From a virus, in IMG/VR virus record IMGVR_UViG_3300044712_000158, positions 1 to 45,153 of that record: a stretch of 45,153 nt of DNA, one strand, 5' to 3'. A program made the translations under genes and the position numbers. This document shows, one piece after another, positions 1 to 45,153 of this stretch; positions within the stretch are counted from its first letter, which is position 1, and each line of letters begins with the position of its first letter. Below the pieces are notes generated by a model. That model had not been told where the DNA came from. It worked only from the letters and a program-made list of their open reading frames with translations, and made no database searches.

Positions 1-492
1 GTAGAAGTTACGTATCAGGGTGAGCCGTACAAAGGTCAGGCAAAAGAACCGACTACTCGCTTTCTCTTCAGCGATAATCCTGTAGCAAAGGCATTGGCTG
101 ATTATAAGGCAGGGGATAAGGTTGAGATTACTTTCGGTACGGATAAGTGGAAGACTCCCACTGACATTCGTAAGCTGTCTGCTACAGAAGGTGCAACGCA
201 TAGTGCACCTCAGAGTACAGGTAATCGTACTTATGGACAGCAAGATCCTGATACGCAAAAGCGTATTGCCCGTGCAGTAGCAATCAAGGAAGGATCGGCT
301 CTGGTCTTTGAGATGATCAAGGCAGGAGCATTCGCAGCGTCCAAAACTAAGAGCATGGAGTTCCTTGCCGAACAGGTGCTGAGTGCTGCCAAACTCTATG
401 AACCGTATCTGTCTTGTACTGATCAGGAAGATAAGGTTGATAGGCCGGAATTATCTCCTGACGATTTCGATCAAGATGGATTTGACGATTAA
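1..492 (+). CDS. Putative ssDNA-binding protein, C-terminal part (5' end outside the window)
   Basis: The frame is open from base 1, so the true start lies upstream; an internal TTG at 94 is not a convincing start. The visible part begins with beta-rich sequence (VEVTYQGEPYKG, RFLFSDNP, DKVEITFG) compatible with an OB fold. A polar linker and a helical region follow, and it ends in an acidic tail, DDFDQDGFDD. An OB-like body with an acidic C-terminus is typical of phage and bacterial ssDNA-binding proteins, whose tails recruit replication partners. Two nucleases follow directly, which fits a replication/recombination role. The fold assignment is inference; no diagnostic motif is present. Confidence 0.5.
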   Translation, partial: VEVTYQGEPYKGQAKEPTTRFLFSDNPVAKALADYKAGDKVEITFGTDKWKTPTDIRKLSATEGATHSAPQSTGNRTYGQQDPDTQKRIARAVAIKEGSALVFEMIKAGAFAASKTKSMEFLAEQVLSAAKLYEPYLSCTDQEDKVDRPELSPDDFDQDGFDD

Positions 493-665
493 TGGCACAT
501 GTATTTTGTAGTACATGTAGACCTACAACCCGTCCAACATGTGCTACCTGTCCGAAGAATGTTAAGCACCCTGATCCCAAAGTGGAGGGGTGCTTAACTC
601 CTAGGATGGAATTACATTATATGGCATGGCTGTATATACCCCATGACTCGGAGGAATATTGGTGA
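492..665 (+). CDS. Small zinc-ribbon-like protein, 57 aa
   Basis: The ATG overlaps the stop of the preceding gene (TAATG), and its own TGA overlaps the ATG of the next gene (TGATG), so translational coupling on both sides supports it. The N-terminus carries two CxxC pairs seven residues apart (CSTC and CATC), the usual layout of a small zinc-binding knuckle. The rest is unremarkable. Function unknown. It may be a nucleic-acid or protein adaptor within the recombination cluster. Confidence 0.6.
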   Translation: MAHVFCSTCRPTTRPTCATCPKNVKHPDPKVEGCLTPRMELHYMAWLYIPHDSEEYW

Positions 666-1531
666 TGAAAATAACTAACAAGCATAATATGCCAGAGGCA
701 GTGTATAACTTTATCGCAAAGGATAATTACACTCCCGGCAAGAACGATTACTCAGTCACTACATTATTGAAACCACCCCAACTAGTCCAACTGGAACGGA
801 GGCATTGGCATGAACTTGAAGAAGATGCAATCGACAGAGTGTGGTCAGTCTTTGGACATGCGGTTCACTCCCTACTCGAATCTCATGTTGGTGACACAGC
901 AGAAGCCGAACAGCGAATGTATCTGGACGTATGTAGTCGAATTGTCGGCGGGCAAGTTGATCACTACAGCGAAGGATGTATCACGGACTATAAAGTTACA
1001 TCGGCTTGGACTTTAGTATACGGTTCTCGTCTGCATGAATGGGAAGAGCAGCTTAATATCTATGCCCATATCTTCCGCACGAATGGCAAGCCTGTTGATC
1101 GCCTTAAGATCTGCGCTATTCTCAGGGATTGGGACAAGAAGAAAGCTGCGCAAGATCGTCAATATCCTCAAACTCCATTGGTAATTATTCCTCTGGAGGT
1201 ATGGTCTGATCAGCAATGTCAGGCATTTATTGAGGAACGAGTTTCCTTACATATCAGTAACGAGACGAAAGCAGATAATGAACTTCATTCATGTACTGCA
1301 GAAGAGTGTTGGGAACAACCGACACGATATGCCGTTATGAAAGATGGCAGAAAATCTGCAGTAAGAGTTGTAGACTCAATGGAAGAAGCAGAGAACATTG
1401 TGACCAAGGATCAGTACATTGCAATTAGACAGGGAAAACGTACTCGTTGTGAAGAGTACTGCTCTGTCGCAAATTTTTGTGCGCAATGGAGGGCATATTG
1501 CATACAAAAAAATGCAGAAAATGCGGAATAG
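665..1531 (+). CDS. PD-(D/E)XK exonuclease, Cas4/RecB-nuclease-like
   Basis: A 288-aa protein. The ATG at 665 is preferred over TTG 659 and GTG 662 because it couples to the stop of the gene before and has a GGAGGA site at 651-656. Family landmarks appear in order: GHAVHSLLE (about 64-72), GGQVD (95-99), DYK (108-110) and QLNIY (129-133), which are the RecB-type nuclease motifs including the QxxxY helix. The C-terminal 30 residues hold several Cys (RCEEYCSVANFC), as in Cas4-type enzymes that bind an Fe-S cluster there. The likely role is 5'-3' or single-strand exonuclease activity in phage recombination. A CRISPR role is not supported, since there is no array or cas1/cas2. Its 3' end overlaps an HNH homing endonuclease ORF. 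Confidence 0.75.
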   Translation: MKITNKHNMPEAVYNFIAKDNYTPGKNDYSVTTLLKPPQLVQLERRHWHELEEDAIDRVWSVFGHAVHSLLESHVGDTAEAEQRMYLDVCSRIVGGQVDHYSEGCITDYKVTSAWTLVYGSRLHEWEEQLNIYAHIFRTNGKPVDRLKICAILRDWDKKKAAQDRQYPQTPLVIIPLEVWSDQQCQAFIEERVSLHISNETKADNELHSCTAEECWEQPTRYAVMKDGRKSAVRVVDSMEEAENIVTKDQYIAIRQGKRTRCEEYCSVANFCAQWRAYCIQKNAENAE

Positions 1532-1971
1532 AGTATCCTATAGATACTTTCTATATCAATGTTCGATATAAAGATGGGAGATATACATGGTGTAAACATT
1601 GTTTTGTAGAGGCTAAAAAGAAGAATATCACAAAAGAGCAGAAGAATAGCTATGCTAAAAGTTCCCATCACCGGAGAAAGGCACTCGGTATAGCTTATTT
1701 AGGTGGAGTCTGTAGCGTATGCGGGATTAAAGATGATCCATGTATTTATGATTTTCATCATAAAGATCCTGCTCAAAAAGAATATACAATCACGCAAAGA
1801 ATCCGGTGGAAAAGCTTTGATAAGATTAAACGAGAACTAGATAAATGTATCCTTGTATGTTCTAATTGCCATAGAAAACTTCACATCAATGGGGTTGGAA
1901 AGCAAAAATTCTGTTCTCAATATCAGGAGTATCTAAATGAAACCAAGCAGTGCGAAAGCGAAGGGACGTAG
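1498..1971 (+). CDS. HNH homing endonuclease, free-standing
   Basis: About 158 aa. A TTG at 1498 is chosen because GGAGGG (1488-1493) lies at good distance and it yields the family-typical beginning HTKKCRKCGIEYP; ATG 1486 and TTG 1477 are alternatives. It has an N-terminal zinc ribbon (CRKC then CKHC). The HNH core is GVCSVCG, DFHHKDP, then CSNCHRKLH. Such proteins cut a short target in recipient DNA and spread with their flanking genes. It overlaps both neighbours, the exonuclease 3' end and the next nuclease start at 1937. It therefore sits in the junction of two genes rather than inside one. It is A+T-richer than its neighbours, consistent with mobility. Confidence 0.8.
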   Translation: MHTKKCRKCGIEYPIDTFYINVRYKDGRYTWCKHCFVEAKKKNITKEQKNSYAKSSHHRRKALGIAYLGGVCSVCGIKDDPCIYDFHHKDPAQKEYTITQRIRWKSFDKIKRELDKCILVCSNCHRKLHINGVGKQKFCSQYQEYLNETKQCESEGT

Positions 1972-2296
1972 GTTCCAATGGGTAGTTGCTGAGAGGATTG
2001 GTAAACTCTTGGGACTGCCTGTGGGTTATGACGAGATGATTGCTCCACGTGAAATGGGGCAGCAGGGAGTAGATGTTAAACTCACTGGCGAAGCCTTTGA
2101 GAAATTCAAATACGCAGTGGAGTGTAAAAATACTGAGAAGTGGTGCATTCCGTCATGGATTACACAGGCGAGGAAGAACACTCCTGAAGGCAGGGAATGG
2201 CTTCTATGTATTATGAAGAATCGGAGTAAGCCTGTAGTCATGATGGACATGGAGCATTTCTTTACACTGCTGGAGAAAGTCAATGAACGCAAATGA
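1937..2296 (+). CDS. PD-(D/E)XK nuclease, Holliday-junction-resolvase-like
   Basis: A 119-aa protein whose ATG lies 35 bases inside the HNH ORF. An N-terminal basic segment with KGRRFQ resembles Hjc/resolvase-type proteins. GVDVKLT followed by YAVECKNTE gives the D-x(n)-ExK metal-binding signature (VECKN). The short length matches phage single-domain resolvases or VRR-NUC-like enzymes. The expected role is cleavage of branched replication or recombination intermediates before packaging. The exact family (Hjc-like or another PD-(D/E)XK branch) cannot be fixed by eye. Confidence 0.65.
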   Translation: MKPSSAKAKGRRFQWVVAERIGKLLGLPVGYDEMIAPREMGQQGVDVKLTGEAFEKFKYAVECKNTEKWCIPSWITQARKNTPEGREWLLCIMKNRSKPVVMMDMEHFFTLLEKVNERK

Positions 2297-2471
2297 GACT
2301 GCATTCCAGATTGTGCAGACGTTTAGGGATTCTGTAATGAGTCCCGGACCTACTCTTGATCTTCAGGATCTTATCTACAAAGCACTTGTTAAGGTAGGTA
2401 AAGAGGAATACAAGAGGGGCTATCAAAAAGCTAAGGAGAAGTGGAAGAATGCAAACTCTTCTAATCCCTGA
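2283..2471 (+). CDS. Hypothetical protein, 62 aa
   Basis: It starts inside the 3' end of the nuclease gene (14-base overlap) and overlaps the following phosphoesterase start by 23 bases. It is mostly helical and charged, with a basic C-terminal half (KVGKEEYKRGYQKAKEKW). No recognised domain and no Cys. Tight packing and the absence of a better ORF support it as real. Function unknown. Confidence 0.5.
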   Translation: MNANETAFQIVQTFRDSVMSPGPTLDLQDLIYKALVKVGKEEYKRGYQKAKEKWKNANSSNP

Positions 2472-3219
2472 TGCACATGTAACAGTTGGCGAAGATTTGA
2501 CACGCTTCGATAAGTGTGGTAAACTGGTGTTAGAGAAGAAGCCCCCTGAAATTATTATCATGGGGGATTTTGTTTCTCTCGATAGTCTCTCTGATTTCGA
2601 CATGAATAAACGATTACTCATGGAGCAACGTCGATATGAAGAAGATATTAAAGCTGGTCGCATGGCTCTTGATAGGTTGCTTTCTCCTATACAGGGTCAT
2701 AATCAGGTAATGAGGATACAGCAAAAGAAACAGTATCGACCTAAGATTGTTTATCTGGAGGGTAATCATGAATTCAGAGCAAGGCGGTACGTCGAAACTC
2801 ATGCTGAATTGGAGGGATTCATGGCCGTGGATCGTGATCTTCGGCTCTCTGATTATTCTATTGATTTCATTCCTTATCGTAGTTTCTATCGAAATCATGA
2901 GACAACCTTCACTCATTGTCCCATGAACAAAGCTAATCAACCTATCAGTGGTAAGTATGCTGTAGCACGCGCTCTAGAACGCTACAATGGCAATATCGTT
3001 TTTGGGCATACCCATAGGTGGGAGTACATGGAAGAACGCCGTATGGACAGCGGTAAGAACTCTACGGCCCTAGCTTGTGGATGTTTCTTCTCAGAGACAC
3101 CTCACTACGCAGATGGTGCTGAGAACAACTGGTGGAAAGGAGTGACGATGCTTCATCATCATGATGAAGGATTTGATACAGAACAAATCAGTATGAACCG
3201 TCTATTCCAATTGTATTAA
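2449..3219 (+). CDS. Calcineurin-like metallophosphoesterase
   Basis: A 256-aa protein. The metal-binding motifs occur in canonical order: D8-A-H10 near the N-terminus, GD at 39-40, GNHE at about 105-108 and GHTH at about 186-189. The dimetal fold hydrolyses phosphomono- or diesters. In phages these enzymes are often encoded beside nucleases, but the physiological substrate is usually unknown. It could act on DNA ends like SbcD or on nucleotides. No SbcC-like partner is visible. The start overlaps the previous small ORF. Confidence 0.8.
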   Translation: MQTLLIPDAHVTVGEDLTRFDKCGKLVLEKKPPEIIIMGDFVSLDSLSDFDMNKRLLMEQRRYEEDIKAGRMALDRLLSPIQGHNQVMRIQQKKQYRPKIVYLEGNHEFRARRYVETHAELEGFMAVDRDLRLSDYSIDFIPYRSFYRNHETTFTHCPMNKANQPISGKYAVARALERYNGNIVFGHTHRWEYMEERRMDSGKNSTALACGCFFSETPHYADGAENNWWKGVTMLHHHDEGFDTEQISMNRLFQLY

Positions 3220-3229
3220 TGAGGGAGTT

Positions 3230-3460
3230 ATGAACACAAAAGGAGAAAAACTCGTACACGAAATGCATCTATTGTGGTCTAATCGGTGGAAGAAGCTGAA
3301 CAATAAATGGAAAGATCCCCTAACAGGAAAGGACTTCTCACGTGAACAAGCCATTAACATCGTTAAAAGCCGCGCTCGAAAGGAATGGATCAAACAGATC
3401 ACCGCTGAAGATTCAGCCAGGCGGCAGTCACTACAAGAGTCAGGCAATCCAACCAGTTGA
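3230..3460 (+). CDS. Hypothetical basic protein, 76 aa
   Basis: It begins 10 bases after the phosphoesterase with a GAGGGAG site and ATG at 3230. The product is basic, with Trp/Lys-rich segments (LLWSNRWKKLNNKWKDP, RARKEWIK). Its last 40 codons overlap the DUF3310 gene in another frame. No domain recognised. A role in nucleic-acid binding is only a guess from composition. Confidence 0.5.
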   Translation: MNTKGEKLVHEMHLLWSNRWKKLNNKWKDPLTGKDFSREQAINIVKSRARKEWIKQITAEDSARRQSLQESGNPTS

Positions 3461-3764
3461 ATACATTGTTGCTAATAAGCTCCCATTTATTGAAGGCAAT
3501 ATTGTCAAGTATATTACTCGATGGAGGAATAAAGGAGGCGTCAAAGATCTAGAAAAGATTATTCATTATGTTCAACTACTAATCTACTTTGAGGAGTACC
3601 GGAATGCTGTGGGTCAAAATCAAGAAGCTGCACCCGAATGCGGTGATCCCGTCGTATGCAACTCCTATGTCAGCAGGGATGGACATCTCGTGCCTTCAGG
3701 AATTACGACTTATGCCCAATCACACGGAGGTGGTCAAGACGGGGCTAGCTGTCGAGATACCTAA
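3342..3764 (+). CDS. DUF3310-domain protein
   Basis: The recognisable core is GGSHYKSQAIQPVEYI followed by EGNIVKYITRWRNKGG and a helix ending in LLIYFEEY. This is the DUF3310 signature common in phage nucleotide-metabolism clusters; some members are annotated as nucleotide kinases without proof. The only upstream start that includes the core is GTG 3342, inside the preceding gene. The frame stays open for about 54 codons after the core, running through the dUTPase gene in another frame. The core is secure; the start and the tail are not. Confidence 0.7.
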   Translation: MNKPLTSLKAALERNGSNRSPLKIQPGGSHYKSQAIQPVEYIVANKLPFIEGNIVKYITRWRNKGGVKDLEKIIHYVQLLIYFEEYRNAVGQNQEAAPECGDPVVCNSYVSRDGHLVPSGITTYAQSHGGGQDGASCRDT

Positions 3765-4029
3765 AGGATATGAGTTACAGATACGTCCTAGATCGGGACT
3801 TGCTGCAAAGTATGGCATCACTGTAACAAACAGTCCTGGGACTATTGATGCAGATTATCGGGGGGAAATCTGTGTGCTTCTTCGTAGTCCTGTACCTATT
3901 GATTTTCCAGCAGGAACACGTATTGCTCAACTCGTACCACAACAAGTGCCACATTTGATCTTTCAAGATGTTGATGAACTATCTGAAACAGAGAGGGGTG
4001 AGGGAGGTTTTGGGTCAACAGGATCTTAA
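3604..4029 (+). CDS. dut: dUTPase (deoxyuridine 5'-triphosphate nucleotidohydrolase)
   Basis: A 141-aa trimeric-type dUTPase with all five motifs: AGMDI (24-28), RPRSGLA (61-67), NSPGTIDADYRGE (76-88), RIAQLV (106-111) and the flexible C-terminal RGEGGFGSTG (131-140). It hydrolyses dUTP to dUMP and pyrophosphate, keeping uracil out of phage DNA and supplying dUMP. The ATG at 3604 has a GAGGAG site at 3591-3596. The gene starts inside the DUF3310 ORF. It precedes the ribonucleotide reductase, making a nucleotide supply module. Confidence 0.95.
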   Translation: MLWVKIKKLHPNAVIPSYATPMSAGMDISCLQELRLMPNHTEVVKTGLAVEIPKGYELQIRPRSGLAAKYGITVTNSPGTIDADYRGEICVLLRSPVPIDFPAGTRIAQLVPQQVPHLIFQDVDELSETERGEGGFGSTGS

Positions 4030-4204
4030 CGGTCTAATTGAATATTACAAGGATCGTTATGATCCGGCAGAATTGGTAGATCATCTAAACATTCCTCTGG
4101 ATGATCTAATTACTTTTGTGGAGGAATGGATCAAGGACAATCAACAGAATGAAACAGTTCAAGAAGACTTGGAACATATTACTAACTTTGAAGAGGATAT
4201 CTAA
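3968..4204 (+). CDS. Hypothetical acidic protein, about 76-78 aa
   Basis: It starts within the 3' end of dUTPase (ATG 3968 or 3974) and ends at the start of the next zinc-ribbon ORF. The product is acidic and helical (IEYYKDRYDPAELVDHLN, LDDLITFVEEWIKD). The helix pattern suggests a small protein-interaction domain. Motif V of dUTPase is encoded in the overlap in the other frame, which limits the freedom of the first 20 codons. A later TTG start at 4010 is possible. Function unknown. Confidence 0.5.
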   Translation: MLMNYLKQRGVREVLGQQDLNGLIEYYKDRYDPAELVDHLNIPLDDLITFVEEWIKDNQQNETVQEDLEHITNFEEDI

Positions 4205-4365
4205 TGGCTATTATACCTTGTGATGACTGTGCAACTCCTATCGAAGTCGGGCATCTTGGTGCACGTAAAGGTAGTGACAGATTTGTGTGCAATAAGTGTA
4301 AGCGCAAATATACAGCAGGAATGAAACTCGCTGACTTGATGGAGCGGAAAGCAGGTCTGCGATAA
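4204..4365 (+). CDS. Zinc-ribbon mini-protein, 53 aa
   Basis: The ATG overlaps the preceding TAA (TAATG), and the ribonucleotide reductase ATG follows one base after its stop. Two CxxC pairs, CDDC near residue 6 and CNKC near residue 29, are separated by a glycine-rich beta segment. This is the architecture of a one-ribbon zinc protein. The tail is basic and helical. Several similar Cys-rich mini-proteins occur in this genome. Function unknown. Confidence 0.6.
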   Translation: MAIIPCDDCATPIEVGHLGARKGSDRFVCNKCKRKYTAGMKLADLMERKAGLR

Positions 4366-4366
4366 C

Positions 4367-6001
4367 ATGGATAACTTTCGATGGAAAACACAGTTCGCAG
4401 AAACGATCTTTCGTCTCAAGTATGCTATCGAACCTGATGATACTTGGCCGCGATTGTGTAACAGATTGGTAGACGATGTGTGTGGTACTAGAGGGGGGAC
4501 CACCACAGCGATTATGTCTAAGACGGATAGGGAACAGTTGGAACAATTCATGGTGTCGATGAAATTTATTCCAGGAGGTAGATACCTTTACTATGCCGGA
4601 CGACCTTTGCACTTTTACAATAACTGTTTTTGCCTCCGGGCCGAAGAAGATACGCGAGAAGAGTGGGGTAGCCTCCTTAAACGGGCATCTGACTGTCTCA
4701 TGTCCGGCGGAGGGATCGGAGTTGATTACTCAATTCTTCGCCCGTCTGGACGCAGACTTTCGAGAACTGGTGGAACCTCTTCAGGACCGCTTCCCCTCAT
4801 GTGTAGTGTCAACGAAGTGGGACGAAACGTTATGCAGGGAGGTTCCAGACGATCAGCTATCTTCGCCTCTCTGAACTGGCAGCATGAAGACATCCAAGAG
4901 TTTATGAGGGCAAAGGATTGGCCTCAAGTAATTCGGGAACTTAAAGCGCAGGACTTTAACTTTCCCGCACAACTGGATATGACTAACATCAGTATTAATT
5001 GGGATACTGATTTCCTACGGAACAATGACGCAGGAAAAGATCTATGGTATAAGTCTGTAGAAAGGATGTGCAAGACCGGAGAACCCGGCCATTGCTACAA
5101 CTTTTACCAAAATGAAAACGATACCCTACGGAATGCTTGCACTGAGTTTACTTCTGAAGACGATTCAGATGTTTGTAATCTCGGCAGCATTAATCTTGGT
5201 AATATCTCCACAGTTGATGAACTGCAGGACGTTGTGCATCTTGCTAGTAAGTTCCTTGTGTGCGGGACTATGCGAGGAGATGTCCCATACGATAAAGTCA
5301 AATACGTTAGAGAGGCGAACCGCAAAATCGGATTAGGTTTGATGGGTATTCATGAGTGGCTATTGCAGAGAGGATACTCGTATGAAGTAAATGATGAACT
5401 ACGACAGTGGTTGGAGGTTTACAAAAATGAATCGGAGAGAGCTTCTAAAGAACACTGTGAACGATTCTTTCTATCGTATCCTAAGAAATTCCGAGCAATT
5501 GCCCCCGCAGGAACAATCGGAATATTGGCGTCAACTACGACAGGCATTGAACCATTATTTGCGGTTGCGTATAAGAGGCGTTATCTTGAGGCGGGAACCC
5601 GATGGAAATACCAGTATGTTATTGACGCGACAGCAGAAAGAATAATCAATGAGTTCGGGGTTGATCCTGATTCCATTGAGACTTCTCAAAGCATGGCGAT
5701 CAATCCAGAGCAACGTATTAAATTTCAGGCAGACATTCAGGACTATGTTGACATGGGGATTTCTTCCACGATCAATCTGCCAGAATGGGGTAACAAACAT
5801 AACAATGAGGATACTACACGGATTTTGGCGGATACTTTGTACAAATATTGTACTCGTCTGCGGGGTATTACTACCTATCCAGACGGGGCAAGGGGAGGAC
5901 AACCTATTACTCCAGTGGAGTATGCGACAGCCGCAGGGAAGCGTGGAGTTATATTTGACGAAACTGAAGAAAGGTGTTCCGGCGGAGTGTGCGGAATATG
6001 A
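4367..6001 (+). CDS. Ribonucleotide reductase, class II (cobalamin-dependent) type
   Basis: A 544-aa catalytic subunit that reduces ribonucleotides to deoxyribonucleotides. Visible landmarks are NC (86-87, first redox Cys), the GGGIGVDYS loop (about 114-122), N-A-C-T-E (about 256-260, radical site N-x-C-x-E), DVCNLGSINL (second redox Cys), PAGTIGILAS (about 380) and a C-terminal CSGGVC pair that would re-reduce the active site. There is no radical-bearing small subunit (NrdB) beside it, and the length fits a compact class II enzyme without an ATP-cone, so class II is inferred. A class I subunit with a distant partner cannot be excluded. The stop overlaps the region of the next start. Confidence 0.85.
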   Translation: MDNFRWKTQFAETIFRLKYAIEPDDTWPRLCNRLVDDVCGTRGGTTTAIMSKTDREQLEQFMVSMKFIPGGRYLYYAGRPLHFYNNCFCLRAEEDTREEWGSLLKRASDCLMSGGGIGVDYSILRPSGRRLSRTGGTSSGPLPLMCSVNEVGRNVMQGGSRRSAIFASLNWQHEDIQEFMRAKDWPQVIRELKAQDFNFPAQLDMTNISINWDTDFLRNNDAGKDLWYKSVERMCKTGEPGHCYNFYQNENDTLRNACTEFTSEDDSDVCNLGSINLGNISTVDELQDVVHLASKFLVCGTMRGDVPYDKVKYVREANRKIGLGLMGIHEWLLQRGYSYEVNDELRQWLEVYKNESERASKEHCERFFLSYPKKFRAIAPAGTIGILASTTTGIEPLFAVAYKRRYLEAGTRWKYQYVIDATAERIINEFGVDPDSIETSQSMAINPEQRIKFQADIQDYVDMGISSTINLPEWGNKHNNEDTTRILADTLYKYCTRLRGITTYPDGARGGQPITPVEYATAAGKRGVIFDETEERCSGGVCGI

Positions 6002-6005
6002 TGGT

Positions 6006-6449
6006 ATGTTTGATAAAGCCCAATTCCGAGAGTTGATCTGCACTGTTTTACATGAGTGCAATCTGTACTCCAATGAAGCTGTAGAGTTATTGATGATGAC
6101 TGCTGCAGTAGAAAGTAGAATGGGAACATACTTAACTCAGGTTAAAGGACCGGCGAGAGGTGTGTTCCAGATGGAACCTGCTACTGAAAAGGATTTGTGG
6201 GATAACTACTTGAAATATAAGCCACATATCGTAGCTGATATTGCCAAGTATAATCATGCACATCCTGATCAAATGCGATGGAATCTGGCATACGCTATCC
6301 TAATGGCGAGGATTCATTATCTCCGCTGTCCAGAACCTATTCCATCAACTCATGTAGAGCTTGCAGCTTACTGGAAGAAATGGTATAATACTCATAAGGG
6401 GAAAGGCACCCCAGAAAAAGCACTCAGTGCTTACAAGGAGATGTGTTAA
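6006..6449 (+). CDS. Lysozyme/transglycosylase-like protein (putative endolysin)
   Basis: A 147-aa protein. The first in-frame ATG after the reductase stop is 6006; the frame is open far upstream but only as a shadow of the reductase. TAAVESRMGT followed by GPARGVFQMEP resembles the catalytic Glu and the GxxQ signature of lysozyme-fold transglycosylases. Later helices (NLAYAILMARIHYLR) fit the same fold. There is no signal peptide, so it would need a holin if it is the endolysin. Its place after nucleotide genes rather than in the late operon is unusual. A virion-associated muramidase is the alternative. Confidence 0.6.
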   Translation: MFDKAQFRELICTVLHECNLYSNEAVELLMMTAAVESRMGTYLTQVKGPARGVFQMEPATEKDLWDNYLKYKPHIVADIAKYNHAHPDQMRWNLAYAILMARIHYLRCPEPIPSTHVELAAYWKKWYNTHKGKGTPEKALSAYKEMC

Positions 6450-6634
6450 TGGATATCAAAATTCAGCAGAATGAAGTTAACGTGTTTCAGGGAGAAGAAG
6501 AACTCCACGAAAAGTCCATCATGTTTACCTTCGATCCTACTAAGATTGAAATGGTTCGTGCTCGTGATGGTGCTTACATCATTCGAGAGAAGCGCCCTCG
6601 GGGCGAGGTAGTTATTTCTGAATCTCCTGCCTAG
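6449..6634 (+). CDS. Hypothetical protein, 61 aa
   Basis: The ATG at 6449 overlaps the preceding stop (TAATG). The product is small and beta-rich (IKIQQNEVNVFQGEEELHEK, AYIIREKRP). No family recognised. Its TAG stop lies inside the 18-bp palindrome at 6628-6645, an arrangement repeated at other genes here. Confidence 0.55.
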   Translation: MDIKIQQNEVNVFQGEEELHEKSIMFTFDPTKIEMVRARDGAYIIREKRPRGEVVISESPA

Positions 6635-6645
6635 AATTCTAGGCA
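6628..6645. repeat. 18-bp palindrome, copy 1
   Basis: Perfect palindrome TGCCTAGAATTCTAGGCA. It contains the stop codon of the preceding gene and lies 11 bases upstream of tRNA-Tyr. It can form an RNA hairpin with an AATT loop, or be a dyad site for a protein. It is one of about eleven related copies. Confidence 0.9.
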
Positions 6646-6656
6646 AGTATCACCTT

Positions 6657-6740
6657 GGGGTAGTTGGACAGCGTAGTGAGTCCCACTGACTGTAAATCAG
6701 TTGCGAAAGCTTGTAGGTGCAATTCCTACCTGCCCCACCA
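6657..6740 (+). tRNA. tRNA-Tyr (GTA), CCA encoded
   Basis: A full cloverleaf can be drawn. The acceptor stem is GGGGTAG/CTGCCCC with one G-T pair, the D stem is GGAC/GTCC, and the anticodon stem is ACTGA/TCAGT with loop CTGTAAA (anticodon GTA). A long variable arm is present, as expected for bacterial Tyr tRNA. The T stem is GTAGG/CCTAC with loop TGCAATT, followed by discriminator A and an encoded CCA. The T loop deviates from the usual TTC start. It is read on the plus strand with the genes before it, and the palindrome just upstream could be a processing signal. Confidence 0.9.
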
Positions 6741-6967
6741 CATTGCACTCCTCGCCTCTTGACGGGACTACCCGTCGAAGCGCACCAGGAGATTAGTAGT
6801 AGGTCATTGAGGGTATCTCGTCCTCTAAGACGTTAGTTAAGGGCGAAGCGTTGGCCGTGCTTATTATCCCGGCAACGGGCTTGAACGGCGTCCGCATTTA
6901 ACACGATAAGCGACCTGAGCCTACGAACAGCGAGTTCTCCATCTCGACTGCAAAATGGATAAAGAAA
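6741..6967 (+). ncRNA. Structured untranslated stretch after tRNA-Tyr, candidate ncRNA
   Basis: No credible ORF is present. The sequence is richer in G+C than its surroundings and holds several short perfect stems: GACGGG-ACTA-CCCGTC, CCCG-GCAA-CGGG (a GNRA-type tetraloop), CGTC...GACG and CGAG...CTCG. It would be co-transcribed with the tRNA and end at the terminator at 6968-6990. I could not fit a second tRNA or a tmRNA to it. Identity unknown; it may equally be an untranslated 3' trailer. Confidence 0.35.
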
Positions 6968-6990
6968 AGGGGCGGCTCATGGCCGCCCCT
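6968..6990. terminator. Bidirectional intrinsic terminator between converging units
   Basis: The stem is AGGGGCGGC/GCCGCCCCT with loop TCATG. On the minus strand it is followed by CCCCTTTTCTTT; on the plus strand the T-rich tail is weaker (CTCTTTCTGT). It includes the stop codon of the DUF1353 gene, so the last codons of the late operon form the stem. It ends both the rightward tRNA unit and the leftward late operon. Confidence 0.85.
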
Positions 6991-7375
6991 CTTTCTGTCT
7001 ATACATATTCCATGCTTTCCATCCACCTACTCTCAGTCCATAATAGACGAGAGTTCTCTTCGTCCAAGATGCTTTCAAGCATTCCATGCCTTCAATCAGA
7101 ATCTCGTCGCACCTCTTCCTAGAAATACCTCCCTTCCTGTATAGCACATCATGAACTGCCGCTGCTTGTCCTATGTCAGTTTCCCTAGGATGACCAATGA
7201 CTGACCACAAGATCTTAGGGATACTCGCACCATCGGTTATGGTGCCGGATTTGACGTAATGTTTCTTGCCTTCTGTATCTCGAAAATAGAATCCATGAGA
7301 TACTTTCCACACATCTTCACCACCAGGCAAGTCCTCAGTAGCAAAGGATCTACTGAACATTGTTCTCCAGAGCAT
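6977..7375 (-). CDS. DUF1353-family protein
   Basis: A 132-aa product with the family hallmark TDGASIPKILW, then GHP and the AAAVHDVLY segment. DUF1353 proteins are frequent in phage late regions; their activity is unknown, and some are discussed as virion or lysis-associated. The start at 7375 has an AGGAG site. It is the last gene of the leftward late operon, and its 3' end forms part of the terminator stem. Confidence 0.8.
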   Translation of the reverse strand: MLWRTMFSRSFATEDLPGGEDVWKVSHGFYFRDTEGKKHYVKSGTITDGASIPKILWSVIGHPRETDIGQAAAVHDVLYRKGGISRKRCDEILIEGMECLKASWTKRTLVYYGLRVGGWKAWNMYRQKEGRP

Positions 7376-7383
7376 AATAACTC

Positions 7384-7668
7384 CTATTCAGGATGAACAT
7401 GCCCGTGGATATGGTCATCCATCTCCTTCTTCATTGAGATAACAGTACTGTTGAGTATGTCAATACGTTCTGCCATCGTACCTGCATAGAAGATGGCGAA
7501 TATCACAGTGACCAACAAGGCTAATCCAATCGCAAACAATCCTTTACCGATAGCGACAATCCACTTTACATTGTTACTCAACACGCTAACAGCATTCATC
7601 AACTCCGTAGTGGCTTTAACAAACTCAGGGTGAGAAGCACACGGGCGGAAGTCATGTTCACCGTCCAT
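7384..7668 (-). CDS. Single-pass membrane protein, holin candidate
   Basis: The ATG at 7668 is chosen because AAAGGAGA lies just upstream; the longer frame to 7728 only overlaps the previous gene. The 94-aa product has a polar N-terminus, one hydrophobic helix (WIVAIGKGLFAIGLALLV and following) and a charged helical tail (AERIDILNSTVISMKKEMDD) ending in His-rich HIHGHVHPE. The layout recalls XhlA-type or other single-span lysis proteins, but no motif proves it. It overlaps the 3' end of the 507-aa gene upstream. Confidence 0.55.
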   Translation of the reverse strand: MDGEHDFRPCASHPEFVKATTELMNAVSVLSNNVKWIVAIGKGLFAIGLALLVTVIFAIFYAGTMAERIDILNSTVISMKKEMDDHIHGHVHPE

Positions 7669-9181
7669 CCTGTTCTCCTTTCTGAAGTTCTTGCTCCAGA
7701 ATGGAATCAAGATAACTCCCTCCAACATATCCTTTAGCCGTATTCTTCAGTCCAGAGCGTACTCCTTTAGACTTAATATGAGGACGAAGCTGCATGCGGT
7801 TATACAAATAACGTGCAGCTACATCTTCAATCTGTCGCATAAATACACGACCAGTGCCGATAGCTGTAGCAATACCTGCATGCCCTTTTCCTGCGAATTC
7901 AATTGCTAAGGGCAATGTAACTTGTGAGGGAATAAATTGTTCTTTAAACCTTTTCTTCACAATGTTATCCATCAGATTTGCCGCTACTGCCGTATCGTGA
8001 TACTGCTTATTAACAGGAATAATCTCGGGAACTTTAGAAGAGATCTGACGGCCCGCAGTTCTGTATCCTGCCACAGCAGCTAATGCTTCGTCCGTTGCTT
8101 TAGGATCAGGAGTTTTATTCAATTTATCCCAGTATCCTTGCAGACGTTTACCTGATAATTTTCGCCATTCATAGAATGTCTTGATAGGAATCTGATTAGG
8201 CACTGCACCATTAGTGCCGTATTTATTCACCACAAAATCCATGAAGTCGTCAGCAAGTACGTTAAAGGGTTCATCTGCAGTCAGTCCTTTAGGAGACAAC
8301 GGAGTGACCCCTTTACCTCCTTGATTCCGAATTTCGGTTACGAATTCAATGGGATCAATCATTACTCCCTGTCGTTCTGCCTCATCAATAACCGAAGTAA
8401 TCTTTGCTCCTTGACTCCTCATTTGAGCTTTAAGAGATTTAACCCCTTTACGCCCGACGCCCAAGTCTTGATCAAGCGCAATCTTCGCTGTCTGGGAAAT
8501 TAGAGAATCTTTTATATTCCCACTACCCATTGCAAGCGCATGTCTGTAAAGATACTCAGGCATAGTACTCATTCCAGGAATATTTCTCGCTGCGACTCCT
8601 GGAATATTCTCAGGATTAAGTACCATATCAATACCAGTTTTAGCTGCTGCAGGTAAGCCTGGAATTGCAGCAGCTTTACCTAGCATCGCTTTGCCTACAG
8701 GTTGTGCTATAGGCAAAAGATCAAACGCCATTCGAGCAGGATCAGTAGCGAGAGTATTCAGAATATTTTGAGTTCCACCATAGGCTTCTTTGTAATTCTG
8801 TCCAACAGCTTCAGGTAATGCCCGATAGTCGGGTTCATTAGGCTGTGGCTGAATTCCGAAAAGATCTCCAACTTTCTGTGTAGTTCCTGCCAAGAGTTGT
8901 CCCATCATAGGGATAGACTGTTCTGGATTCATGACAAACTTACCTGCCTGATCACTTTGATTCAAAAGAGAATCCATGAAGGTGTCTTTAGCAGAATTAA
9001 GTGCAGAACCTAGTGTCCACTCTTTAGAAGGAGCAGGTTGTGATCCGAGATTACGCAAAACTTCCAGTTGATCAGGATTATCTTCAAGGTATTTAAGCGC
9101 ATCTTGTGCTTCCCACGCATCAGGAACTCCCTCAAAAGGAACATCGCGTCCACCAATATTGACTAAGATAGTTTTTGCCAT
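7658..9181 (-). CDS. Putative virion/ejection protein, 507 aa
   Basis: The ATG overlaps the stop of the 432-aa gene before it (TAATG). The N-terminus (MAKTILVNIGGRDVPFEGVP) is beta-like. A long Ala/Gly- and Pro-rich middle (KAMLGKAAAIPGLPAAAK) and helical segments follow. Size, composition and position after the tail genes resemble internal or DNA-ejection proteins of podoviruses. No enzymatic motif seen. Function inferred from context only. Confidence 0.45.
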   Translation of the reverse strand: MAKTILVNIGGRDVPFEGVPDAWEAQDALKYLEDNPDQLEVLRNLGSQPAPSKEWTLGSALNSAKDTFMDSLLNQSDQAGKFVMNPEQSIPMMGQLLAGTTQKVGDLFGIQPQPNEPDYRALPEAVGQNYKEAYGGTQNILNTLATDPARMAFDLLPIAQPVGKAMLGKAAAIPGLPAAAKTGIDMVLNPENIPGVAARNIPGMSTMPEYLYRHALAMGSGNIKDSLISQTAKIALDQDLGVGRKGVKSLKAQMRSQGAKITSVIDEAERQGVMIDPIEFVTEIRNQGGKGVTPLSPKGLTADEPFNVLADDFMDFVVNKYGTNGAVPNQIPIKTFYEWRKLSGKRLQGYWDKLNKTPDPKATDEALAAVAGYRTAGRQISSKVPEIIPVNKQYHDTAVAANLMDNIVKKRFKEQFIPSQVTLPLAIEFAGKGHAGIATAIGTGRVFMRQIEDVAARYLYNRMQLRPHIKSKGVRSGLKNTAKGYVGGSYLDSILEQELQKGEQDGR

Positions 9182-10479
9182 TATTCAAATACCACCTTTC
9201 CGTCAATAATCTTTCCTCTAGGTTTAGCATCGTTTCCAGGATACAGTTTCGCCTCTTCTTTGAATGCCTTTTCCAAGCTAATTTTATCTGCAGAAGACAA
9301 GTAATAATCTCCATTCTTATCTTTAGAGATCATATTGAAGATATTAGTTTTACTCTTCGCCATATTCTGTTTAGCTTGTTCCATCAGCGCCTTATCTTCA
9401 AGAGTTAGAGTTACCTTTCCTTCCATAGATTTCAAACGATTGTAGATGTTGGCATTAGTAAAGCGTTGAAGCGCCCATTCCCTCGCCATAAGGTTAGAGT
9501 CGGACTGAAACACAGAGGGAAGGAATGCCCCAATAATATTCTGCTGTTCCTTCTCAGCCATCTGTTTGCCGGACAACTGATAAGACAAGATAATCCTTTG
9601 ATTAGCTGCATTCCTGTATGCCTCAAAATCAGGATTATCAAACATGATTGATTTGACCGTATTAAATGTTCCCTGCAAAGGACCAGTCAATTGTGGACGC
9701 CAAGTTTCCATTGCCTGCTGATTCAAATCAAGGAGATCGCGGGCGAAAGTGAGTGTAGTCCTCTCACCTTCAGTTTGTTCTCCCATAGTAACACTCGATC
9801 CACGACCATTCATTCCAGGAACAGGAATCATAGACTGTGTGCGTTGATCAAATCCCATCCATTGTTGAGAATTCTGATCATATACAAGATTAGACATGCC
9901 CTGATTAGATAGGGTCTTAATGTAGGTCTGTAATTCATCGTAGTACTGTTGTTTTTTCACAGGATCTGCAAGTATTTTAGAACGCTCAATGAGGGCGACT
10001 TTCAATTCTTCAGGATCAAACTGCGCTCCTGGATAGTATCTAGAGAGGAAGGCACCTTCATGAGTTCCTAGAGCTTCTGTCAATGAGCTAGGACCGTATT
10101 TTTTACCTGCGTTAGCTAATTGATCGTAACCTTGTCCCATCTTTAACGCGGCCTCATAGTCTCCTGCAAGCATAGACCTTTCCGCAGCAGCCTGTAACAT
10201 TCCCTCCAAAGAAATGGGAGCAGTGGGTTGTATGGGTTCAGATCCAAAAGGTTGTGGACCTTCATTCATACTCTGAAGATAGTTATCCAGAAGACCCTGA
10301 TACTGCTGCTGTTCAGAATATCTGGGAGACATTGTGGCTTCTTTGATCCTAGCTTGCCGATCAAGTTCTCTCTGCCATTCCTGCTGCTTCATTGCAGCTT
10401 CAGCTTGTCGCATTTTCAAATTCTCTTGATTCATCTGCATCTGCTGCAGACCAAGCAAAAGATCAATTGGAGATGCCAT
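9181..10479 (-). CDS. Putative internal virion / DNA-ejection protein, 432 aa
   Basis: The N-terminal 60 residues are a Gln/Met-rich amphipathic helix (LGLQQMQMNQENLKMRQAE, AAMKQQEWQRELDRQARIKE), probably a coiled coil. Further helical regions with many Gln and Ala follow. It lies in a run of three such proteins (7658-11424), which is how podovirus ejection proteins are usually grouped. A good GGAG site precedes 10479. No enzymatic domain recognised. Confidence 0.5.
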   Translation of the reverse strand: MASPIDLLLGLQQMQMNQENLKMRQAEAAMKQQEWQRELDRQARIKEATMSPRYSEQQQYQGLLDNYLQSMNEGPQPFGSEPIQPTAPISLEGMLQAAAERSMLAGDYEAALKMGQGYDQLANAGKKYGPSSLTEALGTHEGAFLSRYYPGAQFDPEELKVALIERSKILADPVKKQQYYDELQTYIKTLSNQGMSNLVYDQNSQQWMGFDQRTQSMIPVPGMNGRGSSVTMGEQTEGERTTLTFARDLLDLNQQAMETWRPQLTGPLQGTFNTVKSIMFDNPDFEAYRNAANQRIILSYQLSGKQMAEKEQQNIIGAFLPSVFQSDSNLMAREWALQRFTNANIYNRLKSMEGKVTLTLEDKALMEQAKQNMAKSKTNIFNMISKDKNGDYYLSSADKISLEKAFKEEAKLYPGNDAKPRGKIIDGKVVFE

Positions 10480-10497
10480 AGTTATATTACTCCTTTG

Positions 10498-11424
10498 TTA
10501 TCCCCCATAAGGAGAGGGAACTGCGTACATCCCTGTACCTTGTCTCGCACTACCCATGCCATTCAGCATCAATCCACCACTTGCTCCTGGATTATATGTA
10601 GAATTGAGCATTGAATTATAGTAAGGACTATTCATTACTTGGTTATTCATCTTCAATGATTGCGCTCCTGACTGTAATCCCTGCATAGAACCAGCAGCAC
10701 CAAGCCCTGCATTCAACGCATTAGAATACATCCCTTGCTGCATTCCTGCTAGTCCCTGTCCAAGATTCGTATACATTCCGGCACCAGACATCCCATTACT
10801 CGCAAGAGCAGTACCTTTATTAGCATACATTTGAGCGATGTTACCTGTGGTATCCCCATACATACTAGCAATACCCGCCAGTTGAGAAGCGTCCATTCCT
10901 GTAATCTGAGAGAGAAGCCCAAACGAATTCATCAGACGTTCTTTCTCAGACGCATCTCTATACCGATAAGCATCAGCAGCATTCGCAGACAAGGCCCGTT
11001 CTTCCTGTCCAATACCCGCAGAACTCATAAGGCTTCGTCCACCAAGGGAACGAGCAGCTTGAGCCATTCGAGTATTGCGAATGGTTTCTGCATCCATATA
11101 TTGTCGATAAGGATCATAGGCCATATCCTGTTCGGTCGGCCCTTTATAGTTGTAGTACTCCTGTTGCAGATCTCTCAGACCTTGCAAGTTCTTTCCAGAT
11201 ACGATCTCATTCATATACCTGTCCATACCTGGACGAAGCATACCTTGAAAGCCACGAAGGTCTTTAATACCAAGATCAAATCCCTTCTTGATATCTTTAC
11301 GTGCTTTCCATGTAGCATGTTTGGAATATCCCATCATGCCTTTTTGTGTATCACTTGCCCTTTTCGACCCATAGTAGGACGCTCCCGCACCTACTACACC
11401 AACAACTACAGCAGCCCAAGTCAT
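10498..11424 (-). CDS. Putative ejection protein with N-terminal membrane segment, 308 aa
   Basis: It starts with a hydrophobic Gly/Ala helix (MTWAAVVVGVVGAGASYYG) followed by charged helices. The C-terminal half is rich in Gly, Met, Ser and Asn (GMSGAGMYTNLGQGLAGMQQ). This composition is typical of pilot or ejection proteins that insert into the host envelope. AGGAGAG precedes the ATG at 11424. Comparison with P22 gp7/gp20-type proteins rests on context only. Confidence 0.55.
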   Translation of the reverse strand: MTWAAVVVGVVGAGASYYGSKRASDTQKGMMGYSKHATWKARKDIKKGFDLGIKDLRGFQGMLRPGMDRYMNEIVSGKNLQGLRDLQQEYYNYKGPTEQDMAYDPYRQYMDAETIRNTRMAQAARSLGGRSLMSSAGIGQEERALSANAADAYRYRDASEKERLMNSFGLLSQITGMDASQLAGIASMYGDTTGNIAQMYANKGTALASNGMSGAGMYTNLGQGLAGMQQGMYSNALNAGLGAAGSMQGLQSGAQSLKMNNQVMNSPYYNSMLNSTYNPGASGGLMLNGMGSARQGTGMYAVPSPYGG

Positions 11425-11425
11425 A

Positions 11426-11923
11426 TTACTCTCCTAATACCTCAGATTTCGTATGTGAAATACGGTTAATATCTTCGTATGATTTAGCAATTATTTCTTC
11501 CTCAATTTTTTCTAAGTCCTGATGTTCCGTTACATGTACCGTAATCCATACAGAATCCTCTACGGCAAATACTACACGTTTCGTTCCTGGAGCAGAAACA
11601 AACATAGCAGGAGCAGTAATTTCCTTGACTCCTTCTTCAGTAGCAACTTTAACTCTCCCCGTCATCAGGAAATTAAGGTGGGAATGTTTGTGGATCTTTC
11701 CCACAACCACTGAATTTTTCGGTAGAAAAATTTCCCTAGCATATACTTGTTCAGCAAAGGTATGAGTAAGAGGACACATTTGTTCCGTGTCTCTGCCTAT
11801 CAAAGCGCCGTCTACCTGTTTCATAGATTCTTCAAGTTGAAGAATCTGTAACCTGAAATCCGTATTATCAGGTAAGTATTCAGTTGATTCTGTGCGGCGA
11901 GACACAGGAATAAATTCGTTCAT
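11426..11923 (-). CDS. Cupin-domain protein
   Basis: A 165-aa product with a small beta-barrel cupin core: GKIHKHSHLNFLMTGRVKV (metal-type His residues and the conserved Gly) and APAMFVSAPGTKRVVFA, then WITVHVTE. Phage cupins of this kind lie among tail and fibre genes and are of unknown activity. Possible roles are small-molecule binding or a structural part of the tail. The stop abuts the next ejection protein gene. Confidence 0.7.
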   Translation of the reverse strand: MNEFIPVSRRTESTEYLPDNTDFRLQILQLEESMKQVDGALIGRDTEQMCPLTHTFAEQVYAREIFLPKNSVVVGKIHKHSHLNFLMTGRVKVATEEGVKEITAPAMFVSAPGTKRVVFAVEDSVWITVHVTEHQDLEKIEEEIIAKSYEDINRISHTKSEVLGE

Positions 11924-11931
11924 CTAGCCCC

Positions 11932-12444
11932 CTAGTTGAAGTGCATCACTATCTTAGTTAGAATATTTGTTCCAGATTCTACTGACTGTATACAATGCCC
12001 TATTTCCTTGAAATGTGTATCTTCTGTAGGGGGAGACGGAACACCAGTAAATGATTCTGCTCTTCCTGATGCAGTACCTGATACTCGAACCCAATCTCCC
12101 GCAGAAGAATCAGTACCATCTTTCAGTAATACTTCAGCAATGCCTGAGATTACAATCCGACATTTCTTACCATCCTCAATCCCATCATCATACACAGCAC
12201 CAATACAAGTAAAGCCGTTAGTGTCAGCAAGAATGAATCCTTCATCAATAGATGTAGAGGCTTGTACCAGAGTTCCTTTAACAGAAGGTGCGCCAGTATT
12301 ATTAACTAAAACTGTAAGCACACCTCCCTCTTCTGAAATCCCAGAATACAATTCATTGACTTTGCCTACTAGATCTTCTTCCCACCTGAGACGTTCATTC
12401 TCATTCTGGATGGGCCGCAGAAATCGTTTAAAAAACGGTTTCAT
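11932..12444 (-). CDS. Putative virion decoration/cement-like protein, 170 aa
   Basis: After a basic helical N-terminus the protein is beta-rich, with VKGTLVQASTSIDEGFILAD, CRIVISGIAEVLLKDG and AGDWVRVSGTASGRAES. The pattern 'quality-of-value strands plus a GDWVRVS turn' resembles DUF2190-type capsid cement proteins. Its place next to fibre genes also allows a tail accessory role. AGGAGG precedes the start. Moderate to low certainty. Confidence 0.4.
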   Translation of the reverse strand: MKPFFKRFLRPIQNENERLRWEEDLVGKVNELYSGISEEGGVLTVLVNNTGAPSVKGTLVQASTSIDEGFILADTNGFTCIGAVYDDGIEDGKKCRIVISGIAEVLLKDGTDSSAGDWVRVSGTASGRAESFTGVPSPPTEDTHFKEIGHCIQSVESGTNILTKIVMHFN

Positions 12445-12452
12445 ATTCCTCC

Positions 12453-12893
12453 TTATTTAAGGAGATCAGACGGCCACAACTGTTTCAATTCAGCAGGAGT
12501 AGCCGCTTTTGAAAGATCAAATGTGACAGGCAAATCCCTAAGTGCTTGTTTCTTCTCAGCAACTTTTTGTTTTTGTCCGGTATGCCCAGTTTCATCAGCA
12601 CGAATATACGCTGTATCAAGTTCCGTCAGTTTCAGATTACGTTCCTGCCGGATACGTTCCATCCATTCCTTCCGTGCTTTCGTCATGTCTACATGGATAC
12701 CGCCATCCTTAATTTTCCATGATGCCCTAAAAGTACGATCAATAGGAACGTCCTTCTTGTCAATGATGTGATATGGAATGTACTTCGGTACGACTCGTTC
12801 AACCATTTGTTCAAGCGTTAACTGACTCTTGGGGGATGGATAGAATACAACGACATTCCCATCAGACTCGGTATAGACGATTACTTTATCCAT
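12453..12893 (-). CDS. Fibre-associated protein (assembly-chaperone-like), 146 aa
   Basis: The ATG at 12893 overlaps the stop of the tail-fibre gene (TAATG); the longer frame to 12929 is a read-through of that gene. The C-terminal half has RADETGHTGQKQKVAEKKQALRD split by short turns, then LKQLWPSDLL. This is a common ending in small phage proteins encoded right after a tail fibre. Those often act in fibre assembly, but that role is inferred. Confidence 0.5.
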   Translation of the reverse strand: MDKVIVYTESDGNVVVFYPSPKSQLTLEQMVERVVPKYIPYHIIDKKDVPIDRTFRASWKIKDGGIHVDMTKARKEWMERIRQERNLKLTELDTAYIRADETGHTGQKQKVAEKKQALRDLPVTFDLSKAATPAELKQLWPSDLLK

Positions 12894-13759
12894 TAAGCAC
12901 CTTCCCCATTGGCAAATACTGCAACCCACAGTTCCTGCGGATTAGTGTAATACGCTGTAGAATTAGGAACAGTAGCCCACGATGCCTTGACTCTGATCAA
13001 GAAAGATCCTACTCCCTTAGCATCATTGTTTGCTTGATAGACAACGAGAGGACCGTCAACCCACGTGGCGTATTCCGATGAACTTTTTGCTGTGGCAATA
13101 ATGCCGTAATTCCCGTCATCACAATCAGTTTCCATATTGATAGTAAAGATTCCTTTACCACCATCACTGACTCCTGCGATATTATAGCTATCAAGAATAG
13201 CCGGTGCTACAGCAGGATTCTCAGTACCACCACTGAAGCATACCCACGCATGAGCAGTCCTCGTCTTGGGAAGATTAGCCTCTCGCCATACCTCTTCCGA
13301 AGCAACTTTGAGCGAAGAACCTACAGTCAGATTGTCTGTAATATCAACCGAACCGTCAATGTCAAAATCACCAGTAGCAGTAAGACCACCAGACATTACA
13401 TCACCAGTGGTGTTGACATACTGCTGATCTACAAGACGGACCCAACAACCGGCAGACAATCCAGTAACAGCAACTACATCATCATCATTACCACTTGCAC
13501 TACTAAGATCTTTGTCCCAATAGAACGTACCTGCCTTACTATCATTCGCAGACACACCACCAATCAAATGAATGATCTGGTTTGAAGTACTTCCTGCAGT
13601 AGCTTTCAGGGTAGTCAGATTTGCTACGTAACTTGCGAACAAAGACTTCAATGAACTGATTCGTGCCTTACGATCTGTCGATCCATCAATGATATACAGC
13701 CATTCAGTACCTCCGACTCCAGAGGCAGGTTCTTCAGTAAATTCTGTAACTTTTCCCAT
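12893..13759 (-). CDS. Tail fibre protein
   Basis: A 288-aa product. The N-terminal part TEWLYIIDGSTDRKARISSL is typical of the virion-attachment region of fibres. VNTTGDVMSGGLTATGDFDIDG is a classic fibre repeat, with N-T-x-G-D-x-M-x-G and D-I-x-G turns. The C-terminal 130 residues are beta-rich and end in PQELWVAVFA, probably the receptor-facing tip. It is shorter than many fibres, and a separate tailspike is encoded at 26099-27997. Confidence 0.75.
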   Translation of the reverse strand: MGKVTEFTEEPASGVGGTEWLYIIDGSTDRKARISSLKSLFASYVANLTTLKATAGSTSNQIIHLIGGVSANDSKAGTFYWDKDLSSASGNDDDVVAVTGLSAGCWVRLVDQQYVNTTGDVMSGGLTATGDFDIDGSVDITDNLTVGSSLKVASEEVWREANLPKTRTAHAWVCFSGGTENPAVAPAILDSYNIAGVSDGGKGIFTINMETDCDDGNYGIIATAKSSSEYATWVDGPLVVYQANNDAKGVGSFLIRVKASWATVPNSTAYYTNPQELWVAVFANGEGA

Positions 13760-13760
13760 A

Positions 13761-15329
13761 TTACACTCCGTAATCGAAAGTTTCTTCTAAATGCACAATC
13801 AGGATAGGAGCTTCATCAGCATGCACTATCTCCAACTGTCGTGTATAGTATTGACCATTCCTCCGCCATGCAACCCTAAAGGTACTGTTATCTACAGCAT
13901 CAATTGATCCTGCTTTCCATGCAGACCATTCAGTAGTTCCGTTATCTCTCCACCGCATATTGATAGCAATAGAACTAATCCCAGTTGTGAATGCTCCAGT
14001 ACGTTTGCATAGTAAAGTATACTTGGCAGAATGTTTATTTACAGTCTGTGTATCATGGTCAATCTGTCCTGTCCTAATAAGTGTCCTGATAGGACCAGCC
14101 TGAGCTATGCCAACTTCTTGCGCAATCGTGATCGGATTGCCGCCAACACCTAGAAGGATCTCACCACTTTGATCCAGAACATACCTATCATTCAGATTCT
14201 CTACACCGTCATAGATATAACTAGTAGAGAGTTTGTAGATATTCCCATTGGAGATGTGTCCCAACAGTCGGGTACTCCATGAATCTGAGTAAACAAGTTG
14301 TTCTCCAAACCACCGAGAATACTGTTCGTTCACAGCATCGTACACACTCCAGAATGACCAAGTGCTAGTATTGATATCATAAACGATTGTTACATCCTCA
14401 GTAGGAAGCTGTAGAATATAGAACTCTCGTCCAGCGATAGCCATATACTGCGCTCTAGCATCTGAGACTGTCGTAAGACTTTGCAAATAAGATGCAAGAC
14501 TTTGAGTATTCTCAGCAGGAAGTCGTTGGATCTTATTGCCAATCAACGTCACCAGTTGTCGAGATTCATCGAGCCAATAGAATCCATCACGACACCACAA
14601 GAATGAATCAGGTGCGCAAGTACCGATCTGCAGAGTTCCTTGTGCCAAGGGTACGAAAGGAGTTACACCATCATTAGCCCAGATCTCAAGGGTCTTGTCA
14701 CCAAGAAGATACAACAAACCATTGACTGCTGTGATCTTCCTGAGACTATCAACAGACGCCTCGGCAGTAGCAAATTCTCCTTGCCAAGTATCCGGTTCTA
14801 GTACTTCACTCCACCAGATTTGTTCTCCTGCACCTGATGCAAGATTGTTTGCAATCAGATAAGTGTCCATTGTAGTAAGGAACGATACTTGCGTAGGAGC
14901 CGCTGTTGCACTCAATGCTGCAATAGGAGATGCGGGACTCGCGGGGATCTTAAAGATCTTTCCACCATTCGCCGCATACAAATGCGTTCCATAGTCTACA
15001 AAAGATACGTTAGCACCAGAAGCAAGCGCCTGTCCAGAGACAGCATAAGGATACACATCCGAATCGTATTCATCTCCACTAACATGCTTAATCTGATAGA
15101 CATCAGTATCTGATACTGCAATCAGACAATCCTGCGTACCCCACCAATACAAACCGTCAATGCGAGAATTCGTTCCAAGGTCAATGAGGGTTTCTACACC
15201 TGGGCGTTTTCGGACATTACGAAGTTCGTCAATAAACGCATCTCGTAATTCAGCCGACAAACCACCTAATCCGTATTCATCGACATTCTTATTCGACCCA
15301 AGCCAAATAGGTATTTTTTCTGTCGGCAT
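13761..15329 (-). CDS. Tail accessory / DNA stabilisation protein, P22 gp10-like
   Basis: A 522-aa protein with beta-propeller-like repeats (DGLYWWGTQDCLIAVSDTDVYQ, written here in part; DGFYWLDESRQLVTLIG; FYILQLPTEDVTIVYD). The opening PIWLGSNKNVDEYGLGG, then a RKRPGVETL segment, matches the gp10/packaged-DNA-stabilisation family, which extends the portal-gp4 channel and closes the filled head. The order portal, scaffold, coat, gp4-like, gp10-like agrees with a P22-type module. Confidence 0.7.
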   Translation of the reverse strand: MPTEKIPIWLGSNKNVDEYGLGGLSAELRDAFIDELRNVRKRPGVETLIDLGTNSRIDGLYWWGTQDCLIAVSDTDVYQIKHVSGDEYDSDVYPYAVSGQALASGANVSFVDYGTHLYAANGGKIFKIPASPASPIAALSATAAPTQVSFLTTMDTYLIANNLASGAGEQIWWSEVLEPDTWQGEFATAEASVDSLRKITAVNGLLYLLGDKTLEIWANDGVTPFVPLAQGTLQIGTCAPDSFLWCRDGFYWLDESRQLVTLIGNKIQRLPAENTQSLASYLQSLTTVSDARAQYMAIAGREFYILQLPTEDVTIVYDINTSTWSFWSVYDAVNEQYSRWFGEQLVYSDSWSTRLLGHISNGNIYKLSTSYIYDGVENLNDRYVLDQSGEILLGVGGNPITIAQEVGIAQAGPIRTLIRTGQIDHDTQTVNKHSAKYTLLCKRTGAFTTGISSIAINMRWRDNGTTEWSAWKAGSIDAVDNSTFRVAWRRNGQYYTRQLEIVHADEAPILIVHLEETFDYGV

Positions 15330-15338
15330 AGTTTATCC

Positions 15339-16028
15339 TTACACAATAATGATTCCTTTTGGAACTACTACTTCATGCCCAACGCGCTGCTTATCCTGGG
15401 CAAGATACCTGATCTTGTGATTGCTGAACTCTTCAGCTAACAGTCCTCGCTCTTCAATAGGAAGGCGATAGGAGTTAGCAAGAAAGTAAGCAAGACCACG
15501 CTGCAGAAGAGGCAATCCCGTCACAGGAAAATTTAGCGTTTCTGAAGCATCAGTGACACTCTCGAACTGGGAGAGCGCACGAAATCGAATAGTGTACACA
15601 CCCTCCGGTATCGGATATAACGACAAGGATACAGGAGTAGTAGCGTAATTCACTACGACTGAATTGGGAATACCCATCACATTCTTCTGAGGAATATCAT
15701 CGTAATCCTCAAGGGTATATACATTTAAGGGAGTATCCTGTCCAGTTACAGGATCAGACAGGAACACACTCAGTACCTTGAGAGTATCATCTGCCAGATA
15801 ATAATCTTTAGCATTGGCGACAGTATTGAAAGACTTCAATTCATTCTTATGAACATAGATACTGTCAATCATCAGATTAGCAAGTAGCATGTTCAGCCGT
15901 AGAATAGCATCAGCCTCTTCATCTGGAGTAGGAGATTCACCAATAGCCAACGCACCGATGTCGAGCATTGCCAGTTTGATCAATTCCAATACAGTCACAT
16001 TGAATGATGTGACACCACTAGTTGCCAT
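15339..16028 (-). CDS. Head completion / tail adaptor protein, P22 gp4-like
   Basis: A 229-aa product. VLELIKLAMLDIGALAIGE followed by EADAILRLNMLLANLM is the helical start common to gp4-type adaptors. The later LPLLQRGLAYFLANSYRLPI and AEEFSNHKIRYLAQDK helices are also typical. It would bind the portal after packaging and accept the gp10-like protein encoded next. Its start overlaps the glycosyltransferase 3' end by 11 bases. Confidence 0.75.
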   Translation of the reverse strand: MATSGVTSFNVTVLELIKLAMLDIGALAIGESPTPDEEADAILRLNMLLANLMIDSIYVHKNELKSFNTVANAKDYYLADDTLKVLSVFLSDPVTGQDTPLNVYTLEDYDDIPQKNVMGIPNSVVVNYATTPVSLSLYPIPEGVYTIRFRALSQFESVTDASETLNFPVTGLPLLQRGLAYFLANSYRLPIEERGLLAEEFSNHKIRYLAQDKQRVGHEVVVPKGIIIV

Positions 16029-17121
16029 AGATAATCTCCTGAAAGGCTTGATACCACCTTAGATATTCATTGTCGATATTGAAGTTCTGTTCCACAGTTC
16101 TACGCGCTGCTTCCCCTATTTCTTTCCGTGCTTGTTCATTCTCAATCAGGAATTCAATCCCTTTGCAGAATCCTTCAACTTTATTATTCTCTACAAACAC
16201 CCCGTTAGTCCCGTCATACCATTCCTTGTAGGGGGAGACAAGAGACGTTACACTCGGAACTAACAGGGCGCTCTGCTCAATCCATTTGATGTTTGATTTA
16301 CAACTATTGAAAGTCGTATCTGCCAAAGGAATAACGGAAATATCCGCATTCATAATAGCAGTTTTGTAGGGGTATGCAGGAGTAGGAACCCATCCATGAA
16401 ACTCTACTCTGCTCTGATCCAGAGAACCTGTAACCCCTTTAAACTGTACGCCCATCATCACTAATTTAACTTGCGGATACTTATTCATGATGTAAGGAAA
16501 CACATCATTCAACAATACCACATCTTCAAAGTGAGACGATCCACCGGACCAGTACAGTCGAATCTCATCAGTATCCTTCACCAAAGGAAGTTTCTTCCAG
16601 ATATTCAAATCAACACAGTTAGGAAGAACATAAACTTTATCATTGTATTGCCGGTACACATTTGCCAATACTTCCGTAGTAACAGTGATCGCATCTGCTT
16701 TTGCTACCCCACGCTTGATTGCATCGAGTCGTGCAATATTTGCTTTCAGATCAAATGTCTCCCCATCTTTCCAGAGATGGACGACCTCCTGCTTACTATT
16801 CAAGATTTGGATTTCTTTGCATCCAAAGTCTTTGTAGTGAGGAGAGAAGGGAGATACCTCAAACATGTTATCGTCATAGTCTACAACAAATTTAATTCCG
16901 CGATCCTGAAGAACTTCCATCAATTCGATACTCTCATCTTCAGCCAATCGAGGAAACAACATCAACTGCGAAGAGACTCCTGTAACAATCTTTGAAATAG
17001 GATCTCCACGATTAATCATTAGTACATTTGTATCTGTGTGTTTTGCAACAGTTTTTACAGGAAGAGCAATCCTGTAATAACCACACGCGCCATCATCGCG
17101 CAAGAAGCTCATGATTTCCAT
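16018..17121 (-). CDS. Glycosyltransferase (GT-B, family 4-like)
   Basis: A 367-aa protein. The start at 17121 is preferred because GGGGGA lies 7 bases upstream; the frame extends to 17157 without a site. The N-terminus MEIMSFLRDDGACGYYRI recalls the substrate-binding entry of GT-B enzymes. VYVLPNCVDLNIW, then IRLYWSGGSSHFEDV and ADISVIPLADTTFNSCKSN with E280-like acidic residues, are the family 4 nucleotide-sugar region. It would move a sugar from an NDP or UDP donor. Lying between the coat and gp4-like genes, it may glycosylate a virion protein; host surface or DNA modification are alternatives. Confidence 0.75.
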   Translation of the reverse strand: MEIMSFLRDDGACGYYRIALPVKTVAKHTDTNVLMINRGDPISKIVTGVSSQLMLFPRLAEDESIELMEVLQDRGIKFVVDYDDNMFEVSPFSPHYKDFGCKEIQILNSKQEVVHLWKDGETFDLKANIARLDAIKRGVAKADAITVTTEVLANVYRQYNDKVYVLPNCVDLNIWKKLPLVKDTDEIRLYWSGGSSHFEDVVLLNDVFPYIMNKYPQVKLVMMGVQFKGVTGSLDQSRVEFHGWVPTPAYPYKTAIMNADISVIPLADTTFNSCKSNIKWIEQSALLVPSVTSLVSPYKEWYDGTNGVFVENNKVEGFCKGIEFLIENEQARKEIGEAARRTVEQNFNIDNEYLRWYQAFQEIIYGN

Positions 17122-17141
17122 AACAGTTCCCCCTAAGAACT

Positions 17142-17450
17142 TTATTTTACGATGCATTGGGCGCTGCGGCCCGAGCGAATCTTATGAATTTGGTACTGCT
17201 TACCTTCGTCCGATTGTAGCCATTTCAAGATAAGAGAAGGTTCGTGAGTCCACTCAGGATGACGAAGAAACTCAATCGCCGGAATACGTCCGACATGCCG
17301 TTGAGTACGACTCTGATTATAACCATCCCCACCACATTCTTGTAGTCGTTTGATTTCCGCCCGTGCTACATCAATATCCTGGGCATGATTAAATATGAAT
17401 TTTTCTTCCGTCTCTGTTGCGGATACGAGTCCGTAATCTTTGATAATCAT
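17142..17450 (-). CDS. Hypothetical head-region protein, 102 aa
   Basis: The start at 17450 (MIIKDYGLVSATETEEKF) is preferred to the longer frame, which begins in G-rich intergenic DNA. The protein has an Asp/Glu-rich helix and a basic segment (YNQSRTQRHVGRIPAIEFL). It is read between the coat and glycosyltransferase genes and is probably a structural or assembly factor. No family recognised. Confidence 0.5.
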   Translation of the reverse strand: MIIKDYGLVSATETEEKFIFNHAQDIDVARAEIKRLQECGGDGYNQSRTQRHVGRIPAIEFLRHPEWTHEPSLILKWLQSDEGKQYQIHKIRSGRSAQCIVK

Positions 17451-17498
17451 AGTATCCCTAGAGGGGGAGGATTGCTCCTCCCCCACTTGAGTTGTGAA

Positions 17499-18401
17499 TT
17501 ACGAGGTGGTCAGCCCTGTGATCAGACCGTGACCCTTCGGTGCGCGGGCTTCGAGAGTCGCTTCACCAATGATGCTGAACAGCTCCGCATCACCAGCAAA
17601 CGGCTGCTTCTCACGTTTAACGCCGCGCAGGAAGCACTTCTTCCAGTGATCCATATCGCCAAAGACGAACAGGACATCGGGATAGGTAGTGTTAACCTGA
17701 TGATGCAGACGCACCGTTACCGTACCAAAGTCCGACTGATAAACGTCAACAGCATTCGACAGTTTATTTTCGTCAGCAACCATGTAACGGGTGTTGGTAG
17801 TGAACCCGGAGATCTTACGTTTCTGGAATGCACCACACACAACCTGCTGTGGTTTCCCGCCCTCGGCCCAGACATCCTGCAGAACATCATTCAGCATGGT
17901 TTCAGTAAGGGCTTCCGTGCCAGTACCCGTACCAGTTTCCACAACACCAGATGCCAACAGGAACCCATAAGCACCCTGCATGAGACGAGCAGTACCGGAA
18001 GCACCGGAGTTAGCCGCCGAGTTCAGGAGCAGAGCATACTCAAGGTCTTTCGACATTTCCTTCAGATTCTTTTCAGTCTGATAGGCGATCTCAGATGCAC
18101 GACCCGCTTTGTCAACCGCCTCTTCAGTCTTGGCGATCTTGAAGCATTTGGTCAGAATCTGAGTGTAGTTACCACTGCGGGTAGTCGGAGTGATCGTGCC
18201 ATCAGTGAAAGCAGCACCCTCAATCGCAGCGTTTTCACCAGCCGACGCAAGAACGTCATTCTGCCATTCATGATACGTACCTTTTACCGGAGCAGTTCCG
18301 ATGGTCGAGGTAAACCAAGTATCCATTGGGGAGATGTTAGTAAGAATCTCAGTGAGATCTTCTTTGTTGCCGACGCTCTGGTAAGTTTGATAAGTAGCCA
18401 T
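17499..18401 (-). CDS. Major capsid protein (DUF5309/SU10-like)
   Basis: A 300-aa product. MATYQTYQSVGNKEDLTEIL, then ISPMDTWFTSTIGTA, is the hallmark N-terminus of DUF5309 coat proteins with an HK97-type fold. EWQNDVL and helical KTEEAVDKAGRASEIAYQ form the expected middle. Codon choice is visibly more G+C-rich and uniform than in its neighbours, as usual for the most expressed gene. The gene follows the scaffold and precedes head/tail connector genes. Confidence 0.9.
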   Translation of the reverse strand: MATYQTYQSVGNKEDLTEILTNISPMDTWFTSTIGTAPVKGTYHEWQNDVLASAGENAAIEGAAFTDGTITPTTRSGNYTQILTKCFKIAKTEEAVDKAGRASEIAYQTEKNLKEMSKDLEYALLLNSAANSGASGTARLMQGAYGFLLASGVVETGTGTGTEALTETMLNDVLQDVWAEGGKPQQVVCGAFQKRKISGFTTNTRYMVADENKLSNAVDVYQSDFGTVTVRLHHQVNTTYPDVLFVFGDMDHWKKCFLRGVKREKQPFAGDAELFSIIGEATLEARAPKGHGLITGLTTS

Positions 18402-18407
18402 ATTAAA

Positions 18408-19361
18408 TTAGTCCTCCATTTGAAGTAGCAAGGCTCTCCAGTTTCCTGTTTTCTTAGCCTGTGCAATTAGTTCCTGTCTTGAGACAGTTTGTTTTTGGAA
18501 ACCACCTCCGGGCTTCTCTACTTTTACTTTACGTGCCTTAGCCTTCGCCTTAGCGCGTTTGGTTGCCATCAGCTTGTCATACGCAGTGTTAATCCTAGCA
18601 ATAGTCTTAACAGCATTCATGCCGTTGTGCTGAATCGAGGTTTCGTAATCAACCTCTTGTGGACTCATACCCATATATTCAATTGCAAATTCCCGGAGTT
18701 CATATTGTTTTGTGTCAATATCAGGTACTCTCCGCAGCAGTTCATTCACCGTTTCCTGTACCTTAGACTGAGACGATGCTTGCTCAGTAAGTTGTCGGAC
18801 ACGGCGATCTCGTAGCTGTTCACGGATCTCCCTCACCTTTTCCAGTGTGCGGGTATCTGCTCCTTCATCAATCAGATCCTGAATCCTACTATTAACATAC
18901 TTCATAGTACCATCTGGATCTTGATCGAATGCCTCGAAAATATCTTTCGGTTGGGCTTTCGGAGCAGACTCCTTGAGAGCATTCTTAATTTCCTGCAATT
19001 CCCTGCGGAGTTCGGCACTCTCTTGGAGCTTAGGGGTCAGACCGGCTTGCATGGCCTTCATGACTGCTTTACCTTCTTCACTCAATCGTGAAGTGTCAAT
19101 AGCAGAAAAATCTTGGTCCCTAAGAATTCGTTTGATCTCGTCAGGCGTATAGGCTTTTTTAGTCAGTTTCTTTTGCGCAGTCTGTTTGTCCGGCTCATCT
19201 TCATCATCGACATCTACATCAACATCCGAAGCATCCGTGTCCACATCCTGATCATCATCTACCTCATAATCAACACCATCATCCTGTACATTCTCCACAT
19301 CGAGTTGCTCATTAGAGTCATCGAAGTCGGGGAGATTCAAACCTTGTTTGTCGTTATCCAT
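18408..19361 (-). CDS. Scaffolding protein
   Basis: A 317-aa protein with a very acidic, Asp/Val-rich N-terminus (ASDVDVDVDDEDEPD), long charged helices (LRRELQEIKNALKES, LEKVREIREQLRDRRV) and a basic C-terminal segment (MATKRAKAKAKARKVKVEK). This is the standard composition of phage scaffolds, which bind the coat protein through a basic C-terminal helix. It lies immediately upstream of the coat gene. The ribosome-binding site is weak. No protease domain is visible. Confidence 0.8.
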   Translation of the reverse strand: MDNDKQGLNLPDFDDSNEQLDVENVQDDGVDYEVDDDQDVDTDASDVDVDVDDEDEPDKQTAQKKLTKKAYTPDEIKRILRDQDFSAIDTSRLSEEGKAVMKAMQAGLTPKLQESAELRRELQEIKNALKESAPKAQPKDIFEAFDQDPDGTMKYVNSRIQDLIDEGADTRTLEKVREIREQLRDRRVRQLTEQASSQSKVQETVNELLRRVPDIDTKQYELREFAIEYMGMSPQEVDYETSIQHNGMNAVKTIARINTAYDKLMATKRAKAKAKARKVKVEKPGGGFQKQTVSRQELIAQAKKTGNWRALLLQMED

Positions 19362-19385
19362 AATTCACTTTGGCAGTCCAGTAGG

Positions 19386-19685
19386 TTACTGCCCCTTTCT
19401 ATTTTGTTCCTTTTCCATCTTTGCTACGATTTCAGCTTCAGCCATATTTCCGAGAATGAGAATCTCTTCAATGAACTTTCTAAATGCTTTCAGTCCGAGA
19501 CACTGAAGATAAATCTCTTCTCGCTCTTTTGGATTATCGGCAGGAGAATTCCTCCATGCCTCAAACAACTTCTCTTCTGTGAGATCTAGGAACTCTTCAA
19601 CGAGAGGATCTTTAAACGCCTTAGCTTGATGGCGTTTTGCTATAAGCTCTTCGTTGGTCCATTTGGTTCTTTTGCGTCTTGACAA
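19386..19685 (-). CDS. Hypothetical protein between portal and scaffold, 99 aa
   Basis: TTG at 19685 is chosen since GGGGGA lies 6 bases upstream, giving SRRKRTKWTNEELIAKRHQ; the frame extends to 19742 without a site. It overlaps the portal 3' end by 65 bases. It is basic at the N-terminus and helical (EEFLDLTEEKLFEAWRNSPA, LKAFRKFIEEILIL). Its place and size suggest a small assembly factor. No family recognised. Confidence 0.5.
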   Translation of the reverse strand: MSRRKRTKWTNEELIAKRHQAKAFKDPLVEEFLDLTEEKLFEAWRNSPADNPKEREEIYLQCLGLKAFRKFIEEILILGNMAEAEIVAKMEKEQNRKGQ

Positions 19686-21624
19686 TGAAATCCCCCTTAA
19701 CCTTTTTGTCGTCCACAATAACTTTTGCGGAATCAACCTCATACTTCATGTTTATTTCTTTTTCCTGAAGACGCAGTTCCTCCTTTTTGAGTTCAAGTTC
19801 CATGATCTTCAGATCATGTCCAGCCTTCAGTTCCTGCACCATCTGAGTCAACTGCTGAATCTGTGCTTGGAACTGCTGTTGCATCTGTTGCACTTGTGGG
19901 TCAATCCCTGGTTTAGTAGCAAACCTATCGGGAACCTTGTATCCCATCAATTCGTAGATAGCGTAGTACAGTTCATAAACATTCTCACCCGTAATAGCAC
20001 CAGACTGCATACCAATGGGAAGAGTCTGCAAGATCGTCATAAGCTGATTGATCTTGAATTCTTTAATCGCAGTACCCACACCGACATCGACTACAACATC
20101 GAAGTTACCTTGGATATCTTCTGGATTAATCTCTGCCCACTGCTGATCCAGTTTAACAAAGGAAGCCTGATCCATGAAGTCAATGTTCATCTTGATACCC
20201 TGTTGAGCAACGTCACGAACACCCGTCTCAGCAAACAAACGAGCAATCATTTCAATACGCTCGATTGCCTGGGACATTACCTGAGACATCCCAATGGCAG
20301 TCTTATTCAGCGTTTGTTGTGACAGACCATCCTGACCGTAATCATTAACACCAGACCTGCGTTCCTTCATCTTTGCAACCACATCAAGCATCTGCAAGGT
20401 ATGAGGAGCCATAGGATTAGGTTGCACAGGGAACAAAGCAGACGAAGGATCAATGTCGTGCAGAGTCCTCCATGTAGCTCCCGGTTCTTTCCTGTTGATC
20501 ACATCGTCCATATTAATACGGAACGGATTGACAATGTTGATACCGTTATTCTGATAATACACATTGTCCATGATCGCCCGAATCAATGATGTATGCAGAC
20601 GTTGGATCTCATACACCAAATCGGATACAGACATACCTGCCATGCGATGTGGAATCCGCACAGAAGACAAGGTACAGAACGTAGGACGATTGTAACTGTT
20701 TCGTTCAGAACTAATGACACGATTACCAAGTACAACAAGTTTCATAGGAATCTTGTTACCCTCAGAATCATAATCATTCATGTAACACTCATAGATAAAG
20801 TAGAAATCTTTTTCCGTATGATCATCCGTCAGGAAGTTGATTCCACCGAGATCCTCAAAACGAGTATCTTCTAGAGTGCTACTGTTATCGAATTCCAAAT
20901 GAAGTTGCTCTAGGTCTGCATCCTTTACCTTATAGTTTGACTTCAGATAATTCTTGTGAACACGTTTCTTGTGCGCAACAAAGTCTGCATCCTTTACTTC
21001 AGTCCGGCTCTTCAAATTGAAGATGAATTCTTCGGGAGGAAGTACCTCGTACTTTGCATACTTCTTTATCTTAACTTCATCGCCTGAGACAGAGAACAAT
21101 CCATTATCGAACTTCAGAGTATTCTCGTCTAGTTCAACTTCAGGATCTTCACGAAGTCCGAGAACTTCTTCCTCAGTCAGATCTTCATATTCCCTCGGTG
21201 TGCGGAGTTCTTCTTCTTCCCACCAATACTTGACTGCTGAGATCTTGTTCATCAAAGCAGATTTGAACCAATCATGCAGAACCATATAACCATTCTGAGA
21301 TTGCATGAAGTCATGATTCAACTTAGCATTCATCAGCTTGGCTTTCAGTTCATCCTCTGGACCAATCGGCAGTACATCAAAAACATACTGAGATCCATAG
21401 AACAACCGCATCAATGTGGGCATGATCCATTCAACAGTCTCTGACACATCTGAGGTGACGAACTTAGATCGACCATCAACCTCATTCCCATATTCATCCA
21501 TCATGTAACTGTTAAAGTTACGCTCAGCATTATCGAGAATATCAGAGTTATCTGCTATTGCCGTCTTCAAGTACGAGAGGGCTTGTTCTTTGAGTTCATC
21601 TTCTTTCTTGTTTCTTTTAGCCAT
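19621..21624 (-). CDS. Portal protein, P22-like
   Basis: A 667-aa product with the early segment FVTSDVSETVEWIMPTLMRL and YGSQYVFDVLP, then WFKSALMNKISAVKYWW, conserved in large podovirus portals. The C-terminal 100 residues are Gln/Glu/Lys-rich coiled coil (QVQQMQQQFQAQIQQLTQMV), which matches the barrel helix of P22 gp1. Twelve copies form the vertex for packaging and ejection. The ATG overlaps the terminase stop (TAATG). Confidence 0.9.
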   Translation of the reverse strand: MAKRNKKEDELKEQALSYLKTAIADNSDILDNAERNFNSYMMDEYGNEVDGRSKFVTSDVSETVEWIMPTLMRLFYGSQYVFDVLPIGPEDELKAKLMNAKLNHDFMQSQNGYMVLHDWFKSALMNKISAVKYWWEEEELRTPREYEDLTEEEVLGLREDPEVELDENTLKFDNGLFSVSGDEVKIKKYAKYEVLPPEEFIFNLKSRTEVKDADFVAHKKRVHKNYLKSNYKVKDADLEQLHLEFDNSSTLEDTRFEDLGGINFLTDDHTEKDFYFIYECYMNDYDSEGNKIPMKLVVLGNRVISSERNSYNRPTFCTLSSVRIPHRMAGMSVSDLVYEIQRLHTSLIRAIMDNVYYQNNGINIVNPFRINMDDVINRKEPGATWRTLHDIDPSSALFPVQPNPMAPHTLQMLDVVAKMKERRSGVNDYGQDGLSQQTLNKTAIGMSQVMSQAIERIEMIARLFAETGVRDVAQQGIKMNIDFMDQASFVKLDQQWAEINPEDIQGNFDVVVDVGVGTAIKEFKINQLMTILQTLPIGMQSGAITGENVYELYYAIYELMGYKVPDRFATKPGIDPQVQQMQQQFQAQIQQLTQMVQELKAGHDLKIMELELKKEELRLQEKEINMKYEVDSAKVIVDDKKVKGDFIVKTQKNQMDQRRAYSKTPSS

Positions 21625-23162
21625 TAGACCACCCCTACTTTCGGATAAGGCAACGGTTCAAGTTTCCGAGGCCGACTGAATCTGTAATCTTTGAGGATGT
21701 CGTAGAGATACGCACAAATATCCAAACCATCATCATGCCAAAATGGAAACTTATCCATTTCATCTTTGAGTCTTGCTACATAACTAATCTCAACATCTGC
21801 AGCATAGAACCATTTATTATTATTCAACGGCCATTGCAGTGCTGAAACAATACGATCTTCTTTCTTCCTGCCCTGTGGTTTCAGGATAATCAATGATCCT
21901 GTTTCCACAGAGACGCTACGATTAGCCGCACGAAGAGCATTTGCCACGTGAATCTCCGCAGTACTTTGCCCAACCTTCTCAATGGCTAACGCTTGGATGA
22001 CCCCATTCCGCAGATACATTCGAGTAGCCGCTTCAATGGCATCGGAATGTTTATGTGGTGATATCTCCAAGTCCAAGATATAAACATTGGACGCTCCGAT
22101 TTCGTCTGACGATCTTTCAACTCCAAACACTCCCATCGCCCATGAGTCTTCACCAGATTGTGTAGACTGATCGCCCGCAGGGTCTATCAACATAAACTTC
22201 AATAGATCATTAGGAATGAATCGACGTTCAATCGGCCTGAGATATTCACTCGCAAGATTACGGTCATAAGCAGGAGTAGGATCACAAAGAATCTGCTGAT
22301 TGAAGTGTTCCCCTGCCTGTAGTTCTCGCCAACGTTGTGCGCTCACTAGAACTGGTTTACCCGATGCGGTTCCATCATCGCTACCAGGAACAACCCTAGT
22401 TGTGTAGATGAAGTTTCCTTCTTTATCTTTTTTATTCTGGATACGAACCAGCGGTCCTGCGTGATTATAGTACGTACCGATGATTCGGACGATACCTCCA
22501 TCAACACCAAGAAACTCTGAATACTCAAGCTGAGAGAAACACATATTCAACTGATCAGGACTCTTTGCCAAGTCAGCAGTCTCGATGTCGTCATAGATAC
22601 GACGATCATAGTGACCACCAGTAGGCATGCCTTCGACAAGACCAAAGGCTTCCACAGTGTTCTCTCTTCGAGAAGTACTACGGCGCTTAACCCTGATACC
22701 ACTTTGCAGTGACCATACTGGTGCCTGAGTATCCGGTTTCTCATACAGAATTTCAGGGAACAGTTTGATCAGTGTTTCTTTTTCTAGCGTCTTACGGATC
22801 GCATCCAAGAATTTATCAGCAGCAGGTTTCTTAAAAGAGAAAATTGCTGTAGTACATTCTGGATTACGCAAGATTGCTTGCACTGTTTCTGCTGTAGTGA
22901 TGATCGTTGACTTAAAATGTTCACGCGCCCATACATCCAGTGTATGTGACTTCGGACCTTCCTCAACAACCTTACATTGATTTACAACAAACGGATGATT
23001 CGCTACAGGAATCTCCATAATAAAATAGACAATGAACCATAGATCATTCAGAATTAAAGATCTGAATGTTTCCTTCTCAGGCAATTCCCCCTGTGCAATA
23101 TCTCGGAAGATCGCCTCGTAATCGTATTTGTACTTGCAATCAGGCCGAGGCACAAATTCCAT
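21624..23162 (-). CDS. terL: Terminase large subunit
   Basis: A 512-aa packaging motor. The ATPase part has a variant Walker A, W78-AREHFKST-86, and a Walker B at IYDDIE (189-194). The RNase H-like nuclease has MLIDPAGD (D327 region), AIEKVGQ, and DDGLDICAYLYD near the C-terminus. It cuts concatemers and drives DNA into the head. The P-loop lacks the usual second Gly (HFKST), as in some podovirus enzymes. No small subunit is next to it; the best candidate is the minus-strand gene at 30985-31383. Confidence 0.93.
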   Translation of the reverse strand: MEFVPRPDCKYKYDYEAIFRDIAQGELPEKETFRSLILNDLWFIVYFIMEIPVANHPFVVNQCKVVEEGPKSHTLDVWAREHFKSTIITTAETVQAILRNPECTTAIFSFKKPAADKFLDAIRKTLEKETLIKLFPEILYEKPDTQAPVWSLQSGIRVKRRSTSRRENTVEAFGLVEGMPTGGHYDRRIYDDIETADLAKSPDQLNMCFSQLEYSEFLGVDGGIVRIIGTYYNHAGPLVRIQNKKDKEGNFIYTTRVVPGSDDGTASGKPVLVSAQRWRELQAGEHFNQQILCDPTPAYDRNLASEYLRPIERRFIPNDLLKFMLIDPAGDQSTQSGEDSWAMGVFGVERSSDEIGASNVYILDLEISPHKHSDAIEAATRMYLRNGVIQALAIEKVGQSTAEIHVANALRAANRSVSVETGSLIILKPQGRKKEDRIVSALQWPLNNNKWFYAADVEISYVARLKDEMDKFPFWHDDGLDICAYLYDILKDYRFSRPRKLEPLPYPKVGVV

Positions 23163-23212
23163 CTACATTACCTTTCTGCTGACAATTGGGTGTGTACGCT
23201 TTTCCGCAAGCC

Positions 23213-23398
23213 TTATGGCTGTTGGGTTTTCTTGGCATCTTCCGCGAAGTATCCGAGGGCGGCAAAGACCATTGCTCCAATCATTTGTTCTTTAGATACT
23301 GCTCCTGTCTGGTATAGCGGAAGTCCAACTTGTGCAGCAGCCCCAATCATCCCAATCAATGTAGTCTTATAGTTATTCAGTACAGATTTAAATGACAT
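23213..23398 (-). CDS. Small membrane protein, 61 aa, holin candidate
   Basis: The start at 23398 has AGGAGAGAG upstream; the longer frame to 23524 is antisense-like and has no site. The product has two hydrophobic segments (TLIGMIGAAAQVGLPLY and MIGAMVFAALGYFA) and a charged C-terminus (EDAKKTQQP). The layout agrees with a class II holin, but small phage membrane proteins beside terminase also occur without lysis function. Confidence 0.55.
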   Translation of the reverse strand: MSFKSVLNNYKTTLIGMIGAAAQVGLPLYQTGAVSKEQMIGAMVFAALGYFAEDAKKTQQP

Positions 23399-23406
23399 AC
23401 TCTCTC

Positions 23407-23880
23407 CTAAAGTTGACTTGCTTCCCAGAACATCTGATGCATCTCGTCGCCAGTTTTGCCAAGCACCTGCTGCATCCCCAAGACAAGGGCATGATCGCGC
23501 TTGATCTCCAGGGCGTATTCCCATTCAATTTGAGCAGAGGCACCCTGTGCGGCAATCGCCAATTCCACGTTGGTCAGCAACCCATGTTGCGCCAGCCATA
23601 GACGGCACTGACGTGGTGTGATTTGGTAGACATAGGTTTCAGCTTTAATATCTTCTGTAGTCTTTTCTATCACCCGATGTGTCCAGTACGTTTCCATATC
23701 TACGAGTACATTTGTTTGCTTGTATCCGTCAGGTACTGTGGGTGGCTGATACTCGGCCATCCCCCATTCGTTCCAATTCAATACCTCAAGAGATTCCGCT
23801 TTTCCACCACTAATTTCTCGATACCTGATATATGCTATTTCATCATCAAGTATCTGTCCTGTTTCAAGGATAACTTTCAT
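23407..23880 (-). CDS. Fibre-associated or baseplate-type protein, 157 aa
   Basis: The C-terminal half (ITPRQCRLWLAQHGLLTNVE, QIEWEYALEIKRDHALV, GMQQVLGKTGDEMHQMF) is a widely shared phage domain attached to various N-termini next to fibre genes. The N-terminal half is beta-rich. The 3' half of the gene is visibly more G+C-rich than the 5' half, a mosaic pattern consistent with recombination within the gene. Function unknown. Confidence 0.5.
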   Translation of the reverse strand: MKVILETGQILDDEIAYIRYREISGGKAESLEVLNWNEWGMAEYQPPTVPDGYKQTNVLVDMETYWTHRVIEKTTEDIKAETYVYQITPRQCRLWLAQHGLLTNVELAIAAQGASAQIEWEYALEIKRDHALVLGMQQVLGKTGDEMHQMFWEASQL

Positions 23881-23887
23881 ATTTCAC

Positions 23888-24400
23888 CTAAAGATTCTGA
23901 AAAAGTTGTGATGTAAGACCTGCCTCGGCAGTGTTAAATGTCGTCTTGGTTGTCCAGTTGGTGTTATCATCTGAATACTGCAAAGCAAAACTTTTGGCAT
24001 AAAGCTCACCACTCGACCCGTCATAATACCCGTCCATACGAACGGATTTTATTTCTGCGGAAATACCTGAACCGAGGTCAATCGCCCACCACTGAGGATT
24101 CAAATTTGTATCGGCAGCCTGCGCTGTTGTCCAACGAGTTGTTCCATTATTATCGTTTGCTTTCGATGCTTCGTAACCAGCGGCGTAATAAGATTTTGCA
24201 GAAGCAGTTCCGGCAAGGCAAAGGTCTGTTCCACTTCCATCTGCAGATGCGTACATGGCAAATCGAAAGATTGCCTGAAAATATTTATTACTCAAAGAAT
24301 AGTTGTGCCAACTGACATCGGTAGGCAACAAGCGCCAATAGCGATGAGCTTGAATGGGTGTTTTTGTCTTGATTCCGAACAACATCCCCCCGCCTATCAT
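23888..24400 (-). CDS. Discoidin/F5-8C-like carbohydrate-binding protein
   Basis: The start at 24400 forms ATGA with the stop of the upstream gene. The 170-aa product has a galactose-binding-like jelly roll: WWAIDLGSGISAEIKSVRM followed by SFALQYSDDNTNWTTKTTF, which is the F5/8 type C pattern. It is likely a virion-attached sugar-binding protein in adsorption. It follows a short fibre-like gene, with which it may form one complex. Confidence 0.65.
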   Translation of the reverse strand: MIGGGMLFGIKTKTPIQAHRYWRLLPTDVSWHNYSLSNKYFQAIFRFAMYASADGSGTDLCLAGTASAKSYYAAGYEASKANDNNGTTRWTTAQAADTNLNPQWWAIDLGSGISAEIKSVRMDGYYDGSSGELYAKSFALQYSDDNTNWTTKTTFNTAEAGLTSQLFQNL

Positions 24401-24981
24401 TCTAAGTTCCCCACCAATACCCAACGAGCAGATGCTACTTTCATAAGAGTAGCAATCGTACCTAGTTTGATTTTGGTTTTACTTCCATCTGAGATAAGTG
24501 TATCTGTCGTAACAGCAATGGTTAGAGTTGACGCCCCGTCGTGGAGAATATTGATGAAATCATTTACGGAAAACACACTACCACTCCCACTCTGTGCGGG
24601 CATTGTCAGTGTCTTGCCACTCCCTGTCATACGAACAGTTGCTCCAATATCTCCCGAATCGAATGCACGACTATCTGAGGCATCTATGATATACGTTCCT
24701 GCGCCCTTTACAGAGTCATCATCTCCAACGATAATCCCTGTACCTTGTACAGTAGAACCTCCCGTACCATCAGAACGTACCATAACATTGTCTACAGTTC
24801 CGAGTGATCCACCAATGATAGCACCGGACGTTACACCGTGGGTTGTCGTATCAGCCTCATGATCAAATGCCCAATTGCTAGAGATAGGAGCATCCACCTC
24901 ACCATTAACAGGAGTATCCTGTGTAGGCATTAGATCCTTATCTACATTACCATCGGCATTGGTATCTAATTCTTTACTCAT
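24397..24981 (-). CDS. Short tail-fibre-like protein, 194 aa
   Basis: Glycine/Thr/Asp-rich sequence with fibre-type repeats (GGSLGTVDNVMVRSDGTGG, VQGTGIIVGDDDSVKGAG) and a beta C-terminus (STLTIAVTTDTLISDG, VASARWVLVGNL). The N-terminus MSKELDTNADGNVDKDLMP resembles an attachment peptide. Its coupling to the sugar-binding protein downstream suggests a two-part adsorption structure. Assigned by composition and context. Confidence 0.55.
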   Translation of the reverse strand: MSKELDTNADGNVDKDLMPTQDTPVNGEVDAPISSNWAFDHEADTTTHGVTSGAIIGGSLGTVDNVMVRSDGTGGSTVQGTGIIVGDDDSVKGAGTYIIDASDSRAFDSGDIGATVRMTGSGKTLTMPAQSGSGSVFSVNDFINILHDGASTLTIAVTTDTLISDGSKTKIKLGTIATLMKVASARWVLVGNLE

Positions 24982-24983
24982 GA

Positions 24984-25250
24984 TTACACCTTCTGACTAG
25001 GATTCGCCCCAACACCCACTAGTTTACTTTGCAAAGACTCAAGATACATGATCGCCTCATTACGATCAATCCCAGGAAGAACTTTACTAAGGTACTTCAG
25101 CGCCAGTTCCATACGAACATCTTCATCACAAGAACTTTTCAACTGTTGTTCAACACTGTAAGCAACCGCATCATAACAGGCTTGACGTACAAGTTCTTGC
25201 CGCATCTTCAAGATAAGCACCGAGAGAAATTCTCGAAACAATTTAAACAT
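24984..25250 (-). CDS. Hypothetical helical protein, 88 aa
   Basis: An N-terminal amphipathic or weakly hydrophobic helix (FREFLSVLILKMRQELV) followed by charged helices. AGGAGA lies 6 bases upstream of ATG 25250. No family recognised. It lies among adsorption genes. Confidence 0.5.
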   Translation of the reverse strand: MFKLFREFLSVLILKMRQELVRQACYDAVAYSVEQQLKSSCDEDVRMELALKYLSKVLPGIDRNEAIMYLESLQSKLVGVGANPSQKV

Positions 25251-25258
25251 ACATTCTC

Positions 25259-25438
25259 CTAGATAGAGGTATTATTCTGCCATGACACTACTGTTCCCCC
25301 GAAAATTACCCCCTGTCCTTGGAATGTTACATAAGGAACAGAAGGAGGAGGCACAAGTACTGTCCTTAATTTCTGTAGGTTACTGATGATCGTGTTTGCA
25401 CACGTATTCCCCAGTAGAATTGCGCCTCCTATACGCAT
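25259..25438 (-). CDS. Hypothetical small protein, 59 aa
   Basis: ATG at 25438 has AGGAGCC upstream, and the stop lies 9 bases before the next gene. The product is MRIGGAILLGNTCANTIISN and onward, with a Pro triplet and a Gly-rich end (VTFQGQGVIFGGTVVSW). It resembles a small beta-structured virion piece. Context between tailspike/methyltransferase and fibre genes; function unknown. Confidence 0.5.
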   Translation of the reverse strand: MRIGGAILLGNTCANTIISNLQKLRTVLVPPPSVPYVTFQGQGVIFGGTVVSWQNNTSI

Positions 25439-25447
25439 GAAAGGCTC

Positions 25448-26077
25448 CTATTTTTTCAGTGATGCTACAAGTTCCCATCCTTTTTGTACTGATTGTACAA
25501 TCTGGGAGAAAGGTTTGATGCCGTAATGCTTTCCTACCTCTGTCCAGTAAGGATTCTTCTCGTCAAAATAACTTAAAGTCATCTGAGTAAAGAAGCGAAC
25601 ATGCGTAGGATCTTGAAAAGCCTGTATAGAGGGGTAGATAGGAACATAAATTACCATCACCCCTCTAGGTTTTAGTACCCTGTGGCACTCGTTCATGATA
25701 GGAATCAGGTTATGCACATGCTCAAGGAAGTGACTACAGACAATTTCATCGACACTGTTATCTTCAAAAGGAAGATTCTGTGTTTCCATGTTCATTACAA
25801 TGTCTGCACCCGTAGATTCCGCGATATCCACTCCAATGAATCCTGGGCGGCGGTTAGGACCACATCCAATATCAAGTTTAAGTGGACTAGTTCCTACTTG
25901 CTCTACGATTTTCCTTGCTTTTTCCCTTGAGAGGACATGCCCTTCATAGGGGATTTCATTCCCTTCTTCATCTTTTTTCCCTGAGAAGCGCACGGCATGG
26001 TATTTATCTTCCTTTCGCAATTCAAATTTCTTAGGAGGGGTCCATCCTTTAGGATTCCCCGGTGGTTTAGCTTTCAT
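25448..26077 (-). CDS. SAM-dependent methyltransferase (class I)
   Basis: A 209-aa protein with the SAM-binding motif LDIGCGPN (68-75), acidic D84 in GVDI, the segment NLPFEDNSVDEIVCSHFLEHV and the strand VLKPRGVMVIYVP. These are standard for Methyltransf_11-type enzymes. The N-terminus (KPPGNPKGWTPPKKFELRKE) is unusual and basic. It lies just after the tailspike, so it may modify a tail protein or a host glycan. It lacks the DPPY/PC motifs of DNA methyltransferases. Confidence 0.8.
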   Translation of the reverse strand: MKAKPPGNPKGWTPPKKFELRKEDKYHAVRFSGKKDEEGNEIPYEGHVLSREKARKIVEQVGTSPLKLDIGCGPNRRPGFIGVDIAESTGADIVMNMETQNLPFEDNSVDEIVCSHFLEHVHNLIPIMNECHRVLKPRGVMVIYVPIYPSIQAFQDPTHVRFFTQMTLSYFDEKNPYWTEVGKHYGIKPFSQIVQSVQKGWELVASLKK

Positions 26078-26098
26078 AGTTTTCCCCCTATAAGTAGA

Positions 26099-27997
26099 TT
26101 AGTTCGCAGATCTTGCAACTTCGTACCAGTTTGTACCGTCGCAAATCAGAGTAAGAGTGTCATCTGCTCCCGCGCTAAAGTCTCCTGCCAATTTTAGATT
26201 ATTTCCATCACTGACGGTAAGACTTGTAGTAAAGCGCAACGTTACTGGAGTAGAAAATACAGTACGATTGGCTGTAATAGTCGTAATACCTGTCGTACCA
26301 TTAACAGTAAAATGCTGCCCAAAAGGAGGTAATGTGAGTGTAGCCGCACTCGATACTGTGGTAATATTGTCAATAAGTATTCCATTGAGGTATACTTCTG
26401 GACGTACCGCATCTGCGATGCTCATACTTCCAGTGTTGTTTCCTTTTAAATCGACTCCAGAGATAATAATTTCTGTTGGAGTATTTGTATTTGCTACAAA
26501 AAGTCCGTATCGTTGGCTTAGTGTAGCGGATGGAAGTTGCGATCCTCCCCCACTGCATCCGCCCACAAAAGAAATCTTGTCTCCTCCAGTAATGCTAATA
26601 CCATCATAAGATCCAGTTGAACCATAACTATTTCCGCGTACTTGACAGTTGGAGAAGCTCCACTGACCAATAGTATCAGAAACAAGTTTAACCCCTTCTT
26701 GAGTAAATTCACTGATAAAACAGTTACTAAATTGAATGCTATATGCGTAAGTATTTGTGGGCGCACTAATTCCAATCAGGCCCGTAGAACCTCCTTTAAC
26801 CGAGCATCCTGTGAACTGTACGTTCTTAGTGAAGTAAGTCGCATCTCCGCCACTAAACGTGATTCCGTTACCACTGCATTTATCCGACATTACATTGTTA
26901 AAGAATACAAGATCAATAGATTCAGTATGTGCAACTGCAGGAACAAATACAATATTTGACACCGTTGTATTCCCTACATGCCCATTGTCAAACCAAATCC
27001 CATCAGAAGAGGTGATGTAAATACCGTATTCAGCGAAAGCAGAAGCTGATCCCCTCCAATTGAAATTATTTACAAAAAGATCTCCACACGAAGGATGCCC
27101 ACTGAAAGAAGTGTCCTCTGTAAATACAGCATAACGAGTTCCAGAAGCAGGGATAATAGCATCAGTAGCGAATACAATATAAGTATTCGAGACAAAAGTA
27201 GCCCGACACGATGCAAATTTAAATCCAATAAATCCATCCAATATTGTAACATTATTAATTACAGATCGGATTACCCCAACCATAGCAACTGCAGCACCCG
27301 ATGTAACTTCAGTTGTAGTACACTGAATGGTCAGATCTGAAATACCTACAGACTGAATCTCCGTAGGAGCAGTTCCTGTGAACAGGATAGTATCTCCAAA
27401 ATCAGTGGATCTGCGAATAAACGTCCTACCCATTCCAGCACCGAGAAGAAGTACACCACTCGTATCAACTACGAGAGTAGCAGTAACCTTATAGATACCT
27501 ACTGGAAAAAATACAATACCACCACCAGCCGCCTCTACCGCATCAATACAATCCTGGATGGCAGTAGTATCATCAGCAGTACCGTTACCTACAGCACCAT
27601 ACTTAACAACACTGTAGACAAGTTGTTCCTGTTTAGAATCAATCTGATTCTGAACCGCGCCAGTTACACCAGATAGATATCCGACTTCCTCTGCGGTAAC
27701 AGGACTGATACTAATTTTTCCATTAGCATCAGATACAACTACTACGTCAGGAGTAAGGTTAGCCGTCATAATAGACGACCCTGCTCCAGTAACAGTAGCC
27801 TGTTTACCATCCAGTTGAGTCTGAATATCCCCCGATACATTTTTTGCATAGTTTAATTCTGCGACTGAAGATTCTACTCCCAGACCTGAGAGAAGATTCC
27901 CCGCCGTGATGTTTTTTACGGCACCATCCTGCCAAACCAGAAACTCGTCGGCGGCAGATAATGTGGTAGTTTTTTCGTATTCATTGATAACAGGCAT
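26099..27997 (-). CDS. Tailspike with pectate-lyase-like beta helix
   Basis: A 632-aa protein. The N-terminal 120 residues (MPVINEYEKTTTLSAADEFL, QTQLDGKQATVTGAGS) form the virion-binding part with fibre-like repeats. VVKYGAVGNGTADDTTAIQD, then GGGIVFFPVGIYKV, marks the start of the right-handed parallel beta helix (Pectate_lyase_3-type), which continues to about residue 530. A beta-rich cap ends in CDGTNWYEVARS. Such spikes bind and often cleave host polysaccharide. Catalytic residues cannot be named by eye. Confidence 0.85.
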   Translation of the reverse strand: MPVINEYEKTTTLSAADEFLVWQDGAVKNITAGNLLSGLGVESSVAELNYAKNVSGDIQTQLDGKQATVTGAGSSIMTANLTPDVVVVSDANGKISISPVTAEEVGYLSGVTGAVQNQIDSKQEQLVYSVVKYGAVGNGTADDTTAIQDCIDAVEAAGGGIVFFPVGIYKVTATLVVDTSGVLLLGAGMGRTFIRRSTDFGDTILFTGTAPTEIQSVGISDLTIQCTTTEVTSGAAVAMVGVIRSVINNVTILDGFIGFKFASCRATFVSNTYIVFATDAIIPASGTRYAVFTEDTSFSGHPSCGDLFVNNFNWRGSASAFAEYGIYITSSDGIWFDNGHVGNTTVSNIVFVPAVAHTESIDLVFFNNVMSDKCSGNGITFSGGDATYFTKNVQFTGCSVKGGSTGLIGISAPTNTYAYSIQFSNCFISEFTQEGVKLVSDTIGQWSFSNCQVRGNSYGSTGSYDGISITGGDKISFVGGCSGGGSQLPSATLSQRYGLFVANTNTPTEIIISGVDLKGNNTGSMSIADAVRPEVYLNGILIDNITTVSSAATLTLPPFGQHFTVNGTTGITTITANRTVFSTPVTLRFTTSLTVSDGNNLKLAGDFSAGADDTLTLICDGTNWYEVARSAN

Positions 27998-27998
27998 A

Positions 27999-28220
27999 TT
28001 AACTATCCGTCATTCTTTCTGGGATATGGTCCAACAGTACATGTAATGTGTGATCCATCAGATAAGCATAATCCCCCAGTTCATCTGCAGTCAGAATAAC
28101 TTCCGGCACATCTGGGAAGATTGGATCTTCAGGATCTACAATCTCTGATCCAGTAGTGACCAGAGGATCTACTTCAAGAGGATTTCCCCCTCCTCGCATT
28201 GTGCGCCAGTATCTGATCAT
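27999..28220 (-). CDS. Hypothetical acidic protein, 73 aa
   Basis: The ATG forms ATGA with the stop of the ART-like gene before it. Acidic and Pro-rich middle (EVDPLVTTGSEIVDPEDPIF), then a helix with many His/Leu (DYAYLMDHTLHVLLDHIPER). It could be a connector of the tailspike, which follows directly. Function unknown. Confidence 0.5.
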   Translation of the reverse strand: MIRYWRTMRGGGNPLEVDPLVTTGSEIVDPEDPIFPDVPEVILTADELGDYAYLMDHTLHVLLDHIPERMTDS

Positions 28221-29731
28221 TGTTGTTCCTCATTCTTAAACATGCGCCCTAAAGCGTAAAGTGGAATAGTACCTGCCAACATATCTCGGGCATGTTTTTT
28301 ATTCTTGTTATACATAGCAGTTATAGGATTACGAGGTTGAGGCATTTCTGCTTGATCCAGAAACATAACCGAATTACGCACCAAACTACTAAGTGGCCCC
28401 TCTGCATCATTCCCATACTCAATGGCATTGATTCCGTATTTAGAATAAAGACGATTACTCATTGCTCTTGAGTATGCTTTATTTGCATCTAAACCTTTAT
28501 GCTTCGTGTAATAGTCTGCAAGTTTTGCTGTAGCAGTTGCGTCCTCATAATCAAAAATATTTCTACGCCGAAGTTCGTCTATGTAAGACATTGGATCTTC
28601 GTGGAACCTGTCAGGCATCGAGATTCGATTACCTTGAGGTAAGGTCACACCGTATACTTGAGAAGATTCATGGCGTAAAGGAATTAAGCTTCCACTCTCG
28701 ATTTCTTTAGTCCCTTGTTGTAGTATTCTCTCATTGAGTGGAGTAAAGATAGGCATGTTGGCTTCAGTAATCCCCCCAAAATGAGTGCCAACTGCTGCTC
28801 TGGATACTCCTGAATCAAATCCAGTGAATCCTTTAGGAGATCCATGAAGATACATAATAGGAACATGCTTCGCTTCTAGAATCTTCTGAAGTTGTTCTTC
28901 TGTAATCCTTGGACCAATACTAGGAGCAGATCCAACATCAGGCATAACATGCTGCGTAGTTTCTTCTAAAGTATCTAGAGGTCCGAGATCTGGATCAACT
29001 CTTCCCAATTCTCTACCACGATTTGTGACATCATCTCTATATAGATCTTTAAAGAGTGGACTAGCTTTTGGATTACCATAGATAGGGAGGGATACCGTAC
29101 CATCACCATGCCGCTGATACAGCGGACTATGCCAATTATATCCTTCTGCAGTTACATCAGGAAGTTCTCCCCAGATTGATCCTTCATTATATGCACTCCT
29201 ACGCATATAAGGTCCAGTGGGCATGATAACTCCGCCCTCACTATTTAACTTTGCTGCTCGTACAATCATGTTAGCAAAGTTTTCTCGAACATCGTCTGAA
29301 CCAAATGCAGAATGATACACTTGATTCCATAGAGCTTGCATATCATCTGTATGCTCTAATGCAGTTCTGAACGCTCCGATAGAACTCTTACCTATAGGAG
29401 ACATCGCTGCGAATTTAGCTGCAGCAGAACCAAATTTACCGAGAGGTAGTAACATATCCACTCCCGGCGTAATCATAGAACCAACGGGATCAGACTCGAT
29501 AATCTTCCCAGACTTCTCCTTGTTAGCCATAATCCATCTATCCAGATCAGTCAACTGAGCATCATCTGCCATAGTAGACTGCCGGATAGCCCCAGCCATC
29601 AGAAGAGGAAAATCCACAGCATTAGCCATAGACATATTCCCCATATTATACAGGATCTCTTTCGCTCGACCAGATTCAGGAAGAGCAGTTCCCTCTTGTT
29701 GTCTTTGTCGAGTACTAAAGAATCCGGCCAT
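28217..29731 (-). CDS. Virion-type protein with ADP-ribosyltransferase-like C-terminal domain
   Basis: A 504-aa protein, first in the late operon, with a GGAG site before 29731. The N-terminal half is helical and resembles ejection-type proteins (DFPLLMAGAIRQST, LLPLGKFGSAAAKFA). From about residue 290 it has YLHGSPKGFTGFDSG, VGTHFG, then VTLPQGNRISMPDRFHEDP and finally GINAIEYGNDAEG...VMFLD. This order (HG[ST], GxHFG, GYDGI-Y-type end) is that of ART-like domains found in large polyvalent phage proteins. It may modify a host target after injection. Activity is inferred; the catalytic Glu is not certain. Confidence 0.55.
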   Translation of the reverse strand: MAGFFSTRQRQQEGTALPESGRAKEILYNMGNMSMANAVDFPLLMAGAIRQSTMADDAQLTDLDRWIMANKEKSGKIIESDPVGSMITPGVDMLLPLGKFGSAAAKFAAMSPIGKSSIGAFRTALEHTDDMQALWNQVYHSAFGSDDVRENFANMIVRAAKLNSEGGVIMPTGPYMRRSAYNEGSIWGELPDVTAEGYNWHSPLYQRHGDGTVSLPIYGNPKASPLFKDLYRDDVTNRGRELGRVDPDLGPLDTLEETTQHVMPDVGSAPSIGPRITEEQLQKILEAKHVPIMYLHGSPKGFTGFDSGVSRAAVGTHFGGITEANMPIFTPLNERILQQGTKEIESGSLIPLRHESSQVYGVTLPQGNRISMPDRFHEDPMSYIDELRRRNIFDYEDATATAKLADYYTKHKGLDANKAYSRAMSNRLYSKYGINAIEYGNDAEGPLSSLVRNSVMFLDQAEMPQPRNPITAMYNKNKKHARDMLAGTIPLYALGRMFKNEEQQ

Positions 29732-29778
29732 TATAACTCCAATTGGAAAAAATTACTTCGTACCTAGAAGGGGTCTTG

Positions 29779-29805
29779 ATATTTTTATTAATTTATAAAA
29801 TAATT
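29779..29805. other. 27-bp pure A/T tract, candidate DNA-unwinding element
   Basis: Twenty-seven consecutive A or T bases lie just upstream of the late operon start and 20 bases from the first DnaA-box-like repeat. In bacterial and plasmid origins an A/T tract beside DnaA boxes is where the strands open. It could equally be part of a minus-strand late promoter; I see no clean -35/-10 pair. Confidence 0.5.
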
Positions 29806-29824
29806 CACCCCACCCCCTTCGCTC

Positions 29825-30017
29825 TTGTCCACTTTTCATCCACAGGCTATGCACAGGGCTATCAACAGTTTGTCAACAAGATAACCACGGTCTATCTCCA
29901 GACATACGCACATGATATACACATAGATATGAACAGAGATAGGCACATGGTTATACCCAGGTTATGCACACACATATACACATGATACTCACAGAGTTGT
30001 ACCGATAGATATAAGCA
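29825..30017. repeat. Array of 17 DnaA-box-like 9-mers, probable origin
   Basis: Nine-base elements of the form WTATNCACA begin at 29825, 29836, 29847, 29859, 29870, 29881, 29892, 29904, 29915, 29927, 29939, 29951, 29962, 29974, 29985, 29997 and 30009. All steps are 11 or 12 bp. The one at 29962 is TTATGCACA, a full match to the DnaA box TTATNCACA; most others differ at one to three positions. All face the same way. No convincing gene overlaps. A replication origin, a DnaA-titration site or the iterons of another binding protein would each explain it. Confidence 0.75.
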
Positions 30018-30027
30018 GGGTAAATCA

Positions 30028-30087
30028 TGCCTAGAAATCTAGGCAGTTCAACATGAACTGCTTACCGGATGATGCTATCATCAGGCA
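30028..30087 (+). other. Two-hairpin module A (with 18-bp palindrome, copy 2)
   Basis: It starts with palindrome TGCCTAGAAATCTAGGCA (30028-30045). Then come hairpin GCAGTTC-AACAT-GAACTGC (30043-30061), a 6-base spacer TTACCG, and hairpin GATGAT-GCT-ATCATC (30068-30082). TGCCT at the left could instead pair with AGGCA at 30083-30087 and close the whole unit. Modules B and C share this plan. The two pairings of TGCCT exclude each other. Confidence 0.6.
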
Positions 30088-30196
30088 GGCAAGGGCATTG
30101 TATCAGGCTACATAATCAAAGCCCTTCTAGCCCTATTCTTGCTCGTTCTAGGGGTATGTATGATGACTAGGTAAACAGGTGTCTAGGCAAAACTGC

Positions 30197-30225
30197 TTGA
30201 CAAGGCATACAGCCAGGTGTATAGT
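30197..30225 (+). promoter_or_regulatory. Sigma70 promoter P1
   Basis: TTGACA (30197-30202), a 17-base spacer, and TATAGT (30220-30225). The predicted start is near 30232. It drives the single gene at 30311-30829, and the transcript passes boxA almost at once. Confidence 0.85.
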
Positions 30226-30244
30226 GTACATAACAGTAGGGAAT

Positions 30245-30256
30245 TGCTCTTTAACA
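30245..30256 (+). promoter_or_regulatory. rrn-type boxA antitermination site
   Basis: TGCTCTTTAACA, identical to the E. coli ribosomal leader boxA as I know it, and followed by ATT as there. It lies about 13 bases after the predicted P1 start. In rRNA operons boxA loads NusB/S10 and makes polymerase resistant to termination. Here it would let P1 transcripts pass the terminator at 30888-30916. No clear boxB is seen. Confidence 0.7.
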
Positions 30257-30310
30257 ATTGAATACTTAGCAGGGTTTCCTTGACAGGCCATTGGCCGGAA
30301 AGCTACTACC

Positions 30311-30829
30311 ATGTCAACGAAACCAACCGCAGCTACCCGTAAGCTTATCACCGTCTCCACTGCTCTTGAGTCTGCTATCTCTGGAGAGAAACAAGCCCTT
30401 CAGAAGATGCAGGACATTTACAGGGCATTGGCTACTGTAGCGAACGGGAACAAGGCTCTTACCACGTTTACGGCGGAGTCAATTAAGCCGGTACTCAAAG
30501 CGGTCTATGCTGAGTGCCAGAAGCGGTCAGACTGGCCGAAGGAAGGCGACAAGGCCAAGGGTGAGAAAGAAGCACGTGGAACCGAAACCGGGGACTTCTG
30601 GAATAGGTTTAGTGCATGGCTCCGGGAGCAGGTCAAGAAACAGGCCGGAACAGGCAACAGGGTTTCCGGTGACTGGCAAGAACGGCTGGTCAAGGCTCTT
30701 GCCAAAATCTGCGCTCAAGACAACATCGACCCCGAGGATATGACCATCGAAGAGCTGGTGGAACACCTCGGCAAAGCTGATCTGTTCAAAGAGTCCCTGG
30801 ACAAACAGCTTGAGAAGGATGCAGCATAA
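30311..30829 (+). CDS. Unknown early protein, 172 aa
   Basis: The first gene of the P1 unit, preceded by a long leader and a GGAAAG site. It is helical, with an Ala/Lys-rich N-terminal region (ALESAISGEKQALQKMQDIY), a charged linker and an acidic end (IDPEDMTIEELVEHLGKADL). Its codon use is more G+C-rich than in nearby genes, suggesting high expression or another source. Its position beside the putative origin and strong promoter fits an early host-takeover or replication-control role, but no family is recognised. Confidence 0.7.
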   Translation: MSTKPTAATRKLITVSTALESAISGEKQALQKMQDIYRALATVANGNKALTTFTAESIKPVLKAVYAECQKRSDWPKEGDKAKGEKEARGTETGDFWNRFSAWLREQVKKQAGTGNRVSGDWQERLVKALAKICAQDNIDPEDMTIEELVEHLGKADLFKESLDKQLEKDAA

Positions 30830-30887
30830 CAATCCCAAAGCAACCAACCCCAACAAAAACCCGAAATCCTGCTAGGTATTCAAGTTC

Positions 30888-30916
30888 ATCCCCTGAGAAA
30901 TCAGGGGATTTTTTTT
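30888..30916 (+). terminator. Intrinsic terminator after the P1 gene
   Basis: Stem ATCCCCTGA/TCAGGGGAT, loop GAAA, followed by a run of eight T. It closes the P1 unit. Because boxA sits in the leader, read-through is likely part of its control. Confidence 0.9.
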
Positions 30917-30925
30917 GTCCTAAAA

Positions 30926-30954
30926 CCTAGAATTCTAGGCAGGATTGTCCTGCC
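30926..30954. repeat. 18-bp palindrome, copy 3, with adjoining hairpin
   Basis: CCTAGAATTCTAGGCA (left arm two bases short), running into GGCAGGA-TTG-TCCTGCC (30938-30954), a perfect 7-bp hairpin that shares the GGC of the palindrome. The same sharing is seen at 30043 and 31898. Confidence 0.8.
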
Positions 30955-30984
30955 AACCTAGATCCAGCAAAACCCTTCCCTAGA

Positions 30985-31383
30985 TTATTCCCCTGAAGCA
31001 TTCCGGTATTTCTCTAGGTCAATCACCTTTAGTTCTGAGTTAATGTTCAAGTTCTGATTGATCCTAATAATGGGTTCCGCTCGGTCTAATACCATCGCGG
31101 CAGCCTGTAGGCGATTGCTGGCGGTTGGGATAATTTTCTCACCGCCGCTAATGATTACTTTCCCTTCCAGGGTTTCAAGAATGACATTATGCGCCGCTTC
31201 GACCATAGGCGGCGAGGTTAATGTCAATGCCTTATGTTCTTTTGTAAGCTGTTGCATCCGGCGAGTTGTAGGCTCATCGCCTGGATGCACAAGCGTGTAC
31301 GCCTCTCGGGCTGAAAGCCCTTTGTTCATATACTCTAGTACTTTGTTCTTTCGAACTGTTCTTGGGTTTAGTTTTTCTTTCAT
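30985..31383 (-). CDS. HTH DNA-binding protein, small-terminase-like or regulator
   Basis: A 132-aa protein. KVLEYMNKGLSAREAYTLVH looks like the helix-turn-helix of small terminase subunits. A middle helix and ASNRLQAAAMVLDRAEPIIR, then an ELKVIDLEKY tail, also recall that family. AAAGG precedes the ATG at 31383. It is the only minus-strand gene in the hub and has its own weak promoter (TTGATC, 17 bases, TGTATA) overlaid by two inverted repeats, which suggests autoregulation. A regulator remains equally possible because terS usually adjoins terL. Confidence 0.5.
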   Translation of the reverse strand: MKEKLNPRTVRKNKVLEYMNKGLSAREAYTLVHPGDEPTTRRMQQLTKEHKALTLTSPPMVEAAHNVILETLEGKVIISGGEKIIPTASNRLQAAAMVLDRAEPIIRINQNLNINSELKVIDLEKYRNASGE

Positions 31384-31394
31384 AATGCCTTTGG

Positions 31395-31415
31395 TTGCGC
31401 GTATACATCGCGCAA
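31395..31415. promoter_or_regulatory. Operator-like inverted repeat at the -10 of the HTH gene
   Basis: TTGCGCG-TATACAT-CGCGCAA, seven-base arms around a seven-base centre that contains the proposed -10 (TGTATA on the minus strand). It would block transcription if bound. As RNA it could form a hairpin in the 5' leader. Confidence 0.5.
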
Positions 31416-31430
31416 TACTTTAAAGATCAA

Positions 31431-31460
31431 TATGCGTACACCTGTAGGTAGGTACGCATA
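31431..31460. promoter_or_regulatory. Operator-like inverted repeat upstream of the HTH gene
   Basis: TATGCGTAC, 12 bases, GTACGCATA. The nine-base arms have centres 21 bp apart, two helical turns, suitable for a dimeric protein on one face. It ends next to the -35 (TTGATC) of the proposed minus-strand promoter. Confidence 0.5.
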
Positions 31461-31542
31461 ATAAAGAAAAAGGCAACCGTTTAATGGGTGGTTATTTATA
31501 ACCACTCAATAGATGATGCCACGCATCATCGATCGGTTGCCT
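31461..31542 (-). terminator. Three-way-junction terminator of a minus-strand RNA (module C)
   Basis: On the minus strand AGGCAACCG pairs with CGGTTGCCT (31534-31542 with 31471-31479), followed by TTTTTCTTTATT. Inside lie two more hairpins: GATGATGC/GCATCATC (31512-31530) and GTGGTTA/TAACCAC (31488-31505), separated by six bases. It is the third copy of the two-hairpin module. Confidence 0.7.
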
Positions 31543-31646
31543 ATTAGTTGTTGATTATACAGATAATCTAAACCTAGATATAATTATTCATTGTTTCAAA
31601 CAGTAATTGTTAGTGGGAATGTTTTGTTACATTCCCTATTCCCTCT
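31464..31646 (-). ncRNA. Candidate small RNA, about 180 nt
   Basis: It is bounded by a consensus promoter (31653-31681) and the terminator at 31461-31542, with no ORF longer than five codons. Near its 5' end it forms GGGAATGT-AACAAA-ACATTCCC. Next is ATCTA-GGTT-TAGAT, then the three-way junction. The GATGATGC hairpin arms are self-complementary to those of modules A and B, so pairing in trans is possible. No known family recognised. Confidence 0.6.
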
Positions 31647-31652
31647 AACACC

Positions 31653-31681
31653 ATTATACCATTTTTAAGAAAGACTGTCAA
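31653..31681 (-). promoter_or_regulatory. Consensus sigma70 promoter P3, leftward
   Basis: On the minus strand TTGACA (31681-31676), exactly 17 bases, TATAAT (31658-31653): a perfect match to both hexamers. It is the strongest promoter seen in the window. It reads into the candidate small RNA, not into a gene. Confidence 0.9.
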
Positions 31682-31756
31682 GACTTGACTTTTTAGACTA
31701 GCAAATAAGCGGGTTTGAGAATAAGGGGATTGCCTTAAATTGACCCGCCAGACCAC

Positions 31757-31785
31757 TTGACAAGGGTTAGCTAGGCAGTCATAAT
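31757..31785 (+). promoter_or_regulatory. Sigma70 promoter P2, rightward
   Basis: TTGACA (31757-31762), 17 bases, CATAAT (31780-31785). It is divergent from P3, with about 75 bp between. The predicted start near 31792 feeds the long leader and the early genes from 32289. Confidence 0.85.
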
Positions 31786-31791
31786 AGAGGT

Positions 31792-32288
31792 ATGATGGTC
31801 AATGGACTGTCGAGATTCTGGTCTTTGAAAACTTATGCTCCGCTATACTTTGCATGAAACCTGGGAATATCGCCGGGAGAGTTGCCTAGAATTCTAGGCT
31901 GTTCTCACAGAACAGCTTAACAGATGATGCAAGGCATCATCGGTCAGGTAACAATCTAGCGTATTCAATACAGCGAGTAGACAAAGGCCGCAGGAGCTTA
32001 TAGCGTGACAGCTAGGTGCCGGTAGAGTTCGATCATTCAGCGATGGGATAAGCCGCCCTTCACTAGATAGTCAGTGACTATCAACCTGTGATAGCGAATG
32101 ATGCTCCCTTTACGGAGACTATGCGATAATCGAAGAAGAGGACACGGGGTAGTACCCACGGTTACTCTAAACTTTCCCTGCCGGAATAACACTGGAAACT
32201 GTCAGCATAGGGTCGTGACCTTCCACAACTCCGGTGCAGCGCAATGGCCGGGTAACACCTGCAATAATACATTTCAAGGAGAATAGAG
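31792..32288 (+). ncRNA. Long structured leader RNA of the P2 operon
   Basis: About 500 nt with no supportable ORF. It holds a boxA-like TGGTCTTTGAAA (31819-31830, 9 of 12 to rrn boxA), palindrome copy 4 and module B. Many short stems follow: GATAGTC-AGT-GACTATC, CTCC-CTTTAC-GGAG, GGGTAGTACCC and GGTC-GT-GACC. It ends with AAGGAG before the first gene at 32289. It may be a regulatory leader, an antitermination (put-like) region or a separate ncRNA. An RNA class cannot be named by eye. Confidence 0.5.
31881..31952 (+). other. Two-hairpin module B (with 18-bp palindrome, copy 4)
   Basis: Palindrome GCCTAGAATTCTAGGC (31884-31899), hairpin GCTGTTC-TCACA-GAACAGC (31898-31916), spacer TTAACA, hairpin GATGATGC-AAG-GCATCATC (31923-31941). 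GTTGCCT (31881-31887) can close the unit with AGGTAAC (31946-31952), using one G-T pair. Compared with module A, the first stem changes (CAGTTC to CTGTTC) with a matching change on the other strand. Confidence 0.65.
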
Positions 32289-32519
32289 ATGAATAATACT
32301 TTTGTTAGACTTAACGTGATCTTCCCCGAAAGCGGTGATTATATTAAATTGATTCGTATACAAGACATCGTATGTATCAATGAGGAACTTGACCGTAATT
32401 CTTCCGTACATTTTAAGGGGAGTGACGGCATATGTCAAAAAATACTTGTAAGAGGTCTTCCCACTAGTATTATGTGCCAAAACAATTTTTATGGTGACAA
32501 TCATCATATTCTAGGATAA
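32289..32519 (+). CDS. Hypothetical protein, 76 aa
   Basis: The first gene behind the P2 leader, with AAGGAG upstream. Beta-type sequence VRLNVIFPESGDYIKLIRIQ, then DIVCINEELD and SSVHFKGSDG, resembles small phage proteins with one beta sandwich. No named family. A boxA-like TACTCTTTAACC (32525-32536) and palindrome copy 5 follow its stop. Confidence 0.6.
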   Translation: MNNTFVRLNVIFPESGDYIKLIRIQDIVCINEELDRNSSVHFKGSDGICQKILVRGLPTSIMCQNNFYGDNHHILG

Positions 32520-32539
32520 CCCATTACTCTTTAACCTCC

Positions 32540-32557
32540 TGCCTAGATTTCTAGGCA
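32540..32557. repeat. 18-bp palindrome, copy 5
   Basis: TGCCTAGATTTCTAGGCA with an ATTT centre, 18 bases before the AAGGAG site of the next gene. Confidence 0.85.
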
Positions 32558-32582
32558 CTACCATCCTATAAGGAGAATAATC

Positions 32583-32891
32583 ATGAGCAAGCCTACCAGT
32601 ATCAAGATTGACGACGTGGAATATGTCCGTAAAGACTCCATGAAAGCCCCGCTTCAGATTGGGGAGAAACGTATTATTGTCGCAGATCGTGGGTGGGTCT
32701 TCGTCGGGGATTGTGTAGATAACCCCAATGGGTCTGTCACAATTCACAATGCACAGAATATCCGTGTGTGGGGAACCTCAAAGGGACTCGGGCAACTTGC
32801 AACAGGTAAAACCAGTCAAACCGTACTCGATGATTATGGTACGGTGTCCGTTGTGCCAATTGTAACTATCGCTGTCCAGTCAGGGTGGTGA
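32583..32891 (+). CDS. DUF6948-like phage protein, 102 aa
   Basis: IKIDDVEYVRKDSM at the N-terminus, VADRGWVFVGDC, then the IHNAQNIRVWG segment and a C-terminal GTVSVVPIVTIAV strand. This order matches a common small phage family (as I recall, DUF6948), often followed by a Gly-rich ORF as here. Its function is unknown. Confidence 0.6.
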   Translation: MSKPTSIKIDDVEYVRKDSMKAPLQIGEKRIIVADRGWVFVGDCVDNPNGSVTIHNAQNIRVWGTSKGLGQLATGKTSQTVLDDYGTVSVVPIVTIAVQSGW

Positions 32892-32894
32892 TCT

Positions 32895-33110
32895 ATGGAT
32901 GGCAACGGCGACGGCAACGGCGACGGCGATGGTTACGGCAATGATAATGGCAACGGCACCGGCAACGGCTACGGCTACGGCAACGGCTACGGCACCGGCA
33001 CCGGCTACGGCTACGGCAACGGCTACGGCACCGGCACCGGCAACGGCTACGGCAACGGCAATGGCTACGGCGATGGTTACGGCAATGGCTACGGCTACGG
33101 CACTGGCTAA
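32895..33110 (+). CDS. Gly/Tyr/Asn-rich low-complexity protein, 71 aa
   Basis: Built almost entirely of GNGYG, GTGTG and GDGYG units encoded by repeated GGC AAC / GGC TAC hexamers. The ATG lies a few bases after the preceding stop, and no strong site is seen. The repeat DNA also leaves an open antisense frame, which is rejected. A terminator follows. The product could be a disordered linker or a spacer that varies in copy number. Translation is plausible but unproven. Confidence 0.45.
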   Translation: MDGNGDGNGDGDGYGNDNGNGTGNGYGYGNGYGTGTGYGYGNGYGTGTGNGYGNGNGYGDGYGNGYGYGTG

Positions 33111-33123
33111 CGAATTCATTCCT

Positions 33124-33158
33124 AAATCCCTCTAACTATTTGAGGGATTTTATTTTTA
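33124..33158 (+). terminator. Intrinsic terminator after the Gly-rich ORF
   Basis: AAATCCCTC/GAGGGATTT with a nine-base loop, then TATTTTTA. It ends the first part of the P2 operon, unless bypassed by antitermination. Confidence 0.8.
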
Positions 33159-33208
33159 GTAAGCTGTATCATCTTTTGCTCATTAAATACTATCTAAGGA
33201 GCTACACA

Positions 33209-33454
33209 ATGAAAGCACGTAAATGCGGCATGAAGAACAATCGTCGTCCTAACACCCTCCTCGTAATCCAGGGCTTCAAATCCCTCAATGGGGTTTATCT
33301 TCGTCCTGGTTCCTTCCTCAACGAGACTGCCCACATCGACGGTAACACGATGTGTTCCGCGCAGATCCTCGACAAACACAAAAAACTCGAAAAGCCCGTA
33401 GCAGCGTTGATCTCTCAGGATCACGTGAGGAACTACACTTCCCTTTGTGCCTAG
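33209..33454 (+). CDS. Hypothetical basic protein, 81 aa
   Basis: ATG at 33209 has AAGGAG at good distance; the frame extends to 33140 without a site. Basic N-terminus (KARKCGMKNNRRPNTLLVI) and beta-type centre (LNGVYLRPGSFLNETAHIDG). The TAG stop is inside GCCTAGG, a half copy of the palindrome. A related imperfect hairpin follows (CCTAGGGATTA...TTAATTCCTTGG). Confidence 0.6.
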   Translation: MKARKCGMKNNRRPNTLLVIQGFKSLNGVYLRPGSFLNETAHIDGNTMCSAQILDKHKKLEKPVAALISQDHVRNYTSLCA

Positions 33455-33480
33455 GGATTATTTAATTCCTTGGAGGAATT

Positions 33481-33702
33481 ATGTTTGATTATTTTTTCCA
33501 AACACACTCCGATGCGGTGGAATGCGTATTACCTCCGCTTGAAAATTACTACGGTGCAGTTCAAATTTATAAAACAACATCAGGACATTGTTACATGTCT
33601 TTAGATGATCACTCGTCTACGAGTGAATGCAGTATTTCTGAAAAGATGTTTGTCATGTTTAAAAAGGAATTTCCATCTTTTTATAAAAAACGTGATGCCT
33701 AG
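33481..33702 (+). CDS. Hypothetical protein, 73 aa
   Basis: TTGGAGG upstream of ATG 33481. Aromatic, acidic N-terminus (FDYFFQTHSDAVECVLPPL), then a beta hairpin and a basic C-terminus (KEFPSFYKKRDA). The stop TAG is part of palindrome copy 6. Function unknown. Confidence 0.55.
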   Translation: MFDYFFQTHSDAVECVLPPLENYYGAVQIYKTTSGHCYMSLDDHSSTSECSISEKMFVMFKKEFPSFYKKRDA

Positions 33703-33713
33703 ATTTCTAGGCA
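33696..33713. repeat. 18-bp palindrome, copy 6
   Basis: TGCCTAGATTTCTAGGCA; includes the stop codon of the preceding gene and precedes a CAGGAG site. Confidence 0.85.
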
Positions 33714-33730
33714 GACAGGAGTAACTATGC

Positions 33731-33922
33731 ATGAATGAAATGATGAAATGCTGCCTGATTTGCCAGTACTACGCAAATCCGTACTGCATCCCGCAGTCGG
33801 ATAAAAAGCTATTGCGGGTTGTACCTCACTATGTGTGTACTGATTTTGAGCTAATCTCATTCGCCCGACTCAAACGCAGAGTACGGGATAAACTCGACAA
33901 GGAGGTAGTAGATGTCTTTTGA
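33731..33922 (+). CDS. Cys-rich small protein, 63 aa
   Basis: CCLICQYYANPYC near the N-terminus and a later VCTDF give five Cys, a possible zinc site. The C-terminal part is a charged helix (RRVRDKLDKEVVDVF). The frame from ATG 33727 stops at once, so 33731 is used with the CAGGAG site. The 3' end overlaps the next mini-ORF. Function unknown. Confidence 0.5.
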   Translation: MNEMMKCCLICQYYANPYCIPQSDKKLLRVVPHYVCTDFELISFARLKRRVRDKLDKEVVDVF

Positions 33923-33983
33923 GGCCGTAATGCTGTTGGGTTTCTTTCTTCCGGTGCTGTTCTCACTCCTACCTAATGAATGA
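33912..33983 (+). CDS. Hydrophobic mini-protein, 23 aa
   Basis: ATG 33912 follows an almost perfect AAGGAGGT. The product MSFEAVMLLGFFLPVLFSLL plus PNE is one transmembrane helix. It overlaps the previous gene's stop. The strong site and clean membrane helix make it credible, as small phage membrane peptides often act on host enzymes or on lysis. Confidence 0.5.
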   Translation: MSFEAVMLLGFFLPVLFSLLPNE

Positions 33984-33997
33984 TCAAGGAGGTACTC

Positions 33998-34087
33998 ATG
34001 TTGTATAGCGTTTGTTGTGTCCATTGTGGGCGAAGGGTGCATAAGATGATCGCACGGTGCCTATGCGGCAAGCACCCGGATAGGTGA
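33998..34087 (+). CDS. Cys-rich mini-protein, 29 aa
   Basis: AAGGAGGT lies just before ATG 33998. SVCCVHCGRRVH, then ARCLCGKHPDR, gives a compact Cys/His set that could bind one zinc. It ends 4 bases before the next gene. Function unknown. Confidence 0.5.
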   Translation: MLYSVCCVHCGRRVHKMIARCLCGKHPDR

Positions 34088-34091
34088 CATT

Positions 34092-34334
34092 ATGTACATG
34101 ATCGGAGTGAGAGTCCACCGAGATGATAAGATAGTCTTTTTATTTTCTCATCCAGAAATGAGAGTTATTAAAAAAGAAAAGGAGAAATACCTCCGTACAC
34201 ATAAATACCATCTGGTAGATATTTTCTGGAGAGATGATCGTGTCTCTGTGGCTTCAATGTATACGTCAAACACGTATCTGGCGAATAACCAGCAAGTACG
34301 GCATCGTATCCCTTTTAGAAGGAGGACATGGTGA
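34092..34334 (+). CDS. Hypothetical protein, 80 aa (paralogue of next gene)
   Basis: Starts 4 bases after the previous stop. VHRDDKIVFLFSHPEMRVIK, then EKEKYLRTHKYHLVDIFW, aligns with the same region of the following gene product (TCFGDRVYLFTHDDYSVCER and on), implying a tandem duplication. The basic C-terminus RIPFRRRTW is specific to this copy. The stop overlaps the next start (TGATG). Confidence 0.55.
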   Translation: MYMIGVRVHRDDKIVFLFSHPEMRVIKKEKEKYLRTHKYHLVDIFWRDDRVSVASMYTSNTYLANNQQVRHRIPFRRRTW

Positions 34335-34612
34335 TGCGGTACTATGTTCTGGGTAGAACCTGTTTTGGAGATCGTGTTTATCTATTTACTCATGACGATT
34401 ATTCTGTCTGTGAAAGGGAGGCTAAAAAATTTAAAGCTGCGGGATGCCTGGAAACTGTATATATTAGCACTAGTTCTCTCTTATGTCCTCGTCATACGAG
34501 AGAGAGGGCGTTTACCCGTAATCATATTATCGACATCAGTAGACACAGACAATCTATATGTGATTGTGTAGACAATGCTTGTGATGATGATGATTACGAT
34601 TACGACGAATAA
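34334..34612 (+). CDS. Hypothetical protein, 92 aa (paralogue of previous gene)
   Basis: ATG 34334 is preferred over ATG 34328 since AAGGAGGA ends only one base before the latter. The first 45 residues resemble the previous gene product. The C-terminal half is Cys/His-rich and ends in a run of acidic residues (CDDDDYDYDE). Function unknown. Confidence 0.55.
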   Translation: MRYYVLGRTCFGDRVYLFTHDDYSVCEREAKKFKAAGCLETVYISTSSLLCPRHTRERAFTRNHIIDISRHRQSICDCVDNACDDDDYDYDE

Positions 34613-34625
34613 CTTCCTAAGCAAT

Positions 34626-34643
34626 TGCCTAGAATTCTAGGCT
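34626..34643. repeat. 18-bp palindrome, copy 7
   Basis: TGCCTAGAATTCTAGGCT, perfect over the inner 16 bases, in the gap before the amidoligase gene. GCCG-ACAA-CGGC follows as a second hairpin. Confidence 0.85.
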
Positions 34644-34680
34644 GTTCACTAACCGCCGACAACGGCAGAAAGTAAAAGTT

Positions 34681-36447
34681 ATGGCAACCTGTAGTCTGTG
34701 TGGTACTTCTGAAAATGTCCGTCGTGTAAAAATCGCTGGTCGTTATCGCCGTTCTTATCTGTGCGAAGATTGCCAACACCGTTATTACTCAGAAGTTTGT
34801 GAATGCTGCGGTGGTCATACCAATTCCACAATCAGTATTCAGGTGAATCTGACTGACGAAGGCATCGTTGAAAAGAAGTGCTGTGGTATTTGCGCCAATA
34901 ATATGGACTTGCACTGGTGTCCTGAGTGTGGTCTTCGGCATACCGCTCCTTATATGGGATGCGGGTCTGATTTCCGCGCTCCTATTGATCTTCTTCCTAC
35001 ACATATTGCCGATGGAAATGCCTCTCCGTGGAGGGATCATCAGTATTCTCCTGATTTGATCATTGATGTTTTCGGGCGAGAAAGCGAAGATCATCCTTTT
35101 CTTTGCTGGAAACACATGCAGGAATACTGGACAAAGATTAATTCAATGGAGTACGGACAGTGTGTGCATTGTACGGAGCGTACCTCGTCAAAAAACAGCG
35201 ATGGGCAGTTTGTGTGTAAACACTGTCAGCGGCACATGAGAGTGTGTAAGGATTGTGGAAGCAGCTTTCCTTCAACTTGTTCTCCTTATGGGGGTCAAGG
35301 ACTTTGTGCTACATGCGCCTCAAAATACACTCGATGTGAGTACTGCGGAGTGTGCTATCTGAAATCAGAATCCCATAAACACATTAAACGAGTGGAAGGG
35401 AGAATTCGCTGCACAAAATGTTTGCCGGATGATTTTGATCGTAGGTACATCCTGTGCGAATGTGGAAATTATCACCTGAATGATCTTGAAAAGAAAAAGC
35501 GCAATTTCATTCGCCAGTATGGGGGCGCATTCCTGGTCGAATATGAATGGGATACGTCTCTCCAGGAGTTTTTTCGTACTCACTGTCAGAACTGTATCAA
35601 CAAGTCTGTCGGGTATTGCACAACCTGCAATAAGCTCATTGTGGGTGGAGTATTGAAAATCTCTGAAGGTGGTGCTATTTGCGTTCCTTGTTACGCCAAC
35701 AAGGTTTCTCCTCCCATCTTGTCTTACAGCGAGAAGAGTATCCTCGGTATGTATGGCAGTAATTCCCTGAAATATGGCGCTGAGATTGAGTTGGAATTCT
35801 CCGATAGTGCAGCTCATTCCACTGCGCGGACCATTCTCAAGAAACATGTGCCGGTAAGTGAGATGTACTACAAGCATGATGGTTCTCTCAGTACGGGATT
35901 TGAAGCCGTCACCATGCCAATGGATTTTGACTACTTCATGGGCTGTGGTATTGGTGCTGCGATTGATGAAATGGCATCAACTCTCGGCCACAAATTCCGT
36001 AATAATTGTGTGGATTCTGCAGGGCTGCATATCCATATGAGTAAAAAAGCGTTTACTTCTCTGCAGTTGCTCAAATTCCTAGATTTCTTCAACGAGTACA
36101 CCGAATTTGTCGAAGTGATTGCTCGTAGAAAGGCGAAGGATTATTGCAAAAAATTCACGGATTATCGGGGAGTTAATCTCCGCAAAATGGCAAAAGACAA
36201 GGGTGGTACTGAAAAGTATACGATGGTTAATCTTCGTCCCGAATATACCATCGAAATTCGCATCTTCAAAGGAGTATGGACTTCTGACCAGCTTTTCTAT
36301 TCCCTGCAATTTCTCGATGCATTGTTCAATCTGACGCGGATTTCAACATTGAAATCCCCTCCTACGCCGGATCTTCTCATTGCTTATGTGAGCAAGCATA
36401 AGAAGATCTATCCTCACCTCAACAAACTCTTCAAGGCGACTGCCTAG
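34681..36447 (+). CDS. Amidoligase with large zinc-ribbon N-terminus
   Basis: A 588-aa protein. Residues 1-345 carry about fourteen CxxC-type pairs (CSLC, CEDC, CPEC, CVHC, CKDC, CEYC, CTTC and others), a chain of zinc ribbons. The C-terminal part has the Amidoligase_2 pattern: KYGAEIELEF (about 364-373), GFEAVTMPM, AGLHIHMS (about 446), KFTDYR and TIEIRIFKG (about 523). This is a glutamine-synthetase-like fold for ATP-dependent carboxylate-amine ligation. Next come a class II glutamine amidotransferase and an ATP-grasp enzyme, a combination predicted for peptide or protein tagging. The substrate is unknown. The TAG stop lies in palindrome copy 8. Confidence 0.8.
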   Translation: MATCSLCGTSENVRRVKIAGRYRRSYLCEDCQHRYYSEVCECCGGHTNSTISIQVNLTDEGIVEKKCCGICANNMDLHWCPECGLRHTAPYMGCGSDFRAPIDLLPTHIADGNASPWRDHQYSPDLIIDVFGRESEDHPFLCWKHMQEYWTKINSMEYGQCVHCTERTSSKNSDGQFVCKHCQRHMRVCKDCGSSFPSTCSPYGGQGLCATCASKYTRCEYCGVCYLKSESHKHIKRVEGRIRCTKCLPDDFDRRYILCECGNYHLNDLEKKKRNFIRQYGGAFLVEYEWDTSLQEFFRTHCQNCINKSVGYCTTCNKLIVGGVLKISEGGAICVPCYANKVSPPILSYSEKSILGMYGSNSLKYGAEIELEFSDSAAHSTARTILKKHVPVSEMYYKHDGSLSTGFEAVTMPMDFDYFMGCGIGAAIDEMASTLGHKFRNNCVDSAGLHIHMSKKAFTSLQLLKFLDFFNEYTEFVEVIARRKAKDYCKKFTDYRGVNLRKMAKDKGGTEKYTMVNLRPEYTIEIRIFKGVWTSDQLFYSLQFLDALFNLTRISTLKSPPTPDLLIAYVSKHKKIYPHLNKLFKATA

Positions 36448-36458
36448 ATTTCTAGGCA
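36441..36458. repeat. 18-bp palindrome, copy 8
   Basis: TGCCTAGATTTCTAGGCA; includes the amidoligase stop and lies just before the AAAGGATA site of the next gene. Confidence 0.85.
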
Positions 36459-36476
36459 AGAAAGGATATTACAGAT

Positions 36477-37424
36477 ATGTGCATTGCAATCGTCCAGCTT
36501 CCCGGTGTCCGCGTAACTGATGAAAGACTCTTTGCTTGCTATACGAACAATGAAGATGGTTGTGGTATGGCGTATATTCATGAAGATAAAGTGATTGTCT
36601 TCAAGACCCTTGAGTTTGCCGCTTTCAAGGAAGAGTATATTAGGCAGTTTGAGGCGCATCCCACTAGCCATTTCCTTCTTCACTTTCGTATCAGGACTCA
36701 GGGACACATCAATGAGTCTAACTGTCATCCGTTTCAAGTCAGTGATACGATGGCATTCATCCATAATGGCACCATTCCCAAGATGCCGAAATGTGATCAG
36801 CATTCGGACACATGGTATTTCAATGAAGAAATTCTCAAGCAACTACCCGAAGGGTGGATGTACAACACAGCTATCCACAAACTGATCGAACCGTTTATCA
36901 GTTGGTCAAAGATCGCTGTTCTCAATATCACCAATGAAGTTCTGATCCTGAATGAATCTTCAGGGGTATGGGATCAGGAAGACGGCAACTGGTACAGTAA
37001 TACAACGTACAAGGCTCCTCCATTCTGGTCTAAGAAGGAAAAGAAGAGCAAACATGGTAATACGAGTGAGTGGTGGGTTGGCACACAGCGTCGTAGATAT
37101 CATAACAAGCATCTTCAGGCATTTGATTATGAGAACATGATGTGGAGGGATATTGATGCAGTCGGTTTCTATATCCACACTCTCAAAGAAGATGATGAAC
37201 TGTATTTCAAGAGTAGTCAATCCAATTACTATGCGCTTCCTGCTCCGAAGGAGGTTGCTGACGGACTCGTTGACTGCGAGATCTGTGGGCAAAAGTACTC
37301 TCCCACAGGAATGGCTCTGTGTGCTTTCGAGACAGAGAAAGACATCTTCTATATCTGTGCTACTTGTCAGAAAGAACTTGAAGATTACATCACTCTAGGG
37401 GTTATTACTATCGTTGCCGAATAG
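36477..37424 (+). CDS. Class II glutamine amidotransferase (Ntn-type) with zinc ribbon
   Basis: A 315-aa protein starting MCIAIVQ: Cys2 becomes the N-terminal nucleophile after Met removal. HFRIRTQGHINESNCHPF (about 69-86) and HNGTI (96-100) are the usual GATase II motifs. It releases ammonia from glutamine for a partner, here presumably the amidoligase or the ATP-grasp enzyme. The C-terminus has CEICGQKYSPTG and CATCQKELEDY, a zinc ribbon that may dock on its partners. It starts 30 bases after the amidoligase. Confidence 0.85.
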   Translation: MCIAIVQLPGVRVTDERLFACYTNNEDGCGMAYIHEDKVIVFKTLEFAAFKEEYIRQFEAHPTSHFLLHFRIRTQGHINESNCHPFQVSDTMAFIHNGTIPKMPKCDQHSDTWYFNEEILKQLPEGWMYNTAIHKLIEPFISWSKIAVLNITNEVLILNESSGVWDQEDGNWYSNTTYKAPPFWSKKEKKSKHGNTSEWWVGTQRRRYHNKHLQAFDYENMMWRDIDAVGFYIHTLKEDDELYFKSSQSNYYALPAPKEVADGLVDCEICGQKYSPTGMALCAFETEKDIFYICATCQKELEDYITLGVITIVAE

Positions 37425-37432
37425 GGGGATAT

Positions 37433-37936
37433 ATGCCCGCACTTGAATGCCGCCTAGTACAGCGTAAAACATGCAGTAATTGTCGTCATATTCGTGACCG
37501 TGTTTCATTGAATACGGCTGTATGTGATCATACAAACACACCAGTAGTTTTTCATCAAATCTGTGGTAATCACGAATTTAACTCTAACGGAAGGAGCTTC
37601 TATCGTGACAATCTTGAATCGACGCCCCCGTATCCGCATACTGCCGTACAAGATGACATCTCAATCTGCGAAGAGACTTTCCCGCGCCTTGGGGATTTTG
37701 CGGCTGCAGCCATCCCTACACCAGAGCCAGTTTCGCCCCCGCCCGCAGGATGTGATAATCAATTGGGGGAACAGCAGGTATATTACACAGGTTGGGTGTA
37801 TGCTCAACCAATGCCATTCGATTTCCTTAGCCCAGAACAAACTGCTAACATTTCAGACTCTCTCTCCTATCGTACCGTGTCCCGAGTGGTCTACGGATAT
37901 GATCCAGGCGAAGGAATGGATAGCAGCGGGTCATAA
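37433..37936 (+). CDS. Cys-rich protein overlapping the ATP-grasp gene, up to 167 aa
   Basis: The first 57 codons lie before the ATP-grasp start and have a zinc-type set: TCSNCRHI, AVCDHTN, ICGNHEF. This is common in small phage Cys proteins. The frame then stays open for 332 more bases in another frame of the ATP-grasp gene, with a Pro-rich, low-similarity product (PTPEPVSPPPAG). Either the protein is really 167 aa, or only the N-terminal part matters. A frameshift joining it to the ATP-grasp ORF is less likely because that gene has its own site. Confidence 0.55.
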   Translation: MPALECRLVQRKTCSNCRHIRDRVSLNTAVCDHTNTPVVFHQICGNHEFNSNGRSFYRDNLESTPPYPHTAVQDDISICEETFPRLGDFAAAAIPTPEPVSPPPAGCDNQLGEQQVYYTGWVYAQPMPFDFLSPEQTANISDSLSYRTVSRVVYGYDPGEGMDSSGS

Positions 37937-38393
37937 GGTCTTTGCTCGTATCACGTTGACAGGTTGTGGTGGAAGCGGTATAATAGTTTGTAACGACATA
38001 GAGTCCCTTCCCCCTGCACCACTGTATACCAAGAGAGTTAAGATAGAACATGAGTACAGAATTCATGTATTCAAAGAATCTGTCATTGACTTCGTAATGA
38101 AAAAGAAACTGTCATCAGAACAAAGAGCGGAAAGGGGAGTCGAAGTAGACTCCCTTATTCGCAATCATTCTAATGGATGGGTATTTGCTCGGGAAGGAGT
38201 GACGATTACTGATGAACTCGCTCAGACAGCGGGTGCTGCTGTGGCATCTCTCGGCCTTGACTTTGGAGCCGTCGATATCTGTACCACCAGAGATGGCAGG
38301 GTGTGTGTGTTTGAAGTCAACACCGCTCCTGGGATTGAAGGAACGACGTTGGAAAAATATGTAGCGGCATTTAAATCTTGCCTAGGAATCTAG
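37605..38393 (+). CDS. ATP-grasp ligase
   Basis: A 262-aa protein from GTG 37605, which has GGAAGG upstream and gives the family-like opening MTILNRRPRIRILPYKMTSQ. DVIINWGNSRY follows. FARITLTGCGGSGI (about 113-126) is the nucleotide-binding glycine loop, EYRIHVFK a central strand, and VFEVNTAPGIEGTTLEKYV the metal-binding E-x-N plus closing loop. It would activate a carboxylate as acyl phosphate and join it to an amine. With the amidoligase and amidotransferase it forms one pathway. The stop lies in palindrome copy 9. Confidence 0.8.
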   Translation: MTILNRRPRIRILPYKMTSQSAKRLSRALGILRLQPSLHQSQFRPRPQDVIINWGNSRYITQVGCMLNQCHSISLAQNKLLTFQTLSPIVPCPEWSTDMIQAKEWIAAGHKVFARITLTGCGGSGIIVCNDIESLPPAPLYTKRVKIEHEYRIHVFKESVIDFVMKKKLSSEQRAERGVEVDSLIRNHSNGWVFAREGVTITDELAQTAGAAVASLGLDFGAVDICTTRDGRVCVFEVNTAPGIEGTTLEKYVAAFKSCLGI

Positions 38394-38396
38394 GCA
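38379..38396. repeat. 18-bp palindrome, copy 9
   Basis: TGCCTAGGAATCTAGGCA, one mismatch at the centre; includes the ATP-grasp stop codon and precedes AAGGAG of the next gene. Confidence 0.85.
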
Positions 38397-38419
38397 ATGA
38401 CTATTCAAGGAGAGTCCTC

Positions 38420-38623
38420 ATGGCACTATCAATTAACCCCGCAGCTTATGGTACACATTGCAAAGCATGTGATGCTTTGCTGAATGAAAAACATCATGAT
38501 CCCGAACTTTGTTCTACGTGTTTGGAGGTGGTTTCAACCCTTACAGGAGATCTCTACCATGACGATGTCGAAGATGAATTCATGTCTACCCGAGAAGTAT
38601 CGCTCTCAGTTGCTGAATATTAA
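38420..38623 (+). CDS. Zinc-ribbon mini-protein, 67 aa
   Basis: ATG 38420 has AAGGAGAG upstream. HCKACDALLNEKHHDPELC, then STCLEVV, is a CxxC...CxxC ribbon known from many phage early regions. The acidic tail overlaps the primase start by 65 bases. Likely an adaptor; function unknown. Confidence 0.65.
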   Translation: MALSINPAAYGTHCKACDALLNEKHHDPELCSTCLEVVSTLTGDLYHDDVEDEFMSTREVSLSVAEY

Positions 38624-39428
38624 TGAAGAAGCACGGTATAATCACGAAGCATGTGGCGATACCAAACAACGTCTGTATGTGAAACGTACCAAATCTGGGT
38701 GGCTTTACCATTGCCATAACTGCGCACCTCAGATGTCGGGGTTCATGCGTGACACGGGAATATTGACGCCATCTCAGACTATCAGAGCAGCTAATAAAGA
38801 GATTGAATTATTTAAAAGCTCGAAGGAATCTGCTAAAGGCTTGCCGGAAGATTTCTCTTCGACAATTTCCCTCGACGGTTTGGCGTGGCTAGCCAAGTAT
38901 AACGTCACAACCGCAGAACGAGACTTCTATGGTTTTGGGTATAGTAGTCGCTATAATCGTCTGGTTCTTCCTCTGTTTAATATGTCAGGATTGATCGGAT
39001 GGCAGGGTAGAGCATTGGGTAAGATTACATCTGATTATCCCAAGTATATGACATTTGTAAACGGGCATCAACCTCGGTTCTGGTTTGATTCTCGTCACGG
39101 CATTAACACCCATCGTGAGTATGAAGATCGCCTCAAGATCGTATTAGTAGAAGACATTGTATCAGCCGTTAAAGTAGGACGGCAATATCGCACCCTTGGA
39201 CTGATTGGATCTTATATCAGAGAGGAGATGATTGTATGGTTCTTGAAGGTACACAAGTTGCTCCCCAATTTCAAGATTTACATCTGGCTTGACCCTGATA
39301 AGCATACTGAGGCTCACTTATACGCGGGTAAACTACGGAAATACGGCCTCAATGCAGTGGTAGTATCTACTGCATGTGATCCAAAAGAGGCTAATCCCAC
39401 AATGATACATACTCTGATTGGAGGATAA
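38559..39428 (+). CDS. DNA primase, T7 gp4 primase-like
   Basis: A 289-aa protein from ATG 38559 (AGGAG at 38545). An N-terminal zinc module with CGDTKQRLYVKRTKSGWLYH and CHNCAP is followed by the TOPRIM-type core: LVLPLFNMSGLIGWQGRAL, KIVLVEDIVSAVKVG (about 191-205) and IWLDPD (about 240). It makes RNA primers for lagging-strand synthesis. It lacks a helicase domain; the helicase is encoded separately at 41350, and seven small ORFs lie between them. Confidence 0.85.
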   Translation: MTMSKMNSCLPEKYRSQLLNINEEARYNHEACGDTKQRLYVKRTKSGWLYHCHNCAPQMSGFMRDTGILTPSQTIRAANKEIELFKSSKESAKGLPEDFSSTISLDGLAWLAKYNVTTAERDFYGFGYSSRYNRLVLPLFNMSGLIGWQGRALGKITSDYPKYMTFVNGHQPRFWFDSRHGINTHREYEDRLKIVLVEDIVSAVKVGRQYRTLGLIGSYIREEMIVWFLKVHKLLPNFKIYIWLDPDKHTEAHLYAGKLRKYGLNAVVVSTACDPKEANPTMIHTLIGG

Positions 39429-39429
39429 A

Positions 39430-39768
39430 ATGAACCTGACCGAACAAGAGCAGCGCCAGCTCACCGAGTTCCTTGGGGAATGTTGGCATGAAGGCAGACA
39501 ATATAAACGAGCTGGAGTGCGCAGTGGTGTGGATTGGTGCTGCAAATATTGTGGGCAATATCTTGGGCATGGAGTGATCGAACGTCTCGACTTCTCCGAC
39601 TGGCGCGTGGTGGGGAGGCTACAGCAACGGCTCCCAGACGAAACAACAATTTCTCTTTACGCTGTTTGTTACGCCATTGTACTCCCAGATCAGAGGATTA
39701 TCACAAGCAAGAAACTTGAAGAAGCCATCTGCCGCGCCGTACTGGCGTGGTTGGGAGAGAAGAAATGA
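39430..39768 (+). CDS. Hypothetical protein of the mini-ORF cassette, 112 aa
   Basis: ATG 39430 follows the primase stop by one base. LTEQEQRQLTEFLGECWHEG, then CCKYCGQYLG and FSDWRVVGRLQQRLP, is a combination common in phage cassettes, with a zinc pair in the middle. From here to 41343 the DNA is visibly richer in G+C and codon use changes, suggesting a block of different origin. Confidence 0.55.
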   Translation: MNLTEQEQRQLTEFLGECWHEGRQYKRAGVRSGVDWCCKYCGQYLGHGVIERLDFSDWRVVGRLQQRLPDETTISLYAVCYAIVLPDQRIITSKKLEEAICRAVLAWLGEKK

Positions 39769-40148
39769 GTCTCAATAAAGAAGAACTGGCAGCGTTGGCG
39801 CATGTTGATAAGATAAGCTGCTTAGAAATACGAGTGGTGTATGTAGAAAGGGTGGTAGTTGAAACCCTCGCCGCCACCGTGAGAAGGCAGGAGGGGGAGA
39901 TTGAGCAACTGCGGGAAAACGTTGATGTTTTGCGTAAACTGGCGAACCACAATAGGAGAATTGCCGAAGCAGCCGAAGTGCGTGCTGATACTGCCTATCG
40001 TGACGGGATGCTGAAGGCGGCAGAGATAGCTGAAGAAGGATGTTTTGATATTGGATGCACGATGATGGAAGCAGCGGGCATTGTAAGACGAACGAGAGAT
40101 TGTATTGCTGAAGCCATCCGCAAGGTCGCCGCAGAGGATGAACAATGA
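39765..40148 (+). CDS. Coiled-coil protein of the mini-ORF cassette, 127 aa
   Basis: The start makes ATGA with the previous stop. Long heptad-like region (EGEIEQLRENVDVLRKLANH) and an Ala-rich C-terminus (AAEIAEEGCFDIGC, CIAEAIRKVAAEDE). Similar proteins in phages hold a central AEIA/GMLKAAEIA segment. Function unknown. Confidence 0.5.
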   Translation: MSLNKEELAALAHVDKISCLEIRVVYVERVVVETLAATVRRQEGEIEQLRENVDVLRKLANHNRRIAEAAEVRADTAYRDGMLKAAEIAEEGCFDIGCTMMEAAGIVRRTRDCIAEAIRKVAAEDEQ

Positions 40149-40396
40149 AAGACATCCACGAAGCCTATGAGGAATTAAACGCACTCTGCTCCAAACTTGA
40201 AGCCGAGAACGCCGAGTGTCAGCGCAAGGCGGCGGTACTGGACTGGCTGATGGCCAATGTGAACATCATTTATTCGATTGAAGTTAGTTGCCGAAACGAT
40301 TGGAAAGTTCACTATGAAAACGGATTTGGGAACGATGCTGAAACTGCTTGGCACCCCACCATACTCGCCGCCATCGAGGCGGCAAAGGAGGAGTGA
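40145..40396 (+). CDS. Hypothetical protein of the mini-ORF cassette, 83 aa
   Basis: ATGA overlap with the previous gene. Coiled-coil start (YEELNALCSKLEAENAECQR), then a small globular part (WKVHYENGFGNDAETAWHP) with an AAIEAAKEE tail. This is a widespread phage pattern without known function. Confidence 0.5.
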   Translation: MKDIHEAYEELNALCSKLEAENAECQRKAAVLDWLMANVNIIYSIEVSCRNDWKVHYENGFGNDAETAWHPTILAAIEAAKEE

Positions 40397-40500
40397 TGAA
40401 ATGCCCACTCTGCGAAATCACCATGTTCTGGACCGGTTGGGGCTGGCGATGCCGGAAACATGGAGAATTTAAACCGGAGGAATTGGAGGTGCCACAATGA
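40396..40500 (+). CDS. Zinc-knuckle micro-protein, 34 aa
   Basis: ATG 40396 lies in the GAGTGATG junction after the previous gene, and its stop overlaps the next start (ATGA). KCPLCEITMFWTGWGWRCRK, then HGEF, gives a CxxC pair plus a C/H pair. Coupling on both sides supports translation. Confidence 0.5.
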   Translation: MKCPLCEITMFWTGWGWRCRKHGEFKPEELEVPQ

Positions 40501-40823
40501 AATGCCCAAAACATCCAGACCCAGCACACGATGTTTGCCCGTCATGTTACATCGAGCTGGTTGAATCTCTCCGCGCTGAGAATGCCGCACTGAAAGAGCG
40601 AAACGCAGAACTGGAAGAGATGGGCCGCGCTTGGCAGGAGAGCGATGAGCACAAACACGCAAGCATTTTGCGAGAGAAAATTGATCGTGTTTTAGCCGAG
40701 AACGCCGCACTCCGCGAGGTGGTGGAAGCGGCAACTAAGTGGGCGGATGTTAAGAAAAAGCCGTTTAGCATGGTTGACATCATGTTGCTGCGAAGCATTA
40801 GAGATTTTAAGGAGAAATCATGA
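40497..40823 (+). CDS. Coiled-coil protein with Cys/His start, 108 aa
   Basis: ATGA overlap. CPKHPDPAHDVCPSCYIEL at the N-terminus is a possible zinc site. Heptads with repeated ENAAL units follow (LRAENAALKERNAELEEMGR). Its N-terminus resembles the micro-protein before it. Function unknown. Confidence 0.5.
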   Translation: MKCPKHPDPAHDVCPSCYIELVESLRAENAALKERNAELEEMGRAWQESDEHKHASILREKIDRVLAENAALREVVEAATKWADVKKKPFSMVDIMLLRSIRDFKEKS

Positions 40824-41095
40824 GACCGGAGAACTACTGCCGAAGGGTCTGGCTTAACCCCGGAGATCAATCTTTGACCGGGAGCATCGTTACTTTCAAC
40901 GGAGACTCTGCGTGGAAAGGGGAAAACGGCCCAGTAAAGGTATCCTTTGTTGAGGTAGCGGACTGCCACAACAAAGTTCGCATTCATGGCGGAGACTATG
41001 ACTCAATAAGTCAGTTTGCCGACAAGGTAGAACTTATGCGGGACACCCTTACAGAGTTCGTGCAATATCTCCGCAAGCTCGACGGAGGCGAGTGA
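40820..41095 (+). CDS. Hypothetical protein of the mini-ORF cassette, 91 aa
   Basis: ATGA overlap with the previous gene and an AAGGAG site. Beta-type N-terminal part (RRVWLNPGDQSLTGSIVTFN, VSFVEVADCHNKVRI) and a C-terminal helix (FADKVELMRDTLTEFVQYL). No family recognised. Confidence 0.5.
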   Translation: MRPENYCRRVWLNPGDQSLTGSIVTFNGDSAWKGENGPVKVSFVEVADCHNKVRIHGGDYDSISQFADKVELMRDTLTEFVQYLRKLDGGE

Positions 41096-41343
41096 TGAGC
41101 AGAGAAGTCTGCGAACACGGCAATCTTATCCATAGATACTGTCATAAATGCAGTGACGAAAGAATAAAAACAATACTTTCCGAACACCGTAATCCAAGGA
41201 AGTTCACCCAAGCCGACCTCGACGCTGCCGTAGCGCAGAGGACGAGAGAAATAGTCAGATTTATAGGCCTATACAGTTACGGAAAATATGAAGCAGACGA
41301 TGAAATAAGACGTGCCTATCCAGAATGCTTCAAGGAGGAGTGA
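41095..41343 (+). CDS. Hypothetical zinc-binding-type protein, 82 aa
   Basis: ATG 41095 overlaps the previous stop (TGATG); GTG 41092 is an alternative. CEHGNLIHRYCHKCSDER at the N-terminus fits a C/H zinc site. FTQADLDAAVAQRTREIV is a helix typical of these cassettes. The helicase follows 6 bases later. Confidence 0.5.
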   Translation: MSREVCEHGNLIHRYCHKCSDERIKTILSEHRNPRKFTQADLDAAVAQRTREIVRFIGLYSYGKYEADDEIRRAYPECFKEE

Positions 41344-41349
41344 GATTGT

Positions 41350-42588
41350 ATGGTTACATTAACTGTTCTGAAATTATTCACCAATAATAAGGAGTACTAT
41401 ACAAAATACAATCCTACTATACGTACCATTACTCTTGAACCGGAGATCAAAGATCTGTTTGCTACTATCCATCGGTACTACCAGAAGTATGAACATCATA
41501 CCTACATCAGTAAGGACGAGTTCCTTTCTTTCTTTGCTCTCGAATATCCCGGCAAGAAAGATAAGCAACTTTACATCCAACTGATTGAGCAGTTCTATGG
41601 ATTAGATACCTCGGATAGTCTTGCATCAGACGTGATCCATCAGCTAATTGAAGTAGACTATGCCAACAAGATTGTCAATATGATGCTGCCCTCTGTGTCA
41701 GGAGAACGCTTCGGACTCATGGCAGCAGTACGAGAACTTGTTGACAAGTGCCTAGAATTCCAGGCACAAGACCACGAAGAAAAACAAATCTTTGTTGAGG
41801 ATGGACTCGATGAACTAATTGATAAGACTGCAACTGATGGATTATCGTGGAGGCTTAATTGCCTTAGAGGAAGTCTTGGCCCTTTAAGTGGAGGATCTTT
41901 AGGTCATGTTTTTGCGCGTCCCGAATCTGGTAAGACTACGTTCTTACACTCAGAAGTATCTTATCTCGCATCGCAGCTTACCAATGGAGAACAAATCCTC
42001 TGGTTCAATAATGAGGAAGCAGGGTCACGTGTCAAGTTGCGATTGTTCACAGCCGTGTGTGGTATGCCACTGCACACACTCGTAGAGAACAGGACAACTG
42101 CCAAAGAGAAGTTCAATGAGAAGGGAGGACTTCGCGTTAAGCTCTATGATTCTGCTAATATTTCTGTGGAAGAAGTGGAGAGGTTGTGCCGAGAGTACAA
42201 ACCCCGATTTGTAGTGATTGATCAGGGAGATAAACTATCTTATAAAGGAGACTCGTCCAGTGGGAACGGTGCCGACAGACTTAAAGGAGTGTACGACAAT
42301 CTTAGGGAAGTTGTTAAGCGATGTAATGCTGAATGGAAAATGGACATGCTTACAGTCGGACAAGCTGATGTCGCGGCTGAAGGTAGAAAGTGGCTCCTAC
42401 AGTCTAATCTGGACTCTGGGAAAACTGGAAAACCAGGAGCTTTCGATTACATTATCGGGATTGGTAAGTCTCTCGAACCTTCAGACGAATTCACCCGATA
42501 CGTCTCACTATGCAAAAATAAACTCACAGGGGATCATGGACGGTACGTTGTCACGATTGATCCTGCCACCGCGAGATACATCGACTGA
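41350..42588 (+). CDS. Replicative DNA helicase, DnaB-like
   Basis: A 412-aa protein with a helical N-terminal domain and a RecA-type core. The P-loop is FARPESGKTTF (about 188-198), preceded by LGPLSGGSLGH. ILWFNNEE is the glutamate strand, FVVIDQGDKL the Walker B region, and DMLTVGQADVAAEG a sensor or H4-like part. It unwinds DNA ahead of the polymerase and works with the separate primase. A degenerate copy of the palindrome (GTGCCTAGAATTCCAGGCAC, 41749-41768) lies inside the coding region. Confidence 0.85.
   Translation: MVTLTVLKLFTNNKEYYTKYNPTIRTITLEPEIKDLFATIHRYYQKYEHHTYISKDEFLSFFALEYPGKKDKQLYIQLIEQFYGLDTSDSLASDVIHQLIEVDYANKIVNMMLPSVSGERFGLMAAVRELVDKCLEFQAQDHEEKQIFVEDGLDELIDKTATDGLSWRLNCLRGSLGPLSGGSLGHVFARPESGKTTFLHSEVSYLASQLTNGEQILWFNNEEAGSRVKLRLFTAVCGMPLHTLVENRTTAKEKFNEKGGLRVKLYDSANISVEEVERLCREYKPRFVVIDQGDKLSYKGDSSSGNGADRLKGVYDNLREVVKRCNAEWKMDMLTVGQADVAAEGRKWLLQSNLDSGKTGKPGAFDYIIGIGKSLEPSDEFTRYVSLCKNKLTGDHGRYVVTIDPATARYID
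41749..41768. repeat. Degenerate palindrome, copy 10, inside helicase gene
   Basis: GTGCCTAGAATTCCAGGCAC: arms of six bases are perfect and one base pair in the inner part is mismatched. It is read in frame as CLEFQA, so the protein constrains it. Confidence 0.6.
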
Positions 42589-42606
42589 TAATCTGGAGGA
42601 CTGTGG

Positions 42607-43695
42607 ATGAATATTGCCATTGACGTAGAGACAACGAAAGCACCTAATCATTTTCCTTGGTCAAAGGACTCCGCATTAGTGTGCCTGTCAATGGCTAAGG
42701 ATGATGGTACTCTCAGGACATGGTTCTTTAACCATCCATGTCGGAACAAGTATCATCCTGATCAAACCTATGCAGAATCTTTGGAGGAAATACAGAATGA
42801 AATCAATGCTAGTGATCGTATTATCGCTCACAATCTTAAATTTGATTATCATTGGATGCGTCATATGGGCCTTGATCTGTCTTCCGTTCCTTTGTATTGT
42901 ACTATGGTTGTGGAATATAACATCAATGCCCATTACAAGCAGGAAGGAATCTCTCTCAGAGAACTCTGTAAAAAGTACGGTATCCCAGAAAAGAAAGACA
43001 AAGTAAAAATTTATTGGGATGCTGGCGCAGATACATGGGAAGTACCTGCTGAAATATTACGGGTGTATTGTGAGCAGGATACTATCAATGCTCTCGCCTT
43101 ATTCTCAAAACAAGTGCCTAGAATTCTAGGCAGTAACCTCTCAAAAATAATCTCACTAGAAATGGAGACACTCCGATGCATAGCTGACATGGAAAGAAAT
43201 GGCATGACAGTTGACAGTGAACAGCTTTCGATGTATAATGAATTATACACGAAGGACTTGGAGGTTATTGATGAACGCTTACGAACCTGTCTCTCTATTG
43301 AAAATCCAGACTCACCAGACCAACTCAGCAAGGGTCTATTTGGGTACAAAGATACCCATCAGCCTCTCTTCGATGCTAAGAAATTTGGGGTCACTGCTGC
43401 CTCTAAAGAAGGTTTATTCTCTGTGGCAGTACCTGAGATCCTCAAACTCAAGGCTAAGACACCGGAACAACGGAGAATACTTGACGATCTGCGTGATCGA
43501 AGTCGTCTCTCCCAACTACAGTCAACTTACTTTAGAGGTTTACAGAAATTTGTTGATGGAGGTGTTATTCATCATACCATTAACCAGTGCATCACAGTCA
43601 CAGGGAGGACGAGCTGCAGTCGTCCTAATCTCCAGAACCAACCCAGAGGGAACACTGGTCCAGTTAAGAAATGTTTTACAACACGTTGGAGGTGA
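42607..43695 (+). CDS. DNA polymerase, family A, N-terminal part (split gene)
   Basis: A 362-aa part with the 3'-5' exonuclease: D6 and E8 in AIDVETT, D80 in HNLKFD, and YCEQD (154-158). The thumb and the start of the palm follow, with TGRTSCSRPNLQNQPR (about 333-348). It stops right after KKCFTTRWR, shortly before catalytic motif A, because a zinc-ribbon ORF and an HNH ORF are inserted. The rest of the palm and fingers is encoded at 44370-45102. If both parts are made they could assemble into a working enzyme, as known for other split phage proteins. Confidence 0.85.
   Translation: MNIAIDVETTKAPNHFPWSKDSALVCLSMAKDDGTLRTWFFNHPCRNKYHPDQTYAESLEEIQNEINASDRIIAHNLKFDYHWMRHMGLDLSSVPLYCTMVVEYNINAHYKQEGISLRELCKKYGIPEKKDKVKIYWDAGADTWEVPAEILRVYCEQDTINALALFSKQVPRILGSNLSKIISLEMETLRCIADMERNGMTVDSEQLSMYNELYTKDLEVIDERLRTCLSIENPDSPDQLSKGLFGYKDTHQPLFDAKKFGVTAASKEGLFSVAVPEILKLKAKTPEQRRILDDLRDRSRLSQLQSTYFRGLQKFVDGGVIHHTINQCITVTGRTSCSRPNLQNQPRGNTGPVKKCFTTRWR
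43115..43132. repeat. 18-bp palindrome, copy 11, inside DNA polymerase gene
   Basis: TGCCTAGAATTCTAGGCA, perfect, encoding PRILG within the polymerase between exonuclease and thumb. A perfect copy inside a conserved gene is unexpected if these elements are only gene-end signals. Confidence 0.85.
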
Positions 43696-43698
43696 GTG

Positions 43699-43878
43699 AT
43701 GCCTATATACAATTACTTATGTATTGACTGTTCATTTGAATTTGAGAAGTTTCATCACAGCCATCAAGAGTACAATGAGTTCCTCTTAGAAGCACGTTGC
43801 CCTGAATGTGGTAGTCATCGCATCACACGTATCCCATCCCATCCTGGATACCGCAGAGATCATACGGTTAAGCCATGA
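43699..43878 (+). CDS. FmdB-like zinc-ribbon protein, 59 aa
   Basis: ATG 43699 lies 3 bases after the polymerase stop, with GGAGGTG upstream. MPIYNYLCIDCSFEFEKFH, then RCPECGSHRITRIPS, is the FmdB/regulatory zinc-ribbon pattern. It is inserted, with the HNH gene, between the two polymerase parts. Such ribbons can help DNA recognition by the accompanying endonuclease, but that is inference. Confidence 0.7.
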   Translation: MPIYNYLCIDCSFEFEKFHHSHQEYNEFLLEARCPECGSHRITRIPSHPGYRRDHTVKP

Positions 43879-44354
43879 TTGTCGATGCTGACCTTCCAGA
43901 ACAATTTTTACAAAGAATAGGAGAAATAGATCATAATGGTTGTTGGATCTGGAAAGGAAACTTAACTGGAAGAGATCGTAGAGCATATATCTGGTGGAAA
44001 GGAGGAACCCGAGTAGCAGCAAGAGTTCTGTATGAATATATTCATAGAATAGAACTTCCTGCAGAGATTCATGTTCTACATCGTTGTGATAATCCTAAAT
44101 GTGTTAATCCAGATCACCTCTATTTAGGCACTTCTAAAGACAATGCTTTAGATAGAGAATACAAAGGAAGAAATAAGGCATTTGCATCAGGATTTCAAGG
44201 AATAAAGAATGGTGCAGTTAGACTTACAGAAGATCAGGTAAGACAAATACGTGCGTCCAATAAATCAACTAGAGAATTGTATACTGAGTATAATGTTAGC
44301 CAAATGACAATACTCAACATTAAATCTAGGAAAAGTTGGAAGCATCTAGAATAG
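43875..44354 (+). CDS. HNH homing endonuclease inside the split polymerase
   Basis: A 159-aa protein with ATGA coupling to the zinc-ribbon ORF. GCWIWKGNLTGRDRRAYIWW, then EIHVLHRCDNPKCVNPDHLY, is the HNH core. EDQVRQIRASNKSTRELYTE is a helix-turn-helix of the type that follows it in I-HmuI-like proteins. It presumably cuts polymerase genes lacking the insert, near motif A, and spreads by repair. A+T-rich codon use contrasts with the polymerase. No intron core fits, since ORFs fill the insert. Confidence 0.85.
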   Translation: MIVDADLPEQFLQRIGEIDHNGCWIWKGNLTGRDRRAYIWWKGGTRVAARVLYEYIHRIELPAEIHVLHRCDNPKCVNPDHLYLGTSKDNALDREYKGRNKAFASGFQGIKNGAVRLTEDQVRQIRASNKSTRELYTEYNVSQMTILNIKSRKSWKHLE

Positions 44355-44369
44355 GAGGTGGTATGGCTT

Positions 44370-45102
44370 ATGATCGTAGATTGCGACCTCAGCCAAATTT
44401 GAATGGAGGATCTGTGCAGAATTAACCCAAGACAAAACCATGATGAAGGAGATAATGGAAGGGAGAGATCAACACGCATTTACTTGCACACAACTGATGG
44501 AACTTCCACTGACAAAGGAGAATCGTACTGATGCAAAAATCTTTAACTTCAGAGCAATCTATGCTAATCCCGAAACTGCAGCCTATGCCTATTTCATGGA
44601 CCCGAGAATGCCTAATTTCTCTCAGCGTAAATGGGACAAAATTTTAGAGGGATTTTTTACTCATTACTCAGGCATGGTAGCTGCTCACGCTAAGTGGGTA
44701 CAGCAAGTACGCAGCACTGGAATATTCATTGGTCCTACAGGACGCAGATGGGTGTTCAAGAAAAAACAAAAGAGAGGGATACTTGATTACTCAGTCTCAG
44801 ATATCTACAACTATCCAGTGCAAGGAACGTCTGGTGATCTGATAAAGATTGCCATGATCAAGATCAGGCAGCAGATGCTTGAACACAAGATGCAGTCTCT
44901 CATGGTCAATACAGTCCATGATAGTATCATCTTCGATGCACCGGAGAATGAAGTAGAAGAGTTGGGTAAGATTGCTTTGGATGTTTTCCATCGTATCCCC
45001 GAATATGCATTCAAGTATTTCAACTGGAAGATTACCGTGCCTATTACGGGAGAAGTAGAATACGGCCCATCATGGGGCGACATGAAACCACTGGAGGCTT
45101 AA
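44370..45102 (+). CDS. DNA polymerase, family A, C-terminal part (needs +1 shift at 44400)
   Basis: ATG 44370 has TAGGAGGTG upstream and begins MIVDCDLSQI, which is palm motif A (DxSQxE), but the next codon is UGA (44400-44402). Skipping T44400 gives EWRICAELTQDKTMMKEIME and the rest of the polymerase without a break. Motif B is RTDAKIFNFRAIY (usual YG is YA), and motif C is VNTVHDSIIFD. The frame without motif A could start only at ATG 44440. The conserved Glu lies exactly after the shift. A programmed +1 frameshift (AUU UGA), a broken gene or a one-base sequence error are the options. Confidence 0.75.
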
Positions 45103-45104
45103 CA

Positions 45105-45153
45105 ATGAAGTGTACTCTTCAAACCATCAACCTGAATGCCAAGAAGCGTAGTG
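45105..45153 (+). CDS. Start of next gene (truncated by window end)
   Basis: ATG 45105 follows the polymerase stop by two bases, with GGAGG upstream. Only MKCTLQTINLNAKKRS is visible. It could be the N-terminus of the ssDNA-binding-like gene whose end opens the window, but simply joining the two ends is out of frame. Confidence 0.5.
   Translation, partial: MKCTLQTINLNAKKRS

Follow-up and report, generated by a model that had tools for sequence, protein, structure and literature searches.

A tandem array of 17 DnaA-box-like repeats at the divergent junction of a phage genome: a candidate origin using host DnaA

The DNA analysed here, referred to as the window, is a whole IMG/VR phage record of 45,153 bp. 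We found that a non-coding junction in this genome carries 17 DnaA-box-like 9-mers, all on the + strand, in a tandem array spanning 29825-30017. The array was confirmed as real by chain and shuffle tests, a de novo hidden Markov model (HMM) and autocorrelation; the motif, the spacing, the retention of the array by close relatives and its genomic setting are likewise observed. The array is very probably bound by DnaA. We propose, with a probability of about 0.5, that it is a host-DnaA oligomerisation array that both binds DnaA and serves as the replication origin of the phage. Binding, melting, helicase loading and origin use at the array are what we infer from these observations.

Structure and spacing of the array

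The units start at 29825, 29836, 29847, 29859, 29870, 29881, 29892, 29904 and 29915 (units 1-9) and at 29927, 29939, 29951, 29962, 29974, 29985, 29997 and 30009 (units 10-17), all on the + strand. The steps in order are 11, 11, 12, 11, 11, 11, 12, 11, 12, 12, 12, 11, 12, 11, 12 and 12 bp, and all 16 thus correspond to gaps of 2 or 3 bp between 9-mers. The repeated 9-mers fit the DnaA-box consensus TTATNCACA. An earlier sequence-only reading had described 17 recurrences of WTATNCACA. The 17 same-strand units and their 11/12-bp steps hold, but the exact motif occurs only three times (29915, 29962 and 29974), and the remaining units have at least one mismatch, with 15 of the 17 matching at least six of the eight fixed positions. 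The box at 29962-29970 (+ strand, TTATGCACA) had been singled out as a full consensus match, and it is indeed the only such copy in the array; the next-best boxes, ATATACACA, are at 29915 and 29974 on the + strand. Because there are only three exact copies, the array consists mostly of weak boxes.

A chain score was defined as the best same-strand chain of boxes with steps limited to 11 or 12 bp. The array scored 34.8, whereas the maximum among 5000 dinucleotide shuffles of the region was 8.2, and the real sequence reached at most 13.8 with other step pairs (8/9 to 24/25). Autocorrelation of the array region gave peaks at 11, 12, 23, 35, 45 and 58 bp with z values of 3.4 to 5.2, and the array is the strongest 11.5-bp periodicity anywhere in the 45 kb (z 6.7), so that the proposed period of 11-12 bp stands clearly above background. 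The array had also been called helically phased, which is only approximately correct. The mean step of 11.5 bp is off the 10.5-bp repeat of B-DNA, so the boxes do not lie on one helix face, and the step is better described as gaps of 2-3 bp than as helical phasing.

A periodic HMM with 11(+1) states, which was supplied with no motif at the start, reached a log-likelihood of -173 on the array, compared with -252 (sd 4.8) for shuffles, i.e., about 16 sd higher. The motif recovered de novo was G-W-T-A-T-N-C-A-C-A-(G/T), in which the fifth box column holds only 0.18 bits and the fifth base is therefore free. A fifth position without base preference is a signature of the DnaA box, and since the model was given no motif, its recovery supports the DnaA reading. 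In vivo, E. coli DnaA is reported to prefer gaps of 2-3 bp between boxes; a base added to a 3-bp gap strongly reduces binding, whereas a base removed does not (PMC11317965). Because a 9-mer plus 2 or 3 bp makes 11 or 12 bp, the only steps used here, all 16 steps have the gap that suits cooperative head-to-tail binding.

Genomic setting and relatives of the phage

The array lies between a leftward structural arm, whose genes run from 29731 leftward to about 7 kb, and a rightward early/replication arm starting at 30311. The first gene of the leftward arm (28217-29731, - strand) encodes a 504-aa protein without a recognised domain, and the first early gene to the right (30311-30829, + strand) encodes 172 aa. 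Three replication genes were recognised on the + strand, namely a DNA primase (38484-39428; PHROG 47, 3e-27), a DnaB-like replicative helicase (41350-42588; PHROG 19, 4e-38) and a family A DNA polymerase in pieces (42607-45102), with the exonuclease part at 42607-43695 and the polymerase part at 44440-45102. An HNH endonuclease gene sits between these two parts. Although primase, DnaB and PolA are present, no initiator family was recognised among the scanned phage genes, and Pfam DnaA domains III and IV were found neither in this phage nor in its relative G001 (described below).

On the 5' side of the array, an AT-rich segment resembling a DNA unwinding element (DUE), or a promoter, occupies 29774-29806. 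Of all 30-bp segments in the genome, 29776-29805 within it has the lowest stability (rank 0 both for AT content and for nearest-neighbour stability); it adjoins box 1, the place of an unwinding element at the edge of a box cluster. The segment contains TTATT at 29785-29789 and a sigma-70-like match at 29776-29804. A C-rich block, CACCCCACCCCC (29806-29817, + strand), lies just before box 1, and alignment revealed an upstream block, AAAAAATTAC..TCG..CC.AGAA.GGG (29747-29775, + strand). Before the first early gene, a consensus scan found a promoter-like site, TTGACA-17-TATAGT (30197-30225, + strand), with 11 of 12 matches, which is not evidence of function.

The cumulative GC skew of the window has its minimum at the array, at 30.0 kb, and its maximum at about 7 kb, nearly opposite on a 45-kb circle. 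In G001, the minimum is at 29.0 kb and the array at 29.3-29.4 kb. Since skew and gene direction change together, the skew alone is no proof of an origin. A circular map of the window phage is likely: the record ends are bridged by an ATG-started ORF, and the gene order of G001 is a circular permutation, although no homologue of the end-spanning ORF was found in G001.

Other repeats and genes were observed in the two arms. An 18-bp palindrome, TGCCTAGAATTCTAGGCA, occurs with close variants in about 11 copies (6630, 30030, 30926, 31885, 32542, 33698, 34628, 36443, 38381, 41751, which is weaker, and 43117), and its loose pattern was seen 25 times where shuffling predicts 4. The copies are nearly all in the early/replication arm, often shortly before a start codon, with one just past the array, and the palindrome looks like the operator of a phage regulator. 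A six-bp tandem repeat, GGCAAC/GGCTAC, in about 34 copies covers a small ORF at 32899-33112. Amidoligase-like, glutamine amidotransferase and ATP-grasp genes stand in a row at 34681-38393, and similar genes are found in the phages QDWS535 and MW202697. A tRNA-Tyr gene (6657-6740), for which no plasmid match was found, is near the convergence of the two arms.

The same array was sought in related phages, as the sequence-only reading had suggested, and was found at the same junction in two of them. G001 (43 kb) has 71% identity to the window phage in terminase, 45-47% in DnaB and 55% in PolA, and carries seven boxes at exact 11-bp steps in the same orientation. The second, L250 (terminase 58%), has six boxes, and a further relative, L307, has four. 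The window phage, G001 and L250 have the upstream block in common, as well as a C-rich block before box 1, and G001 has a very unstable stretch of 50 bp about 100 bp upstream of its box 1. More distant terminase relatives have one or two consensus boxes, inverted pairs or none, and the boxes or pairs are often 1-2 kb upstream of terminase. MEP401 (Zobellviridae), MW202697 and QDWS535 share the gene plan, the divergent junction and a skew minimum at or near it. However, their junctions carry no array, and no similar periodicity was found at the junctions of these three phages or of f30-Xaj. The junction is therefore older than the array, and the long array is a property of a subgroup.

The terminase relatives came from a terminase query of IMG/VR; IMG/VR scans with the two array-flanking genes gave no matches. 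In the cultured-phage collection, neither a DNA search with 25-34 kb nor a search with the 504-aa gene found near relatives, and the junction DNA gave short matches only. No terminase relative was found in bacterial genomes.

Box arrays in other viruses, plasmids and bacteria

Arrays of this kind are not unique to the window phage, and shorter ones occur in many phages and bacterial genomes. A scan of IMG/VR for three TTATCCACA at gaps of 2-3 bp, which gives a lower bound, returned at least 120 stretches (72 clusters once similar loci were merged). The controls returned 16 stretches for TTATCCACA at gaps of 4-7 bp and a single stretch for the reversed 9-mer at gaps of 2-3 bp. The excess over both controls is specific to motif and spacing, which supports the earlier suggestion of selection on spacing. 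The viral arrays listed avoid ORFs, with 26% lying inside an ORF of at least 100 aa compared with 73% of the DNA. Divergent gaps are weakly favoured among these arrays (p 0.05). Skew extrema are not (p 0.15), and a general location of viral arrays at skew extrema is thus not supported. A viral AT-rich polarity opposite to the bacterial one seemed significant at first but disappeared after related loci were merged, and the idea was rejected.

Phages of E. coli, Shigella, Klebsiella and Vibrio carry TTATCCACA arrays or clusters, and cyanophage S-RIM44 has three TTTTCCACA at 12 bp. The latter 9-mer is the cyanobacterial DnaA box (PMC4674748). These sequences suggest that phage arrays carry the box type of their host, with one cyanophage lineage as the basis. 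In bacterial genomes, tandem runs of 3-6 boxes are common (at least 117 stretches). The window array, with 17 units of which 15 are good boxes, ranks with the longest runs seen, and those of viral contig L058 (13 boxes) and plasmid pSOE2 (15 good boxes in two runs) are comparable to it.

Several arrays were recorded individually. The 3.8-kb plasmid pSOE2 of Candidatus Pantoea edessiphila (L395) has its two runs, each of 7-8 boxes of the TTATCCACA type spaced at 11-12 bp, at about 3390-3630, possibly a DnaA-only origin. The single-stranded DNA phage Microvirus mar31 (L233) has a non-coding gap (3162-3280) with eleven units spaced at 11 bp, each an exact TTTTCCACAGG, and other microviruses gave similar matches. 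In the unrelated Arthrobacter phages Seahorse (L235, 36-94) and Gorpy (L323, 36-86), box runs lie less than 100 bp from the genome end; a C-run, CCTCCCCCCACCC, stands ahead of them and resembles the block that precedes box 1 in the window. T7-like Berlinvirus phages have arrays in the space that separates the packaging genes from the first early genes, which is at the genome end or close to it. In open-access papers, we found none on tandem DnaA-box arrays in phages as a class, and the occurrence of DnaA-spaced box arrays in many phages appears to be undescribed in that searchable literature.

Possible roles and comparison with known systems

The host-DnaA reading has gained from the de novo motif, the agreement with the 2/3-bp gap rule (PMC11317965), the lack of a DnaA homologue in the phage, the retention of the array by close relatives and the finding that a cyanophage uses a box of the host type. 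In the mechanism that we propose, host DnaA, probably in its ATP form, would dock first on the few good boxes and then fill the adjacent weak boxes head to tail, since the 2-3 bp gaps bring each next monomer into contact with the last. The resulting filament would help to melt the adjoining AT-rich segment (29774-29806), a DnaB-type helicase would be loaded there, and forks would depart along the two divergent arms. Several findings favour an origin: both the window and G001 have their skew minimum at the array, the 30 bp of lowest stability in the window are beside box 1 with the C-rich block between, the phage encodes primase, DnaB and PolA with no recognised initiator, and the array stands in the same junction of G001 and L250. 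Against it, the phage boxes and E. coli R1 point in opposite directions with respect to the AT-rich side, the phages MEP401, MW202697 and QDWS535 do without an array at an otherwise similar junction, and T7-like phages carry such arrays. A requirement for DnaA is not known in T7-type replication, and a DnaA origin is not expected at the position of the T7-like arrays; a role as a sink, promoter switch or DNA-entry site is therefore possible.

The sequence-only reading had offered an origin or a sink for DnaA, and the evidence leans to the origin without separating the two. As a sink, which we consider a rather unlikely sole role, the array would bind host DnaA and stop or desynchronise initiation on the host chromosome, freeing replication parts and nucleotides for the phage, and no origin function would be required. 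The 17 sites per genome are multiplied by phage replication, similar arrays occur in the T7-like phages just mentioned, the number of boxes varies freely among relatives (17, 7, 6 and fewer), and high-affinity titration loci exist in E. coli (PMC5835720). However, mostly weak boxes suit cooperative assembly better than tight capture, 17 sites are few before replication, and the place of the array in the window and G001 is origin-like. It is improbable that the array is instead a transcription switch, by which DnaA would control divergent promoters, for example by holding off the structural arm or turning on the early one. The two arms do diverge from the array, with the AT-rich segment towards the structural arm and a promoter-like site towards the early arm, and DnaA is also a transcription factor (PMC11317965), but known DnaA-regulated promoters have one or two box pairs rather than 17 boxes, and control of the early arm seems tied to the separate repeated palindromes.

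The prospects are poorer still for a DNA-entry or genome-end device, in which an array near the first-entering end would let DnaA pause, hold or protect incoming DNA. In several cultured phages, arrays or runs are indeed found near genome ends or in terminal repeats: in VB_Ship_A7 (22-149), in Gorpy and Seahorse (the last 100 bp), in Phinky (at about 300 bp) and in the left terminal repeat of T5-like phages, and the injection stop signal of T5 has been noted to contain DnaA boxes (PMC13250531). However, the point at which many records are opened is arbitrary, non-coding DNA is more frequent towards genome ends, and the T5 boxes do not form a regular tandem array. A phage-encoded protein that merely resembles DnaA in specificity, also raised by the sequence-only reading, found no positive support and is very improbable. 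Many small early proteins of the phage belong to no recognised family, but neither the phage nor G001 has a DnaA-like domain, DnaA itself fits both the motif with its free fifth base and the 2/3-bp gap rule, and unrelated phages have the same arrays built from the box of their host. Chance, low-complexity or coding sequence is scarcely credible, as no shuffle came near the array chain score. An 80-aa ORF (29743-29985) overlaps the array and matches, weakly and locally, an ORF that lies over the array of G001. This match does not extend beyond the boxes, the mixture of steps of 11 and 12 bp shifts the reading frame, and G001 retains boxes and steps, not a protein. Together with the HMM and shuffle results, these findings led us to reject the coding explanation, which had been raised earlier as an ORF kept in place of the repeats.

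The proposed origin at the junction may be one instance of something wider, although we put this forward only tentatively. Long runs of weak same-strand boxes at 11/12 bp could be a widespread, repeatedly evolved viral device for polymerising host DnaA, in both tailed and single-stranded DNA phages, which here would drive a DnaA-dependent origin and at high copy would also draw DnaA off the host chromosome. Takeover or block of host initiation by lytic phages is known mostly via phage proteins. If the proposal is true, phages would have a protein-free route in a piece of DNA that attracts the host initiator and takes its spacing from the 2-3 bp rule of DnaA, and the arrays would be natural substrates for studying DnaA filament formation on weak sites. 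Since they occur in many unrelated phages, unannotated in the records examined, the question is testable in E. coli, for example with phage P483.

Other box clusters and repeats resemble the array in part. Like datA and other DnaA-titrating loci of E. coli (PMC5835720), it is a box cluster outside oriC, but datA has a few high-affinity boxes with an IHF site, whereas the array is a regular tandem of mostly weak boxes with one full consensus box only. The E. coli double DnaA boxes identified by ChIP-seq (PMC11317965) share the gaps of 2 or 3 bp and the tolerance of weak boxes, but comprise two boxes each, compared with 17 in the phage array. The T5 injection stop signal (PMC13250531) also places DnaA boxes in non-coding phage DNA, although sparsely. 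Arrays in P483, VB_Ship_A7, BD1/BD5, Microvirus mar31, L058 and plasmid pSOE2, none of them annotated, share the same-direction boxes at 11/12 bp in mostly non-coding DNA; they are mostly shorter than the window array and often have more consensus boxes. Those of T7-like phages differ from it in position, with packaging genes on one side and early genes on the other. Iteron origins of plasmids and phages likewise combine direct repeats in tandem with a nearby AT-rich region at a likely origin. However, iterons are near-identical repeats of about 20 bp bound by a cognate Rep, whereas the array has loose host-type 9-mers in 11/12-bp units, and no Rep or initiator family was found among the scanned genes.

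In its parts and principle, the array would work like a DnaA-oligomerisation region (DOR), and it is a candidate DnaA-dependent origin that departs from E. coli oriC in one geometric feature. E. coli oriC has two opposed half-arrays and a chain score of 3.8, compared with one unbroken run of 17 and 34.8 in the phage. In E. coli, R1 lies on the minus strand and its 3' side faces the AT-rich segment, whereas in the phage the AT-rich segment is on the 5' side of the array. DnaA of T. maritima oligomerises irrespective of box direction (PMC10316083), so an R1-like direction is not known to be universal. The Thermotoga origin is described with the order AT-rich, GC-rich, box 1 (PMC10316083), and the phage junction shares this order, with a C-rich block in the GC-rich place. 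With the DOR of bacterial oriC, the phage array shares same-direction boxes, a mixture of weak and strong sites, gaps suited to head-to-tail DnaA, and an AT-rich segment and a GC-rich block beside box 1.
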